Positions 1 to 51,215 of a stretch of DNA of 51,215 bases are shown here, piece after piece. The position numbers and the translations under genes are program-made. Positions within the stretch are counted from its first letter, which is position 1. The number at the start of each line of letters is the position of its first letter. The stretch lies in contig JAGBZX010000019.1 in NCBI GenBank assembly GCA_017628025.1, positions 1 to 51,215 of the forward strand, read 5' to 3'. This stretch comes from Kiritimatiellia bacterium (GTDB lineage: Bacteria; Verrucomicrobiota; Kiritimatiellia; RFP12; UBA1067). Below the pieces are notes generated by a model. That model saw only the letters and a program-made list of their open reading frames with translations, did not search any database and had not been told where the DNA came from.

Positions 1-292
1 AAGTACCATAGGGAGAGAGTATATTATGTTTAGCTAGTTTTCGTAGCATTTTAGAAGGTTTGCTACTTTTACCGGACCATCTGCGAGAAGAGCCATACGA
101 AGAACTAGCCCCTAAAGAGCCACTACCGCGGCAAGAGTAAGAGCCTATCCCGTTAGTCTCCTCCTCGCCGAAATCTGAAGTAAAAAGCTCATAAAGCCCA
201 AAATACTTTAAAGCATCCGCAACATACGAACGCTCAATAGTGGACTTCTTAGCCCTCCAATAAGGAGAATGAGTATACTTCTTTCTTGCCAT
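1..292 (-). CDS. Unknown protein, N-terminal part (gene cut by window edge)
   Basis: An open frame runs from an ATG at 292 to the left edge without a stop, giving 97 codons; the C-terminus lies outside. The protein begins MARKKYTHSPYWRAKKS, is basic at the N-terminus, has a short acidic stretch near residue 42, and then a Ser/Gly-rich, low-complexity middle. It has no membrane segment, signal peptide or motif I recognise. An extended -10 element (TGATATACT, 303-311) ends ten bases before the ATG, so the message would have only about four leader bases; this supports the start. Function unknown. Confidence 0.55.
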   Translation of the reverse strand, partial: MARKKYTHSPYWRAKKSTIERSYVADALKYFGLYELFTSDFGEEETNGIGSYSCRGSGSLGASSSYGSSRRWSGKSSKPSKMLRKLAKHNILSPYGT

Positions 293-302
293 CACAAGAC
301 GT

Positions 303-311
303 AGTATATCA
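303..311 (-). promoter_or_regulatory. Extended -10 promoter element of the left-edge gene
   Basis: On the minus strand the sequence reads TGA followed by TATACT. The predicted transcription start (seven bases past the hexamer) is near 296, only four bases before the ATG at 292. No clear -35 is seen. The form matches other promoters in the window. Confidence 0.45.
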
Positions 312-341
312 TAAAATGAGAATTATATGCGGAAAAATCTT
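312..341. repeat. Dispersed 30-bp intergenic repeat, copy 1
   Basis: This 30-base stretch (begins TAAAATGAGAATTA, ends GGAAAAATCTT) matches 35084-35113 at 29 of 30 positions in the same orientation. A weaker relative lies at 34954-34981. All copies are intergenic. Function unknown. Confidence 0.6.
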
Positions 342-370
342 GAACTAAAACTTCTCGTTTAGTTTACAAA

Positions 371-406
371 AGTAAATGCGACTATGGAATGAAAGTCGCA
401 TTTACT
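371..406. other. Perfect 12-bp inverted repeat (hairpin)
   Basis: AGTAAATGCGAC (371-382) and GTCGCATTTACT (395-406) are perfect complements around a 12-base loop. It lies between the EamA transporter gene, which is transcribed toward it, and the left-edge gene. On the minus strand it is followed by TTTGTAAAC, which is only weakly T-rich. It could be a terminator for the 620-7497 unit or a protein-binding palindrome; the sequence does not decide. Confidence 0.5.
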
Positions 407-465
407 CTAAGAACAGACCATTATAGCAAACTAAGGGTGCTTGCAATTACAAAAGCGCCAAAAAT

Positions 466-603
466 AAGAAACCCTAAGCTATACTTATATGCAACCCTCA
501 GCCATACTCATAAGAAACCCTAAGCTATACTTATATGCAACCCTCAGCCATACTCATAAGAAACCCTAAGCTATATTTATATGCAACCCTCAGTTATACT
601 TAT
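466..603. repeat. Hierarchical tandem repeat, 3 x 46 bp, each 2 x 23 bp
   Basis: Three head-to-tail 46-base units begin at 466, 512 and 558. Units 1 and 2 are identical and unit 3 has a few changes. Each unit is itself two diverged 23-base halves (one starts AAGAAACCCTAAGC, the other ATGCAACCCTCAGC) that agree at 18 of 23 positions, so the array is six 23-mers in alternating order. It lies just past the stop of the EamA transporter gene. Confidence 0.9.
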
Positions 604-619
604 AAGTGTAATAGTTAAA

Positions 620-1492
620 CTACAAGCAAAGAAGAATAACGCCCACTAATATCGCAGCGAGCGCAAGAGCTTTTCGACGGATGTCGTGTTCATGAAATAT
701 CGCTCCACCTATAAAAAATGTCAATATTATACTTGAGCGTCTAATCAAACTCAGGACAGAGATCTGTGATTCTGGCATAGATATCGCCGTAAAATAAAAT
801 GCGTCACTCGCCGTCAGGAGGATTCCCGTCAATGGCATCGTCAGACGCCACTGAAATCCTTTGTGATTAAATACGGAAAGCACTCCATACATTACCGTCA
901 TCCCTCCAAGAAACCACCACAATACCGTAAGTGGTAAAATTCCCAGTCCCTGCATCAAATGCTTATCGTACAAGGCACTACAACTGCCTAACACCGTTCC
1001 TACAAGCGCCAATAAAACAGCCTTTATCCCTCCCTCTGCTCTATTCTTACTTGATGAAAGCGAAAAGAATATGCAACCAGCCATAACAAATGCCATGCCG
1101 ATGGCTTGAATTATATTTGGAATTTCTGCAAAAATAAGCACTGCCCCAATTAATGTCCAAAATGGTCCTGACGCACGAATTGGCGCGGCACATGTAATCG
1201 GCAAGGTCCTCAATGCCAAATATGTCGCCGTCCAACTCGCTCCTACAATAAAACTCTTAACCAACAAATGTAAAACGTGCTTAGGAGCAATATTAATCGC
1301 AGCACCCATTTTGCCACTAAAAAAAAGTATTAGCGATAATACCGCCCATCCGCTAAATGTCGTCAAAAATAAAGTTGGAAAAACAGAATTATTTTTTACG
1401 CTTGCTTTCTTGCAAAGATCATACATGCTCAAGCAAACGCTTGAAGAAAGTATCCACAAAAGCCATGAATCAGTTGTTATTGACATTATCAT
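620..1492 (-). CDS. EamA/DMT-family transporter
   Basis: A 290-residue integral membrane protein with about ten hydrophobic helices arranged as two EamA repeats, the usual size and layout of the drug/metabolite transporter superfamily. Members move small metabolites across the inner membrane; the substrate cannot be read from sequence. The motif region ITCAAPIRASGPFWTLIGA in the first repeat and ISVLSLIRRSSIILTFFIG in the second are the matching EamA segments. ATGs at 1492 and 1486 are both possible and neither has a clear ribosome binding site. It is the last gene of the minus-strand run from der, 41 bases past comEC. Confidence 0.85.
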   Translation of the reverse strand: MIMSITTDSWLLWILSSSVCLSMYDLCKKASVKNNSVFPTLFLTTFSGWAVLSLILFFSGKMGAAINIAPKHVLHLLVKSFIVGASWTATYLALRTLPITCAAPIRASGPFWTLIGAVLIFAEIPNIIQAIGMAFVMAGCIFFSLSSSKNRAEGGIKAVLLALVGTVLGSCSALYDKHLMQGLGILPLTVLWWFLGGMTVMYGVLSVFNHKGFQWRLTMPLTGILLTASDAFYFTAISMPESQISVLSLIRRSSIILTFFIGGAIFHEHDIRRKALALAAILVGVILLCL

Positions 1493-1533
1493 TCGGGGCG
1501 ATAACTAAAGTATATCTGATGCTCTTTTTAGTT

Positions 1534-2970
1534 TTATGACCAAAATTGCTCTTTCCGCTTAGCTCTTAAATATACTAATGTTGGAAGCAATACAATTAAA
1601 AGATACCATGAAATACAATCAAATAATCCCCATTGCTCAACTTCTATATTTGCCCATGGAATAGAAGCTATCGCCCAAGAGATACCACGCATCGCTTCAG
1701 TCGAAAGAATAGCCGCGTTATTTATATGAGCTGCAACTTGTAATGAAAAACACCCAATTATTGAACCGATAAATCCTAAAATAACAGAAGTTCCTGCTAG
1801 CGGCATAAGAAGAAGCGTAGCGACTAGCCCTCCTGGCGTTATCTGCCCGAAAACATACGCCGCAACTGGAGTACCAAATGCCCACGCTGCAACAAAGACT
1901 AATATCGCCCTTTTCTTTCGCGACCAACCAAGGCTAACTGCAAACCTATCAGAAACTAAAATGCCTAGCATCACAGTAAACGACAAGACTGACCCTATAT
2001 CAAAAAGCATTGATGGACAAAATATATGAAAAATCACAAATGTTTGAGCCCATGCTACTAACGCATCACTTCGCCTCATAAAAAAAGGGCCCATCAAATA
2101 AAATGTAGCCATCGAAGCTGCCCTCATTGCGCTCGGGCTAGATAATGCCAGGAACGCATAAAACCAAATCGCAGGAACAGCAAAAACTCCAGAAAAATCA
2201 AATGGGCATTTGCACAACCTTAGAAACAAAAGAATTAGCCCCAAAACAACACCAACATGAAGCCCTGATATAGCAAAAAAATGTGTTGTGCCTGCCGTAG
2301 CAAACGTCTTTCTAGTAGTCTTCTCCAATCCTGAGCGATCTCCAAAAATCATCGCCTTATTTATACCATAGGTTAGTAAATAATCTTCTAATACACCAAC
2401 TTTAGAAGCGTTAAGCATCTTATCCCTTACAAAATGAAGAATCTTAACTGGCGAAATACTACTAGGCGAATATATGCGTTGCGCAGAAGAATGCACACCA
2501 GAAATATACATCCTTCGCCTTCCTCTAAATGAGCGATCTTTTCGCTCTACCCAGCCAGTACATTTCCAAATCTCTCCAGGAGAAGGCGTTTGGGTATCAT
2601 CCTTAAAGCGCACCTGCAAATCAATACCGCGCCATGAAGAATTAAAGCTTACTCGTCCGAAACGATTTATAGGTGGCGTTTCAACTTTAAGTTCTGCCGT
2701 AAAAGGTCCATTACTTGATTCAATCGTGTCCAAAGCTTCATACCTGGAATTTTCAGTATAAAGCGCTAATGAAAAACCCGCAAGAAATATCGCTACATAT
2801 TTCCAGCCCTTAATAGAAAAGGCATATCCAAAAAAGACTGTGCAAAGTGCCGCGGCAACAGCATATAGCCAAAGCCACCCAAAAGGTCCAGCAACAAATC
2901 CTGCCGCCTCACCTAATGCCAGTGCGGCACATACCCCAAGCAATCCTGCGCTCGATATTGGCTTAACCAC
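1534..2970 (-). CDS. comEC: ComEC/Rec2-family DNA uptake channel protein
   Basis: 478 residues. An N-terminal membrane segment and a soluble OB-like region (DUF4131 type, about residues 20-170) are followed by the polytopic competence domain. The diagnostic segment THFFAISGLHVGVVLGLI is present near residue 235. In known systems ComEC forms the inner-membrane channel that takes up single-stranded DNA during transformation. The C-terminal metallo-beta-lactamase-like domain of long ComEC proteins is absent; the protein ends soon after the last helices. The start is a GTG at 2970, 24 bases after the preceding gene, with no clear ribosome binding site. No other competence genes are in the window, so natural transformation is only a possibility. 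Confidence 0.85.
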   Translation of the reverse strand: MVKPISSAGLLGVCAALALGEAAGFVAGPFGWLWLYAVAAALCTVFFGYAFSIKGWKYVAIFLAGFSLALYTENSRYEALDTIESSNGPFTAELKVETPPINRFGRVSFNSSWRGIDLQVRFKDDTQTPSPGEIWKCTGWVERKDRSFRGRRRMYISGVHSSAQRIYSPSSISPVKILHFVRDKMLNASKVGVLEDYLLTYGINKAMIFGDRSGLEKTTRKTFATAGTTHFFAISGLHVGVVLGLILLFLRLCKCPFDFSGVFAVPAIWFYAFLALSSPSAMRAASMATFYLMGPFFMRRSDALVAWAQTFVIFHIFCPSMLFDIGSVLSFTVMLGILVSDRFAVSLGWSRKKRAILVFVAAWAFGTPVAAYVFGQITPGGLVATLLLMPLAGTSVILGFIGSIIGCFSLQVAAHINNAAILSTEAMRGISWAIASIPWANIEVEQWGLFDCISWYLLIVLLPTLVYLRAKRKEQFWS

Positions 2971-2994
2971 TTGCGGGTTTTTATAAATAAATAA

Positions 2995-3996
2995 TTAAAG
3001 CCCTAGCGTAGCAGCAAGTTCAGCTTTGGACTTGTAACCAATAGATTTAGCTACAGTTGCACCATTGCGAATAAGAAATACCGCAGGAATTGATGTAATC
3101 TGGTAGCGTGCTGCTAAATCTGGAGCTTCATCAACATTAACCTTGCAGACCTTTATCACTCCAGCTTTCTCAGCTGCTAATGCTTCGATTTCTTTAGAAA
3201 GCATCACGCATGGGCCGCACCATTCTGCCCAGAAATCAATCACTACTGGGATTTTAGAAGAAAGAACTTCTTCATCAAAATTCGCGCTTGTAATATTTAT
3301 AGCTGCATTCATTTTCATCTCCTTTTCTTCAGTTTGAGTTTTAACATCTTTAATATCATTACCTTTACGCTCCATAAGACCTGACGCATAAATAATACCA
3401 GTAATAAGCAATGCTACACCGCATACCCTATTAATTATAAGTGTCCTTTTCTTTATAAAATTAAGTGCACTTTTTAATTCACTAAGAAAAACTGCCGTAA
3501 AGAAAAATGGTACACCTAACCCAACTGAGTACAAGGCTAATAATGTGGCGCCTTTAACAGCCCCTCCTTGTGCAGCGGCAGTTAAAAGAGCTGCGCCTAG
3601 ATAAGCCCCGGCACATGGCATTATACAAAGGGAATAAATTGCACCAAATGAAAACGCAGAGAAAAACCCATCCATCTTACGTGCCGATACTGATACAAAT
3701 TCAGGGAGCCGAAATAGCCCCAATGCAGAAAGAGCAAAAAGACACATCGAAGCGCCGCATACAATTCGGACTAACGAGCGATGCGAAGTGAGAAAACCAC
3801 CAAGAACTCCTGCAAAAACTCCTAGCGAAACAAATACCGCCGAATAACCAAGCACAAAGGCTAGCGCCCTAAACATAACAACTCGACGAGAAGCTTCACC
3901 AGATGCAAAATACATCGCATACACTGGCAAGAGCGGCAAAACACAAGGTGAAATAAATGAGGCAAGACCCTCCAAAAATGTAAATAAAAACTCCAT
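2995..3996 (-). CDS. CcdA/DsbD-type membrane thiol transporter fused to thioredoxin
   Basis: 333 residues in two parts. Residues 1-205 form a CcdA-like six-helix membrane domain beginning MEFLFTFLEGLASFISPCVLP, with the paired cysteines (SPCVLP and IMPCAGAYLG) that carry electrons across the membrane. After a charged linker, residues 229-333 are a complete thioredoxin with the active site WCGPC (Cys at 32 and 35 of the thioredoxin part). CcdA passes reducing power from cytoplasmic thioredoxin to the periplasm for cytochrome c maturation or disulfide reduction. A fused thioredoxin could supply the electrons directly if it is on the cytoplasmic side; the topology is not established here. A ribosome binding site (GAAAGG) precedes the ATG at 3996. 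A second good site sits inside the linker (separate entry). Confidence 0.85.
   Translation of the reverse strand: MEFLFTFLEGLASFISPCVLPLLPVYAMYFASGEASRRVVMFRALAFVLGYSAVFVSLGVFAGVLGGFLTSHRSLVRIVCGASMCLFALSALGLFRLPEFVSVSARKMDGFFSAFSFGAIYSLCIMPCAGAYLGAALLTAAAQGGAVKGATLLALYSVGLGVPFFFTAVFLSELKSALNFIKKRTLIINRVCGVALLITGIIYASGLMERKGNDIKDVKTQTEEKEMKMNAAINITSANFDEEVLSSKIPVVIDFWAEWCGPCVMLSKEIEALAAEKAGVIKVCKVNVDEAPDLAARYQITSIPAVFLIRNGATVAKSIGYKSKAELAATLGL
3310..3324 (-). promoter_or_regulatory. Internal ribosome binding site and start codon for free thioredoxin
   Basis: Inside the linker of the CcdA-thioredoxin gene the minus strand reads AAGGAG (3324-3319), six bases, then ATG (3312-3310). Translation from this ATG gives MNAAINITS... 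of 105 residues, the normal size of a free thioredoxin with its CxxC at 32/35. The internal start is inferred from spacing and sequence only. Confidence 0.5.
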
Positions 3997-3999
3997 ACT

Positions 4000-5499
4000 T
4001 TAATTCCTTTCAAGAAATCTTCCGCCGCGCCCTATAGAACTTGACTGATTAGTAAAAGTAGAAACAACTCCGTTAACTAAAACGTATGACATCCCTGAAG
4101 CATAAGAATGAGGATTAGCAAACTGTGATGTTGCGGCAAATTCTTTTTCATTCCAAATTGCTATATCTGCGTATGCACCTTTTTTAATTTCGCCACGTCC
4201 TTTTATTCCAAACCTAAGCGCTGGAGCCAATGTCATTCGATTAACACACTGCTCAATTGTAAAGCCTAATCTACGTAGCCTCCTATAAAAAACCGGCATC
4301 GTGCCGTAAGCGCGCGGATGCGGATAATCCTGTCCTAAGGGACCATCTATACGGCGAAGCGAAGCGTCACTACCAGGCACCACCCATGATGCGGAAAGTA
4401 TCCTATCAAGATTCTCCTGGCTCATCATAAAGAAAAACGCTCCTGTTTTACCTTTGTCACGAGCTGTAATTTGGCGTATAAAATCTTGAGGCGAAACCGA
4501 ATGCTCGTCAGCACAATCCTTAACGCTACGACCACTAAAGCGTTTATTTTCTAATTCCCAGGTGCCAGCAACTATAACAGATGACCAATCACGGTCTTTA
4601 ATGGAACCGTCATCTTCAATAACAATATCAAGCTCTGTGCATGCTGCAGTATATGGATATCTATCTGCACCTAAAAGTTCGCCTAACTCTACAGCCTTAC
4701 CTATTTTTTCTAACACCCTATCTATAAGATGCCAATTGTTTTCACCATAAGTTTTAAGATGAGAAATCTCTGCTCTTACTCCTGTTGCATTAACAAGAGA
4801 AAGAACTTCATCTATAGATTCAATAATTTTATCTGCCTCTGAACGCATATGCGTGGCATAAAAAGCGCCTTTAGAAGCTGCTATTTTAGCCAATGTCTCA
4901 ACTTCAAATGGCGTAGAGTATTTGCCTGGCGGATAAACCAGACCTGTTGAAAGCCCCCACGACCCCTGCTCTAGAGTTTCTTCAAAAAGATAACACATAC
5001 GCTTTAATTCGTCAGGAGAGCATTGGCGAGCATCATAACCTACTACTGACGAACGAATTGTATTGTGACCTGTAAATTGAATTGAATTTATCGCTGGTCG
5101 TGATGACGAGAAGACTTCTTTATATTCTGCTAGTGTCCGCCACGTAAGACGTTTTCCTAAAAGCGCAGCCCAATCTGAAGATAAGCGCGCCTGCCCATAC
5201 CGCGGCGCAATAGATGCGCCACATTGCCCATTGATTTCGGTAGTTATGCCTTGAGTTATCTTCGAATTAGCCTCAGGCTCCAAAACTAAATACGCGTCAG
5301 AATGCGAGTGAGAGTCAATAAACCCAGGAGTTACTAATAATCCTTCTGCTGATATTACGGAATCAAAATAATTTGACGTTTTATCTAAGCCTTCAGGATA
5401 AACTCCTGCGATTTTATCATTTTCTACTAAAACATCTGCGCGGCACGGGGGATTGCCCGCGCCGTCAACTACGACGCCCCCGTGTATAAGAGTCGTCAT
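4000..5499 (-). CDS. N-acyl-D-amino-acid deacylase family amidohydrolase
   Basis: 499 residues, the normal length of the D-aminoacylase family of metal-dependent amidohydrolases. These remove the acyl group from N-acyl-D-amino acids, and related enzymes act on D-glutamate or dipeptide substrates. Family landmarks are GFIDSHSHSD (metal-binding His pair near residue 67), ITQGITTEINGQCG with the family cysteine ligand near 94, THMRSE near 217, EISHLKTYG near 245, and a late Asp in VPGSDASL. No signal peptide is seen, so it should be cytoplasmic. The start overlaps the end of purN by four bases (ATGA). Its substrate could come from peptidoglycan or peptide recycling; that is inference. Confidence 0.85.
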   Translation of the reverse strand: MTTLIHGGVVVDGAGNPPCRADVLVENDKIAGVYPEGLDKTSNYFDSVISAEGLLVTPGFIDSHSHSDAYLVLEPEANSKITQGITTEINGQCGASIAPRYGQARLSSDWAALLGKRLTWRTLAEYKEVFSSSRPAINSIQFTGHNTIRSSVVGYDARQCSPDELKRMCYLFEETLEQGSWGLSTGLVYPPGKYSTPFEVETLAKIAASKGAFYATHMRSEADKIIESIDEVLSLVNATGVRAEISHLKTYGENNWHLIDRVLEKIGKAVELGELLGADRYPYTAACTELDIVIEDDGSIKDRDWSSVIVAGTWELENKRFSGRSVKDCADEHSVSPQDFIRQITARDKGKTGAFFFMMSQENLDRILSASWVVPGSDASLRRIDGPLGQDYPHPRAYGTMPVFYRRLRRLGFTIEQCVNRMTLAPALRFGIKGRGEIKKGAYADIAIWNEKEFAATSQFANPHSYASGMSYVLVNGVVSTFTNQSSSIGRGGRFLERN

Positions 5500-6113
5500 A
5501 ACGCTATAACGACCTTCCTCCCTTCAATCGAAAGCTTTCCCTCGGAGAGCGCCTTTAATGCCTCTGGATAAGCAATATGCTCTTCAACTTGTATTCGCGC
5601 ATGTAATGACTCAGGCGTATCACCAGAAAGAACTGGCACCGCACGCTGCACTATAATTGGCCCAGTATCGGTACCGGCATCAACAAAGTGAACTGTGACT
5701 CCTGCCACCTTGCATCCATAATTAAGTGCCTGCTCCCAGCTATGCACACCAGGAAATGCTGGCAACAAGGAAGGGTGAATGTTTAACACTCTATTAGGGA
5801 ATGCTTCAAGTAAATTTTTCTTAACTATGCGCATAAAGCCAGCTAAAACAACTGTATCAACGCCTTCTGCTTTAAGCATTTCTATACACCGCTCTTCTGC
5901 CGCGCCTTCTAACTTTGTTTTAAACGGCGCGCAATCAAGATACGTCGCCTTAAGCGAATGCTTTTTAGCACGCTCTAAGATTTTAGCGTCTTTCACATCT
6001 GAAATAACTAATTTTACCTCAGCATCAAGCTCCCCCTTTTCAATAGCATCAACTATTGATTGCATATTCGAGCCTGAGCCCGAGCCTAGAACACCTAACT
6101 TAAGCTTGTCCAT
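5496..6113 (-). CDS. purN: Phosphoribosylglycinamide formyltransferase (PurN)
   Basis: 205 residues, full length. It transfers the formyl group of 10-formyltetrahydrofolate to glycinamide ribonucleotide, the third step of de novo purine synthesis, in the cytoplasm. Visible landmarks are the nucleotide-binding loop GSGSGSNMQSI, the catalytic segment NIHPSLLPAFPG (Asn and His), and the conserved Asp in VHFVDAGTDTGPII. The start lies 14 bases inside the end of der and the stop overlaps the next gene, so the three genes are translationally linked. Confidence 0.96.
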   Translation of the reverse strand: MDKLKLGVLGSGSGSNMQSIVDAIEKGELDAEVKLVISDVKDAKILERAKKHSLKATYLDCAPFKTKLEGAAEERCIEMLKAEGVDTVVLAGFMRIVKKNLLEAFPNRVLNIHPSLLPAFPGVHSWEQALNYGCKVAGVTVHFVDAGTDTGPIIVQRAVPVLSGDTPESLHARIQVEEHIAYPEALKALSEGKLSIEGRKVVIAL

Positions 6114-7497
6114 CTAAACCTCCTGACAAATTATCAACCGCCCTCTGAGCCCTTGGCTCTTTTGAACCATGTGAACGCGCTTTAAGGAAAAGCCTTAGTG
6201 GCGCACCTTCTAACCCAAAACGCTCACGAATACGCCTTTCTAAATATGCCAAGTACGCAGGCGTGGCAAGCTTTGGATCATTAACAAAAAGCCTAATTGT
6301 CTGCGGATTTGTCGAAACCTGCAAAGCATAATAAATCTTAAGTCGCTTACCTCTGACCATTGGAGCTACCGTCTTTTTAGCAGCTTTAACAAGCACGTTA
6401 TTAAGCATACCTGTTGGAATTTTTTGACAAGCACTCGCCGCGGAACGATCGATAGCATCGATAGTTCTACGAATATTATAACCTGACTTATTCGAACAGA
6501 AAACAACTGGCGCAAACGAAAGGAACGGCATCATCTGCCGAAGCGCCTCTGATGCTTTAGTCTCTGTAAGACCATCTTCTAGCCCTAAATCCCACTTCTG
6601 CATAAGCAGTATGCAAGCCTTGTGAGCATCTAGTATCTTGCCTGCAATGCGCTTATCTTGCATCGTTGGCCCCATTTTAGAATCTAGTAGTAGCACCGCC
6701 ACATCAGCCTCTTCTATAGCCTGCTCAGATCTAAAAAGAGAAAAGTTGTCTACTGAAGTTTTCGACATCTTTGTGTGCGGCTTCATGCCTGCCGTATCTA
6801 CAAGCATATAATGGCGTGCTTCAGGCCCAGAGCCAATTGTAAAGGGCACTTCAACAGCATCGCGAGTTGTTCCAGGAATATCAGAAACAATAACTCGTGG
6901 CGCATTCAAAAGCCTATTAATATACGAGGATTTACCTGCATTAGGGCGCCCAACAATTGCTACGCGCAATGGTCTAATATGAGACTCATCTTCAACTGCT
7001 GGAGGCAAAGCGGAGGTAACAGCCTCAACAAGTGCATCTATCCCTCTTGAATGTTCTGCGGAGACAGCAAAAACCTTTAACCCGAAGCGTTCAAACTCAG
7101 ATGCTCTCCAATCGTCATTAGAAGTATCACATTTGTTTGCTGCAATTACACAAGGCACGCCAGACTCGCGAACTCGCTTTATAACCTCAGAATCAAGAGG
7201 AGTAATGCCCTCTCTAGAGTCGACAACGATAACACAAACGGAGCTATCTTCAACAGCAAGTGCAGCCTGAGCACGCGTCTCGGAATCAAGCGGATCTTTA
7301 GTCACGCGCTTATCAAATGCTATACCGCCAGTATCAACAAGCATTACCTTTCGACCATTTAGGTCTACTTGTCTAGTGACACGGTCGCGTGTAACACCGG
7401 GCTGATCGAAAACAATAGCTACTCGCTTTTTCGCTAAACGATTAAAAAGCGCACTCTTACCCGTATTGGGCCTACCTACCAAAGATACAATATTCAT
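6100..7497 (-). CDS. der: Ribosome biogenesis GTPase Der (EngA)
   Basis: 465 residues with two GTPase domains in tandem and a C-terminal KH-like domain, the signature of Der, which is needed for 50S subunit assembly. Domain 1 has GRPNTGKS (residues 8-15), DTGG and NKCD; domain 2 has GRPNAGKS, DTAGM and a less typical MQKWD in the base-specificity position. The KH-like part begins near residue 355. It heads the minus-strand unit down to the EamA transporter. An extended -10 (TGGTATAAT) ends eleven bases before the ATG, so the leader would be about five bases. Confidence 0.97.
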   Translation of the reverse strand: MNIVSLVGRPNTGKSALFNRLAKKRVAIVFDQPGVTRDRVTRQVDLNGRKVMLVDTGGIAFDKRVTKDPLDSETRAQAALAVEDSSVCVIVVDSREGITPLDSEVIKRVRESGVPCVIAANKCDTSNDDWRASEFERFGLKVFAVSAEHSRGIDALVEAVTSALPPAVEDESHIRPLRVAIVGRPNAGKSSYINRLLNAPRVIVSDIPGTTRDAVEVPFTIGSGPEARHYMLVDTAGMKPHTKMSKTSVDNFSLFRSEQAIEEADVAVLLLDSKMGPTMQDKRIAGKILDAHKACILLMQKWDLGLEDGLTETKASEALRQMMPFLSFAPVVFCSNKSGYNIRRTIDAIDRSAASACQKIPTGMLNNVLVKAAKKTVAPMVRGKRLKIYYALQVSTNPQTIRLFVNDPKLATPAYLAYLERRIRERFGLEGAPLRLFLKARSHGSKEPRAQRAVDNLSGGLDGQA

Positions 7498-7508
7498 GAT
7501 TTGCGCAT

Positions 7509-7517
7509 ATTATACCA
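7509..7517 (-). promoter_or_regulatory. Extended -10 promoter of der
   Basis: The minus strand reads TGG then TATAAT, ending eleven bases before the der ATG at 7497. The start of transcription is predicted near 7502, leaving about five untranslated bases and no room for a ribosome binding site. A -35 is not convincing. Confidence 0.55.
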
Positions 7518-7623
7518 TAAATCCGCAAAAAGAACTTAAAACTACGGTAAATTAAATAACCTCGCCCTTCAAAGAGCACTTTTATAAAAAATAACAAAAC
7601 TAGGGTAAAAACAATCATAAATA

Positions 7624-7632
7624 TGATATACT
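7624..7632 (+). promoter_or_regulatory. Extended -10 promoter of the alcohol dehydrogenase gene
   Basis: TGA then TATACT (7627-7632) stands 22 bases before the ATG at 7655. The predicted leader of about 16 bases contains an AAGAGG ribosome binding site, so this gene is normally led. The rest of the 7498-7654 gap is AT-rich and shows nothing else I can name. Confidence 0.55.
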
Positions 7633-7654
7633 TTTTATAAAAGAGGTTAACTAT

Positions 7655-8860
7655 ATGAATGATTTTATTTTTTACTCTCCTACAAAATTTATTTTTTGCC
7701 GTGGCGCGGCTACCTTAACTGGTCAACAACTTTCTTCTCTTGGATTTAAAAACACCCTTATCGTTTATGGTGGCTCATCGGCTATTTCAAGTGGCCTAAT
7801 ACAAAAAGTAAAAACTTCCCTTGATAACTTTCATATATCATGCGTTGAACTTTCTGGAATTCGCCCTAACCCCGAAGTCACCAGTGTGCGTCAGGGTATA
7901 AAACTTGCACGAGAAAATAAATGCGACTCAATTCTAGCTGTCGGTGGTGGTAGCGTAATTGACGCGGCAAAGGCCATTTCATTTGGAATAAACTATTCTG
8001 GTGATGTTTGGGATTTTTTTGAAGGCAGAGCTATAATTAAAGAGTGCCTTCCTGTTAGCGTTGTTTTAACATTACCTGCTGCTGGCTCAGAAGGCTCTGC
8101 TTCTTGTGTTATTAGTAACGACGAAATCAAAGCCAAGCGCGGCATAGGAAGTGACGCGATGCGACCGCGCCTAGCGTTTCTTGACCCAGAAACAACGTTT
8201 TCTCTGCCTGCATACCAAACTGCTGCAGGCGTAACAGACATGATTGCCCATGTATGTGAGCGTTATTTTAGCGGCGCGCCTGACGCACCTATTACCGACT
8301 CTCTTGCCACTTCTCTTATTAAAGAACTTATCAAGGCCGCTCCTGAAGCGATAAAAAATCCTACCTCCTACGATGCAAGAGCTTCAATTATGTGGGCAGG
8401 GACATTAGCACACAATGACCTTATGGGCTGCGGTCGCTCACTAAATGTTAATTCTCGCGCCGGTGGATGGGAAAGCCATGCCCTAGAGCATGAACTTTCT
8501 GCTGTTGACCCCAAAATAACTCATGGCGCTGGGCTTGCAGTTATGATGCCGAAATGGATGGAATATGTTTGGCGAGAAGACCCAACTAGATTTATAAAAT
8601 TTGGAAGAGATGTGTTTGGCATTTCGCCAGAGACGCAGTCAAAAAATGACATAGAAAAGGCCGTCCTCCTAACTATAGAAAAATTGAAATCATTTTTTGT
8701 TTCTATCGGCATGCCTAATTCTCTTTCAGATTTTGGGCTTGATCGCTCTCAGGTAGACAGCCTTTTAACTGGATTAGAAAAAAGCAAAGGGCGAATTTTT
8801 GGGGCATTTAAAAAACTTTCTCCTGAAGATGCTAGGGCTATTTACTTATCAGCATTTTAA
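7655..8860 (+). CDS. Iron-containing (group III) alcohol dehydrogenase, butanol dehydrogenase-like
   Basis: 401 residues, typical of group III alcohol dehydrogenases. The N-terminal domain has the dinucleotide-binding GGGSVIDAAKAIS segment (about residues 98-110). The C-terminal helical domain has metal-ligand segments GVTDMIAHVCERYF and ESHALEHELSAVDPKITHGAG. These enzymes interconvert aldehydes and alcohols with NAD(P)H, here perhaps as a fermentation electron sink, which fits the nearby pyruvate:ferredoxin oxidoreductase. The closest recognisable type is the BdhA/BdhB/YqhD-like branch; exact substrate unknown. AAGAGG precedes the ATG. Confidence 0.9.
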   Translation: MNDFIFYSPTKFIFCRGAATLTGQQLSSLGFKNTLIVYGGSSAISSGLIQKVKTSLDNFHISCVELSGIRPNPEVTSVRQGIKLARENKCDSILAVGGGSVIDAAKAISFGINYSGDVWDFFEGRAIIKECLPVSVVLTLPAAGSEGSASCVISNDEIKAKRGIGSDAMRPRLAFLDPETTFSLPAYQTAAGVTDMIAHVCERYFSGAPDAPITDSLATSLIKELIKAAPEAIKNPTSYDARASIMWAGTLAHNDLMGCGRSLNVNSRAGGWESHALEHELSAVDPKITHGAGLAVMMPKWMEYVWREDPTRFIKFGRDVFGISPETQSKNDIEKAVLLTIEKLKSFFVSIGMPNSLSDFGLDRSQVDSLLTGLEKSKGRIFGAFKKLSPEDARAIYLSAF

Positions 8861-8873
8861 AAGCTTATTTATT

Positions 8874-11009
8874 ATGAAAATACTCCTAGTAATATTAGCC
8901 CTCACATTTTCAATCTCACTTTATGCCCAAAGAGTTTGCTTATTTGATTTTGAAGAGCCACCACCCCTCTCTTCTTCATCGTCAACCAGCATGGGCTCTC
9001 AAGTTTCAATTTCCACTAATTTCTTCACACTAGGTAAATCTTCTCTTAGACTAAGTTCTAAAAAATGGTTTTGCAAAAAATGCAAATGTACATTTGCAGA
9101 ATTCCCCCTGCCATCTGATTTATCTCGCTTTACTGCTATTAGATTTGACGCGTTACTATGTTATGAAAAAGGTGCAACTGGAACTATAAGCTTTATCGGC
9201 AAAAACAAAAACCTTATAAAGCCGTTTTATTTTTCTCGACCAGGCGCTAGGAGTTTTACTTTTCTATTACCAAAAGACAAGCAAAACATAACTCATGTAC
9301 GTTTCACCTCTTCTCGACCAGAGAACGAAATTGACATCTATATTGATAATGTTCAGCTTTTAGACAAGGAAGAAAACATAAACAACATAATCGATGAACA
9401 CACACTAAAAAGAGAACGAGAAATTGATAATCTTACCGCCGAGCGCGACCACCTTATTTCTTATACTCGCTTTCTTGCCGCATGCATTGAATCCGGAACT
9501 ATTACAAATTCAATTTTGTTAGGCTATGCCTCATCAATGGAAAAAGTACGTCCAAGAGCTAGATTTAATGCATCGCCTGCAAAAAAACTTTCTCTTTCGC
9601 TAGCTGGCAACGAATACGAATCTATACAGCTTGTTATCGCGCCTTACACTAACGATCTTAATGATGTAAAAGTCGAACTAGTAGCTGATATAACTGACGC
9701 GAAAGGGAATCGTATTGGAAAAGATTCAATTAAAATTTCTCCTGTCGGTTATGTACATACAAAAACTCCCCTATCTAGGTGGCAGATTGCGCAGACACCT
9801 CTTTCCGGTTGGTGGCCAGACCCTATTCTTGATTATCCTCTTACTCTTAATATTCGCTCTAATGATGTTCAAAGTTTTTGGATAAAAGTCCATGCTACTC
9901 AACATCATAAGCCTGGCCTCTATAAAGGCGAGGTAAAGGTCTCGGTTTCAGGCGAAGAAAAGGCAAGAATTCCACTTGAAGTTAAACTCCGCTCTTATCA
10001 CTTGCCGAAAAGGTTTCCTCTTGACACATTAACATCAAGTACTCGCCATAACTTAAGTGCGGATTTTCTCGAAGATTTTCTTATCTTCTCAAATCAGCTT
10101 TATTGCAGAGAGCCTAACCTAGCAGACGTCGATGCCGCTATAAAAAGAAACACCTTAGGCATAATAAATCTTGGGTGGGTCGAGGTAGAACGCGATATGA
10201 GTAAAAATTTTGACTTAGACAAATGGGCTAAAACTTATATGCCGCGTCTAGAGAAAGCGTATCATGAACTATCAAAACGCGGCGTCCAAAGCAACGCTGT
10301 AGTTTATGCCTGCGATGAATTGCCTAAAGAAGCGTCTCATCGACTTAGGGACATCGTTAAACTAATTAAAGAACGCCTACCTTATGTTAAAGTCTTAACA
10401 ACATCATTTGACTCTGATGCGGGCTTAAAAGGCGCTACCCTTTCTGAAATAGACGCAATGTGCCCAACAACAAAGCGCTATGTTGAAGAATTAGATAAAG
10501 TTCAATTAGCTAGAAAAAACGGCAAAAAAATCTGGTGGTATATCTGCAAAGACCCAGAGCCGCCTTTTGCTAATGCCTATATTGAGTGCCCTGCAATTGA
10601 TTTAAGAGCGCTAATGGGGGCCATGACAACAAAATGGCGACCTGACGGCTTTTTATATTGGAGCCTTACGCAGTGGCGCAAAAATAAACCTCTGGTCAAC
10701 GGCCCTTTTATTTCAGATTGGGAAACAGAATCATATGAAGATTATAATGGCGATGGCTCATGGTTGTACCCAGGCCCAGAAGGCAAAGCCTTGTCATCTA
10801 TTAGGCTCGAGAATTTTAGAGATGGGCTTGAAGATTATGCTGCCGCCATGCTACTAGAAAAACTAGGCGGCGACCCCATGCCTGGAGAGGAACTAGTCAA
10901 AACACCAAAAGATTTCTCACGAAATCCTCAGGATTACTTAAACTGGCGTGAAAAAATCTCTGATGAGATTGAAAAAAGAATATCTACTGAAGCGGCGCGC
11001 GGCGAATAA
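8874..11009 (+). CDS. Secreted GH123-like glycoside hydrolase (DUF4091)
   Basis: 711 residues from the ATG at 8874. That start gives a clear signal peptide (MKILLVILALTFSISLYAQ), whereas an earlier in-frame ATG at 8799 would lie inside the upstream gene and spoil it. A beta-rich N-terminal region is followed by a short helical linker. The C-terminal half is the GH123/DUF4091 catalytic fold, with the Asp-Glu pair in VVYACDELPKEA (about residue 480) and the late conserved segment YWSLTQWRKNKP. GH123 enzymes cleave beta-N-acetylgalactosamine from glycans; activity here is inferred. The gene starts 13 bases after the dehydrogenase stop. Its last 29 bases are also the 3' end of rnpB on the other strand. 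Confidence 0.85.
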   Translation: MKILLVILALTFSISLYAQRVCLFDFEEPPPLSSSSSTSMGSQVSISTNFFTLGKSSLRLSSKKWFCKKCKCTFAEFPLPSDLSRFTAIRFDALLCYEKGATGTISFIGKNKNLIKPFYFSRPGARSFTFLLPKDKQNITHVRFTSSRPENEIDIYIDNVQLLDKEENINNIIDEHTLKREREIDNLTAERDHLISYTRFLAACIESGTITNSILLGYASSMEKVRPRARFNASPAKKLSLSLAGNEYESIQLVIAPYTNDLNDVKVELVADITDAKGNRIGKDSIKISPVGYVHTKTPLSRWQIAQTPLSGWWPDPILDYPLTLNIRSNDVQSFWIKVHATQHHKPGLYKGEVKVSVSGEEKARIPLEVKLRSYHLPKRFPLDTLTSSTRHNLSADFLEDFLIFSNQLYCREPNLADVDAAIKRNTLGIINLGWVEVERDMSKNFDLDKWAKTYMPRLEKAYHELSKRGVQSNAVVYACDELPKEASHRLRDIVKLIKERLPYVKVLTTSFDSDAGLKGATLSEIDAMCPTTKRYVEELDKVQLARKNGKKIWWYICKDPEPPFANAYIECPAIDLRALMGAMTTKWRPDGFLYWSLTQWRKNKPLVNGPFISDWETESYEDYNGDGSWLYPGPEGKALSSIRLENFRDGLEDYAAAMLLEKLGGDPMPGEELVKTPKDFSRNPQDYLNWREKISDEIEKRISTEAARGE

Positions 11010-11395
11010 GCCAGATTCTGTTCTCTATTCAAAGATTTTCATCTCTAAATAGATCCGATCATTCATCTATAGCGATCAACCCGGGGCCTTATGGCACATA
11101 CGTGCGCAGCCAGACTGGCCGCCCGTCGGCCCCCTATTTGATCTTGCTCCAGGGAGGGTTTACCTTGCGCCTGCCTTTTACAGCAAGCCGGTGGGCTCTT
11201 ACCCCGCCATTTCACCGTTTTCCTTCCGCTATGCTTGGCACATGGATGGTACGTCTATTTTCTGTGGCACTTTCCATCACACGGGATTACCCCGCGTCTT
11301 CCGCCCTTAACGAACGGATCCCTTGCCATATGGAGTCCGGACTTTCCTCTGTCAAAAGACAGCGACCGGTCACTCGCACGCCGCTTCAGTAGATA
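10981..11395 (-). ncRNA. rnpB: RNase P RNA, bacterial class A
   Basis: The minus strand shows the conserved core of RNase P RNA: AGAGGAAAGTCCGGACTCC near the 5' side (11350-11332), GGAGCAAGATCAAATAGG in the middle, and ACAGAATCTGGCTTAT near the 3' end. The RNA is the catalytic subunit that trims tRNA 5' leaders. The ends are set by helix P1: TATCTACTGAAGCGGCG (11395-11379) pairs perfectly over 17 bases with the complement of 10981-10997. That P1 is longer than usual, and its 3' strand lies within the last codons of the convergent GH123-like gene. The gene starts 13 bases past the stop of the zinc-ribbon gene. Exact mature ends are uncertain by a few bases. Confidence 0.95.
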
Positions 11396-11408
11396 ATAAA
11401 GAACTAAA

Positions 11409-12134
11409 TTAAGCGTAGAGAATTCGCCCGCAGACATTGCAGGCGACAACTCTCATCGGCTTGCCTTCAGCGGCATTCTTAGCGTTTATTTTCACGAGCT
11501 GTGCAACGCTAGGAGGCTGCTGTAAATTGCAACCATCGCAAACACCCTCGTCAGTAAGAGGCGAAACTACAGGCCAACGCCTCGTGCGAAGACGCTCATA
11601 TGCCAACAGAAACGAAGGATCAGAAACGAGCTTTTCTTTTTCACCACGCTCTGCCTTGGCAACGGCAAGCTCAGATTCTACATAAGCGATACGCTCATCA
11701 AACTCTGCCACATGAGCATCAACAACGCTCTTCTGTGCATCATATTCTGCCTTAGCCTTAGCGATAGCTTCATTAGCACTAGGCAAACGATCAGTAGTTG
11801 CGAGTATATTATTCTCAAGCGTATCAATCTCGTGATCAATCTGATCAATCTGAATAGAAAACTGTTGATACTCTTTATTGGTCTTTAATGAAAGCTGAGC
11901 ACGCTTCAACTCATCTTTTTTCTTGCGAAGTTCTTCTGCCTCTGCTTCATAGGCCTTAATACGATCTTCGTATTGTTCTAAAACAGCCTCAGCGGCTTTA
12001 ACCTCAGCGCTGGCACCATTAAGCCCTGCCATTTCATGCGCCTTTCTCGCTGGGAGATGCTTGAGTTCCTTTTCGAACTCCATTACGCGACCATCAACGT
12101 CCTGCAAATCAAGAAGCGCATCAATGACAGACAC
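11409..12134 (-). CDS. Coiled-coil C4 zinc-ribbon protein (CT398/CdsZ-like, DUF164)
   Basis: 241 residues. Residues 1 to about 175 form a long charged coiled coil, and the C-terminus carries a C4 zinc ribbon (CDGC ... CNVCGRILYA). This is the CT398/CdsZ family; the chlamydial member has been linked to type III secretion and sigma-54, but the general role in bacteria is unsettled. I place the start at the GTG at 12134 (MSVIDALLDLQ), preceded by GGAAAGGA. The frame stays open further upstream, but only by reading through two tRNA genes. The gene is sandwiched between tRNA-His and rnpB on the same strand. Confidence 0.85.
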   Translation of the reverse strand: MSVIDALLDLQDVDGRVMEFEKELKHLPARKAHEMAGLNGASAEVKAAEAVLEQYEDRIKAYEAEAEELRKKKDELKRAQLSLKTNKEYQQFSIQIDQIDHEIDTLENNILATTDRLPSANEAIAKAKAEYDAQKSVVDAHVAEFDERIAYVESELAVAKAERGEKEKLVSDPSFLLAYERLRTRRWPVVSPLTDEGVCDGCNLQQPPSVAQLVKINAKNAAEGKPMRVVACNVCGRILYA

Positions 12135-12160
12135 TGTTTTAGTCCTTTCCAACTTCAAAC

Positions 12161-12237
12161 TGGGGCAGGAGACGGGACTCGAACCCGCAACCCACAGAAT
12201 CACAATCTGTTGATCTAACCATTGATCTACTCCCGCC
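12161..12237 (-). tRNA. tRNA-His (GTG)
   Basis: The cloverleaf on the minus strand has acceptor GCGGGAG paired with CTCCTGC, T arm GCGGG-TTCGAGT-CCCGT, and anticodon loop TTGTGAT (anticodon GTG, 12203-12201). An extra G at 12237 faces discriminator C73, the identity element of tRNA-His. CCA is encoded. Confidence 0.96.
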
Positions 12238-12245
12238 ATCTTTAC

Positions 12246-12321
12246 TGGAGCCAGGTAAGGGACTCGAACCCCCGACCTGCTCATTACGAATGAGCCGCAC
12301 TACCAACTGTGCTAACCTGGC
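12246..12321 (-). tRNA. tRNA-Thr (CGT)
   Basis: Acceptor GCCAGGT pairs with ACCTGGC, the discriminator is U, and CCA is encoded. The anticodon stem GCTCA/TGAGC encloses loop TTCGTAA, giving anticodon CGT for ACG codons. The T stem has two G-U pairs. It lies nine bases upstream of tRNA-His and is the first gene after a strong promoter. Confidence 0.96.
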
Positions 12322-12336
12322 TTGTGATTTCCTATT

Positions 12337-12366
12337 AGTATATCAAAAGCCCGTGCACAATGTCAA
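12337..12366 (-). promoter_or_regulatory. Strong promoter of the tRNA-Thr/tRNA-His/zinc-ribbon/rnpB unit
   Basis: The minus strand has TTGACA (12366-12361), an 18-base spacer ending in TGA, then TATACT (12342-12337). Transcription should start near 12330, about nine bases before tRNA-Thr. No room for another promoter exists between the zinc-ribbon stop and rnpB, so rnpB is either co-transcribed or has a promoter inside the zinc-ribbon gene. Confidence 0.7.
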
Positions 12367-12423
12367 CAGGAACATAGTACCATAACGTAATCGGTTACTC
12401 GGTTGTGATATCCAAGAGCAAAA

Positions 12424-12521
12424 AACTTCGCGAACGAAAGCGAACTTTGCGTGAGTTTTAAACACACCACCGAAACTGGTATTGATAATTGGTACTGGCA
12501 ACACTGGCAACATTGGCAACA
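12424..12521. repeat. Composite intergenic repeat with a 9-bp ladder
   Basis: The 12367-12569 gap has no gene. 12424-12455 matches 48511-48542 at 28 of 32 positions. 12455-12521 is a relative of 34873-34940: both start GTTTTAAAC, pass through ACTGGTATTG, and end in three tandem copies of the nonamer ACTGGCAAC/ATTGGCAAC. Same orientation in both places. Function unknown. Confidence 0.65.
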
Positions 12522-12569
12522 ATAATTCGTTCCTCTACGGCCATCTATCGAAAGCCCTTTACAAGATAT

Positions 12570-13958
12570 TCACTTTTTAGACATATTCCCCAATAACACA
12601 ATTTTCTTCCACTTTCCGCATTTCCATCTAATAAGAGTTCCTGTACAAATCACAAGCACATATCCAACCATAGTGGCCCACAACGCCGGCATCGTATTAT
12701 GAAATCTCGCCACAATAAAAACTACTGGAAGCCAAATAATAAACGATGCAATAAACATCCATGCCATGACAAATTTCGTATCTCCAGCTCCCTTAAGCGC
12801 GCCTGAAACAATCGTGTCTGTCGCATCAAATACCATCCACGCTCCCATTAAAATAAGCAATAAAAAACCAACTGACATAAATTCATCTCTATACTCTAAT
12901 TGAGATGGAGCAAATAACAATAATAACGGCTTATGTAGTAAAGCAACTGCCGCGCAGGAAGCAACAACAAAGCATAGCCCTAACAAAAGAGTTTTTTTAG
13001 CTGCTATTCGCGCCGCATCCGTATCTCCCCTTCCACAACACTGACCTACTAGCGTCTGCGCACCTATGGCAAAGCCCATTACTGGAGCATATAACAAATA
13101 ATTAACTGTAAAACATGCGTTGGAAGCGGCAAATGCAACATCGCCTACCCTGCCAGTTATAAAAACAAATATAGTAAATGATGCCATGTTTAAAACATCA
13201 TAAGCCCCAGATGGTATACCAAAGCGAAGTATTTGTCTTATAAGCTCTAGCAACTTTGAAAAATCTTCCTTTAAATCTATTGCATAACTTTTTATATCAC
13301 GTCTTGCTAAAAGCAACAAAATTACAAACTGAACAATTAGCGAGCCCACAGTCGCATATGCCGCGCCCTTTATACCCATTTCCGGAACACCCCCCCAACC
13401 AAAAATAAGTATTGGATCAACTATTATATTAATAATATTACCTAAAAGACTTACCCAAAAGACTATCCTAGTTTTACCCCTTCCAGTAAAATACGATGTT
13501 ACCGCCATCTGACCAAACACAAAAAAACCACACGCTATAACAATATTGTAATATGATTTTTCTAATTTAAAAATATCTGTAGAAGCCGCTGTCAGAGAAA
13601 AAATAAAATCACCTAAAGGAATTAGCGGAAACATTAATAATCCCGATATAAGTGCCATCAACAACCCTGCTCGATAACTCCTAATAGTATTTATATTATC
13701 TTGAGCGCCATAATACTGCGAAACAAATACTCCCGAATAACCAACAACTGATTGGAAGAAGCTCATGAAAATCCATGCTAATGTAGTTGCTGGTAATATA
13801 GCCTCTAACGCTACCATCGAATGCCGCGCCAGATAAGCACGGTCGACAAATTGCATAACCGCACTATTAACCATCCCAAGCGCTATCGGCCAGACAAGTT
13901 TAAATATGTCAAAATACGAAGGGACAGCCCTAGACAAATCTTTTCTTTTTGATGGCAT
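12570..13958 (-). CDS. MATE-family efflux transporter
   Basis: 462 residues with about twelve transmembrane helices in two repeated halves, as in the MATE family of cation-coupled drug/toxin exporters of the inner membrane. Family-like segments include FVDRAYLARHSMVALEAI near the first helix, GYSGVFVSQYYGAQD after helix 2, and the matching IGAQTLVGQCCGRGD in the second half. Substrate unknown. It is the last gene of the minus-strand run from 20148 and begins 11 bases after tsaD. No clear ribosome binding site. Confidence 0.92.
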   Translation of the reverse strand: MPSKRKDLSRAVPSYFDIFKLVWPIALGMVNSAVMQFVDRAYLARHSMVALEAILPATTLAWIFMSFFQSVVGYSGVFVSQYYGAQDNINTIRSYRAGLLMALISGLLMFPLIPLGDFIFSLTAASTDIFKLEKSYYNIVIACGFFVFGQMAVTSYFTGRGKTRIVFWVSLLGNIINIIVDPILIFGWGGVPEMGIKGAAYATVGSLIVQFVILLLLARRDIKSYAIDLKEDFSKLLELIRQILRFGIPSGAYDVLNMASFTIFVFITGRVGDVAFAASNACFTVNYLLYAPVMGFAIGAQTLVGQCCGRGDTDAARIAAKKTLLLGLCFVVASCAAVALLHKPLLLLFAPSQLEYRDEFMSVGFLLLILMGAWMVFDATDTIVSGALKGAGDTKFVMAWMFIASFIIWLPVVFIVARFHNTMPALWATMVGYVLVICTGTLIRWKCGKWKKIVLLGNMSKK

Positions 13959-13969
13959 ACTTTTCTAGC

Positions 13970-15034
13970 TTAGGAGCAAGAACAAAGCGAGGGCGAAACA
14001 TCTATAGACATAGCTTCTTCACCTGTTATGTTGCGCCTATAAAATGCCAAGCCTGCAATCATCGCAGCATTATCTCCGCAATACTTGGGCTTTGCCACCA
14101 TAAGTTTTACATTTGTCTTGTTTGCTACTTCAGATAAAACTTCTCGTAGGCGCGAGTTTAACGAAACACCACCGCCAATAATCAGAGATTTGTAATTACT
14201 GCCAGAGAGCGCATTAAGTGTACGATCGGCAACTGATTGCACTATAGCTTCTTGATATGAAGTTATAATGCGAGGAATCTCTGATTGTTCTTTCAAAACT
14301 TCAACTCCGCCCTGACTTTGTACATATCTTAACAGCGCTGTCTTTAGTCCAGAAAAAGAAACGCAATAATCAGCATCAAGCCCCGAGAGAGATGCGACAT
14401 TAGCTCGAGGTCTGCCCTTGGGAAACTGTATCAAGTTAGAGTTTGGATTTTCTTGAATATACTGACGCGAGACTTTATCAATAACAGGCCCACCAGGATA
14501 GCCTAAACCAAGCAGTTTTGCCGCCTTATCAAACGCCTCTCCAGCAGCATCATCAAGCGTTTGACCGATAATTGAGTATGAACCATAATCTTGAAGATTA
14601 TACCACGTTGTATGCCCGCCCGAAATAACTAAGCCTAGCGCTGGAAGACATTCTTCAGGCGGCGGTGTTTCTTGAGTGCCGGCATCAAACAAGAAAGGCG
14701 TATGCAAATGCGCCTCAATATGATTTATCGCTATTAGAGGAACATTAAGAGACTTTGCTAAACCCTTTGCGGCATTAAGACCAACAATTAAAGCAGGCGA
14801 AAGTCCTGGCCCATAGGTAACCGCTACAGCATCAACTTTTTCTACTAGGGCAGCTTTTATTACGTGGTCAATTTTCTCAACATGAGCACGCGAAGCAATT
14901 TCAGGAACCACACCGCCATAAGGCTGGTGAAGCGGTATTTGCGTATGAACCACACTAGAGACAACCTCTCGACCATCCTTTACAATAGCAGCGGCTGTCT
15001 CGTCGCAACTCGTCTCTATGCCTAAAATATTCAT
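13970..15034 (-). CDS. tsaD: tRNA threonylcarbamoyladenosine transferase TsaD
   Basis: 354 residues, full length. TsaD transfers the threonylcarbamoyl group to A37 of ANN-decoding tRNAs, working with TsaB, TsaC and TsaE (none in this window). Landmarks are the ASKHA nucleotide-binding start MNILGIETSCDETAAAIV, the metal-binding INHIEAHLHTPFL (two His), GLVISGGHTTW, and the second phosphate loop IIGGGVSLNSRLRE. It follows the secreted unknown gene by one base. Confidence 0.97.
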   Translation of the reverse strand: MNILGIETSCDETAAAIVKDGREVVSSVVHTQIPLHQPYGGVVPEIASRAHVEKIDHVIKAALVEKVDAVAVTYGPGLSPALIVGLNAAKGLAKSLNVPLIAINHIEAHLHTPFLFDAGTQETPPPEECLPALGLVISGGHTTWYNLQDYGSYSIIGQTLDDAAGEAFDKAAKLLGLGYPGGPVIDKVSRQYIQENPNSNLIQFPKGRPRANVASLSGLDADYCVSFSGLKTALLRYVQSQGGVEVLKEQSEIPRIITSYQEAIVQSVADRTLNALSGSNYKSLIIGGGVSLNSRLREVLSEVANKTNVKLMVAKPKYCGDNAAMIAGLAFYRRNITGEEAMSIDVSPSLCSCS

Positions 15035-15035
15035 T

Positions 15036-15872
15036 TTACTTCCAAATCTCCCACCATCTGCGCTTGGGCGGCTTTATCTCGTTGCCAGGCGTATTATACA
15101 ATTCGCGCACGCGATTTTGCCCTGCCGTCTCGGGGTCTTGCACCTTTTCGCGGCTTATTAATTCTAGTCCTTTAGGGACTGACCAAAACTCACTACGAAC
15201 AAATGTCTCAGGATCAAAACGATGCAAAACAGTAACTACCCCAGATGGCATAATTGAAATAACTGGAGGTGTTACACGCAAGAACGAACCTAAATCAGTT
15301 GTCACCCAGTTGCGCCAACGAGAACCTTCATCTCTAGCCGCAAGAAAAATATGGTCTGTGCCGTTTCTTGACCACCTAACAAGCTCGAAGTGACGACGAA
15401 GCTGATCATGCCCTTCAAACAATTGAAGCGCAGCAACTTGTTTCATGCCTGTTACGACATTAATTGTCCGCGTCATACCCTCATAACGATGACCACCATG
15501 AACTAAAACTGGACGAACAAGATAGCGTCTTTCTTCTAAAAGCGGAAAATGATCTGCAAGAAATACCTCTAACTTTTGCCCCTGATTAGGTTCTATCACA
15601 AATCGAGCTGTGACTGGAGTTGATGACGACTTCTCTATCTGAGATCTATCATCGGCACGAAACACTTCAATTATAAGTTTATCTTTTGAATTTGCATATC
15701 CTACGCTAACCTTTCGCGGCGAAGCATTTAATACGTCAACTATACCGCGAATCCGCTCTCCGGATACATAATCTATTGAGTCTGGAGTAAAACTTACCTT
15801 TATCTCGCTACTGGTAGCTGCAAAAAGAGCGAGACTTAATATCGATGAAAAAAAAGAAATTATATGTTTCAT
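15036..15872 (-). CDS. Secreted protein of unknown function
   Basis: 278 residues with a signal peptide (MKHIISFFSSILSLALFAAT). The mature part is beta-rich, begins like an immunoglobulin-like fold (IKVSFTPDSIDYVSGERIRG), and ends in a basic tail PPKRRWWEIWK. I do not recognise the family. The later part (VTTDLGSFLRVTPPVISIMPSGVVTVLHRF) has the look of repeated beta-propeller strands. It sits between an MBL hydrolase and tsaD in a tight unit. A ribosome binding site (AAAGG) precedes the ATG. Confidence 0.75.
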   Translation of the reverse strand: MKHIISFFSSILSLALFAATSSEIKVSFTPDSIDYVSGERIRGIVDVLNASPRKVSVGYANSKDKLIIEVFRADDRSQIEKSSSTPVTARFVIEPNQGQKLEVFLADHFPLLEERRYLVRPVLVHGGHRYEGMTRTINVVTGMKQVAALQLFEGHDQLRRHFELVRWSRNGTDHIFLAARDEGSRWRNWVTTDLGSFLRVTPPVISIMPSGVVTVLHRFDPETFVRSEFWSVPKGLELISREKVQDPETAGQNRVRELYNTPGNEIKPPKRRWWEIWK

Positions 15873-15885
15873 TGCATCTACCTTT

Positions 15886-16731
15886 TTATAACTCGATTAC
15901 TTGACCATCATAAGCTGGCTCTACTCCTTGCGGAAGGCGCTCTATCCACTGAACGTGCGAAAAATCATGACACATATGCGTAATAAAAGTTCTCTTAGCA
16001 TTTATTAGTTTAGAATACTTAAGCGATTTCTCTGTATTAAGATGTGTTGGATGAGGTCTATCCCTAAGGCAGTTAAGAATAAGAACATCAACTCCAGCAA
16101 TTTTCTCTAATGATTGCAGTGGCAATTCATGACAGTCGCTTATGTAAACAAGTGTTTTGCCTCGTGAGGTAAACTTATAACCACAACAAGGGAAACTATG
16201 CTCAACTTTTATTCTCTCAATCTCAACTTTTTCTTTCGCCTCATCTGCTAGCACTATTGTCTCATCATTTGAGAATTGAATTTGTGGTCTATAAAGGCCG
16301 TTTACGCCACCCTTATCGCTGATATACGGAAAGATATTATGCATCTGATCTTCCGTCTCCTTCATTGCGTAAACTGGCATCACTTTCCCAATTACCCTAT
16401 GGGTTTTACCTCTTGTACACTCGCAATTTGGATCACATGGAACAATCTCGCCATTGATAGTATTAAAACGGCGAATATCATCAAATCCCGCAACATGATC
16501 CATATGAGCATGAGTTAAAAGCACGGCATCTACCTTTGTTATGCCGTACTCACAACACGAAAGACGCATTTCAGGAGGAGTGTCTATTAATATCCCTAAT
16601 GCGCCAACTCTCACATAAGCACCGCAACGTCTGCGGCGGTCACGATAATCCGTCGACCTGCAGACGTCGCATGTGCATCCTATCTGAGGCACGCCTACCG
16701 ACGTGCCTGTTCCCAGAAAGGTGAGCGTCAT
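15886..16731 (-). CDS. Metallo-beta-lactamase-fold hydrolase, PhnP-like
   Basis: 281 residues from the ATG at 16731 (MTLTFLGTGTSVGVPQIG). An upstream TTG at 16764 keeps the frame but would overlap the sugar porter gene. The fold signature HAHMDHVAGFDD gives the zinc ligands, with later ligands in VEHSFPCCG, YISDCHELP and FITHMCHDFSH. The insert CTCDVC plus CDPNCECTRG suggests a structural zinc site, as in PhnP (a cyclic phosphodiesterase) and its relatives. Substrate unknown; cytoplasmic. It begins four bases after the transporter stop. Confidence 0.85.
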   Translation of the reverse strand: MTLTFLGTGTSVGVPQIGCTCDVCRSTDYRDRRRRCGAYVRVGALGILIDTPPEMRLSCCEYGITKVDAVLLTHAHMDHVAGFDDIRRFNTINGEIVPCDPNCECTRGKTHRVIGKVMPVYAMKETEDQMHNIFPYISDKGGVNGLYRPQIQFSNDETIVLADEAKEKVEIERIKVEHSFPCCGYKFTSRGKTLVYISDCHELPLQSLEKIAGVDVLILNCLRDRPHPTHLNTEKSLKYSKLINAKRTFITHMCHDFSHVQWIERLPQGVEPAYDGQVIEL

Positions 16732-16735
16732 TAAC

Positions 16736-18235
16736 TCACTTAAAGTGCTTTTCGATTTCTTCAAGCGTCTTACCCTTTGTCTCAGGCAAGAAGAACGCCG
16801 CCGTGATGAAGTAAATCACAGTGAAGCCCGCCAAGACAAAGAATACTGTACCATTGTCGTTCGTTGCCGCGCACCACTTCGGGAAAACCGTCGCGATACC
16901 AGCAGAAACGCCTTGGTTGATAATCATCGCAATTGCCATGCCGTTTGCACGGATGCGAGTAGGCATAAGCTCAGTAAGAGCAAGCCACACGCAAACGCCA
17001 GGACCAACAGCATAAAAAGCGATAAACATAAAGAAGAATACAGTAGCGAGAATACCAGTAGTCATTGACGCAACAACCCAGCCCTTGGAGATAGCAAGGA
17101 AGATTGAACCAACACCGCAAAGACCGACGATAATGCCAGATGTGCCAAGCTTCAAAAGGAACTTACGACCCTTCTTATCAACGAGTGCGCACGCAACAAC
17201 TGTCATAACACAGTTCATAATCTTGATGGCAACGTCTGACATATTAGCAAACGCGCCCTGCATACCTGTCTTCTGGAAGATGGTAACAGTATAGTTAAGA
17301 ACAGAGTTAATACCCGTTGTCTGGTTGCAAGCGAGAATTACGACTGCAAGAATAAATGGAACGACATACTTCTTTTGGAGAAGCGAATCGGTAGCAGCAG
17401 CATTAGCAGCCTTTGCAGCGGCAGCAGCCTCATCAGCGGCAATCATCTCAGCGAGAATTTCTTTTGCCTTTTCTTCACCATTATTAGCCGCCAGCGAGGC
17501 AAGAGCTTCTTCCTTGCGACCCTTCTTGTAGAGCCAACGCGAAGATTCTTTAAGTTTGAACGCGCCAAAGAACAGAACAAGACCTGGGATGCAAGAAAGT
17601 AAGAATATCATCTGCCAAGCATGAACCCAAGAAACAATCTGTGCTGGCTCTACCCAGCTCTTTATTTGAGCGAAGGTAACTTTTGCAACATCAACCCCAG
17701 CTGCGGCGGCTTTCTCGGCGACAACCTTTACGCTATCACCAACAAAGTAAGTAACCGCAAAACCAATGACAGCTACAAAAACAAGACCGATTGTGAGCAA
17801 GAGCTGGAACATACCAGTGCCTTTGCCGCGGGAATCAGCGTCAAGACATTCTGCTAAGTACATTGGCACAATCACGCCAAAAAGACCTGCCGCAGCGCCC
17901 TGCATCGCGCGACCGCCGACCATCATCCAGAAATTGCCGCCATCAAAGAAACCCGAAGCGCAAATAACCGGAATAGAAAGTAGGAATAGAAGTGCAGAAA
18001 CAATAATCATTTTCTTACGGCCAAACCACTCGGCTAAGAGGCCGGCAACCATAGACGAGGGCAACGACCCCCAAAGAGCCATACCTACAATCCAGCCAAT
18101 CTCATTTTGATTGAAAGTTGACGTCCTTTCAATATAGGGTAACGCCGCAGCGATTACGCCCACGTCAACGCCGTAAAGAAGCCCCCCAAGGCCCGCCATT
18201 ACGAGCAAGAATTTTGCATATCCTTTTACTGTCAT
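16736..18235 (-). CDS. MFS sugar porter (sugar:H+ symporter family)
   Basis: 499 residues with twelve predicted helices. Sugar-porter signatures are present: GGLLYGVDVGVIAAALPYI in helix 1, GRKK after helix 2, PMYLAEC before helix 5, NQTTGINSVLNY in helix 7, and PETKGKTLEEIEKHF at the end. Such proteins import hexoses or pentoses with protons (XylE/GalP/AraE type); the sugar cannot be told. The central cytoplasmic loop is long and rich in Ala/Glu. Start ATG at 18235 with GAAAGGAAA upstream. Confidence 0.92.
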   Translation of the reverse strand: MTVKGYAKFLLVMAGLGGLLYGVDVGVIAAALPYIERTSTFNQNEIGWIVGMALWGSLPSSMVAGLLAEWFGRKKMIIVSALLFLLSIPVICASGFFDGGNFWMMVGGRAMQGAAAGLFGVIVPMYLAECLDADSRGKGTGMFQLLLTIGLVFVAVIGFAVTYFVGDSVKVVAEKAAAAGVDVAKVTFAQIKSWVEPAQIVSWVHAWQMIFLLSCIPGLVLFFGAFKLKESSRWLYKKGRKEEALASLAANNGEEKAKEILAEMIAADEAAAAAKAANAAATDSLLQKKYVVPFILAVVILACNQTTGINSVLNYTVTIFQKTGMQGAFANMSDVAIKIMNCVMTVVACALVDKKGRKFLLKLGTSGIIVGLCGVGSIFLAISKGWVVASMTTGILATVFFFMFIAFYAVGPGVCVWLALTELMPTRIRANGMAIAMIINQGVSAGIATVFPKWCAATNDNGTVFFVLAGFTVIYFITAAFFLPETKGKTLEEIEKHFK

Positions 18236-18253
18236 TTTTGTTTCCTTTCTCTG

Positions 18254-19051
18254 TTATTTTCCTAAAAGATCATTCTTTATCGAGCCTAAACCACCTTTTG
18301 CACCCGCCGAAGGGGCTGTGATATCAGCATCGATAACTTCAACTTGTTCACTTGAAAGCCAAAACTTAATTTTTTTACCACGCACTGACTGCGCATCGCT
18401 CTTTGACTCATCGCGAACTTCTGCTGTTATGCCAGAACCAGAATCAAGAACTACCATACCATTACGCTTATAATACGAAGCCTTTGAAGCATAAGCTCTA
18501 CGCATTTCATTTGTCATGGCAACATTACCTATGGCCACAATGCGCCTTAAATCATTCGTGCCATCAAGAAACACATAGACCTTATCAGCGTTCATTTTGT
18601 ATTGCTCATCGTCAACACAAACAGACCCTTCAAAATATGCCACGCCTTGCTTACGATCATAAAACGTTTTTTTCGCAGTTATTTTAGCTGGGCGCTTAAC
18701 TTTAGGCTTTTCTGCCAATACTTCCGCCTTTGGCACAGCCTCTTGCGCATTTGGCACGACTTTTTTCTCCTCAAGCGCAGCATCCTCTACCTTAGGCACC
18801 GATTCTTCTACCTTAGGCGCAACCTTTTCTACCTTAGGCGCGACAATTTGGGGCTTTTCTTCTTTTTTTTCAACGTTTTTTACTTTCGACGCGTCGTGAT
18901 CATTACCATCAGTCATTAATGCGCCCAAAACGGAATAACCCGTATTTTCGCGAGTTTCACTCCTTTTTGCTGGTTTTAGTTCAAAGGGATTAGCAAAAGC
19001 AGTACCTAGAACTGCAGCTGAAACAAATACTAAAAAGGACTTTTTCATCAT
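18254..19051 (-). CDS. LptA/OstA-like periplasmic protein with repetitive linker
   Basis: 265 residues: signal peptide (MMKKSFLVFVSAAVLGTAFA), a low-complexity region (about 60-115) built from imperfect PKVE-type repeats (APKVEKV, APKVEES, VPKVEDA), then an LptA/OstA-like beta-jellyroll domain (about 120-245; TAKKTFYDRKQGVAYFEGSV, YKMNADKVYVFL, RRIVAIGNVAMTNE). LptA domains bridge lipopolysaccharide across the periplasm, which implies an outer membrane. The domain is at the C-terminus after a long charged linker, which is not the usual LptA layout. It starts two bases after the AI-2E-family gene. Confidence 0.75.
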   Translation of the reverse strand: MMKKSFLVFVSAAVLGTAFANPFELKPAKRSETRENTGYSVLGALMTDGNDHDASKVKNVEKKEEKPQIVAPKVEKVAPKVEESVPKVEDAALEEKKVVPNAQEAVPKAEVLAEKPKVKRPAKITAKKTFYDRKQGVAYFEGSVCVDDEQYKMNADKVYVFLDGTNDLRRIVAIGNVAMTNEMRRAYASKASYYKRNGMVVLDSGSGITAEVRDESKSDAQSVRGKKIKFWLSSEQVEVIDADITAPSAGAKGGLGSIKNDLLGK

Positions 19052-19053
19052 TA

Positions 19054-20148
19054 CTACACCAAAGGCTTAATATAACTACTTTTTACCGCTCTCCACAAAA
19101 CAACACAAAAAGCCGATAGCGGTATAGCTAAAAGCATACCAAGCACAGGGCCTAAAACTGTTGCCCAGAAAAAGAACGAAAAGATTACACCAGCATACCC
19201 TAACCCAGTTTTATCGCCCTGAATCTTTGGAGTAATGAAATAGCCATCAAGAAATTGCCCCATAGCCCAAACAATTAAAACTAAAATAACACGGACTATT
19301 GAGCCGTCATTAACAAAATACGCAATAGGCAGCGCTACCGGCAAACAAACAAGGGAGCCAAAAAACGGAATAAGGTTCATGACTCCAAGACAAAAGCCTA
19401 TAAGAAAGCCATAAGGCAAGCCTACAAGCCAAAAACCTGTGCCATACATAACACCTTCAATTAAGCATATTATCATTTGACGCTGGAAGAAAGAAACTAG
19501 GATATCTGTAAAAGCGTCAATTTGCTCTGCTAAAAAGGCTCTTGTATTTTCTTTTAAAAACGGCATCTGAGAAGTAATATCTGAACCCTTGCGCTCTTTC
19601 GTCATTAAGAAAAACACGAAAAATATCAAGGAAACTAAAATTGACAATACATTAAAAAGTATCTTCAATACCCCAGAGCCTGCCTCTAATGCAGAAACTC
19701 CATACTTCTCATAGAGCGCAGGAATACTACCACTATCTAACCCCAAGCGTATCATCAAGTTATCTAGTTTAGGAAATGTGGCTTTAAACCATAAAGTAAC
19801 GCTATTAAAAAGCTCTGGACCTTGTGAAATAAGATTTGTTACTTGATCAACAACAAGCGCGCCAGCAAACCAAATCAAAAAACTTAACGGCACAAATATC
19901 GTTAGCAACATAACCACTAGCGAAAGCGCCTTGTTTTTAAGCAAACTGCACCACCATGAAAAATACGGCTTGAAAAAGAGAGACAAGAAAAAACCTAATA
20001 TCAAAGGCACAATCGCAGATGACGCAAACGCAAGCGCCTTAAATAAGCACCAAGTTAAAAAAGACACAAATGCAAAGACAATTGCCAACGAAAGCAATGT
20101 CAAACCAGAAGCAATAGTCTTTTTTTGTCGTGGACTGAATTCAATCAT
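19054..20148 (-). CDS. AI-2E-family (UPF0118/PerM-like) permease
   Basis: 364 residues with paired N-terminal helices, a soluble segment, and a C-terminal membrane block containing the family region GLPYGFLIGFCLGVMNLIPFFG and DGYFITPKIQGDKTGLG. Family members export autoinducer-2, act as Na+/H+ antiporters, or have unknown cargo; the family name should not be read as function. It heads the minus-strand run through to the MATE exporter. Its -10 element ends exactly six bases before the ATG, predicting a leaderless message. Confidence 0.88.
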   Translation of the reverse strand: MIEFSPRQKKTIASGLTLLSLAIVFAFVSFLTWCLFKALAFASSAIVPLILGFFLSLFFKPYFSWWCSLLKNKALSLVVMLLTIFVPLSFLIWFAGALVVDQVTNLISQGPELFNSVTLWFKATFPKLDNLMIRLGLDSGSIPALYEKYGVSALEAGSGVLKILFNVLSILVSLIFFVFFLMTKERKGSDITSQMPFLKENTRAFLAEQIDAFTDILVSFFQRQMIICLIEGVMYGTGFWLVGLPYGFLIGFCLGVMNLIPFFGSLVCLPVALPIAYFVNDGSIVRVILVLIVWAMGQFLDGYFITPKIQGDKTGLGYAGVIFSFFFWATVLGPVLGMLLAIPLSAFCVVLWRAVKSSYIKPLV

Positions 20149-20197
20149 GGTGATATTATATCATAATTTCGCGTGCGAATTTTGATATAATACAAGT
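20149..20197. promoter_or_regulatory. Mirror-image divergent promoters, both predicted leaderless
   Basis: Only 49 bases separate the two ATGs. Minus strand: TGA-TATAAT (20163-20155), then six bases, then the ATG at 20148. Plus strand: TGA-TATAAT (20183-20191), then six bases, then the ATG at 20198. With the standard seven-base distance, +1 falls on the A of each ATG. The centre is a near-perfect inverted repeat, ATTATATCATAATTTCGC against the complement of GCGAATTTTGATATAAT. One bound regulator or one polymerase could affect both genes. Confidence 0.65.
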
Positions 20198-21124
20198 ATG
20201 GAAAAAATAGCGGTTTTAATGGGTGGCCTAAGCAACGAGCGTGAAGTGTCTCTTGAAAGCGGACGCAACGTTGTAGATGGTCTAAAAAGTCTAGGCATAT
20301 ACGATGTAGTGCCTGTAGTTATTAATGCAGAAAATCTTGATGAAATGCCTGAGGGCGTTAGTCGAGTTTTTATCGCTCTTCACGGTGGATGGGGTGAAAA
20401 CGGCGGCGTTCAACGCGCGTTAGACTTCAGAAAAATACCCTACACTGGTCCTGGAGCAGAGTCATCACGCGTTGCGATGGATAAAATCAAAACGAAGATG
20501 ATTCTTGAGTTTACCAATGTTCCAACTCCAGCTTGGTCTCTAGCATCTCCTGACACTCCTTCTTCGCCTTTGTCTTTACCTGTTGTTGTAAAGCCACCAG
20601 CAGACGGCTCTTCTGTCGGCATTTCAAAAGTCTCTACTGCTCAAGATTGGCAGGCCGCGCGAGATGCAGCATTTGCCGCCCAAGGTGGACAAGGAACAGT
20701 AATCGTTGAAGAATTTATTGCAGGCCGCGAATTTACAGTACCCGTGCTCAATAATCAAGCATGGTCACCTATTGAGATTATCGCCGAAAATGGTTGGTAT
20801 GGTTTTGACGAAAAATACCGTTCAGAAAAAACTATGTATCCTTTCGTCAGCGAAAGTGAACTTACGATAAAAGGTGAAAAGATAGCTGATATACTACGCA
20901 AAACTGCCCTCGACGCCTACAAGGCTCTTGGGTGCCGCGGTATTACGAGAGTTGATATTCGTCTTTCACCACTCGGTAGACCCTATGTTCTTGAACTAAA
21001 CACCTCTCCGGGGTTCACGTCTCACTCACTCGTACCTAAAGCAGGTATGCGTGAAGGCGCGACATTTGGTGAAGTTTGCAAAAAAATACTTGATTGTGCT
21101 ACTTATGGCATTGGCAAAAAATGA
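20198..21124 (+). CDS. ddl: D-alanine--D-alanine ligase
   Basis: 308 residues, full length. It joins two D-Ala with ATP for peptidoglycan precursor synthesis in the cytoplasm. ATP-grasp landmarks are MGGLSNEREVSLESG at the N-terminus, LHGGWGENGGVQ, VVKPPADGSSVGISK, EFIAGREFTVPVL, and the metal-binding VLELNTSPGFTSHSL. First gene of the division cluster; the next gene overlaps its stop by four bases. Predicted leaderless from the TGATATAAT element. Confidence 0.96.
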   Translation: MEKIAVLMGGLSNEREVSLESGRNVVDGLKSLGIYDVVPVVINAENLDEMPEGVSRVFIALHGGWGENGGVQRALDFRKIPYTGPGAESSRVAMDKIKTKMILEFTNVPTPAWSLASPDTPSSPLSLPVVVKPPADGSSVGISKVSTAQDWQAARDAAFAAQGGQGTVIVEEFIAGREFTVPVLNNQAWSPIEIIAENGWYGFDEKYRSEKTMYPFVSESELTIKGEKIADILRKTALDAYKALGCRGITRVDIRLSPLGRPYVLELNTSPGFTSHSLVPKAGMREGATFGEVCKKILDCATYGIGKK

Positions 21125-21966
21125 GAACGAAAACGCCAAAAACAAAATCACCTAAAAACATCAAAGAATCAGCCAAGCGTGCCTACTCGGTTAAAATTGC
21201 TATTGTGCTTATTTTTATGCTAGCATTAGTGGTAATTGCCATTAATGCCTTGCATAAAGTTTGGCTCGAACAATGCGTTGTTACAAATGCCGCTGAGCAA
21301 ATAAGAATACAAAGCGGCAAAATGATTAAGGCAGAACTTCTTGCGGATATTTGCAAACTAAAAAACGGCATAAATCTCGCCCTTATTGATTACGCTAAAC
21401 TGCGCGAGGATGCGCTAAAGGCGCTACCAAATCTAAAGTCAGTAACCTTTAGAAGACGCTTGCCTGACAAACTCTTTGTTACTATTGAAGAGCGAGTGCC
21501 AGTAGCGCGCATGGGCATTAGTGGCAAAAATGCTCCTACCGGGCTAGTCACAGATAATGAGGGTGTAATTTTCAGAAAGCAGCGCAATACATCCTCTCTG
21601 CCTTTAATTCGTGAGCTAGGCCCTTTAAGCACCTTGCCAGGTAAAAAGCTTGGACCTAGAGCTATGGCCGCTATAGGTATGATTGACGCTTTGAGGGCCC
21701 CAGAGTTTACTGAATTATCTATACTGGTTGCTGATATTTCTAATCAAGATTATATTTTAGTTACCTTCAAACAAGATTATTCAGAGGCTAAAATAGCGTG
21801 GGCAGAAATGGATCTAGGCACACCATCCGCCACTGCAAATCTTTTAAGGCAACTTCGTCACCTGCGTGACGCAAAACGAGTTGTTCCTGGTGCGGTTATG
21901 TGGAACGCAACCGACATTAGCACACCTGGCAAAATTTACGCTGAAACAAAGAGGATAACAAGATGA
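21121..21966 (+). CDS. ftsQ: Cell division protein FtsQ (DivIB family)
   Basis: 281 residues from the ATG at 21121, which overlaps the ddl stop as ATGA. A basic cytoplasmic N-terminus is followed by one membrane segment (about residues 22-43, IAIVLIFMLALVVIAINAL), then a POTRA-like domain (NAAEQIRIQSGKMIKAELL ... LRRLPDKLFVTIEERVPVA) and a beta domain. FtsQ links early and late divisome proteins in the periplasm. The sequence is divergent; position between ddl and ftsA is the strongest support. Confidence 0.88.
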   Translation: MRTKTPKTKSPKNIKESAKRAYSVKIAIVLIFMLALVVIAINALHKVWLEQCVVTNAAEQIRIQSGKMIKAELLADICKLKNGINLALIDYAKLREDALKALPNLKSVTFRRRLPDKLFVTIEERVPVARMGISGKNAPTGLVTDNEGVIFRKQRNTSSLPLIRELGPLSTLPGKKLGPRAMAAIGMIDALRAPEFTELSILVADISNQDYILVTFKQDYSEAKIAWAEMDLGTPSATANLLRQLRHLRDAKRVVPGAVMWNATDISTPGKIYAETKRITR

Positions 21967-23162
21967 GTTCTTTAAATGCCGTACTTGAACTAGGCACATC
22001 AAACACCGTTCTTGCAATCGGTGAGATGCAACAAGATGGGCGTGTAAAAATAATAACCCATTGCCGCATCCCTAGTGTTGGCGTGAGGAAAAGCAAAATT
22101 ATTAATTTAGAGCAAGTAAAAAAATCCATAGGCTCGGTGTTGCGCGAAAGCGAGAAACTTCAGCTCAAAGCTGGTAGCAAAATAACACTCGGAAATGCTT
22201 TTCTAATTATGTCAGGAACTCATGTTCGCACCTCGCCTCTTGTTGGCACAGCGACTATAGCTCGCCAAAAAGTTACTGATGCTGAAATTACCGAGGCCCA
22301 ACGTTCTCTTAGGTCGTTTGGTCTTCCTCCTGGGCGAGAAGTAATCGACATTTACGAGCAAGGCTACGACCTTGACGGCATTGGTGGCATTGACGACCCA
22401 AAAGGAATGTCCGGTAGCGTACTTAAAGTTCATGCTCTTCTTGTAGACGCTGACGCTGACCGAATAAACGATGCTAGAAGCGCAGCCGATTCCGAGAATC
22501 TTGAACTTCGCGATCCACTCTTTTCGGTGATGTGCGCAGCAGATGCCGTTCTAGAAGAGCGAGATCGCATCGATGGCTCGATTGTCATTGACTGCGGCGG
22601 CGGCACTACTGGATACGCTGTTTTCTTAAACGGCCAAGTTGTTACCGCTGGCACCATTGGCGTTGGTGGCGACCATATCACAAACGATATTGCATACGCT
22701 TTTCAAACTACGCAAAGCCAGGCCGAAGCTCTTAAAATAGAAGAAGCTTCAGCCTTGCCTACTGTTATGCAAGGCGCTAGTGCCCGCGTCAAAATGCCTG
22801 GCGATTCTCCATTAGTTGAAAGCCGAACTATTTCACGCAAGGCATTAAACACCGTAACAAACGCACGTTTAAGAGAACTTCTTACAATCCTTCGCGAAAA
22901 GCTTAGTGACCTAGATCTCTTGCATCGACTTCATGCTGGCGCGATACTAGTTGGCGGTGGAGCTAAAATGAGAGACTTACCACAACTTGTTACACAAACT
23001 CTTGGCACGGTTACAAGAATAGGAGTGCCGCTTTATGTCGACGGGCTAGAAAACGAACCTGATCCAGAACGCTTGGCAGCTGTCGCTGGTGCGCTTATGT
23101 ATGTGCAGCGCAACTACGAGGAAAAATCTATCTTCGACTTCTTCAAGGGGATATTCAAATGA
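21963..23162 (+). CDS. ftsA: Cell division protein FtsA
   Basis: 399 residues, actin-like fold. It begins LNAVLELGTSNTVLAIGEM (phosphate 1 loop), has IDCGGGTTGYAVF (phosphate 2) and AGAILVGGGAKMRDLPQL (adenosine motif), and ends with FDFFKGIFK, a short amphipathic C-terminus of the kind that tethers FtsA and FtsZ to the membrane. ATGA overlaps join it to ftsQ before and ftsZ after. Confidence 0.94.
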   Translation: MSSLNAVLELGTSNTVLAIGEMQQDGRVKIITHCRIPSVGVRKSKIINLEQVKKSIGSVLRESEKLQLKAGSKITLGNAFLIMSGTHVRTSPLVGTATIARQKVTDAEITEAQRSLRSFGLPPGREVIDIYEQGYDLDGIGGIDDPKGMSGSVLKVHALLVDADADRINDARSAADSENLELRDPLFSVMCAADAVLEERDRIDGSIVIDCGGGTTGYAVFLNGQVVTAGTIGVGGDHITNDIAYAFQTTQSQAEALKIEEASALPTVMQGASARVKMPGDSPLVESRTISRKALNTVTNARLRELLTILREKLSDLDLLHRLHAGAILVGGGAKMRDLPQLVTQTLGTVTRIGVPLYVDGLENEPDPERLAAVAGALMYVQRNYEEKSIFDFFKGIFK

Positions 23163-24259
23163 GTTCTTCGATAATACTAATCGGCGTAGGCGGAGCAGGC
23201 TGTCAGATATCTCGCGGTGTAAATCGCGCTTACGGTTATGGGCTTAGATTTCTATCAGTAGATACCGACGCGCTGACAGGCAATGCCGGTGGAGACTTTG
23301 CGCTTTTAGGCGGCGATAGACTATCTGGGCGCGGAGCAGGAGGTGACCTAGTAATAGGCAAGATGGCAGCAGAGGATTCTATCTCTCAACTAGATGAACA
23401 TCTAAAAGGTGTTCGTATGGCTGTAGTCGTTACTGGCCTTGGCGGCGGAACTGGTTCTGGAGCTTCACTTATAATCCTTAAACACCTTGAAGAGTTAGGC
23501 ATAACAACAGTTATTTTTGCAACAACACCATTTTCATTTGAGGGCGACGAAAGGCTACGCAACGCTAGAAGTATGCAGTCAATACTCGAGGAAAATGCTA
23601 ATGCATCGTTTTTCCTGCCGTTAGACAAACTTATTCAAGGCGAAACAAATATGGATCGCGCGCTTGCTAGAGCAGTCGACACAGTTGCTTCAGGCGTTAC
23701 GCTTTTCTGGAGGCTACTTGAAAAGCCAGGCTACATAAAGTTTGATGCAGAACGCCTAAGACGCATTTTAAATAACGCTGGGCGAGGGCGCTTTGTAACT
23801 GTCACATCTGCAGGAGAGAATAGAGTTGAGAAAATAATCGATGAAATCAAAAACTCTCCCCTTCTATCTATTTCTACAGGACAATTGCGCAATGTTGTTA
23901 TCGGCATAATGGCTGGCGAAGATTTAAAACTCTCTGAAATAGGTCGCCTATCTGAAGCACTACGCGAAGACTTTGGCGCTTTACCATCTTACGAATTAGC
24001 CACGGTAAATGACGAAGATACTTTTTCAGGTAGACTCAGTGTTGTGACGATGCTCTTTGAATCGCAAAAAGAAACGATTGAAAATGGGAAATCCACTACT
24101 AAGTCTAGTAGGCGCTCTAGAGCATCTAATAAAGGTAAAGAATTACTAGGGTGGGGAACAGACTTTGGCAGATTTGTAAACTCCGAGCCAACAATCCATG
24201 ATGGCGACAACCTCGATATCCCGACCTTTATACGTCAAAATATATCACTAGAGATCTAA
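23159..24259 (+). CDS. ftsZ: FtsZ, divergent, with altered T7 catalytic loop
   Basis: 366 residues. The GTP-binding half is clear: IGVGGAGCQ (8-16) and GGGTGSG (95-101). The C-terminal peptide LDIPTFIRQ matches the FtsA-binding tail. In the T7 loop, which inserts into the next subunit to trigger GTP hydrolysis, E. coli PGLMNVDFADVR aligns without gaps to PGYIKFDAERLR (190-201). Asn207 is Lys194, Asp209 is kept as Asp196, and the key Asp212 is Arg199, with a Glu just before it. It is the only FtsZ in the cluster, so it is probably the division protein with unusual catalysis. Overlaps ftsA by four bases. Confidence 0.92.
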   Translation: MSSSIILIGVGGAGCQISRGVNRAYGYGLRFLSVDTDALTGNAGGDFALLGGDRLSGRGAGGDLVIGKMAAEDSISQLDEHLKGVRMAVVVTGLGGGTGSGASLIILKHLEELGITTVIFATTPFSFEGDERLRNARSMQSILEENANASFFLPLDKLIQGETNMDRALARAVDTVASGVTLFWRLLEKPGYIKFDAERLRRILNNAGRGRFVTVTSAGENRVEKIIDEIKNSPLLSISTGQLRNVVIGIMAGEDLKLSEIGRLSEALREDFGALPSYELATVNDEDTFSGRLSVVTMLFESQKETIENGKSTTKSSRRSRASNKGKELLGWGTDFGRFVNSEPTIHDGDNLDIPTFIRQNISLEI

Positions 24260-24260
24260 A

Positions 24261-26066
24261 ATGATTCAAAGAGATGGTCATGTAAGGCAACTGCCTGAAC
24301 ATATCGCGAATAAAATTGCAGCGGGCGAAGTAGTTGAACGTCCAGCCGCCGTAGTAAAGGAGTTGGTTGAAAATTCTCTTGATGCAGGCGCTACTTTTAT
24401 CACTGTTCAGATTTCTCAAGGCGGACGCAAACTTATGCTAGTAAGAGACAATGGCTCTGGCATGGAAAAAGATGATGCCATTATGTCTCTTAATCGCCAA
24501 GCTACTAGTAAAATTACTGATGTTGACGACATTGAGCAAATTGACACCTTAGGCTTTCGTGGCGAGGCGATACCATCAATTGCATCTGTTTCTCGTTTTA
24601 CGATGACCACTCGCACAAAGAACAGCGACGAAGCAATTCGACTTCAAGTAGATGCTGGCAATCTTTCCTCTGTCGAAACAGCTGGCGCTCCTCCTGGCAC
24701 ACAAATAGAAGTTAAAGATTTATTTATAAATGTGCCTGCGCGAAAAAAGTTTCTTCGCTCTATTGCAACTGAAGACTCTCACATCCGAGCTGCGATTACT
24801 AGGCAGGCGATTGCTAGATATGATGTAGGTTTTTCTCTTTCCTCAGATGGCAAAGAGGTTTATAATCTTGCTCCTGCTGCAAATGCAACAGAGCGACTTA
24901 GAGATATTTTCGGCTCTGATTTTACAAACTCTCTAACCGAACTTTCTGCTGAGGTCGATGGCGTAAAAGTAACAGGTCTAATTGAAAAGCCTAATTTGTT
25001 TACACCAACAAGGCATGAGCAATTTGTTTTCGTTAATAATCGAGCGGCTTCTGCGCCTACTATTCATTATGCCATAAAGGACGCTTATCCACGAAAGCAA
25101 GGTGATGTAAAACCTGCGGCTATTATTTTTATAACTTTAAGCCCAACGCAAGTAGATGTTAATGTTCATCCTACTAAAAGAGAGGTGCGCTTTAGGAATA
25201 ACAACGCAGTAAAAGCCGCAATAACAAAGGCCATTGAAAATGCTTTTTATGCGAAAGCAATTGAACCAGAGAAAACTAAAGAACCAGGCATAAATTTAGT
25301 AAAAGATTCTAGCCCTATAGTTACAAAAAGCTTCTCTCAGGTTTCTTTTACAGAAAAAAAGACACCTCCAACTCAAGAGCTTATACGCGATTATTCAATA
25401 AACGATACCCCTATTGTTCAGCCAGAACCAACCACTAAGCACGAGAGAAAGCCCATTGAAGCCGATTTGCCGCTTGCTGCCGACGATGGTAAAAATGCCA
25501 AGCCCTGGCAGTGGTTTAAATTTCTAGCCGCGACAGAAAGTGGATATTTATTAATCGAAACAGACTCTGGTATCGTATTTATAAATCCACACGCGGCAAG
25601 AGAAAGAATAGCATTTGAGAGAATTTCGCAAGGCTCCAATTCATCTCAGCAGCTTCTTATTCCAGAGACGATTAGACTCTCACCTGTTGATTTCGCCCGC
25701 TTATCAAATTCTCTTTCGCCATTATTAGAGATGGGGTTTCAGATTGAAGAGTTTGGCCCTTGCACATTTAAGATTGATGCCATACCTCAACTAATTGGCT
25801 CTCTTGCGCCTGCTGCAGTTCTCTCGACTATCGCCAGAGATCTTTCTGAAGGTCACGGCGAAGGTGGCTCAAAATGGAAAGAGGAACGTATCGCCCGCTC
25901 TATTGCTCGTTCTTTTGCTGGCTCAGAAATAAAACTAACAGAAGATAGCGCGATAAAACTTATTGAAGAACTTTGTTCTTGTAAGATGCCTTATATTTGC
26001 CCTCGCGGTAAACCTGTTATGATTTTTACTTCTGAGCGAGAACTAAGCCGTAAATTTAATAGATAA
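24261..26066 (+). CDS. mutL: DNA mismatch repair protein MutL
   Basis: 601 residues. The N-terminal GHKL ATPase is intact: IAAGEVVERPAAVVKELVEN, LVRDNGSGM, TLGFRGEAIPSI. The C-terminal dimerisation domain has a relative of the endonuclease motif DQHAxxExxxxE, but the first Asp is Asn (INPHAARERIAFE, near residue 442). The zinc-site motif CPHGRP reads CPRGKP. Nicking activity may therefore be reduced or absent; this is inference. It starts one base after the ftsZ stop, an unusual partner for a division cluster. Confidence 0.95.
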   Translation: MIQRDGHVRQLPEHIANKIAAGEVVERPAAVVKELVENSLDAGATFITVQISQGGRKLMLVRDNGSGMEKDDAIMSLNRQATSKITDVDDIEQIDTLGFRGEAIPSIASVSRFTMTTRTKNSDEAIRLQVDAGNLSSVETAGAPPGTQIEVKDLFINVPARKKFLRSIATEDSHIRAAITRQAIARYDVGFSLSSDGKEVYNLAPAANATERLRDIFGSDFTNSLTELSAEVDGVKVTGLIEKPNLFTPTRHEQFVFVNNRAASAPTIHYAIKDAYPRKQGDVKPAAIIFITLSPTQVDVNVHPTKREVRFRNNNAVKAAITKAIENAFYAKAIEPEKTKEPGINLVKDSSPIVTKSFSQVSFTEKKTPPTQELIRDYSINDTPIVQPEPTTKHERKPIEADLPLAADDGKNAKPWQWFKFLAATESGYLLIETDSGIVFINPHAARERIAFERISQGSNSSQQLLIPETIRLSPVDFARLSNSLSPLLEMGFQIEEFGPCTFKIDAIPQLIGSLAPAAVLSTIARDLSEGHGEGGSKWKEERIARSIARSFAGSEIKLTEDSAIKLIEELCSCKMPYICPRGKPVMIFTSERELSRKFNR

Positions 26067-26083
26067 ATCCGTTTTTCCTAAAA

Positions 26084-27193
26084 CTATTTTATCCTACCAA
26101 AGTAAAGCGGCTCAAACGCTTCAATGCGAGAATTTTGTACCTCACGTAGGTTAACACTTTCACCCTGCTCACAAAATTCATATGTGCAGAAATTATTTGA
26201 TTTCTTATGCCCAACAATCACAAACTTTCCATTTGAAGTAAATTCGAAATCTCTGGGAAATTCGCCATTTAACTTCGCTATTTTTGCTAACTTTAACGTC
26301 CCTGTAATAGTATCGACTTTAAAAATAGCCAGTGAGTCATATCCTCGATTTGAACAAACTAAAAACCTACCGTCAGGAGAAAACTTAACAGCGGCGGCCT
26401 TTGTTTTAATGCTATCACTAATTTCACTTGGCAAAGTTGAATATTTAGCGATTCTTGCAAACTTGCCTTTTTTATACTTATAGAGAGTTACCGAATTACT
26501 TAATTCATTAAGCACATAGAAAAATTTATTATCTTTAGACCACACCGCATGCCGTGGTCCATCACCTGGGTCATGCTTTAATGTCAGCTTTTTTTCTAAA
26601 CTTTTGTTGTCAAAAAAATGTATCGCGTCACATCCTAAATCAATGACACCTATGCTCCCTGGCATAAAGAATATAAAATGAGCATATGCTTTTTTCTGAC
26701 GCTCAATATTTGGCCCCATGCCAACATCAAGTAAACGAGAATAATTCATCTTGCCAGTTTTTAAATCAACAGTGCCGAACGCTGCCGAAGTGTATGCAGC
26801 AAATCCAAAATACCTATCATCCGAAGAAAGCGCTACATGACACGGCATACCAATGGGCAAATCAGCAATTCGCTCCATACTTCCTAGCCTACCATCTTTA
26901 ACGCGATATAAAACTACACTAGCAAGATTTTTTTCGCCGCGCTTTTCTCTTATAACAGTATAAAACTTTGAACCATCTTTTGAGAATACTCCATATGTAG
27001 AACCTACATAGCCAACGCCATTAATCTCTTGCTCCAACTTAAGACTACCGGAAGAAATGTCGCAACTTACAACTCTAAGAGCATCAAATTTTTCTGAGCC
27101 AATGTTTGAGCCAACCACAAAACGCTCTGCACAGCATACTGCAGGCGCTAAAATAGCGGCAACTAAAGATACTTTGTTTGCGATAGCACTCAT
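26084..27193 (-). CDS. Secreted seven-bladed beta-propeller, lactonase family
   Basis: 369 residues with a signal peptide (about 1-22, SLVAAILAPAVCCAERF) followed by repeated propeller blades of the lactonase/YncE type (for example KFSPDGRFLVCSNRGYDSLAIF, GDGPRHAVWSKDNKFFYVLNE). Some relatives hydrolyse 6-phosphogluconolactone, but a secreted copy is unlikely to do so; binding or an unknown enzyme role is equally possible. GGGAGGGGAT precedes the ATG. Last gene of the gyrA unit, convergent with mutL; no clear terminator in the 17-base gap. Confidence 0.8.
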   Translation of the reverse strand: MSAIANKVSLVAAILAPAVCCAERFVVGSNIGSEKFDALRVVSCDISSGSLKLEQEINGVGYVGSTYGVFSKDGSKFYTVIREKRGEKNLASVVLYRVKDGRLGSMERIADLPIGMPCHVALSSDDRYFGFAAYTSAAFGTVDLKTGKMNYSRLLDVGMGPNIERQKKAYAHFIFFMPGSIGVIDLGCDAIHFFDNKSLEKKLTLKHDPGDGPRHAVWSKDNKFFYVLNELSNSVTLYKYKKGKFARIAKYSTLPSEISDSIKTKAAAVKFSPDGRFLVCSNRGYDSLAIFKVDTITGTLKLAKIAKLNGEFPRDFEFTSNGKFVIVGHKKSNNFCTYEFCEQGESVNLREVQNSRIEAFEPLYFGRIK

Positions 27194-27202
27194 ATCCCCT
27201 CC

Positions 27203-27835
27203 CTAGAGAAGTTTAATCGCCATATCAACTGCTTGAATTAAAGTATGCGCAGTAGGAGCTACGCGCTCAAGTCGCCAATGCGCATGTGAACCTTGAGAGC
27301 ATAATACACATTTAGCTTCTATCGCTTGAGCCATCTCCATATCATGAAGCGAATCACCAATCACAACTACATTACAATCTCCCAATGTTGCTAAAAGATT
27401 CTTCGCTCGCAAGATTTTACCTGCGCCATCAAGATTATCAACACCTGATACAGAAGCAAATTTAGAGATAATACCTCGCTTTGTAAGCTCTTCTTCAAGA
27501 AGATCCTGCCTAAGTGCCGACACAACATATTGCTCAATACCAAACGACGCAGCATTATCAAGAGCCTCTATCGCCCCTTCGTTTAGTGAACGCGGCATTG
27601 TCGCATAGATGTCGTGATATTCCTTTGCTACATCATCCCAATTCTCATTTTCTAATACCATCCCTATTCGCTGATAAAAAGGCTTTACAGGAAAGGCAAA
27701 ATTGTCGCGATAAAACCCCATCGATATACCTGGGGAGCCTCGCTTTACGAGCATTGTATTTAGAGTATTTAACGCTGCAAGTGTATCGTCAAGAAGCGTG
27801 CCATTCCAGTCCCAGAAAATACACTTGCGAGCCAT
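27203..27835 (-). CDS. HAD-superfamily phosphatase, phosphoglycolate phosphatase-like
   Basis: 210 residues. Motif I is FWDWNGTLLDD with nucleophile Asp9; the usual acid/base Asp at +2 is Asn, as in many DWNGT-type HADs. Motif II is VVSALR, Lys in GKILRAKN is motif III, and VVIGDSLHDMEMA is motif IV. A helical cap lies between motifs I and II. Substrate is probably a small phosphorylated metabolite; unknown. The gene starts two bases after the gyrA stop. Confidence 0.85.
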   Translation of the reverse strand: MARKCIFWDWNGTLLDDTLAALNTLNTMLVKRGSPGISMGFYRDNFAFPVKPFYQRIGMVLENENWDDVAKEYHDIYATMPRSLNEGAIEALDNAASFGIEQYVVSALRQDLLEEELTKRGIISKFASVSGVDNLDGAGKILRAKNLLATLGDCNVVVIGDSLHDMEMAQAIEAKCVLCSQGSHAHWRLERVAPTAHTLIQAVDMAIKLL

Positions 27836-27837
27836 TG

Positions 27838-30390
27838 TTAGTTCGCGCTCTCTTCAGAGGAATTCTCTGCGTTACCCTCGTCTTGTGCTGTAGGCTCTGA
27901 TTCAGGTTTTGCCGCGTTAGTTTCGTCATTATCTGACGAGCCCTCTGCCGCGCCTTCACAAACCGAGACTGAAACTAGCGTCGCCCCTGGCGAAAGTTTA
28001 ACTAAACGAACGCCTTGAGCAGAACGACCTGTTACACTTATTTGAGAGACAGGGCTACGAACCATCTGCGCATCAGAAGTAATAGAAATAATCGACTCAT
28101 CATCTGCCACAGCATGAGCGGCGACAACCTTGCCGTTTCTATCTGCTCCCTTAATAGCCGTAACGCCCATACCACCACGGTGGCAAATACGATACTCGGC
28201 AAATTCAGTACGCTTACCATAACCGTTTTCAGTAGCCACTAGAAGAGTCTTTTCCGCTGTGCAAACATCAAGAGAAACTACTTTGTCACTGTCGCGGAGT
28301 TTAACACCACGAACACCCGTAGCAGTTCTACCCATTCTACGAACTTCACTAGCATTAAAGCGTATGCCTATGCCGTTAGCGGTTATCATAAGGACATCAT
28401 CGCTAGGCTTAACTAAACGCACCTCTACTAGCTCATCGCCCTCATCAATCGTTATGGCCCTAATGCCAGAGCGATTTACATTTTGGAAGTCTGAAAGAAG
28501 AGTCTTTTTAACTGTTCCATCGCGAGTAGCAAACATCACATCAATATCGCCCTCAAACGAACGAATAGGCAACAATCTTAATACCTGTTCGTTAGGCTGG
28601 AGATTAAGGATATTTACTAACGGTCTACCAAAACTCGTCTTTTGTGCTTCTGGTATCTCGTAGGCACCCTTCACAAAGAGCCTTCCAGTATTCGTAAAGA
28701 ACATTAACTCATCGTGAGTCTCAGCAACAAAGACTAATCTAATAAAATCTTCTTCTTTTACCTGAGCGCCTCTTACGCCATGGCCACCTCTACGTTGCTC
28801 GCGATATTCGCTAAGCGGCGCACGCTTAACATAGCCACGATTAGAAAGCGTTATAACACATGGCTCGTCAGGAATGAGGTCTTTTACTGAAACTTCATCT
28901 ACATCGGCGATAATTTCTGTACGGCGCTTTGCCGTTTCCTTTGAGCAATAATTCTCTTTAAGCCCAGCCAAATCTTCGCTGATAATAGCATATACTTTTT
29001 CTGGGTCAGCAAGAATCGCCTCATATTTGGCTATCTGCTGAACAAGACGCTCTAGTTCTTCAGCTAAGCGACCTCTTTCAAGGCCAACGAGCTGATAAAG
29101 TCGCATCTCAAGAATCGCCGTAACCTGACTTTCAGAAAAGTTGAAGCGTTCAACAAGTCTTTGTTTGGCTTCAAGCCTAGTTTTTGAAGAGCGAATAATC
29201 GAAACAACTTCGTCAAGATTATCGATGGCAAGCAAAAGGCCATCTACGATATGTTTGCGGGCCTTGGCCTTTTCAAGTTCAAATATCGTTCTACGAGTAA
29301 TTACATCAAAGCGGTGATCTACATAGCACTTGAAATACTCTTTTAGATTAAGTATCTTAGGTCTACCACCGACAATTGCCAACATAATAGCGCCAAACGT
29401 CGTCTGCAGCGAAGTGTGTTTATAAAGCTGATTTAAAACGACTTCACCCATCGCATCACGCTTAATATCAATTACGATGCGAATATCTTCTTTTGATTCG
29501 TCGTGAATATCAGATATACCTGTTATTACCTTATCCTTAACAAGTTCAGACATACGCTTTAGCATCTCTGTCTTATTAACACTGTAAGGAATCTCAGTTA
29601 TTATTATGCGCTCGCGCTCTTTGGAATTTTTTTCAACTGTAGCTTTACCGCGAACTGTCATCTGACCACGCCCAAGCTTGTACATCGCAGCTATACCATT
29701 GCGCCCGCAAATGCAAGCCCCAGTTGGAAAATCAGGACCCTTAACAAACTGCATCAAGTCATCAATCGTGCAGTCGTCACGGTGATGGAGATAATAATCG
29801 ATACCATCACAAAGCTCACCTAAATTATGGGGCGGGATATTTGTCGCCATACCAACAGCGATACCCGACGAACCATTAAGCAGCAAATTAGGTAACTTAC
29901 CTGGCAAAACGGTAGGCTCAGTCAAGGTCTCGTCGTAGTTAGGCAACATATCGACGGTGTTTTTCTCGAGATCGCCGAGGAGCTCCTCCGCTACACGATG
30001 CATACGCACCTCGGTATAACGCATGGCGGCGGCTCCATCACCATCGATTGAACCAAAGTTACCGTGACCGTCTACGAGTGGAACTCTAAGAGAAAATGAT
30101 TGTGCCATGCGCACGATACATTCGTAGACAGAGCTATCTCCGTGAGGGTGATATTTACCGATAACTTCACCGACAACACGGGCGGATTTCATGTGCTTAG
30201 AATCCCACTTGTTACCAAGCTCATGCATCGCAAATAAGCAGCGTCTATGGACAGGCTTAAGACCGTCTCGCACGTCAGGCAATGCTCTGCCGACGATAAC
30301 GCTCATTGAGTAGTCGATATAGTCACGACTAAGCTCATCTTCAATATTTATATCTTCGTAAATACCGCCTATTTTAATCTCTTCACTCAT
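27838..30390 (-). CDS. gyrA: DNA gyrase subunit A
   Basis: 850 residues. The catalytic domain has the active tyrosine in AMRYTEVRM and the quinolone-region segment KYHPHGDSSVYECIVRMAQ. There Ser83 is retained and the position of E. coli Asp87 is Glu. The C-terminal wrapping domain has six repeats and a GyrA box written QRRGGHG instead of QRRGG(K/R)G, still favouring GyrA over ParC. The last 35 residues are acidic and Ser/Asn-rich. A TGATATAAT element ends seven bases before the ATG, predicting a one-base leader. gyrB is not in the window. Confidence 0.96.
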   Translation of the reverse strand: MSEEIKIGGIYEDINIEDELSRDYIDYSMSVIVGRALPDVRDGLKPVHRRCLFAMHELGNKWDSKHMKSARVVGEVIGKYHPHGDSSVYECIVRMAQSFSLRVPLVDGHGNFGSIDGDGAAAMRYTEVRMHRVAEELLGDLEKNTVDMLPNYDETLTEPTVLPGKLPNLLLNGSSGIAVGMATNIPPHNLGELCDGIDYYLHHRDDCTIDDLMQFVKGPDFPTGACICGRNGIAAMYKLGRGQMTVRGKATVEKNSKERERIIITEIPYSVNKTEMLKRMSELVKDKVITGISDIHDESKEDIRIVIDIKRDAMGEVVLNQLYKHTSLQTTFGAIMLAIVGGRPKILNLKEYFKCYVDHRFDVITRRTIFELEKAKARKHIVDGLLLAIDNLDEVVSIIRSSKTRLEAKQRLVERFNFSESQVTAILEMRLYQLVGLERGRLAEELERLVQQIAKYEAILADPEKVYAIISEDLAGLKENYCSKETAKRRTEIIADVDEVSVKDLIPDEPCVITLSNRGYVKRAPLSEYREQRRGGHGVRGAQVKEEDFIRLVFVAETHDELMFFTNTGRLFVKGAYEIPEAQKTSFGRPLVNILNLQPNEQVLRLLPIRSFEGDIDVMFATRDGTVKKTLLSDFQNVNRSGIRAITIDEGDELVEVRLVKPSDDVLMITANGIGIRFNASEVRRMGRTATGVRGVKLRDSDKVVSLDVCTAEKTLLVATENGYGKRTEFAEYRICHRGGMGVTAIKGADRNGKVVAAHAVADDESIISITSDAQMVRSPVSQISVTGRSAQGVRLVKLSPGATLVSVSVCEGAAEGSSDNDETNAAKPESEPTAQDEGNAENSSEESAN

Positions 30391-30397
30391 ACCTAGT

Positions 30398-30406
30398 ATT
30401 ATATCA
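30398..30406 (-). promoter_or_regulatory. Extended -10 promoter of gyrA
   Basis: TGA then TATAAT on the minus strand, ending seven bases before the ATG at 30390. Predicted +1 is 30391, one base from the start codon. No ribosome binding site fits. Confidence 0.6.
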
Positions 30407-30431
30407 TTTTGCCTGAGAAATGAAAAGATTT

Positions 30432-30938
30432 TTACAGTTCAAAAGTTTCAATTTTTACATCGGCCGTTTCCGTCAAAACTGCAACATATTTCTTAAATGG
30501 TTCGCTCGCGCAATGCTCATCGAGTGATTTCTGATCTCGCCAAGTTTCGCAGAAAAGCATAACTCCAGGGCGAGTAGCACTTTCAAAAATATCATAAGCA
30601 ATGCAACCATCTTGCTTTAAAGTTTCAGCCGTTAAAGCTTTCGCAGCTTCTAATGCTTCTTCGCGGCGGCCTTCTTTTGTTGCTACAAAACAATTTATTC
30701 TAATCATTTTATTTCTCCTTTGCTTTGGTGGCGGCACAGGATCGTAACCGTGCGGCCCAAAAGGCCTACACCTTAACAACCTCTTTATTCCTAAAAATGT
30801 TCCTTTTAACGCCCCATGAACTTTTAATGCCTCAATCATATAATTTGAGCAACTTGGCTCAAATCGGCAACAGCCAGTAAAAAGTGGCGACAGCACAACT
30901 TGATAAGCACGAACCAAAAGTATAAGAAGCGTTTTCAT
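30432..30938 (-). CDS. yidD: YidD-family insertion factor fused in frame to an antibiotic-biosynthesis-monooxygenase domain
   Basis: 168 residues in one frame. Residues 1-77 are YidD ([52 protein letters not shown]), a small inner-membrane-associated protein that helps YidC insert proteins. Residues 78-168 are a complete dimeric alpha-beta-barrel ABM/YgiN-like domain ([19 protein letters not shown] ... [18 protein letters not shown]), usually a stand-alone quinol-type monooxygenase. The two have no known shared role. A strong ribosome binding site inside the linker suggests the second part is also made separately. yidD is away from its usual rnpA-yidC neighbours. Confidence 0.85.
30705..30720 (-). 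promoter_or_regulatory. Internal ribosome binding site and start for the ABM domain
   Basis: The minus strand reads AAGGAG (30720-30715), seven bases, then ATG (30707-30705), all within the reading frame of the fusion. Starting there gives a 91-residue protein, the normal length of a free ABM-domain monooxygenase. The upstream start at 30938 lacks a ribosome binding site, so the internal start may be the better used one. Confidence 0.55.
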
Positions 30939-30948
30939 AAAATGAAGA

Positions 30949-30995
30949 CGGGCTTTTGAACTTAATTTCGGCTTTTGCCAAAGTTCATAAGCCCG
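30949..30995 (-). promoter_or_regulatory. Leader hairpin upstream of yidD
   Basis: CGGGCTTTTGAACTT (30949-30963) and AAGTTCATAAGCCCG (30981-30995) pair over 15 bases with one mismatch. A -10-like TGA-AATAAT (31010-31002, minus strand) would start transcription at 30995, at the foot of this hairpin, ten bases before the yidD ATG would be left unpaired. TCTTCATTTT follows, so it could also act as a terminator. Confidence 0.4.
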
Positions 30996-31018
30996 CCCAT
31001 CATTATTTCATAATCCCG

Positions 31019-31045
31019 AAAACGCGGCGGCAGTCGCCGCGTTTT
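31019..31045 (-). terminator. Rho-independent terminator after nifJ
   Basis: Perfect 11-bp stem AAAACGCGGCG / CGCCGCGTTTT around the loop GCAGT. It lies 12 bases past the nifJ stop and the stem ends in a run of T on the transcript strand. Confidence 0.85.
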
Positions 31046-31057
31046 GGGTATTGGGCA

Positions 31058-34662
<3,605 letters not shown>

Positions 34663-34714
34663 ATTCCTTTTCCTTTGGTTGTATTTACAATTTGTGAGTA
34701 AAAATTGTCCTTAT

Positions 34715-34743
34715 AGTATATAATTTTCACGCATTTTTTTCAA
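34715..34743 (-). promoter_or_regulatory. Promoter of nifJ
   Basis: TTGAAA (34743-34738), a 17-base spacer, TATACT (34720-34715) on the minus strand. Transcription would start near 34708, giving a leader of about 45 bases with a purine-rich ribosome binding site. Confidence 0.65.
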
Positions 34744-35435
34744 CTAAAAACAACAACTTTAACAAAGGCCTCTCTTTTTTGAGTCGATGCCTAGTTTTAT
34801 ATCTAGTATTTCTTCCAATAAATAATATGGTATTTATGCATTTTTGCATCTATCTCAACCATAAATTAGTGTGTTTTAAACCACAACACCACAACTGGTA
34901 TTGGATATTGGCATTGGCAACACTGGCAACATTGGCAACATTTCTTAATTTTCTAAATGAGAACTTCGTGCGGAAAAATCTCATACTAATATTGCTTACG
35001 CTTACTGGGAGATTTGGAGTTTAGGAGATTTGGAGAAATATGAGGAAAATCAAACATATCTTTCAAAAACAACAACTTATCAGTAAAATGAGAATTATCT
35101 GCGGAAAAATCTTAATTCGTATTAGGTAATCAAAATAAGAACGCTTGTATAGTTTAGCTTTTTAACGTTTTCAAACTTATCTAGTAATCATATACAGCAA
35201 CATCTTCTGCAAAAGGGGCTGTCTTTTTTGTCATGATACACCATAGAAAGAATCATCTCGCGCTCTATAAAACCTAAACTTTATCTCTAATATTCTCCAT
35301 ACGCAATACTCATCCGAACCTACAAAATCAAAATAGGATCTATCGGCTTAAATTGCTTTCATTTGACGTAAAAAACACCGTTCCCATTCATCAGGGAAAA
35401 AGTTCTTGGCTTGCCCTTGAACTAGCTATAACTCA
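34744..35435. repeat. Gene-free gap with clustered intergenic repeats
   Basis: No gene is supported here. 34873-34940 is the second copy of the 9-bp-ladder element (compare 12455-12521). 34954-34981 and 35084-35113 are a diverged and a near-identical copy of the 30-bp element at 312-341. Between them are short GGAGATTT repeats (near 35010-35035) like those at 48672-48690. From 35114 to 35435 I see only AT-rich sequence without further pattern. Confidence 0.6.
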
Positions 35436-38126
35436 CTAACGCCGATTACGTTCGCGCTGCTCTTCTATTAGTTCTCTACGGATGTGTTCTGGGCAATTAC
35501 TCTTGATTAGCGCAAACTCAATTAATATTGGCGAGCCATTTTCACTTAAACTTTCCAAAATAATCTCGTTTTCGCCCGTATGTAGCAGATCCTTCGGCAA
35601 AAGAACATTAAATACCTTCCAACTTTTTGTCGTACTAGGACCTATGCCAAATTTCTCCCTTACCGTTGCCCTATTTAAAGATGCGCTTAATTTATTTGAA
35701 AGAGATGATTTTATTCGAAGAAGTAATAACATATCGGATGCCGGCGGCGCGGCAAGTTTAAATTTAAGCTTTGCCTTAGCCTTTGCTATTAAAGAACTAG
35801 CCACCGTGCTATCTGGCAAAATCGCTTGCTTTTTACCAAGAGGGTCTGCCTTCAACATACAGCCTCCAACAAAGTCAATCGGATCAATTACAATGTCGCC
35901 TACTTGCTTATTATAACCGCTCTCAGTTAAATGCTGCGCCCAAACCTTATAAGGCTCAGCAAAAATCTCCTTGTAATTCGGTGGTGATTTAATGCCACGA
36001 AGTATGCTCTTATAAAATCCAACTGCCCTTTCCCACGAACCAAAACCTTGCATCACCCTTCGCCCAGCAATCGCCCTAACTTTCTCGGTTGCGTTTGTTA
36101 TTATTACTAGTCCTTTAGCCCATTCTTTGTAATCTTCATGTAGAACACGAGAATTTATTACTCCATGTCGATACTCATCGGTGCGGCAAATATGTTTATA
36201 CGCAGGCTTTAATGCTTCATACACGTCGCGCCCTGCGTATTGCTCCAGCCCTCGCTTGACTGCTCTAGTGCGATTAAATGCCGACACATTCCATAGATAA
36301 TCCGCCAAAGAAGACAATACTGGATAATCCTGTGGCGTATCTGAATTTTTCTGAATAGAGCGCGTGTCGCCATCTACAAAGCCATTGTAAAACCAATTAT
36401 CCCACGGCACTTCGTCTAAAATATACGACAAGGAATAGTGAGCATGTGAATTACTTTGGGAAAGCGACGGCTTACGACCAATCAGCTCTGCGTACCAATT
36501 AGTATTTGACCTAGATTTCTTATGCGAGCCGACGCGTTCACCTGTCCAAAAAACGGACACTTCTGGTGGAAGCTTTCTTAAGCTGCGCAAATATTTATCT
36601 CTATCATCTGGATATGAATGCCCTGATTTAGGACCCCAATAAAACGGTGGACAAAATTGCATCTTAAAAGATGAATATTTTGATTTTATCCTAGTGTAAA
36701 ACTTAAGTAGATGATCTGCGTCATAATCGGAAGGAGACTTGCCCGTTGATTGATCTTCTGAAGCATATACCCCTTCTTCGTAACGCGCCTCTCCATATGG
36801 ATAGTAAATCCCAACACCTAACCTCGCCCACCTCATAGCATGGTCAAGTTGCATTTCGAGAAAAACATTCCAACTAAGCGGCCAAGCTTCTACAACAGCA
36901 AAAGGCGAAAAACTAAAATACAACTCTAACCCAAGTTCATTATACTCCTGCGCCATCATTCGAGTTTTATAAATATTTAAAGGTGAATAATCCCCTCCAC
37001 TAAGAAAATGCGTTTTCGCTGTATTAATATTCATTTTATTAAACAGCATAAACTCTAAATCATCAACACAGCATCTACCTAGAAAACCTCGTTTTGGACA
37101 AGTAGGCCAGTCTTCAATCATACACATTCTTGCACTCTTTTTAGCATAATCGCAGACTTGCAAAAACGAAACTATCCCCCAAAGAATCCCTTGTTTATCA
37201 CGTGCAGTAATTAACGCCGACTTCTTGCCAACATCTAATGTATAACCCTCGCTCCTGCCCACGCGCGCCGAAGGAGACAATGATATTTTCAAAGCAAATC
37301 CGCCGCGCGGATCTACTATTATACCTTTACTCTCAAGTTTCTTTTTTAAAAAGCGTATTCTCCCGTCTGAATTGCTAATTCCAGTTGTTCTTATTGCGAT
37401 ACTCGGACAAGCGGTATAAACATGAGTATATGTTACTTTTTGCGGCTCAGGAAACACCTTGCACTCTGTCCAGCGCGGTTGATCTAAAGCAATTAAATTT
37501 TCACCCTTTAGCCAATGCAACGCCTCTAAAGAAATATCATCAAACTTTTTTTGACGCTTCTTACCACTAGATGAAGAAGCTTGTTTTAATGAAACTACTT
37601 GTTCTAGTAAACGAACACACTCATTAGTACGCCCCGCGCCTAAATGACAATTCGCTATTGAATAAATACATTCTGCTACATTCTGCACATTTCGCTCATG
37701 TGCCTTTTTTGCTTGCGAAAACGCTTTTATCGCCTCGTCCCATTTTGACCTGTATATTAATGCATTGCCCAGCTCCTTCCACGCTTCAGCTGCCAAATCG
37801 GGCTTTTTTTCTGAAATTGCCTTTTGCTTGCAATGCTCAATATAAACATCGCTAACCTTATTACATTCCGTCTGTATAAGTGGCTTTGACGCTTGAACAG
37901 AACCGATTAGCCATTTTATTTTATTAATATCACTTTCAACGCCCCAAAAAGCTGTAGGCGGATTGGAAACTTTAAGATACTGATTTTTTGATGAACTTAT
38001 TTTTTTATGAATATACGAGTTTGCTATTGTCGTTTTTTGCGTACGTGATGAATCGGAACTTGTAGTTTGTGCATTAAGAGTAAAAAACACAAAACTCAAA
38101 ACAAATAAAAAAATTATATTTTTCAT
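35436..38126 (-). CDS. Secreted GH84-like (NAGidase-type) protein with TPR region
   Basis: 896 residues. A signal peptide (MKNIIFLFVLSFVFFTLNAQ) is followed by TPR-like helices (about 105-190, ELGNALIYRSKWDEAIKAFS), a GH20b-like small domain (about 225-330) and a TIM-barrel resembling the GH84 O-GlcNAcase/hyaluronidase family (CPKRGFLGRCCVDDLEFMLF, VFWTGERVGS). The strand that normally carries the catalytic Asp pair reads GVGIYYPYGEARYEEGV, so the usual catalytic residues are not evident. The C-terminus is a carbohydrate-binding-like beta domain. It may bind or cleave amino-sugar glycans; activity uncertain. AAGGAG precedes the ATG. Confidence 0.65.
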   Translation of the reverse strand: MKNIIFLFVLSFVFFTLNAQTTSSDSSRTQKTTIANSYIHKKISSSKNQYLKVSNPPTAFWGVESDINKIKWLIGSVQASKPLIQTECNKVSDVYIEHCKQKAISEKKPDLAAEAWKELGNALIYRSKWDEAIKAFSQAKKAHERNVQNVAECIYSIANCHLGAGRTNECVRLLEQVVSLKQASSSSGKKRQKKFDDISLEALHWLKGENLIALDQPRWTECKVFPEPQKVTYTHVYTACPSIAIRTTGISNSDGRIRFLKKKLESKGIIVDPRGGFALKISLSPSARVGRSEGYTLDVGKKSALITARDKQGILWGIVSFLQVCDYAKKSARMCMIEDWPTCPKRGFLGRCCVDDLEFMLFNKMNINTAKTHFLSGGDYSPLNIYKTRMMAQEYNELGLELYFSFSPFAVVEAWPLSWNVFLEMQLDHAMRWARLGVGIYYPYGEARYEEGVYASEDQSTGKSPSDYDADHLLKFYTRIKSKYSSFKMQFCPPFYWGPKSGHSYPDDRDKYLRSLRKLPPEVSVFWTGERVGSHKKSRSNTNWYAELIGRKPSLSQSNSHAHYSLSYILDEVPWDNWFYNGFVDGDTRSIQKNSDTPQDYPVLSSLADYLWNVSAFNRTRAVKRGLEQYAGRDVYEALKPAYKHICRTDEYRHGVINSRVLHEDYKEWAKGLVIITNATEKVRAIAGRRVMQGFGSWERAVGFYKSILRGIKSPPNYKEIFAEPYKVWAQHLTESGYNKQVGDIVIDPIDFVGGCMLKADPLGKKQAILPDSTVASSLIAKAKAKLKFKLAAPPASDMLLLLRIKSSLSNKLSASLNRATVREKFGIGPSTTKSWKVFNVLLPKDLLHTGENEIILESLSENGSPILIEFALIKSNCPEHIRRELIEEQRERNRR

Positions 38127-38149
38127 TTTTCAAGCTCCTTATTTACGAA

Positions 38150-38485
38150 TTAATTTACACACTCTGCAAGTCCAGGACAAACTACTGAAGAATCAGGATT
38201 TGTCCATTCATACGGGAATGACGCGCATTTATCTGGCTTAACTTGATTTATCATACAAAGGTTTTCATCAGTCAAATACACACAAGCACCATCTTCTCTA
38301 CTTCGGAGTGTCAGACTTTTTCTGTCGGGCGAAACTTCTGTATGCAATTTTATAAACTCGTTCTCTTCAATACCTAAAAACTTTGCAATGCGCTCTATCT
38401 CCTTATCACTAACTCTTACTATCGCATCTTTTATGCGACAACAAGCTCCGCACATTCTACAAGAGAAATTACTAGTATTAAGCAC
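38150..38485 (-). CDS. YkgJ-family cysteine-cluster protein
   Basis: 111 residues with the CxxCxxxCC start (CRMCGACCRI) and later cysteines (GACVYL, CMINQVKPDKC, CPGLAEC) of the YkgJ family, predicted to bind zinc or an iron-sulfur cluster. Biochemical role unknown. Probable GTG start at 38485, 14 bases past the metal-regulator stop, so metal status may be a shared theme. Confidence 0.8.
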   Translation of the reverse strand: MLNTSNFSCRMCGACCRIKDAIVRVSDKEIERIAKFLGIEENEFIKLHTEVSPDRKSLTLRSREDGACVYLTDENLCMINQVKPDKCASFPYEWTNPDSSVVCPGLAECVN

Positions 38486-38499
38486 GCGGCACCCTAAAA

Positions 38500-38889
38500 T
38501 TATTTCTTCTTCGATTTAGTTGAAGTAACGATATTAGACATATATATTCGTATCTTGTCGAGCGTCTCAGCGGATACAACATGTTCCATCATACACGCAT
38601 CTTTATCAGCCATCAGCGAACTAACACCAAGACTAATTAAAAAATCTCTTAACAGTAAGTGTCGAGATTGTATCATCTTTGCAAGGCGTCGACCTTTATC
38701 AGTTAACTCAACTCCCGAATAAGGCTCGTGTGACACAAGTCCTAGACGCATAAGTTCGCGAATCGCCTTTACTACGCTTGGCATTGTCACGCCAAGCGTC
38801 TTAGCAATATCACGAACTTGCGCCTGCTCGCCTCTAACGGCAGAAAGATTATAAATAGCCTCTAAATAATCTTCTAAACTTTGTGTCAC
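38500..38889 (-). CDS. DtxR/MntR-family metal-dependent transcription regulator
   Basis: 129 residues: an N-terminal winged helix (SLEDYLEAIYNLS ... VRDIAKTLGVTMPSVVKAI) and a dimerisation/metal-binding helix with DACMMEHVVS, the usual Cys/Met, Glu and His ligands. There is no SH3-like domain, as in MntR. Such proteins repress metal uptake genes when Fe2+ or Mn2+ is bound. No transporter gene of this type is in the window. Start GTG at 38889 with AAGGAG upstream. It lies between secreted hydrolase genes. Confidence 0.85.
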   Translation of the reverse strand: MTQSLEDYLEAIYNLSAVRGEQAQVRDIAKTLGVTMPSVVKAIRELMRLGLVSHEPYSGVELTDKGRRLAKMIQSRHLLLRDFLISLGVSSLMADKDACMMEHVVSAETLDKIRIYMSNIVTSTKSKKK

Positions 38890-38901
38890 TTTAAAGTCTC
38901 C

Positions 38902-40908
38902 TTACTTTAAAAGATCTGGCCAGTCATATAACCTAAGAGCGCCATTAACGGTGTAAGCATACGAATGACGAAGTGCAGAAACTCTTACCGACTCTGCCCA
39001 CGACAATGGCAACTTATCATAATCAACTTTTTCGATAAGATCCCTACGCGCGGCATATGCATGAGCTGCAGCAATTACAAGATCTTTGTAAGCGTAAATC
39101 GACGGCTTCTTACCAGTAAGCTCTTTCATATATTTAGCAACGGAAAGCAATTCCGTTGCACGCTCGCCTACAAGCGAAGAACCTAGCGTATACAACATTG
39201 CCGCTACTGCTTCATCTTTTTTCTTTAGCCCGTAAAATGATTTGCGTTCCGCAGCAATGTCTCCTGTACCAATAAGGTCAACAGCTATAACAGCACTACC
39301 ATTTTCAAGAGCCTTCGCTACTGTGGGCGCTCGTCCACAACGCGAATAAGCCGAAATCGTAATAACGGGAGAGTTTTTCTCTACCGCAGGCCTAAAAAGA
39401 ATAGCTGGCAGCACTAAGCCATCGGGACGAGTAAATACAACCTTTGAAACTGTAACATTATTAATAACCTTTTTGGAAAGCTCTTTTGCCGTTACATGGA
39501 ATTTTTCAGGCTCTATAATGCCAGCTGTTTTTATAACAACCTTAGAAAGTTCTTTTGGCGAATACTTTTTATGAGTTCTTAAAACCTCGTTAAGTTCATC
39601 AATCAAAAGCTCATAAACGCTACGATAACCAGGAAGTTCTCTAATATCGCCGTTAGGTGTAACGTTGCAATTTTTGCCGCCACCAAGACCTGTATCAACA
39701 TCAGAATACTTAAAGCTGGCATCTATCGCGCGGCATTCTTCAAGTGATGGCTCTGGCGTATTTTTGTCGCCAGCTAGATGACGGCGCATCCCTAGAAGCG
39801 TTGATTGGCGAGCACCTTCGCGCCAGCCATGGCGACCCTGAACAGAAGTCAACGCATAGCGATCTTTATCTAGCGAACAATTCTCTGCTGTTGTCTTAAC
39901 GACATCCATCGTGCGAAGAGTTCCTCTAAATGGGAAAAAGTCACCGTGATTTGCATGCACACGAATAGCGTTGTCGCCCATAAGAACTAACGAAGCATGA
40001 TTAATGCCTGCAGGTAACTGACCAAAGATTATCTGCTCGCTATCTTGTGGACCAATATCAGAAAAGACATCTGATATTGTTGAGATATAGCACGAAGGCG
40101 CGGCAGCTACGACTCTTGGGTCGGCAGCGGCAATTAAGGACGTCATTGTTCCGCCGCCAGAATTACCGACTATGCCGTATGCGGTATGATCGATATCATC
40201 GCGCGTATCAAGATAGTCCATTGTTCTAACGCCGTCCCAAATTCTATATAAAGCCATTGACTTACCAAGTAATGCAGCTAAGACACCAAACCTATAGTGG
40301 CCCATCACATTCATCGTGTAAGGCTTCTGCATACGCTCGCCTTGAGAGATAGGGTCATAAACAATGCACGCAAAGCCAGCCTTGGCCGCCATTACGCCCA
40401 TGCGCGAATATGCTAACTCCGACTTGCCTTCATTAGAGTGACCGCAAGTTACAAGATATGCCTTGTATGGCGGTTTGAATTTAAGTTTACCATCCTTCTT
40501 ACTAGTATGAGGAATATATATGTTTGCAGTAACATAAACTCCTGGATGGCTTTCAAAGAGCACCTTGTCTACTTTGTAGCCATCAAACTCAATAGTTTCA
40601 ACTATTTTTGCATTAAGCGGCGTTTTCTTCGGGAAGCCTCCAATGGCCTTGATAAAACGCTCTCTTATTTTCTCACGATACTCCTTATATTCATCAGCGC
40701 TTTTAAGTGAAAGCCAGGCACGGTCAGCTTTTATATCTGCTTCAGCCACTCTTGCTAGAACATTATCCCAAGAAAAAAATTCAGCTTGAAAAGGAAGCAT
40801 ATTCTCATCGAGTGCATCAGAAATCCAGTCGGCAGAGGCTTGTGTTAACGCAGAAAGCGAAATGACTAATGTAGCTGCCAATGTTAATCTATGCGAACAT
40901 TTTTTCAT
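38902..40908 (-). CDS. Secreted two-domain alpha/beta hydrolase (acetyl-xylan-esterase-like)
   Basis: 668 residues with a signal peptide (about 1-26, LAATLVISLSALTQASA). The first alpha/beta-hydrolase domain has the nucleophile elbow GNSGGG (Ser250) and a later His in VQGRHGWREGA. The second half (about 460-668) looks like another hydrolase fold without a clear nucleophile elbow. Relatives are annotated as acetyl xylan esterases or glucuronoyl-esterase-like enzymes of plant-polysaccharide systems. Substrate inferred only. AAAAGGAG precedes the ATG. Confidence 0.75.
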   Translation of the reverse strand: MKKCSHRLTLAATLVISLSALTQASADWISDALDENMLPFQAEFFSWDNVLARVAEADIKADRAWLSLKSADEYKEYREKIRERFIKAIGGFPKKTPLNAKIVETIEFDGYKVDKVLFESHPGVYVTANIYIPHTSKKDGKLKFKPPYKAYLVTCGHSNEGKSELAYSRMGVMAAKAGFACIVYDPISQGERMQKPYTMNVMGHYRFGVLAALLGKSMALYRIWDGVRTMDYLDTRDDIDHTAYGIVGNSGGGTMTSLIAAADPRVVAAAPSCYISTISDVFSDIGPQDSEQIIFGQLPAGINHASLVLMGDNAIRVHANHGDFFPFRGTLRTMDVVKTTAENCSLDKDRYALTSVQGRHGWREGARQSTLLGMRRHLAGDKNTPEPSLEECRAIDASFKYSDVDTGLGGGKNCNVTPNGDIRELPGYRSVYELLIDELNEVLRTHKKYSPKELSKVVIKTAGIIEPEKFHVTAKELSKKVINNVTVSKVVFTRPDGLVLPAILFRPAVEKNSPVITISAYSRCGRAPTVAKALENGSAVIAVDLIGTGDIAAERKSFYGLKKKDEAVAAMLYTLGSSLVGERATELLSVAKYMKELTGKKPSIYAYKDLVIAAAHAYAARRDLIEKVDYDKLPLSWAESVRVSALRHSYAYTVNGALRLYDWPDLLK

Positions 40909-40923
40909 TTTCTTATCTCCTTT

Positions 40924-42501
40924 TTATTTCCAAATTCCAATTGATAAATACGGTAAAATCTCTTTTTCTAAAACTGCATCTAAATCAAAAAGCGCGACTC
41001 CCGCTGTTCCAAACTTACGTGATGCGTTAATTTGATCAATAACTTGCTTCGCATCAAGACGAGACTCGTTAGCCGTAACGCCAATACCAACAATCGTCCT
41101 CCTTGCTCGCGAACGGGAAGAGGCGTGCTGAAGTAGATAAGAGCTAAATCTAACAAGGTTATCAGTATAATCCATAGGCACGACATAATCAACATAATTT
41201 GCATCTAGCCACGACGTCCAATCTTGACCAACGGAAGCGACACAAGCAGGATACTTACCAAGAACTGCCGTAGTAAGCCAAAGCGGTCGCTGCACCTTAC
41301 GCCTAGCAGCAAGCACAAAATCCGAAATAATCTTTGCTGCATCTGAAGGTTTTTTTGAGCCTTCATACCAGCGAACAAAATCAAGATGCACGCCGTCAAT
41401 TGAATAACGCGAGACAACTTCTTCAATCGCTTTAAGAATTTTGTCCCGAACCGGCTTTTTCGAAGGATTTAAGTATTCTGTATCCTTACCCGAAGTAGAC
41501 TTTAAACTCCAGCCCTTGGCTTTGTAATCAGCTAAAACGCTAGGCATCCCCCTTGTAGCAGTAAAACAAAGAATCCACGCGTGCACTCTAACACCAGTTC
41601 CTTTAGCCGCGCTCAAACACGCCTTTAATTGATCACCCTCTTCATTATAAATCCTAGACTTAGGAAGAACTGCAGATGGATAATGCGCAAAACCTGCCCC
41701 TGCAACATTTACAAAAAGATCTGTAATTCCAGCATTCTTTAGAAAGCGCATCGTTCGTGGCCAATCGCCAGGATAAAGCCCACACCCAGAATGATCCCAC
41801 ACGGCGCGGATTTCCCCTGCTTTAGGTTTTTGAGAAAGAGCATAACGCTTAAATTCTGCGCGCTTTAAATTGCGACGATCTAGAGAAGCTGATATCGACC
41901 ACTTCGAAGGCTCTGAGACACCTACCATAGCAGAGACTAACTGTGCCTTTAAACGCTCGTCTCCATCAGCAGTTAGTACATGCGTCATCCACCAACCACT
42001 CGGCGTTTCTATCCACGCTGCTTGACCTGTTGGCCTACCCAAACGATCTGACCACGATGCTAAAACACGACCCCCAGATAATGGCTGGGCAGAATTAAGA
42101 ACTGTTGATGTCTGACGAATTGAAATCGGAAAGCCTTGTGGGCGCGATGTTATAAAATCCATCCTGCTCCAGCATCCAGGTGAAGGCGCTGACTTAAAAC
42201 CCGTTAGCTTAACACCCATAAGCGAAGCAAGTTGAGTAGACGAAGAATGAAACGCTATTATCTTACCACCGCGAGACTTCACACCCCTAAGAGCCTTGAT
42301 TTGGTCCGCACCTATAGAATCTAGCCCAACTAAGAAAACTGTTTTCTCGTTTTCGATTGTGGCAGCCATTTGTGCCGGTAGAACGACAGTCGAAGTAATC
42401 TTTTCACTTGCAAGCCAACGTTTTATATGATTGGCAAGCGACGTGTAATAGCCTGACGAATTAGCAACTATCGTTACAGCGAGCAAAAGTGACTTTATCA
42501 T
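40924..42501 (-). CDS. Secreted GHL10 (DUF187) family glycosyl-hydrolase-like protein
   Basis: 525 residues. The N-terminus is hydrophobic (MIKSLLLAVTIVANSSGYY), probably a signal peptide, followed by a Rossmann-like region (to about 200). The GHL10 TIM barrel follows (about 225-520; EIRAVWDHSGCGLYP, GVRVHAWILCF, YSIDGVHLDFVRWYEG, YVVPMDYT). GHL10 proteins are associated with cell-surface glycans and some cleave peptidoglycan-type bonds. The start overlaps the trmD stop by four bases, an odd pairing of a secreted protein with a tRNA enzyme. Confidence 0.8.
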   Translation of the reverse strand: MIKSLLLAVTIVANSSGYYTSLANHIKRWLASEKITSTVVLPAQMAATIENEKTVFLVGLDSIGADQIKALRGVKSRGGKIIAFHSSSTQLASLMGVKLTGFKSAPSPGCWSRMDFITSRPQGFPISIRQTSTVLNSAQPLSGGRVLASWSDRLGRPTGQAAWIETPSGWWMTHVLTADGDERLKAQLVSAMVGVSEPSKWSISASLDRRNLKRAEFKRYALSQKPKAGEIRAVWDHSGCGLYPGDWPRTMRFLKNAGITDLFVNVAGAGFAHYPSAVLPKSRIYNEEGDQLKACLSAAKGTGVRVHAWILCFTATRGMPSVLADYKAKGWSLKSTSGKDTEYLNPSKKPVRDKILKAIEEVVSRYSIDGVHLDFVRWYEGSKKPSDAAKIISDFVLAARRKVQRPLWLTTAVLGKYPACVASVGQDWTSWLDANYVDYVVPMDYTDNLVRFSSYLLQHASSRSRARRTIVGIGVTANESRLDAKQVIDQINASRKFGTAGVALFDLDAVLEKEILPYLSIGIWK

Positions 42502-43175
42502 AACTGCCCTCTTTTAACGAGATCTGGCCTATTTTTAAGAGTAAGTTCAGCTGCTGCCGCACGCCGCCATTTGTCAATTTTTTTATGATCGCCAGAAAGA
42601 AGAACTTCTGGGACCTTCATGCACCTAAATTCTGCAGGATGTGTGTATTGAGGTGCTTCCAAACCGCCTCCAGAACTAAAACTCTCAGATTGAGTAGCCT
42701 CAATGCCGCCGCCTAAAACTCCTGGAATAAGCCTAACTATCGCGTCGGCCATAGCAGCAGCTGGTATTTCCCCACCAGTAAGAACAAAATCACCAATCGA
42801 AAAAATATCAGTGGCTAAAGTTTCAATCCGTGCATCGAAGCCTTCATAATGCCCACACATAAAAACTATGTGGTCACACTTTGAAAGTTCTTGAGCATCT
42901 GATTGATTAAATTTACGACCAGCTGGCGATGTCATTATAACTCTAGCTGGCAAAAGCGGCTCTAGTGCAGCGAACCACGGCTCACACCGCATCAACATCC
43001 CAGGTCCGCCACCGTATGGCTTGTCGTCAGTTTTCTTCCAACGACCAACACCATAGTCCTTTAAATCTATGATGTTTATAGAACAAAGACCCTTCTTGAC
43101 CGCGCGTGAAACAATCGACTCCGAGAGGAATCCCTCGAACATCTTAGGCTGTACGCTTACGATGTCTATCGTCAC
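42498..43175 (-). CDS. trmD: tRNA (guanine-37-N1)-methyltransferase TrmD
   Basis: 225 residues from the GTG at 43175 (MTIDIVSVQPKMF), which fits the family start; a TTG at 43202 would add nine residues. TrmD methylates G37 of tRNAs with SAM through a trefoil knot. Landmarks are KPYGGGPGMLM, CGHYEGFDARIE, and SIGDFVLTGGEIPA. The terminator after tsf lies just upstream, so transcription either reads through or starts in the 30-base gap. rpsP, rimM and rplS, its usual neighbours, are not here. Confidence 0.94.
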   Translation of the reverse strand: MTIDIVSVQPKMFEGFLSESIVSRAVKKGLCSINIIDLKDYGVGRWKKTDDKPYGGGPGMLMRCEPWFAALEPLLPARVIMTSPAGRKFNQSDAQELSKCDHIVFMCGHYEGFDARIETLATDIFSIGDFVLTGGEIPAAAMADAIVRLIPGVLGGGIEATQSESFSSGGGLEAPQYTHPAEFRCMKVPEVLLSGDHKKIDKWRRAAAAELTLKNRPDLVKRGQL

Positions 43176-43204
43176 GACGGAAGAAAGGAACTTAAAAACC
43201 AAAA

Positions 43205-43226
43205 GCCGCCTCTTTTAAAAGGCGGC
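43205..43226 (-). terminator. Rho-independent terminator after tsf
   Basis: GCCGCCT / AGGCGGC stem of seven pairs with an AT-rich loop, followed on the minus strand by TTTTGGTTTTT. It lies 17 bases past the tsf stop. Confidence 0.85.
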
Positions 43227-43242
43227 CTTGGAATTTACCGAC

Positions 43243-44076
43243 TTACGCGCCGAGCTGAAGACGCGCAAAGCGCTTCACAACGACAGGCGCACCAATCTCG
43301 GCCGCGACAGAAGCGACATACTTCTCAACTGTCTGCTCACCGTCAGCAACATAGTCCTGCTTGACGAGGCAAACCTGAGTGCAGTACTTCTGAGCCATGC
43401 CCTTCTTGATGCCGACAAGAGCCTGCTCTGGAGGGAGCTTGCCCTTCTGCTCTTTGAGGGCGTTAAGCTTGATTTCGAGCTCAGCGTCAATTTCTGCCTG
43501 AGGAACATCTTCTGGATTGACGTACTTTGGAGAGTTAGATGCAACCTGGAGGCAAAGCATATGAGCAAGCTCATCAAGCTTTTCGCAAGGCTTATCGCAA
43601 GAAAGCTCAACGAGAACACCAATCTTGCCACCCATGTGGATGTAACCAGAAACGCAGCCGTTACCTTCAAGCGCAAAACGCTCGCTACGGCGAATCTTTA
43701 CATTCTCGCCAGTCTTGGTGAGAAGCATCTTGTAGTCGTCAATAAGCGTTTCTTCAATGTTCTTGCCTTCGAGAGCAACCTTAGCTGCATCGTCAACAAA
43801 CTTGATGAAGGACTCGGTCTTAGCAACGAAGTCAGTTTCGCAGTTGACTTCAGCAAGAGCCATAACCTTCTGATCTTCAGACTTAGCAAGAGCAATGATG
43901 CCCTGCTTTGACTCCTTGTCAACGCGCTTTGCAGCAACTGCAAGACCCTTCTCGCGAAGGTACTTAACAGCCTCATCCATGTTGCCATTGGTGGCATTGA
44001 GAGCTTCTTTGCATGCGCCCATACCAGCGCTTGTTGCTTCACGAAGCTGCTTAATCATATCGATTGTAATAGCCAT
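43243..44076 (-). CDS. tsf: Elongation factor Ts
   Basis: 277 residues from the ATG at 44076 with AAGGGGG upstream. It exchanges GDP on EF-Tu. It has the UBA-like start (MAITIDMIKQLREATSAGMG), the conserved CKEAL, and the core motif EVNCETDFVAKTESF. It follows rpsB by 22 bases, the universal arrangement. The same frame is open upstream into rpsB, but that part is not family sequence. Confidence 0.97.
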   Translation of the reverse strand: MAITIDMIKQLREATSAGMGACKEALNATNGNMDEAVKYLREKGLAVAAKRVDKESKQGIIALAKSEDQKVMALAEVNCETDFVAKTESFIKFVDDAAKVALEGKNIEETLIDDYKMLLTKTGENVKIRRSERFALEGNGCVSGYIHMGGKIGVLVELSCDKPCEKLDELAHMLCLQVASNSPKYVNPEDVPQAEIDAELEIKLNALKEQKGKLPPEQALVGIKKGMAQKYCTQVCLVKQDYVADGEQTVEKYVASVAAEIGAPVVVKRFARLQLGA

Positions 44077-44098
44077 TTTAATATCCCCCTTAAATTTA

Positions 44099-45148
44099 TT
44101 AAGCCTCAGTTGCAGGAGCTTCGACGGGAGCGGCGACTTCAGCAGCTGGAGCCTCAACTTCACGAGCGGCTGCAACTGCTGCCTCTGCCTCAGCAACCTT
44201 AGCCTGACGCTTAATCGCTAAATCTTCCTTTGCTTTCTTTTCAGCATCTTCCTTAGCTTTGCGAGCAGCCGCCTTTACAGCCGCAGCGACAGCGCCCTTC
44301 TTGGAAGCAACACCCGACTTCTTGGCGCCTGCCGCAGGACGAGCGGCTTTCTTGCGCTCCTGACGAGCAGCCTTCTCGGCTTCATCGCGAGCCTTGCGCT
44401 CCGCGTCACGCGTCTTGCGTTCTTCAGCGGCCTTAGCGGTGTATTCGTCATTAGCAGTCTTGATAACCTTAACAAGACCTTCAACAATAAGCTTAACGCC
44501 GCTTACGCTGTCGTCATTGCCAGGGATGACGTATTCGATAGGCTCTGGATCTGCATTCGTATCAACGAGAGCTACGACTGGAATACCGAGACGAACAGCT
44601 TCCTTTACAGCATTGGCTTCGCGGACGCAGTCAATAACGATAATCGCACCAGGCTGCTCCTGCATATCGGCAATACCGCTGAGATTCTTCTCGAGCTTAG
44701 CAAGCTCGCGGCGAAGAACAGAAGCTTCCTGCTTGTGTTCAGAAAGTTCACCACCATTAGCCTTAGCAGTTGCCTGAAGCTGACGCATGCGCTTAACAGA
44801 AGAGCGAATTGTCTTAGCGTTGGTGAGAGTACCGCCGAGCCAGCGCTCAGTTACGTGATACTGATCAACACCCTCTGCAGCTTCTTTTACGAGTTCAGAA
44901 ACCTGCTTCTTAGTAGCGACGAAAAGAATCTTCTTGCCAGCGGCAACAGTGTCGCGAAGGAACTGAGCAGCCTCATCAAGCATCTGAACAGACTGTGTCA
45001 AATCGATAATATGAATTCCGTTGCGCTTATCAAAGATGTAACCTTTCATCTTTGGGTTCCAGCGCTTCGTTTGATGACCGAAGTGAAGACCAGCATCAAA
45101 CATTTCTTTAATAGTGACACCCGTAAGGGCAGACACAGGCATTTCCAT
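44099..45148 (-). CDS. rpsB: 30S ribosomal protein S2 with long charged C-terminal extension
   Basis: 349 residues from the ATG at 45148 (GAAAGGAG upstream). The S2 core (about 1-240) is clear: LHFGHQTKRWNPKMKGYIF, TERWLGGTLTN, PGAIIVIDCVREANAVKEA, ALVDTNADPEPIEYVIPGNDD. About 100 extra residues follow, almost only Ala, Lys, Glu and Arg, forming a likely long helix, ending in an Ala/Pro/Glu tail. S2 is normally near 240-260 residues. Similar tails occur in some lineages; the role is unknown. Confidence 0.96.
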   Translation of the reverse strand: MEMPVSALTGVTIKEMFDAGLHFGHQTKRWNPKMKGYIFDKRNGIHIIDLTQSVQMLDEAAQFLRDTVAAGKKILFVATKKQVSELVKEAAEGVDQYHVTERWLGGTLTNAKTIRSSVKRMRQLQATAKANGGELSEHKQEASVLRRELAKLEKNLSGIADMQEQPGAIIVIDCVREANAVKEAVRLGIPVVALVDTNADPEPIEYVIPGNDDSVSGVKLIVEGLVKVIKTANDEYTAKAAEERKTRDAERKARDEAEKAARQERKKAARPAAGAKKSGVASKKGAVAAAVKAAARKAKEDAEKKAKEDLAIKRQAKVAEAEAAVAAAREVEAPAAEVAAPVEAPATEA

Positions 45149-45240
45149 GACTTTTTCTCCTTTCAATCTTTTCTTTTTAAGATTAATCTGCTTTGACCGG
45201 AAGTCTTACCGGTTCATTCGCTTCAAACCACCCACCATGG
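45149..45240 (-). promoter_or_regulatory. rpsB leader with GC hairpin, possible autoregulatory site
   Basis: Between the promoter and the ATG the transcript has a leader of about 100 bases. It contains a hairpin ACCGG/CCGGT (45213-45209 with 45200-45196) around an eight-base loop. Long leaders before rpsB often bind S2 as feedback; that is family knowledge and is not shown here. Confidence 0.35.
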
Positions 45241-45253
45241 GCAATTTTTAGGT

Positions 45254-45282
45254 AGTATATCATAAACATAATTAAAACGCAA
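45254..45282 (-). promoter_or_regulatory. Promoter of rpsB-tsf
   Basis: TTGCGT (45282-45277), 17-base spacer ending TGA, TATACT (45259-45254) on the minus strand. An extended -10 with a fair -35. 45283-45406, up to the end of trkH, holds nothing else I can name. Confidence 0.65.
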
Positions 45283-45406
45283 CGCGGAAAAATATCACAT
45301 TTCGATCCGATCGCGTTTAGAACCGTTATTCAGTGAGATTATCAAGTCTCTAAATGAATTATCATCTCGTGGCCGTAGATTAAATAATATCTCCAGCTGC
45401 TATATT

Positions 45407-46870
45407 TTAAATTCTTCTTAAGGCAAAAAATCTACCTAGCAATATAAGAATCGTGTAAATTTCTAATCGCCCAGCTAACATGGCAAAGGAATAAACGTAC
45501 TTCAAACTAGTAGGCAATGTTGCATACGTTTGCGATGGGCCATATTCTCCAAATGCTGGCCCAATATTGCCAATCATCGCTAACGCGTTACAAAACGAAT
45601 CTCCTGGCGAAATACCTGCAATACCACCAGCAAGCATCACTACTCCAGCAACTAGCAAATAAAGTAAAATAAATGAAGCAACTTGAGAGGCAAGCGTTTC
45701 TTGCCCAGGCACACCATTTATTCTTATTGTATAAACGCCATGCGGATGAAGAATGCGCCGAAATTCATTAGCAATTTGCTTTAACACAATAACCCATCGC
45801 ACAACTTTAATCCCACCACTTGTTGAGCCCGAACAACCACCAGCGAAGAAAAGGCAAAATACAACAATTTGCGATGCTGGCTTCCAAGAACAATAATCCT
45901 GCGACATAAGTCCTGTTGTAGAAATTATGGATACCACTTGGAAAAACGAGTGTCTTAAAGTAGATGATATTTCACTGGCGCGTTCGACTTGGAATATGGT
46001 AATAAAAAGGCCAGCCAAAAGCGTCGCGAGAATAAATGCCTTAAGTTCTGAATCTTTATATAGTTCACTTTTTCTGCCTGAAAATGAGTGAAAATAAAGG
46101 GCAAAATTTAGCGAGCCTAAGAACATAAATATAGTACATATCCATTCTACTGCAGGATTTCCAAAAGATGCGATACTTGCATTCCTTGTTGAAAAGCCGC
46201 CAGTTGAAATTGCTGAGAACGAATGACAGAATGAATCATACCAATCTAGTCCTACAAAATTTAAGAATCCCGCTTGTATCAAAGTGAAACTACAATATAT
46301 AAACCAAAGGACTTTAGCCGTATTCGTCATGCGCGTTGTCACTTTGCCTTTTTGTGGCCCAGTGGTTTCTGCTTGTATTAAGCGAAAGCCACCAATACCT
46401 AGTAGCGGCATAAGTGCTACTACTAGCGCGATAATCCCCATACCACCAAGCCAATGGGAAAGACAACGCCACAAATTTATACATTTAGGAAGGGCTTCAA
46501 CATTGTTGATGACAGAAGCGCCTGTTGTTGTAAAACCGCTAACACTTTCAAAAAGAGCATCTGCATATGAACCAAAACAACCAGACAACCACAACGGCAC
46601 ACTACCAAGTAGACTCGCTATGCACCACGACCCGCCGACAGCAACAAAAGCATCCTTTATTTCTACGCGCGTTGCTTCGCCATACAAATCCTTCACTTTT
46701 CGCGCTATATGCCACAAAGATCCTGAGAGGAGAAACGCAACAATCATCGGGAAGGTAAAAGCGAAGACAACTTGCCTTTCGCCAAACATATACGCATACC
46801 CAGCTGGCAATGCGAATGCTAGCGAAGTGATGGCGATTATAAAGGCATATATTTTTAATATTTGTGACAT
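45407..46870 (-). CDS. trkH: Trk-type potassium uptake channel subunit TrkH
   Basis: 487 residues, polytopic inner-membrane protein with four pore repeats. The selectivity-filter segments are recognisable: SGFTTTGASV, AISTGGFSTRN, SIISTTGLMSQ, and IGNIGPAFGEYG. It moves K+ into the cell together with the nucleotide-binding TrkA subunit encoded directly upstream (three bases apart). The sequence ends at FFALRRI as usual for the family. Confidence 0.94.
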   Translation of the reverse strand: MSQILKIYAFIIAITSLAFALPAGYAYMFGERQVVFAFTFPMIVAFLLSGSLWHIARKVKDLYGEATRVEIKDAFVAVGGSWCIASLLGSVPLWLSGCFGSYADALFESVSGFTTTGASVINNVEALPKCINLWRCLSHWLGGMGIIALVVALMPLLGIGGFRLIQAETTGPQKGKVTTRMTNTAKVLWFIYCSFTLIQAGFLNFVGLDWYDSFCHSFSAISTGGFSTRNASIASFGNPAVEWICTIFMFLGSLNFALYFHSFSGRKSELYKDSELKAFILATLLAGLFITIFQVERASEISSTLRHSFFQVVSIISTTGLMSQDYCSWKPASQIVVFCLFFAGGCSGSTSGGIKVVRWVIVLKQIANEFRRILHPHGVYTIRINGVPGQETLASQVASFILLYLLVAGVVMLAGGIAGISPGDSFCNALAMIGNIGPAFGEYGPSQTYATLPTSLKYVYSFAMLAGRLEIYTILILLGRFFALRRI

Positions 46871-46873
46871 TGT

Positions 46874-48310
46874 TTAGCGACAGAAAAGTCTTATTGTGCG
46901 GTTATCTCCGCCTTTAATTATCATCACAATTCGTCCACCTGCTTGCAATAGCGTCTCTCCATTAGGGATGGAGAAATTCTCTTCATTTTCGCGGCGGACT
47001 AGAAGCGCTAGGAACTGACCCTTAGCGGCCATCTTGCTTAAGGTTTTACCTGCTGCTTTTGAACCTTCGTCTATTCCACATTCAATTATTTCGAATGTGC
47101 GATTGCATACAGAGTGAATAGATTTAACATTTTTGCCGCGAAGATGACTTAATACAGCATCCACTACTGTATCACGCATGGGGATAGCGACATCAATGCC
47201 TAGTTTATTTGCAACATCATTAAATTCACTACTTGAAGTAAGAGCTATAGTGCGTTTAACTCCTCGCGATTTGAAATACGCTGCAATTACAAGGTTACTA
47301 TCGAAATTACCAGACGCAGCTACCATCAAATCAGATTTATCTAGACTTTCTTCTGAGATAAGGTCAGAATCAGTTATATCACCACAAAGAACTGTAGCAT
47401 TTTCGAAATGTTCAGTAGCTTCTTTACATCTTGAAGCGTCTCTGTCGACAATTGACAGTTCGAGTTTTGCAGGGCGTTGCTCCTTTGCGACTTGGGCAAA
47501 GGCAGAATTCTTTCCTTCAGCAAGTAATCGCTCTGCCACAAGCATCCCCACTCGATCTGCGCCGAACACCGCGATTGAATTTATGGCAGAAACGTTTTTT
47601 GCACCTGAGATTTTAGCGAGATTTGGCAAGTCATTTATGTTAAGCAATACGCCGATATGATCACCTGGTTTAAGGACTGTTTCACCGCCAGGCAAAGTTG
47701 CGCCTTCTTTTGTCTCGACATACGCCACAATAAACTTCCATTCGGGAATTTCTGCTAACTTCTTAATTGGTTTATTAGCGATATCACTATCTTCCTCTAC
47801 GAGAAGAGAAGTTATGACATGGTTATCACCTAATTTTATGATATTGCCGATAGCGCCGTGAGCGACTGCGCTAGAGATAGCTTTTGATGTTTCAACCTCG
47901 GGGTTCAGCATAACATCAATGCCAAAGAGAGGACGGATGGATTGGTTTTGATTTTTTTCGTCGCGTTTTCGTCTCGCTATAGAGGTGTTTACATAATAGG
48001 CGTAATTACGTACTCGAGCTATTTTTAGAATATCGGGATGATCATCATCTACGAGTGAGCAAGTAATCATGTTTATTTCGTCATCGTCAGTAAGAGTGAC
48101 GAGTGCATTAGCGGAAGACAATCCAGCCTCAAAAAGCGTATCGGGATTATTACCATCACCTTCAATGATGGTGCAATCAAGCGAGTTACGGGCGTGGCGA
48201 ACTTTAAGAGGATCCTTCTCTATAAGCACCACGTCTCTATCTTCAGCGATTAAGGATTTAGCAAGCTGTAATCCAGTAAACCCTGCTCCTATTACAATAA
48301 CTTTCATCAT
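46874..48310 (-). CDS. trkA: Trk potassium uptake regulatory subunit TrkA
   Basis: 478 residues with two RCK_N Rossmann domains (MKVIVIGAGFTGLQLAKSL, and a more divergent second one starting INSIAVFGADRVGMLVAERLL near 240) and two RCK_C domains, as in full-length TrkA. It binds NAD(H)/ATP at the cytoplasmic face of TrkH and gates K+ uptake. Start ATG at 48310; the next codon is also ATG. No clear ribosome binding site. First gene of the trkA-trkH pair. Confidence 0.94.
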   Translation of the reverse strand: MMKVIVIGAGFTGLQLAKSLIAEDRDVVLIEKDPLKVRHARNSLDCTIIEGDGNNPDTLFEAGLSSANALVTLTDDDEINMITCSLVDDDHPDILKIARVRNYAYYVNTSIARRKRDEKNQNQSIRPLFGIDVMLNPEVETSKAISSAVAHGAIGNIIKLGDNHVITSLLVEEDSDIANKPIKKLAEIPEWKFIVAYVETKEGATLPGGETVLKPGDHIGVLLNINDLPNLAKISGAKNVSAINSIAVFGADRVGMLVAERLLAEGKNSAFAQVAKEQRPAKLELSIVDRDASRCKEATEHFENATVLCGDITDSDLISEESLDKSDLMVAASGNFDSNLVIAAYFKSRGVKRTIALTSSSEFNDVANKLGIDVAIPMRDTVVDAVLSHLRGKNVKSIHSVCNRTFEIIECGIDEGSKAAGKTLSKMAAKGQFLALLVRRENEENFSIPNGETLLQAGGRIVMIIKGGDNRTIRLFCR

Positions 48311-48782
48311 CTATATCTAAATTAATTCGTATGTGTTCTATCAAATAATGGACTTAATACCGCAAATGAACTAAATATGCTTAATTATTAAAAACTGACA
48401 TTAAATTAACCCAATTATATCAAAAAGAAGGCTAAGTACGCAAGCCTATACCTATCCCAAAAGTTGTACAATTAAATGAGTCAAATCGGAAAGGCAAGGA
48501 CCCAAAACACAACTTCGCGGACTAAAGCGGACTTGGCGTGAGGCAAAATTCTTCTGTATAAGATTTTCCGAGTTTTTAATAAGGAGGTGAAGGTCAAAGG
48601 TGAAGGTGAAGATCCACTCTCGAACTCGAAACTAATCTCAATCTTGTTTTAATTTCTTTGCTTTCGCTTCTTGGAGATTTGGAGATTTGGAGGGATTGCG
48701 CAAGGCTGTAATAAAATCCTCTCTTCACCTTCGCCTTCACCTCAAACTTTCTAAACCTCCCAAACCTAGGATCCGACCCTTT
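48311..48782. repeat. Gene-free gap with dispersed and inverted repeats
   Basis: 48511-48542 matches 12424-12455 at 28 of 32 positions. 48584-48612 (GAGGTGAAGG-type repeats) and 48722-48743 (TCTTCACCTTCGCCTTCACC) are imperfect inverted copies about 110 bases apart. 48672-48692 has two tandem TTGGAGAT units, as near 35010. No gene is supported. Confidence 0.55.
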
Positions 48783-48813
48783 TTGAGAAAGTAGGTCAGA
48801 CCTACTTTCTCAA
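48783..48813. repeat. 31-bp palindrome, left member of a pair
   Basis: TTGAGAAAGTAGGTC, a central A, then the exact complement GACCTACTTTCTCAA. The same core (AAGTAGGTCAGACCTACTT) recurs at 49205-49231. Both are followed by a TTTGAG motif. It could end transcription in either direction or be the boundary of a small mobile or REP-like element. Confidence 0.8.
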
Positions 48814-48826
48814 TTTGAGCACCAGT

Positions 48827-49162
48827 TCACCGACAATATTTTGCCGCGCTTGCCGTGACAAGCGCCTCTCCCTCGACAAGGCAAAATCTCGTCGAGCCCA
48901 TAAAACTTTCTTGTGCGACATTCCCCACTCCGGCTAGAAGGAGTTTACGCTTCGCACTTTTCCTCCAGATATCCACCTGTGCGTCGAATATCCGGTTCGG
49001 ATCGGCGGTTACGGCGATGCCGTCGCGAGGAACGAGCGACAAATCCGGGCATCGGCGTAATGCCAAGCGCATATCTGGCGCACATAAACGTCGTTCCAAG
49101 TCGTCTGCTCCGAAGGAGCAAGTAAAATCAACAATACACCTTCTCTTTAAACTCTTGCCCAT
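48827..49162 (-). CDS. Possible small protein between paired palindromes (doubtful)
   Basis: An open frame of 111 codons from an ATG at 49162, without a good ribosome binding site. The product is basic, with no motif I recognise (includes RLCAPDMRLALRRCPDLSLV). Base composition is visibly GC-richer than the core genes. Because the whole block is bracketed by two copies of one palindrome it may be a repeat element whose open frame is incidental. Confidence 0.3.
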   Translation of the reverse strand: MGKSLKRRCIVDFTCSFGADDLERRLCAPDMRLALRRCPDLSLVPRDGIAVTADPNRIFDAQVDIWRKSAKRKLLLAGVGNVAQESFMGSTRFCLVEGEALVTASAAKYCR

Positions 49163-49204
49163 AATCAGACAGGAGATTTACAGAATTTTAACTGCTTCAA
49201 AACT

Positions 49205-49231
49205 GAAAAAGTAGGTCAGACCTACTTTTTC
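49205..49231. repeat. 27-bp palindrome, right member of a pair
   Basis: GAAAAAGTAGGTC, a central A, then GACCTACTTTTTC, a perfect inverted repeat sharing its core with 48783-48813. 49232-49344 beyond it has only one further small inverted repeat, GGTGCC/GGCACC at 49270-49290. Confidence 0.8.
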
Positions 49232-49344
49232 ATATTTGAGGAGACACCGCGAAGCCCAATAAAATCGCGGGTGCCGTGGGACCTGGCACCATATTTTGCC
49301 CTCATATGTCACGGAGGCGAAGGTAATTTCCTTATTGTATGCAC

Positions 49345-49701
49345 TCATTTCATATATCCTAACTCATCAATTCTAAGGGCAATGTAATGATATATATCAC
49401 TAGCATATGGGTATGGACATTTTCCTAACTCTAATTCTAATTTGAATATCCGTTCATCACCAGATGACAGTCTTACGCAATAATATGTTTCGTCATCTTC
49501 TCTGCATATAAAGCGATAAGTGTATTGCGTGTCATCACATATGTCAAGATCCGACGACAGTAACTTTCTAGAACACAAAACAGCACCAACCCGAACTTGC
49601 GAATATGTCGCTACAAAGTGATTAAAAACAGGTGCAACATTCAAGTATTCATGCGCCTTACATGAACTCCGCCGTGCATTTCCTTCCAATATTTGAGGCA
49701 C
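49345..49701 (-). CDS. Unknown small protein
   Basis: 118 residues from a GTG at 49701. The second half is rich in Tyr, Asp and Glu (SSDLDICDDTQYTYRFI, KLELELGKCPYPYASDIYHY), soluble, with several cysteines. No family recognised. A good AAAGGAGGG lies at 49747-49739 but no start codon in this frame is placed for it; the frame continues upstream of 49701 without a usual start. The real start is therefore unsure, and a small sequence error is possible, as in the next gene. Confidence 0.5.
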   Translation of the reverse strand: MPQILEGNARRSSCKAHEYLNVAPVFNHFVATYSQVRVGAVLCSRKLLSSDLDICDDTQYTYRFICREDDETYYCVRLSSGDERIFKLELELGKCPYPYASDIYHYIALRIDELGYMK

Positions 49702-49758
49702 ACAATCTAAACATCCCTGTTTGATTCCAAAATCAACACCCTCCTTTAGCTTTCTTCG

Positions 49759-50042
49759 TTATTGCAATTTCCGAACCACTTTCTTCACAAGTACCACACC
49801 CGTTGCAACAATAATTACAATAATCCAAAACAACACACTATCCCACCAAAGAATAAAAGGTGCCGCTGCGAGACAAGATAATACGATGACAACACAGAAA
49901 AAATAATGCAAATCGTATAATCTTTTACACTGACTTTAAAATTATTCTTCATCTTTACTGTAGAAGATGACCAATCTAAAGATTCGTTTGTAATCTCATC
50001 CTCCATCTGTTTGAGCGCGTTATCGTACACATCCACTGACAA
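49759..50042 (-). pseudogene. Small membrane protein gene with a -1 frameshift
   Basis: The first frame starts at a TTG at 50042 (AGAGGGA upstream) and gives MSVDVYDNALKQMEDEITNE and a hydrophilic stretch. At the run of four T (49923-49926 on the plus strand) adding one base would switch into a frame with two clear membrane helices (YFFCVVIVLSCLAAAPF and VLFWIIVIIVATGVVLV) and a basic tail KKVVRKLQ, ending at 49759; total 94 residues. The uncorrected frame stops at 49815. Function unknown. It is 15 bases from the upstream gene, so probably co-transcribed. Confidence 0.55.
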
Positions 50043-50057
50043 AAGTCCCTCTCACTA

Positions 50058-51215
50058 CTATTTCTTCATCCTGATTGTGAGCACTATTCCTTTGCAAGGG
50101 AAGCGCCCTTCGAATCTGGGCTCGAGAAGTTTGATGAATGCCTCGTTGTCAGCCTTTGCGGTATTCCAATCTATCATTGCGTTTTCCGTCCATGAATGCC
50201 ACATTCCCCGCGACCGCACTTGCCAACCTTCCCCACAAGCTATACCTGCACCCTTGTACGCCTGCACGCTATCCTTAATCTTGTCAATGCCATTCCGAAA
50301 CGTCCTTTTAGGATCTACAATCCCGCGAGGCCGCGAATTTCTCCACTCCGACACAAGCACATCTGCATCCGCAGGTTGAGGCCCCCTTTCCGAGTAGCCA
50401 GTCTGAAAAAAAGCGCGAACAAAGCCGGAGCCACGTGTATCTACATGAAAACTGTCCGACAGGCTTTCAACACCTGTCTCTATCGTTATCAAACGCTCAC
50501 AAAAACCATCGCTCCTATCCGCTAAAAGGCTCGTCACAATTTCTGCAACGGAGGTAAACTCATTCGTCGTCGTAACGCAATTCTTGTCTGCCAAATACAA
50601 TTCACGTCGGCGCGCCTTTTGTCTGGCTATTTCCGCAATCTTTTCCTTGAACGGTCTCATGGCTTCTTCCGGCGAAACCTTCACATTGCGAAAGATCTCT
50701 CGGGTCTTACCGAGAGACATCATATCTTCCGCGGGATCATAATGCGCAACCATACTCTGGGTATCTCCAGAATCATCCAACAGAAGTTTTACATCACCCT
50801 CAGGCGTAAGAAACCACTTCCCAAACGCTCCGCCTACGGCGAAAACAAACAACGCGTCGCCGTTTTTCGCCAGCACCAAACTGCACGCATTGAATTCGCT
50901 TCCTCCGCGCCACACTCCAACCACTGCATCCTTTAAAGACTTGCCGGCATTTCGCCGAAAAGGATCCTCCATGTCTCTAGCCCGCTCGAAAGACTTCATA
51001 CGAATCCCGTCCGACATCATCAACCTGCCGCTCTTCGCCTCAACCCAAATGCGGCCTTCATTACGGTCGTTGTAATCGCGACGCTTACCCTTTCGCATCG
51101 CCCAGCGATTTTTCAATTTCAGCACATCACCGTCGGGTTCGAATTCAAACTCATAAGCCTTTTTCTGTTCGCCACGCTCCGAAACGCCAAACGCGGCGCC
51201 AGTGCCGTCGGTCCG
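50058..51215 (-). CDS. Unknown protein, C-terminal part (gene cut by window edge)
   Basis: The frame is open to the right edge with 385 residues before the stop at 50058; the N-terminus lies outside. The first part is basic and polar (KGKRRDYNDRNEGRIWVEAK). A beta-rich domain follows (VVGVWRGGSEFNACSLVLAK, ALFVFAVGGAFGKWFLTPEG), like lipocalin-type or DUF proteins that report on a small ligand, but I recognise no family. Then comes a charged helical part and a C-terminal alpha/beta region. Codon use is GC-richer than the core genes. First visible gene of the unit that includes the small membrane protein. Confidence 0.7.
   Translation of the reverse strand, partial: RTDGTGAAFGVSERGEQKKAYEFEFEPDGDVLKLKNRWAMRKGKRRDYNDRNEGRIWVEAKSGRLMMSDGIRMKSFERARDMEDPFRRNAGKSLKDAVVGVWRGGSEFNACSLVLAKNGDALFVFAVGGAFGKWFLTPEGDVKLLLDDSGDTQSMVAHYDPAEDMMSLGKTREIFRNVKVSPEEAMRPFKEKIAEIARQKARRRELYLADKNCVTTTNEFTSVAEIVTSLLADRSDGFCERLITIETGVESLSDSFHVDTRGSGFVRAFFQTGYSERGPQPADADVLVSEWRNSRPRGIVDPKRTFRNGIDKIKDSVQAYKGAGIACGEGWQVRSRGMWHSWTENAMIDWNTAKADNEAFIKLLEPRFEGRFPCKGIVLTIRMKK

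Follow-up and report, generated by a model that had tools for sequence, protein, structure and literature searches.

In the window, which is the whole stretch of 51,215 nucleotides of Kiritimatiellia bacterium DNA analyzed here, two opposed genes overlap at their 3' ends: a GH123-like gene on the plus strand runs into the minus-strand gene rnpB, which encodes RNase P RNA, and takes its last codons and its stop from it. The overlap comprises 19 bp if the RNA is taken to end with its Rfam match and 29 bp (10981 to 11009) if it is taken to end with the pairing of its P1 helix. Very probably, this is a neutral convergent overlap created through stop capture, in which the partner is a structural RNA and the affected part of the protein is a dispensable tail. 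Judged from the sequences, regulation would not be needed to explain the overlap, and a regulatory role of the antisense contact is possible.

The RNA gene matches the class A RNase P RNA family over the full length of the covariance model (RF00010, model positions 1 to 367; 198.1 bits compared to a gathering threshold of 100; E = 1e-62) on the minus strand from 11381 to 10991; no second copy turned up in the source genome, the assembly of which is incomplete. Its ends keep pairing beyond this span, in that 11375 to 11395 (the 5' strand of P1) pairs with 10981 to 11001 (the 3' strand), so that the gene extends from P1 to P1 over 11395 to 10981. The resulting helix has 21 bp, 20 Watson-Crick and one G-U, and was recovered both by an inverted-repeat search and in the MFE fold (z = -8); no other inverted repeat of 12 nt or more occurs within the 551-bp region. 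The exact 17-bp match given in the preliminary description (10981 to 10997) is thus present and grows to 21 bp through the single G-U pair. With its covariance-model match and a P1 that joins the 5' and 3' ends and covaries across the genus, we take rnpB to be an ordinary class A RNase P RNA gene. It resembles RF00010 in its full-length match, in P4, and in the conserved 3' element GGCUUA, whereas its 21-bp P1, a genus trait, and its insertions relative to the model are unlike the family. Between 11010 and 11115 on the minus strand, the RNA lacks a hairpin where the Rfam model has P18, and a 13-bp hairpin, perhaps P19, precedes the ACAGAA...GGCUUA element.

The convergent gene (plus strand, 8874 to 11009; 711 amino acids) starts with an ATG at 8874 and a signal-peptide-like segment, is probably secreted, and ends with a TAA at 11007 to 11009. 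Its score for the GH123 catalytic domain (Pfam GH123_cat, 80.2 bits compared to a cutoff of 23.1; E = 2.3e-22), together with a match to the GH123 N-terminal domain (E = 4e-10), places it in the family, and we regard it as a real gene for a predicted enzyme. Homologues are present in 41 of 96 related genomes, and their alignment shows a common C-terminal motif, W-R-x-x-[IM]-[SA]-D-x-[IL]-E. Most of them end no more than about 11 residues past the D-x-[IL]-E part, and the closest one (45% identity) has a tail as long as that in the window, 11 residues. In the window, the motif finishes (DEIE) exactly where a U-tract of the RNA strand starts, and the variable tail that follows, KRISTEAARGE (10974 to 11006), takes its codons from the U-tract, from P1, and from the bases of rnpB between the helices. 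This tail would therefore sit in a region that is free to vary, and the variability of the C terminus there would be why it is tolerated.

That the 3' strand of P1 lies within the last codons of this gene, as first described, was borne out, and RF00010 by itself already ends the RNA at 10991, inside the coding sequence. The further proposal that RNA pairing fixes the residues STEAARGE holds for most of them: read on the plus strand, the P1 arm dictates (I)-S-T-E-A-A-R and the first base of the following G codon, whereas the final G-E and the stop are set by the segment between P4 and P1. Relatives from the same genus that lack a GH123 gene at this site carry nearly the same P1 arm, and since P1 is kept genus-wide without that gene, it is the RNA that dictates the codons and not the reverse. 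The stop itself is the complement of UUA in GGCUUA (minus strand, 11007 to 11012), which comprises the end of the P4 3' strand and the next bases. All 190 of the RNase P RNAs that we examined contain this hexamer; the search pattern allowed up to two substitutions overall, and none fell in the hexamer. When the RNAs are read antisense from P1 in the frame of the TAA, the first stop is that same TAA in 175 of 190 and lies inside P1 in the other 15, while the first stops in the other two frames lie within the RNA gene at median depths of 68 and 106 nt. With an invariant GGCUUA and its complementary TAA, any gene that enters in the right frame ends within a few codons.

To place P1 among its relatives, we used 190 rnpB loci (47 from genomes of the genus, 33 from genomes of the order outside the genus, and 110 from the remainder of the phylum), with genes in the relatives called by a simple method. 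The median P1 length is 21 bp in the genus, 14 bp in the order, and 13 bp in the phylum (P = 5e-11 and 1e-16 for the genus against the order and the phylum, respectively, by a rank test that ignores kinship), which confirms the earlier impression that P1 is longer than usual. At least 18 bp are found in 42 of the 47 genus genomes, and the window arm is close to the genus pattern CTCCTGAAGCGACGCGCG. The 43 distinct pairs of arms in the genus have standard pairs in 92% of cells, against 72% (maximum, 77%) after arms were shuffled between genomes, again with kinship ignored. Compensatory changes occur at all 22 positions, the outermost of which is often unpaired. No GH123 gene lies beside rnpB at any of the other loci examined, and the downstream genes of genus relatives are mostly co-directional with rnpB. 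The long P1 is a genus trait and not a response to the overlap.

Two further features were seen at the P1 ends of relatives. In genus g1 (e.g., L036, L042, and L050), the P1 sequence itself is conserved beyond pairing, TCTCCTGAAGCGACGCGCG, and is preceded by CTCTTTGA(A/C)A, for which a promoter, a processing site, or a protein site are candidate reasons. TATAAT-like boxes, some of the extended -10 type (TGGTATAAT), immediately follow the P1 3' strand in L030, L031, L036, and L055; these are probably promoters of co-directional downstream genes that overlap the end of rnpB.

The overlap, the genus-wide P1, the variable tail, the invariant stop, and a second case described below were all computed; the order of events and their neutrality we infer as follows. 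The RNA sequence would have come first, given that the genus keeps a P1 of 20 to 27 bp with nearly the same sequence whatever gene follows, that GH123 adjoins rnpB only in the source species among those examined, and that the conserved domain ends before the P1 arm. A gene would then have arrived convergent to rnpB, or lost its own stop, and continued across the U-tract and then the P1 3' strand, beyond which one frame of three stops at the TAA. It would have gained a short tail with the ribozyme unaltered, and the end of the protein would be an imprint of the RNA helix.

A second overlap comes from the same class but a different family. In genome G122 (locus L123), a GT4 glycosyltransferase gene (Pfam, 1e-14) unrelated to GH123 ends on the same TAA with the tail ...SDVKKAQAER. 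Its orthologues (62 to 81% identity) end about 11 residues earlier, and those in G098 and G125 lie on contigs other than that of rnpB. In L122, a congener of L123, the rnpB end is nearly identical and the GT4 gene is absent. The GT4 gene has plainly been extended into rnpB, with its stop clearly moved. Loss of an earlier stop is evident for the GT4 gene but not for the GH123 gene, the closest homologue of which has an equal tail. Verified overlaps thus number two in 190 loci, and recurrence rests on n = 2.

Other convergent genes stop short of the helix. Four related open reading frames (ORFs) from families f2 and f5 (400 to 454 amino acids; L006:291-1493:+, L013:1888-3132:-, L020:1887-3251:-, and L028:1888-3126:-) stop at the outer end of P1 without entering it; they have a common C terminus, GERCD[ST]T, and are probably real genes, although they have no Pfam match. 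Likewise, a response regulator gene in L133 stops at the U-tract and does not enter P1. Many relatives contain antisense ORFs of at least 100 amino acids over rnpB, which we discounted as a sign of common overlap: two Pfam scans gave no match for 20 ORFs that overlap or adjoin the end of rnpB, and the codon-position G+C content of several antisense ORFs makes them look like shadows of opposite-strand genes. Nor was there evidence for Fe-ADH as a shared ancestral neighbor, because the one that converges on rnpB in G189 has no more than 28% identity with that of the window.

It had been suggested that the long P1 compensates for transcript collision or antisense contact, i.e., that it is an adaptation shielding the folding of RNase P RNA from the GH123 transcript. 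The two genes do converge, and a simple terminator scan found no terminator-like site on the plus strand past the GH123 stop, which makes antisense transcription into rnpB possible. However, P1 is not longer where an overlap exists than where it is absent: it is equally long in genus members without the overlap, most of which have co-directional downstream genes, and the second overlap has a normal P1 of 13 bp, as in its nonoverlapping congeners. Moreover, the GH123 mRNA carries the sequence of the P1 5' strand, so added pairs would strengthen the antisense contact equally. We consider this adaptation highly improbable and largely refuted already. Even more remote is an artifact in which the GH123 frame does not truly end at 11009, be it through an assembly error or a miscalled frame. 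Although the genome is a draft of 45 contigs and about 71% complete, homologues can be aligned as far as the final residues and terminate at similar positions, both features are intact, and the P1 pairing is perfect but for one G-U.

The upstream side of rnpB offers another reading of the long P1. A gene for a CT398-like coiled-coil and zinc-ribbon protein (minus strand, 11409 to 12134; assigned by Pfam and synteny) stops 13 nt upstream of P1, so that rnpB is squeezed between two coding genes. This neighbor is conserved in the order and in much of the class, and its stop lies within 30 nt of P1 in nearly all genus members. The named relatives with this gene are metagenome-assembled genomes of Kiritimatiellae or Verrucomicrobia, two of them from sheep colon and yak cecum. 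Farther upstream are genes for tRNA-His (GTG) and tRNA-Thr (CGT) (minus strand, 12164 to 12366; anticodons read by eye), with a strong promoter-like site, TTGACA-18-TATACT, at 12366 to 12337 ahead of tRNA-Thr. One transcript may possibly run from the tRNAs through the zinc-ribbon gene to rnpB, and P1 could then be a processing stem at which RNase III cuts rnpB out of a common transcript with the zinc-ribbon gene, and perhaps with the tRNAs too. RNase III prefers about two helical turns, to which the 20 to 27 bp of the genus come near, and the tight spacing and the promoter-like site would fit as well. Yet genus g3, which belongs to the same taxonomic order and has equally tight spacing (about 4 to 15 nt), has a P1 of only 8 to 13 bp, so spacing fails to predict P1 length, and we regard this function as quite improbable.

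Compatible with stop capture, rather than opposed to it, is the idea that P1 also ends transcription. The U-tract UUCUUUUUU directly follows the P1 3' strand (minus strand, 10972 to 10980; within codons E-K-R-I on the plus strand) and is a possible intrinsic-terminator tail, a role that we infer from U enrichment across the 190 loci. Five or more T in 7 occur at the P1 end in 78 of 190 loci, compared to about 10 expected from downstream DNA, and in the phylum set T makes up 45 to 59% of the first positions past P1 versus about 25% farther on. The terminator scan found nothing at the rnpB U-tract, because there is no local hairpin there, and in most U-tract cases of the genus (11/13) and the order (10/13) no local hairpin abuts the tract either. 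P1, closed over the whole ribozyme, could therefore be the terminator stem and the U-tract its tail, such that a stretch of about 38 bp would serve as helix, terminator, and protein tail at once. Against this, 20 of the 52 phylum cases (about 40%) do have a local hairpin next to the U-tract, only 13 of 47 genus members have a U-tract, the stem halves are 370 nt apart and may pair too slowly for termination, and U-rich 3' trailers can serve other roles. We hold this terminator function to be possible but doubtful. In L027 and L032 (genus g3), CCCCGGCG, which is either the P1 3' strand or its copy, precedes its own complement and a T-run (CGCCGGGGCTTTTT), and P1 may there face competition for this strand from a local terminator hairpin.

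It is tempting to speculate, if with rather little confidence, that across Verrucomicrobiota P1 and the U-tract form rnpB's own terminator over the folded ribozyme, on which convergent genes were repeatedly captured. If so, termination would be coupled to correct folding, and the same 38 bp or so would be ribozyme helix, terminator, protein tail, and stop codon. The U-tract, frequent after P1, raises the question of whether RNase P RNA terminates its own transcription through P1. Our search of a literature library returned no report of rnpB overlapping a convergent gene or of P1 as a terminator, which does not prove absence. With or without a terminator, the window offers a clean case of a structural RNA helix setting the C-terminal residues and the stop codon of a protein, and of opposed genes that meet their stop in an invariant ribozyme motif, GGCUUA. 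One gene of such a pair would be trimmed by annotation pipelines in which coding sequences may not overlap noncoding RNAs.

Convergent overlapping gene pairs are known to arise via loss or movement of stop codons (PMC2174442; PMC4161906), and terminators within coding sequence have been noted (PMC2174442). Like overlaps between two protein genes, the one described here is tail-to-tail, with one gene running to the first in-frame stop inside its neighbor. In contrast to them, the neighbor is a structural RNA, the captured stop belongs to a conserved sequence, opposite GGCUUA, and a base-paired helix sets the residues of the tail. In Thermus, rnpA, the gene for the protein subunit of RNase P, overlaps rpmH on the same strand. 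Both there and here an RNase P gene overlaps another gene, but in the window the gene concerned is that of the RNA, and its partner is a convergent gene for a predicted enzyme.
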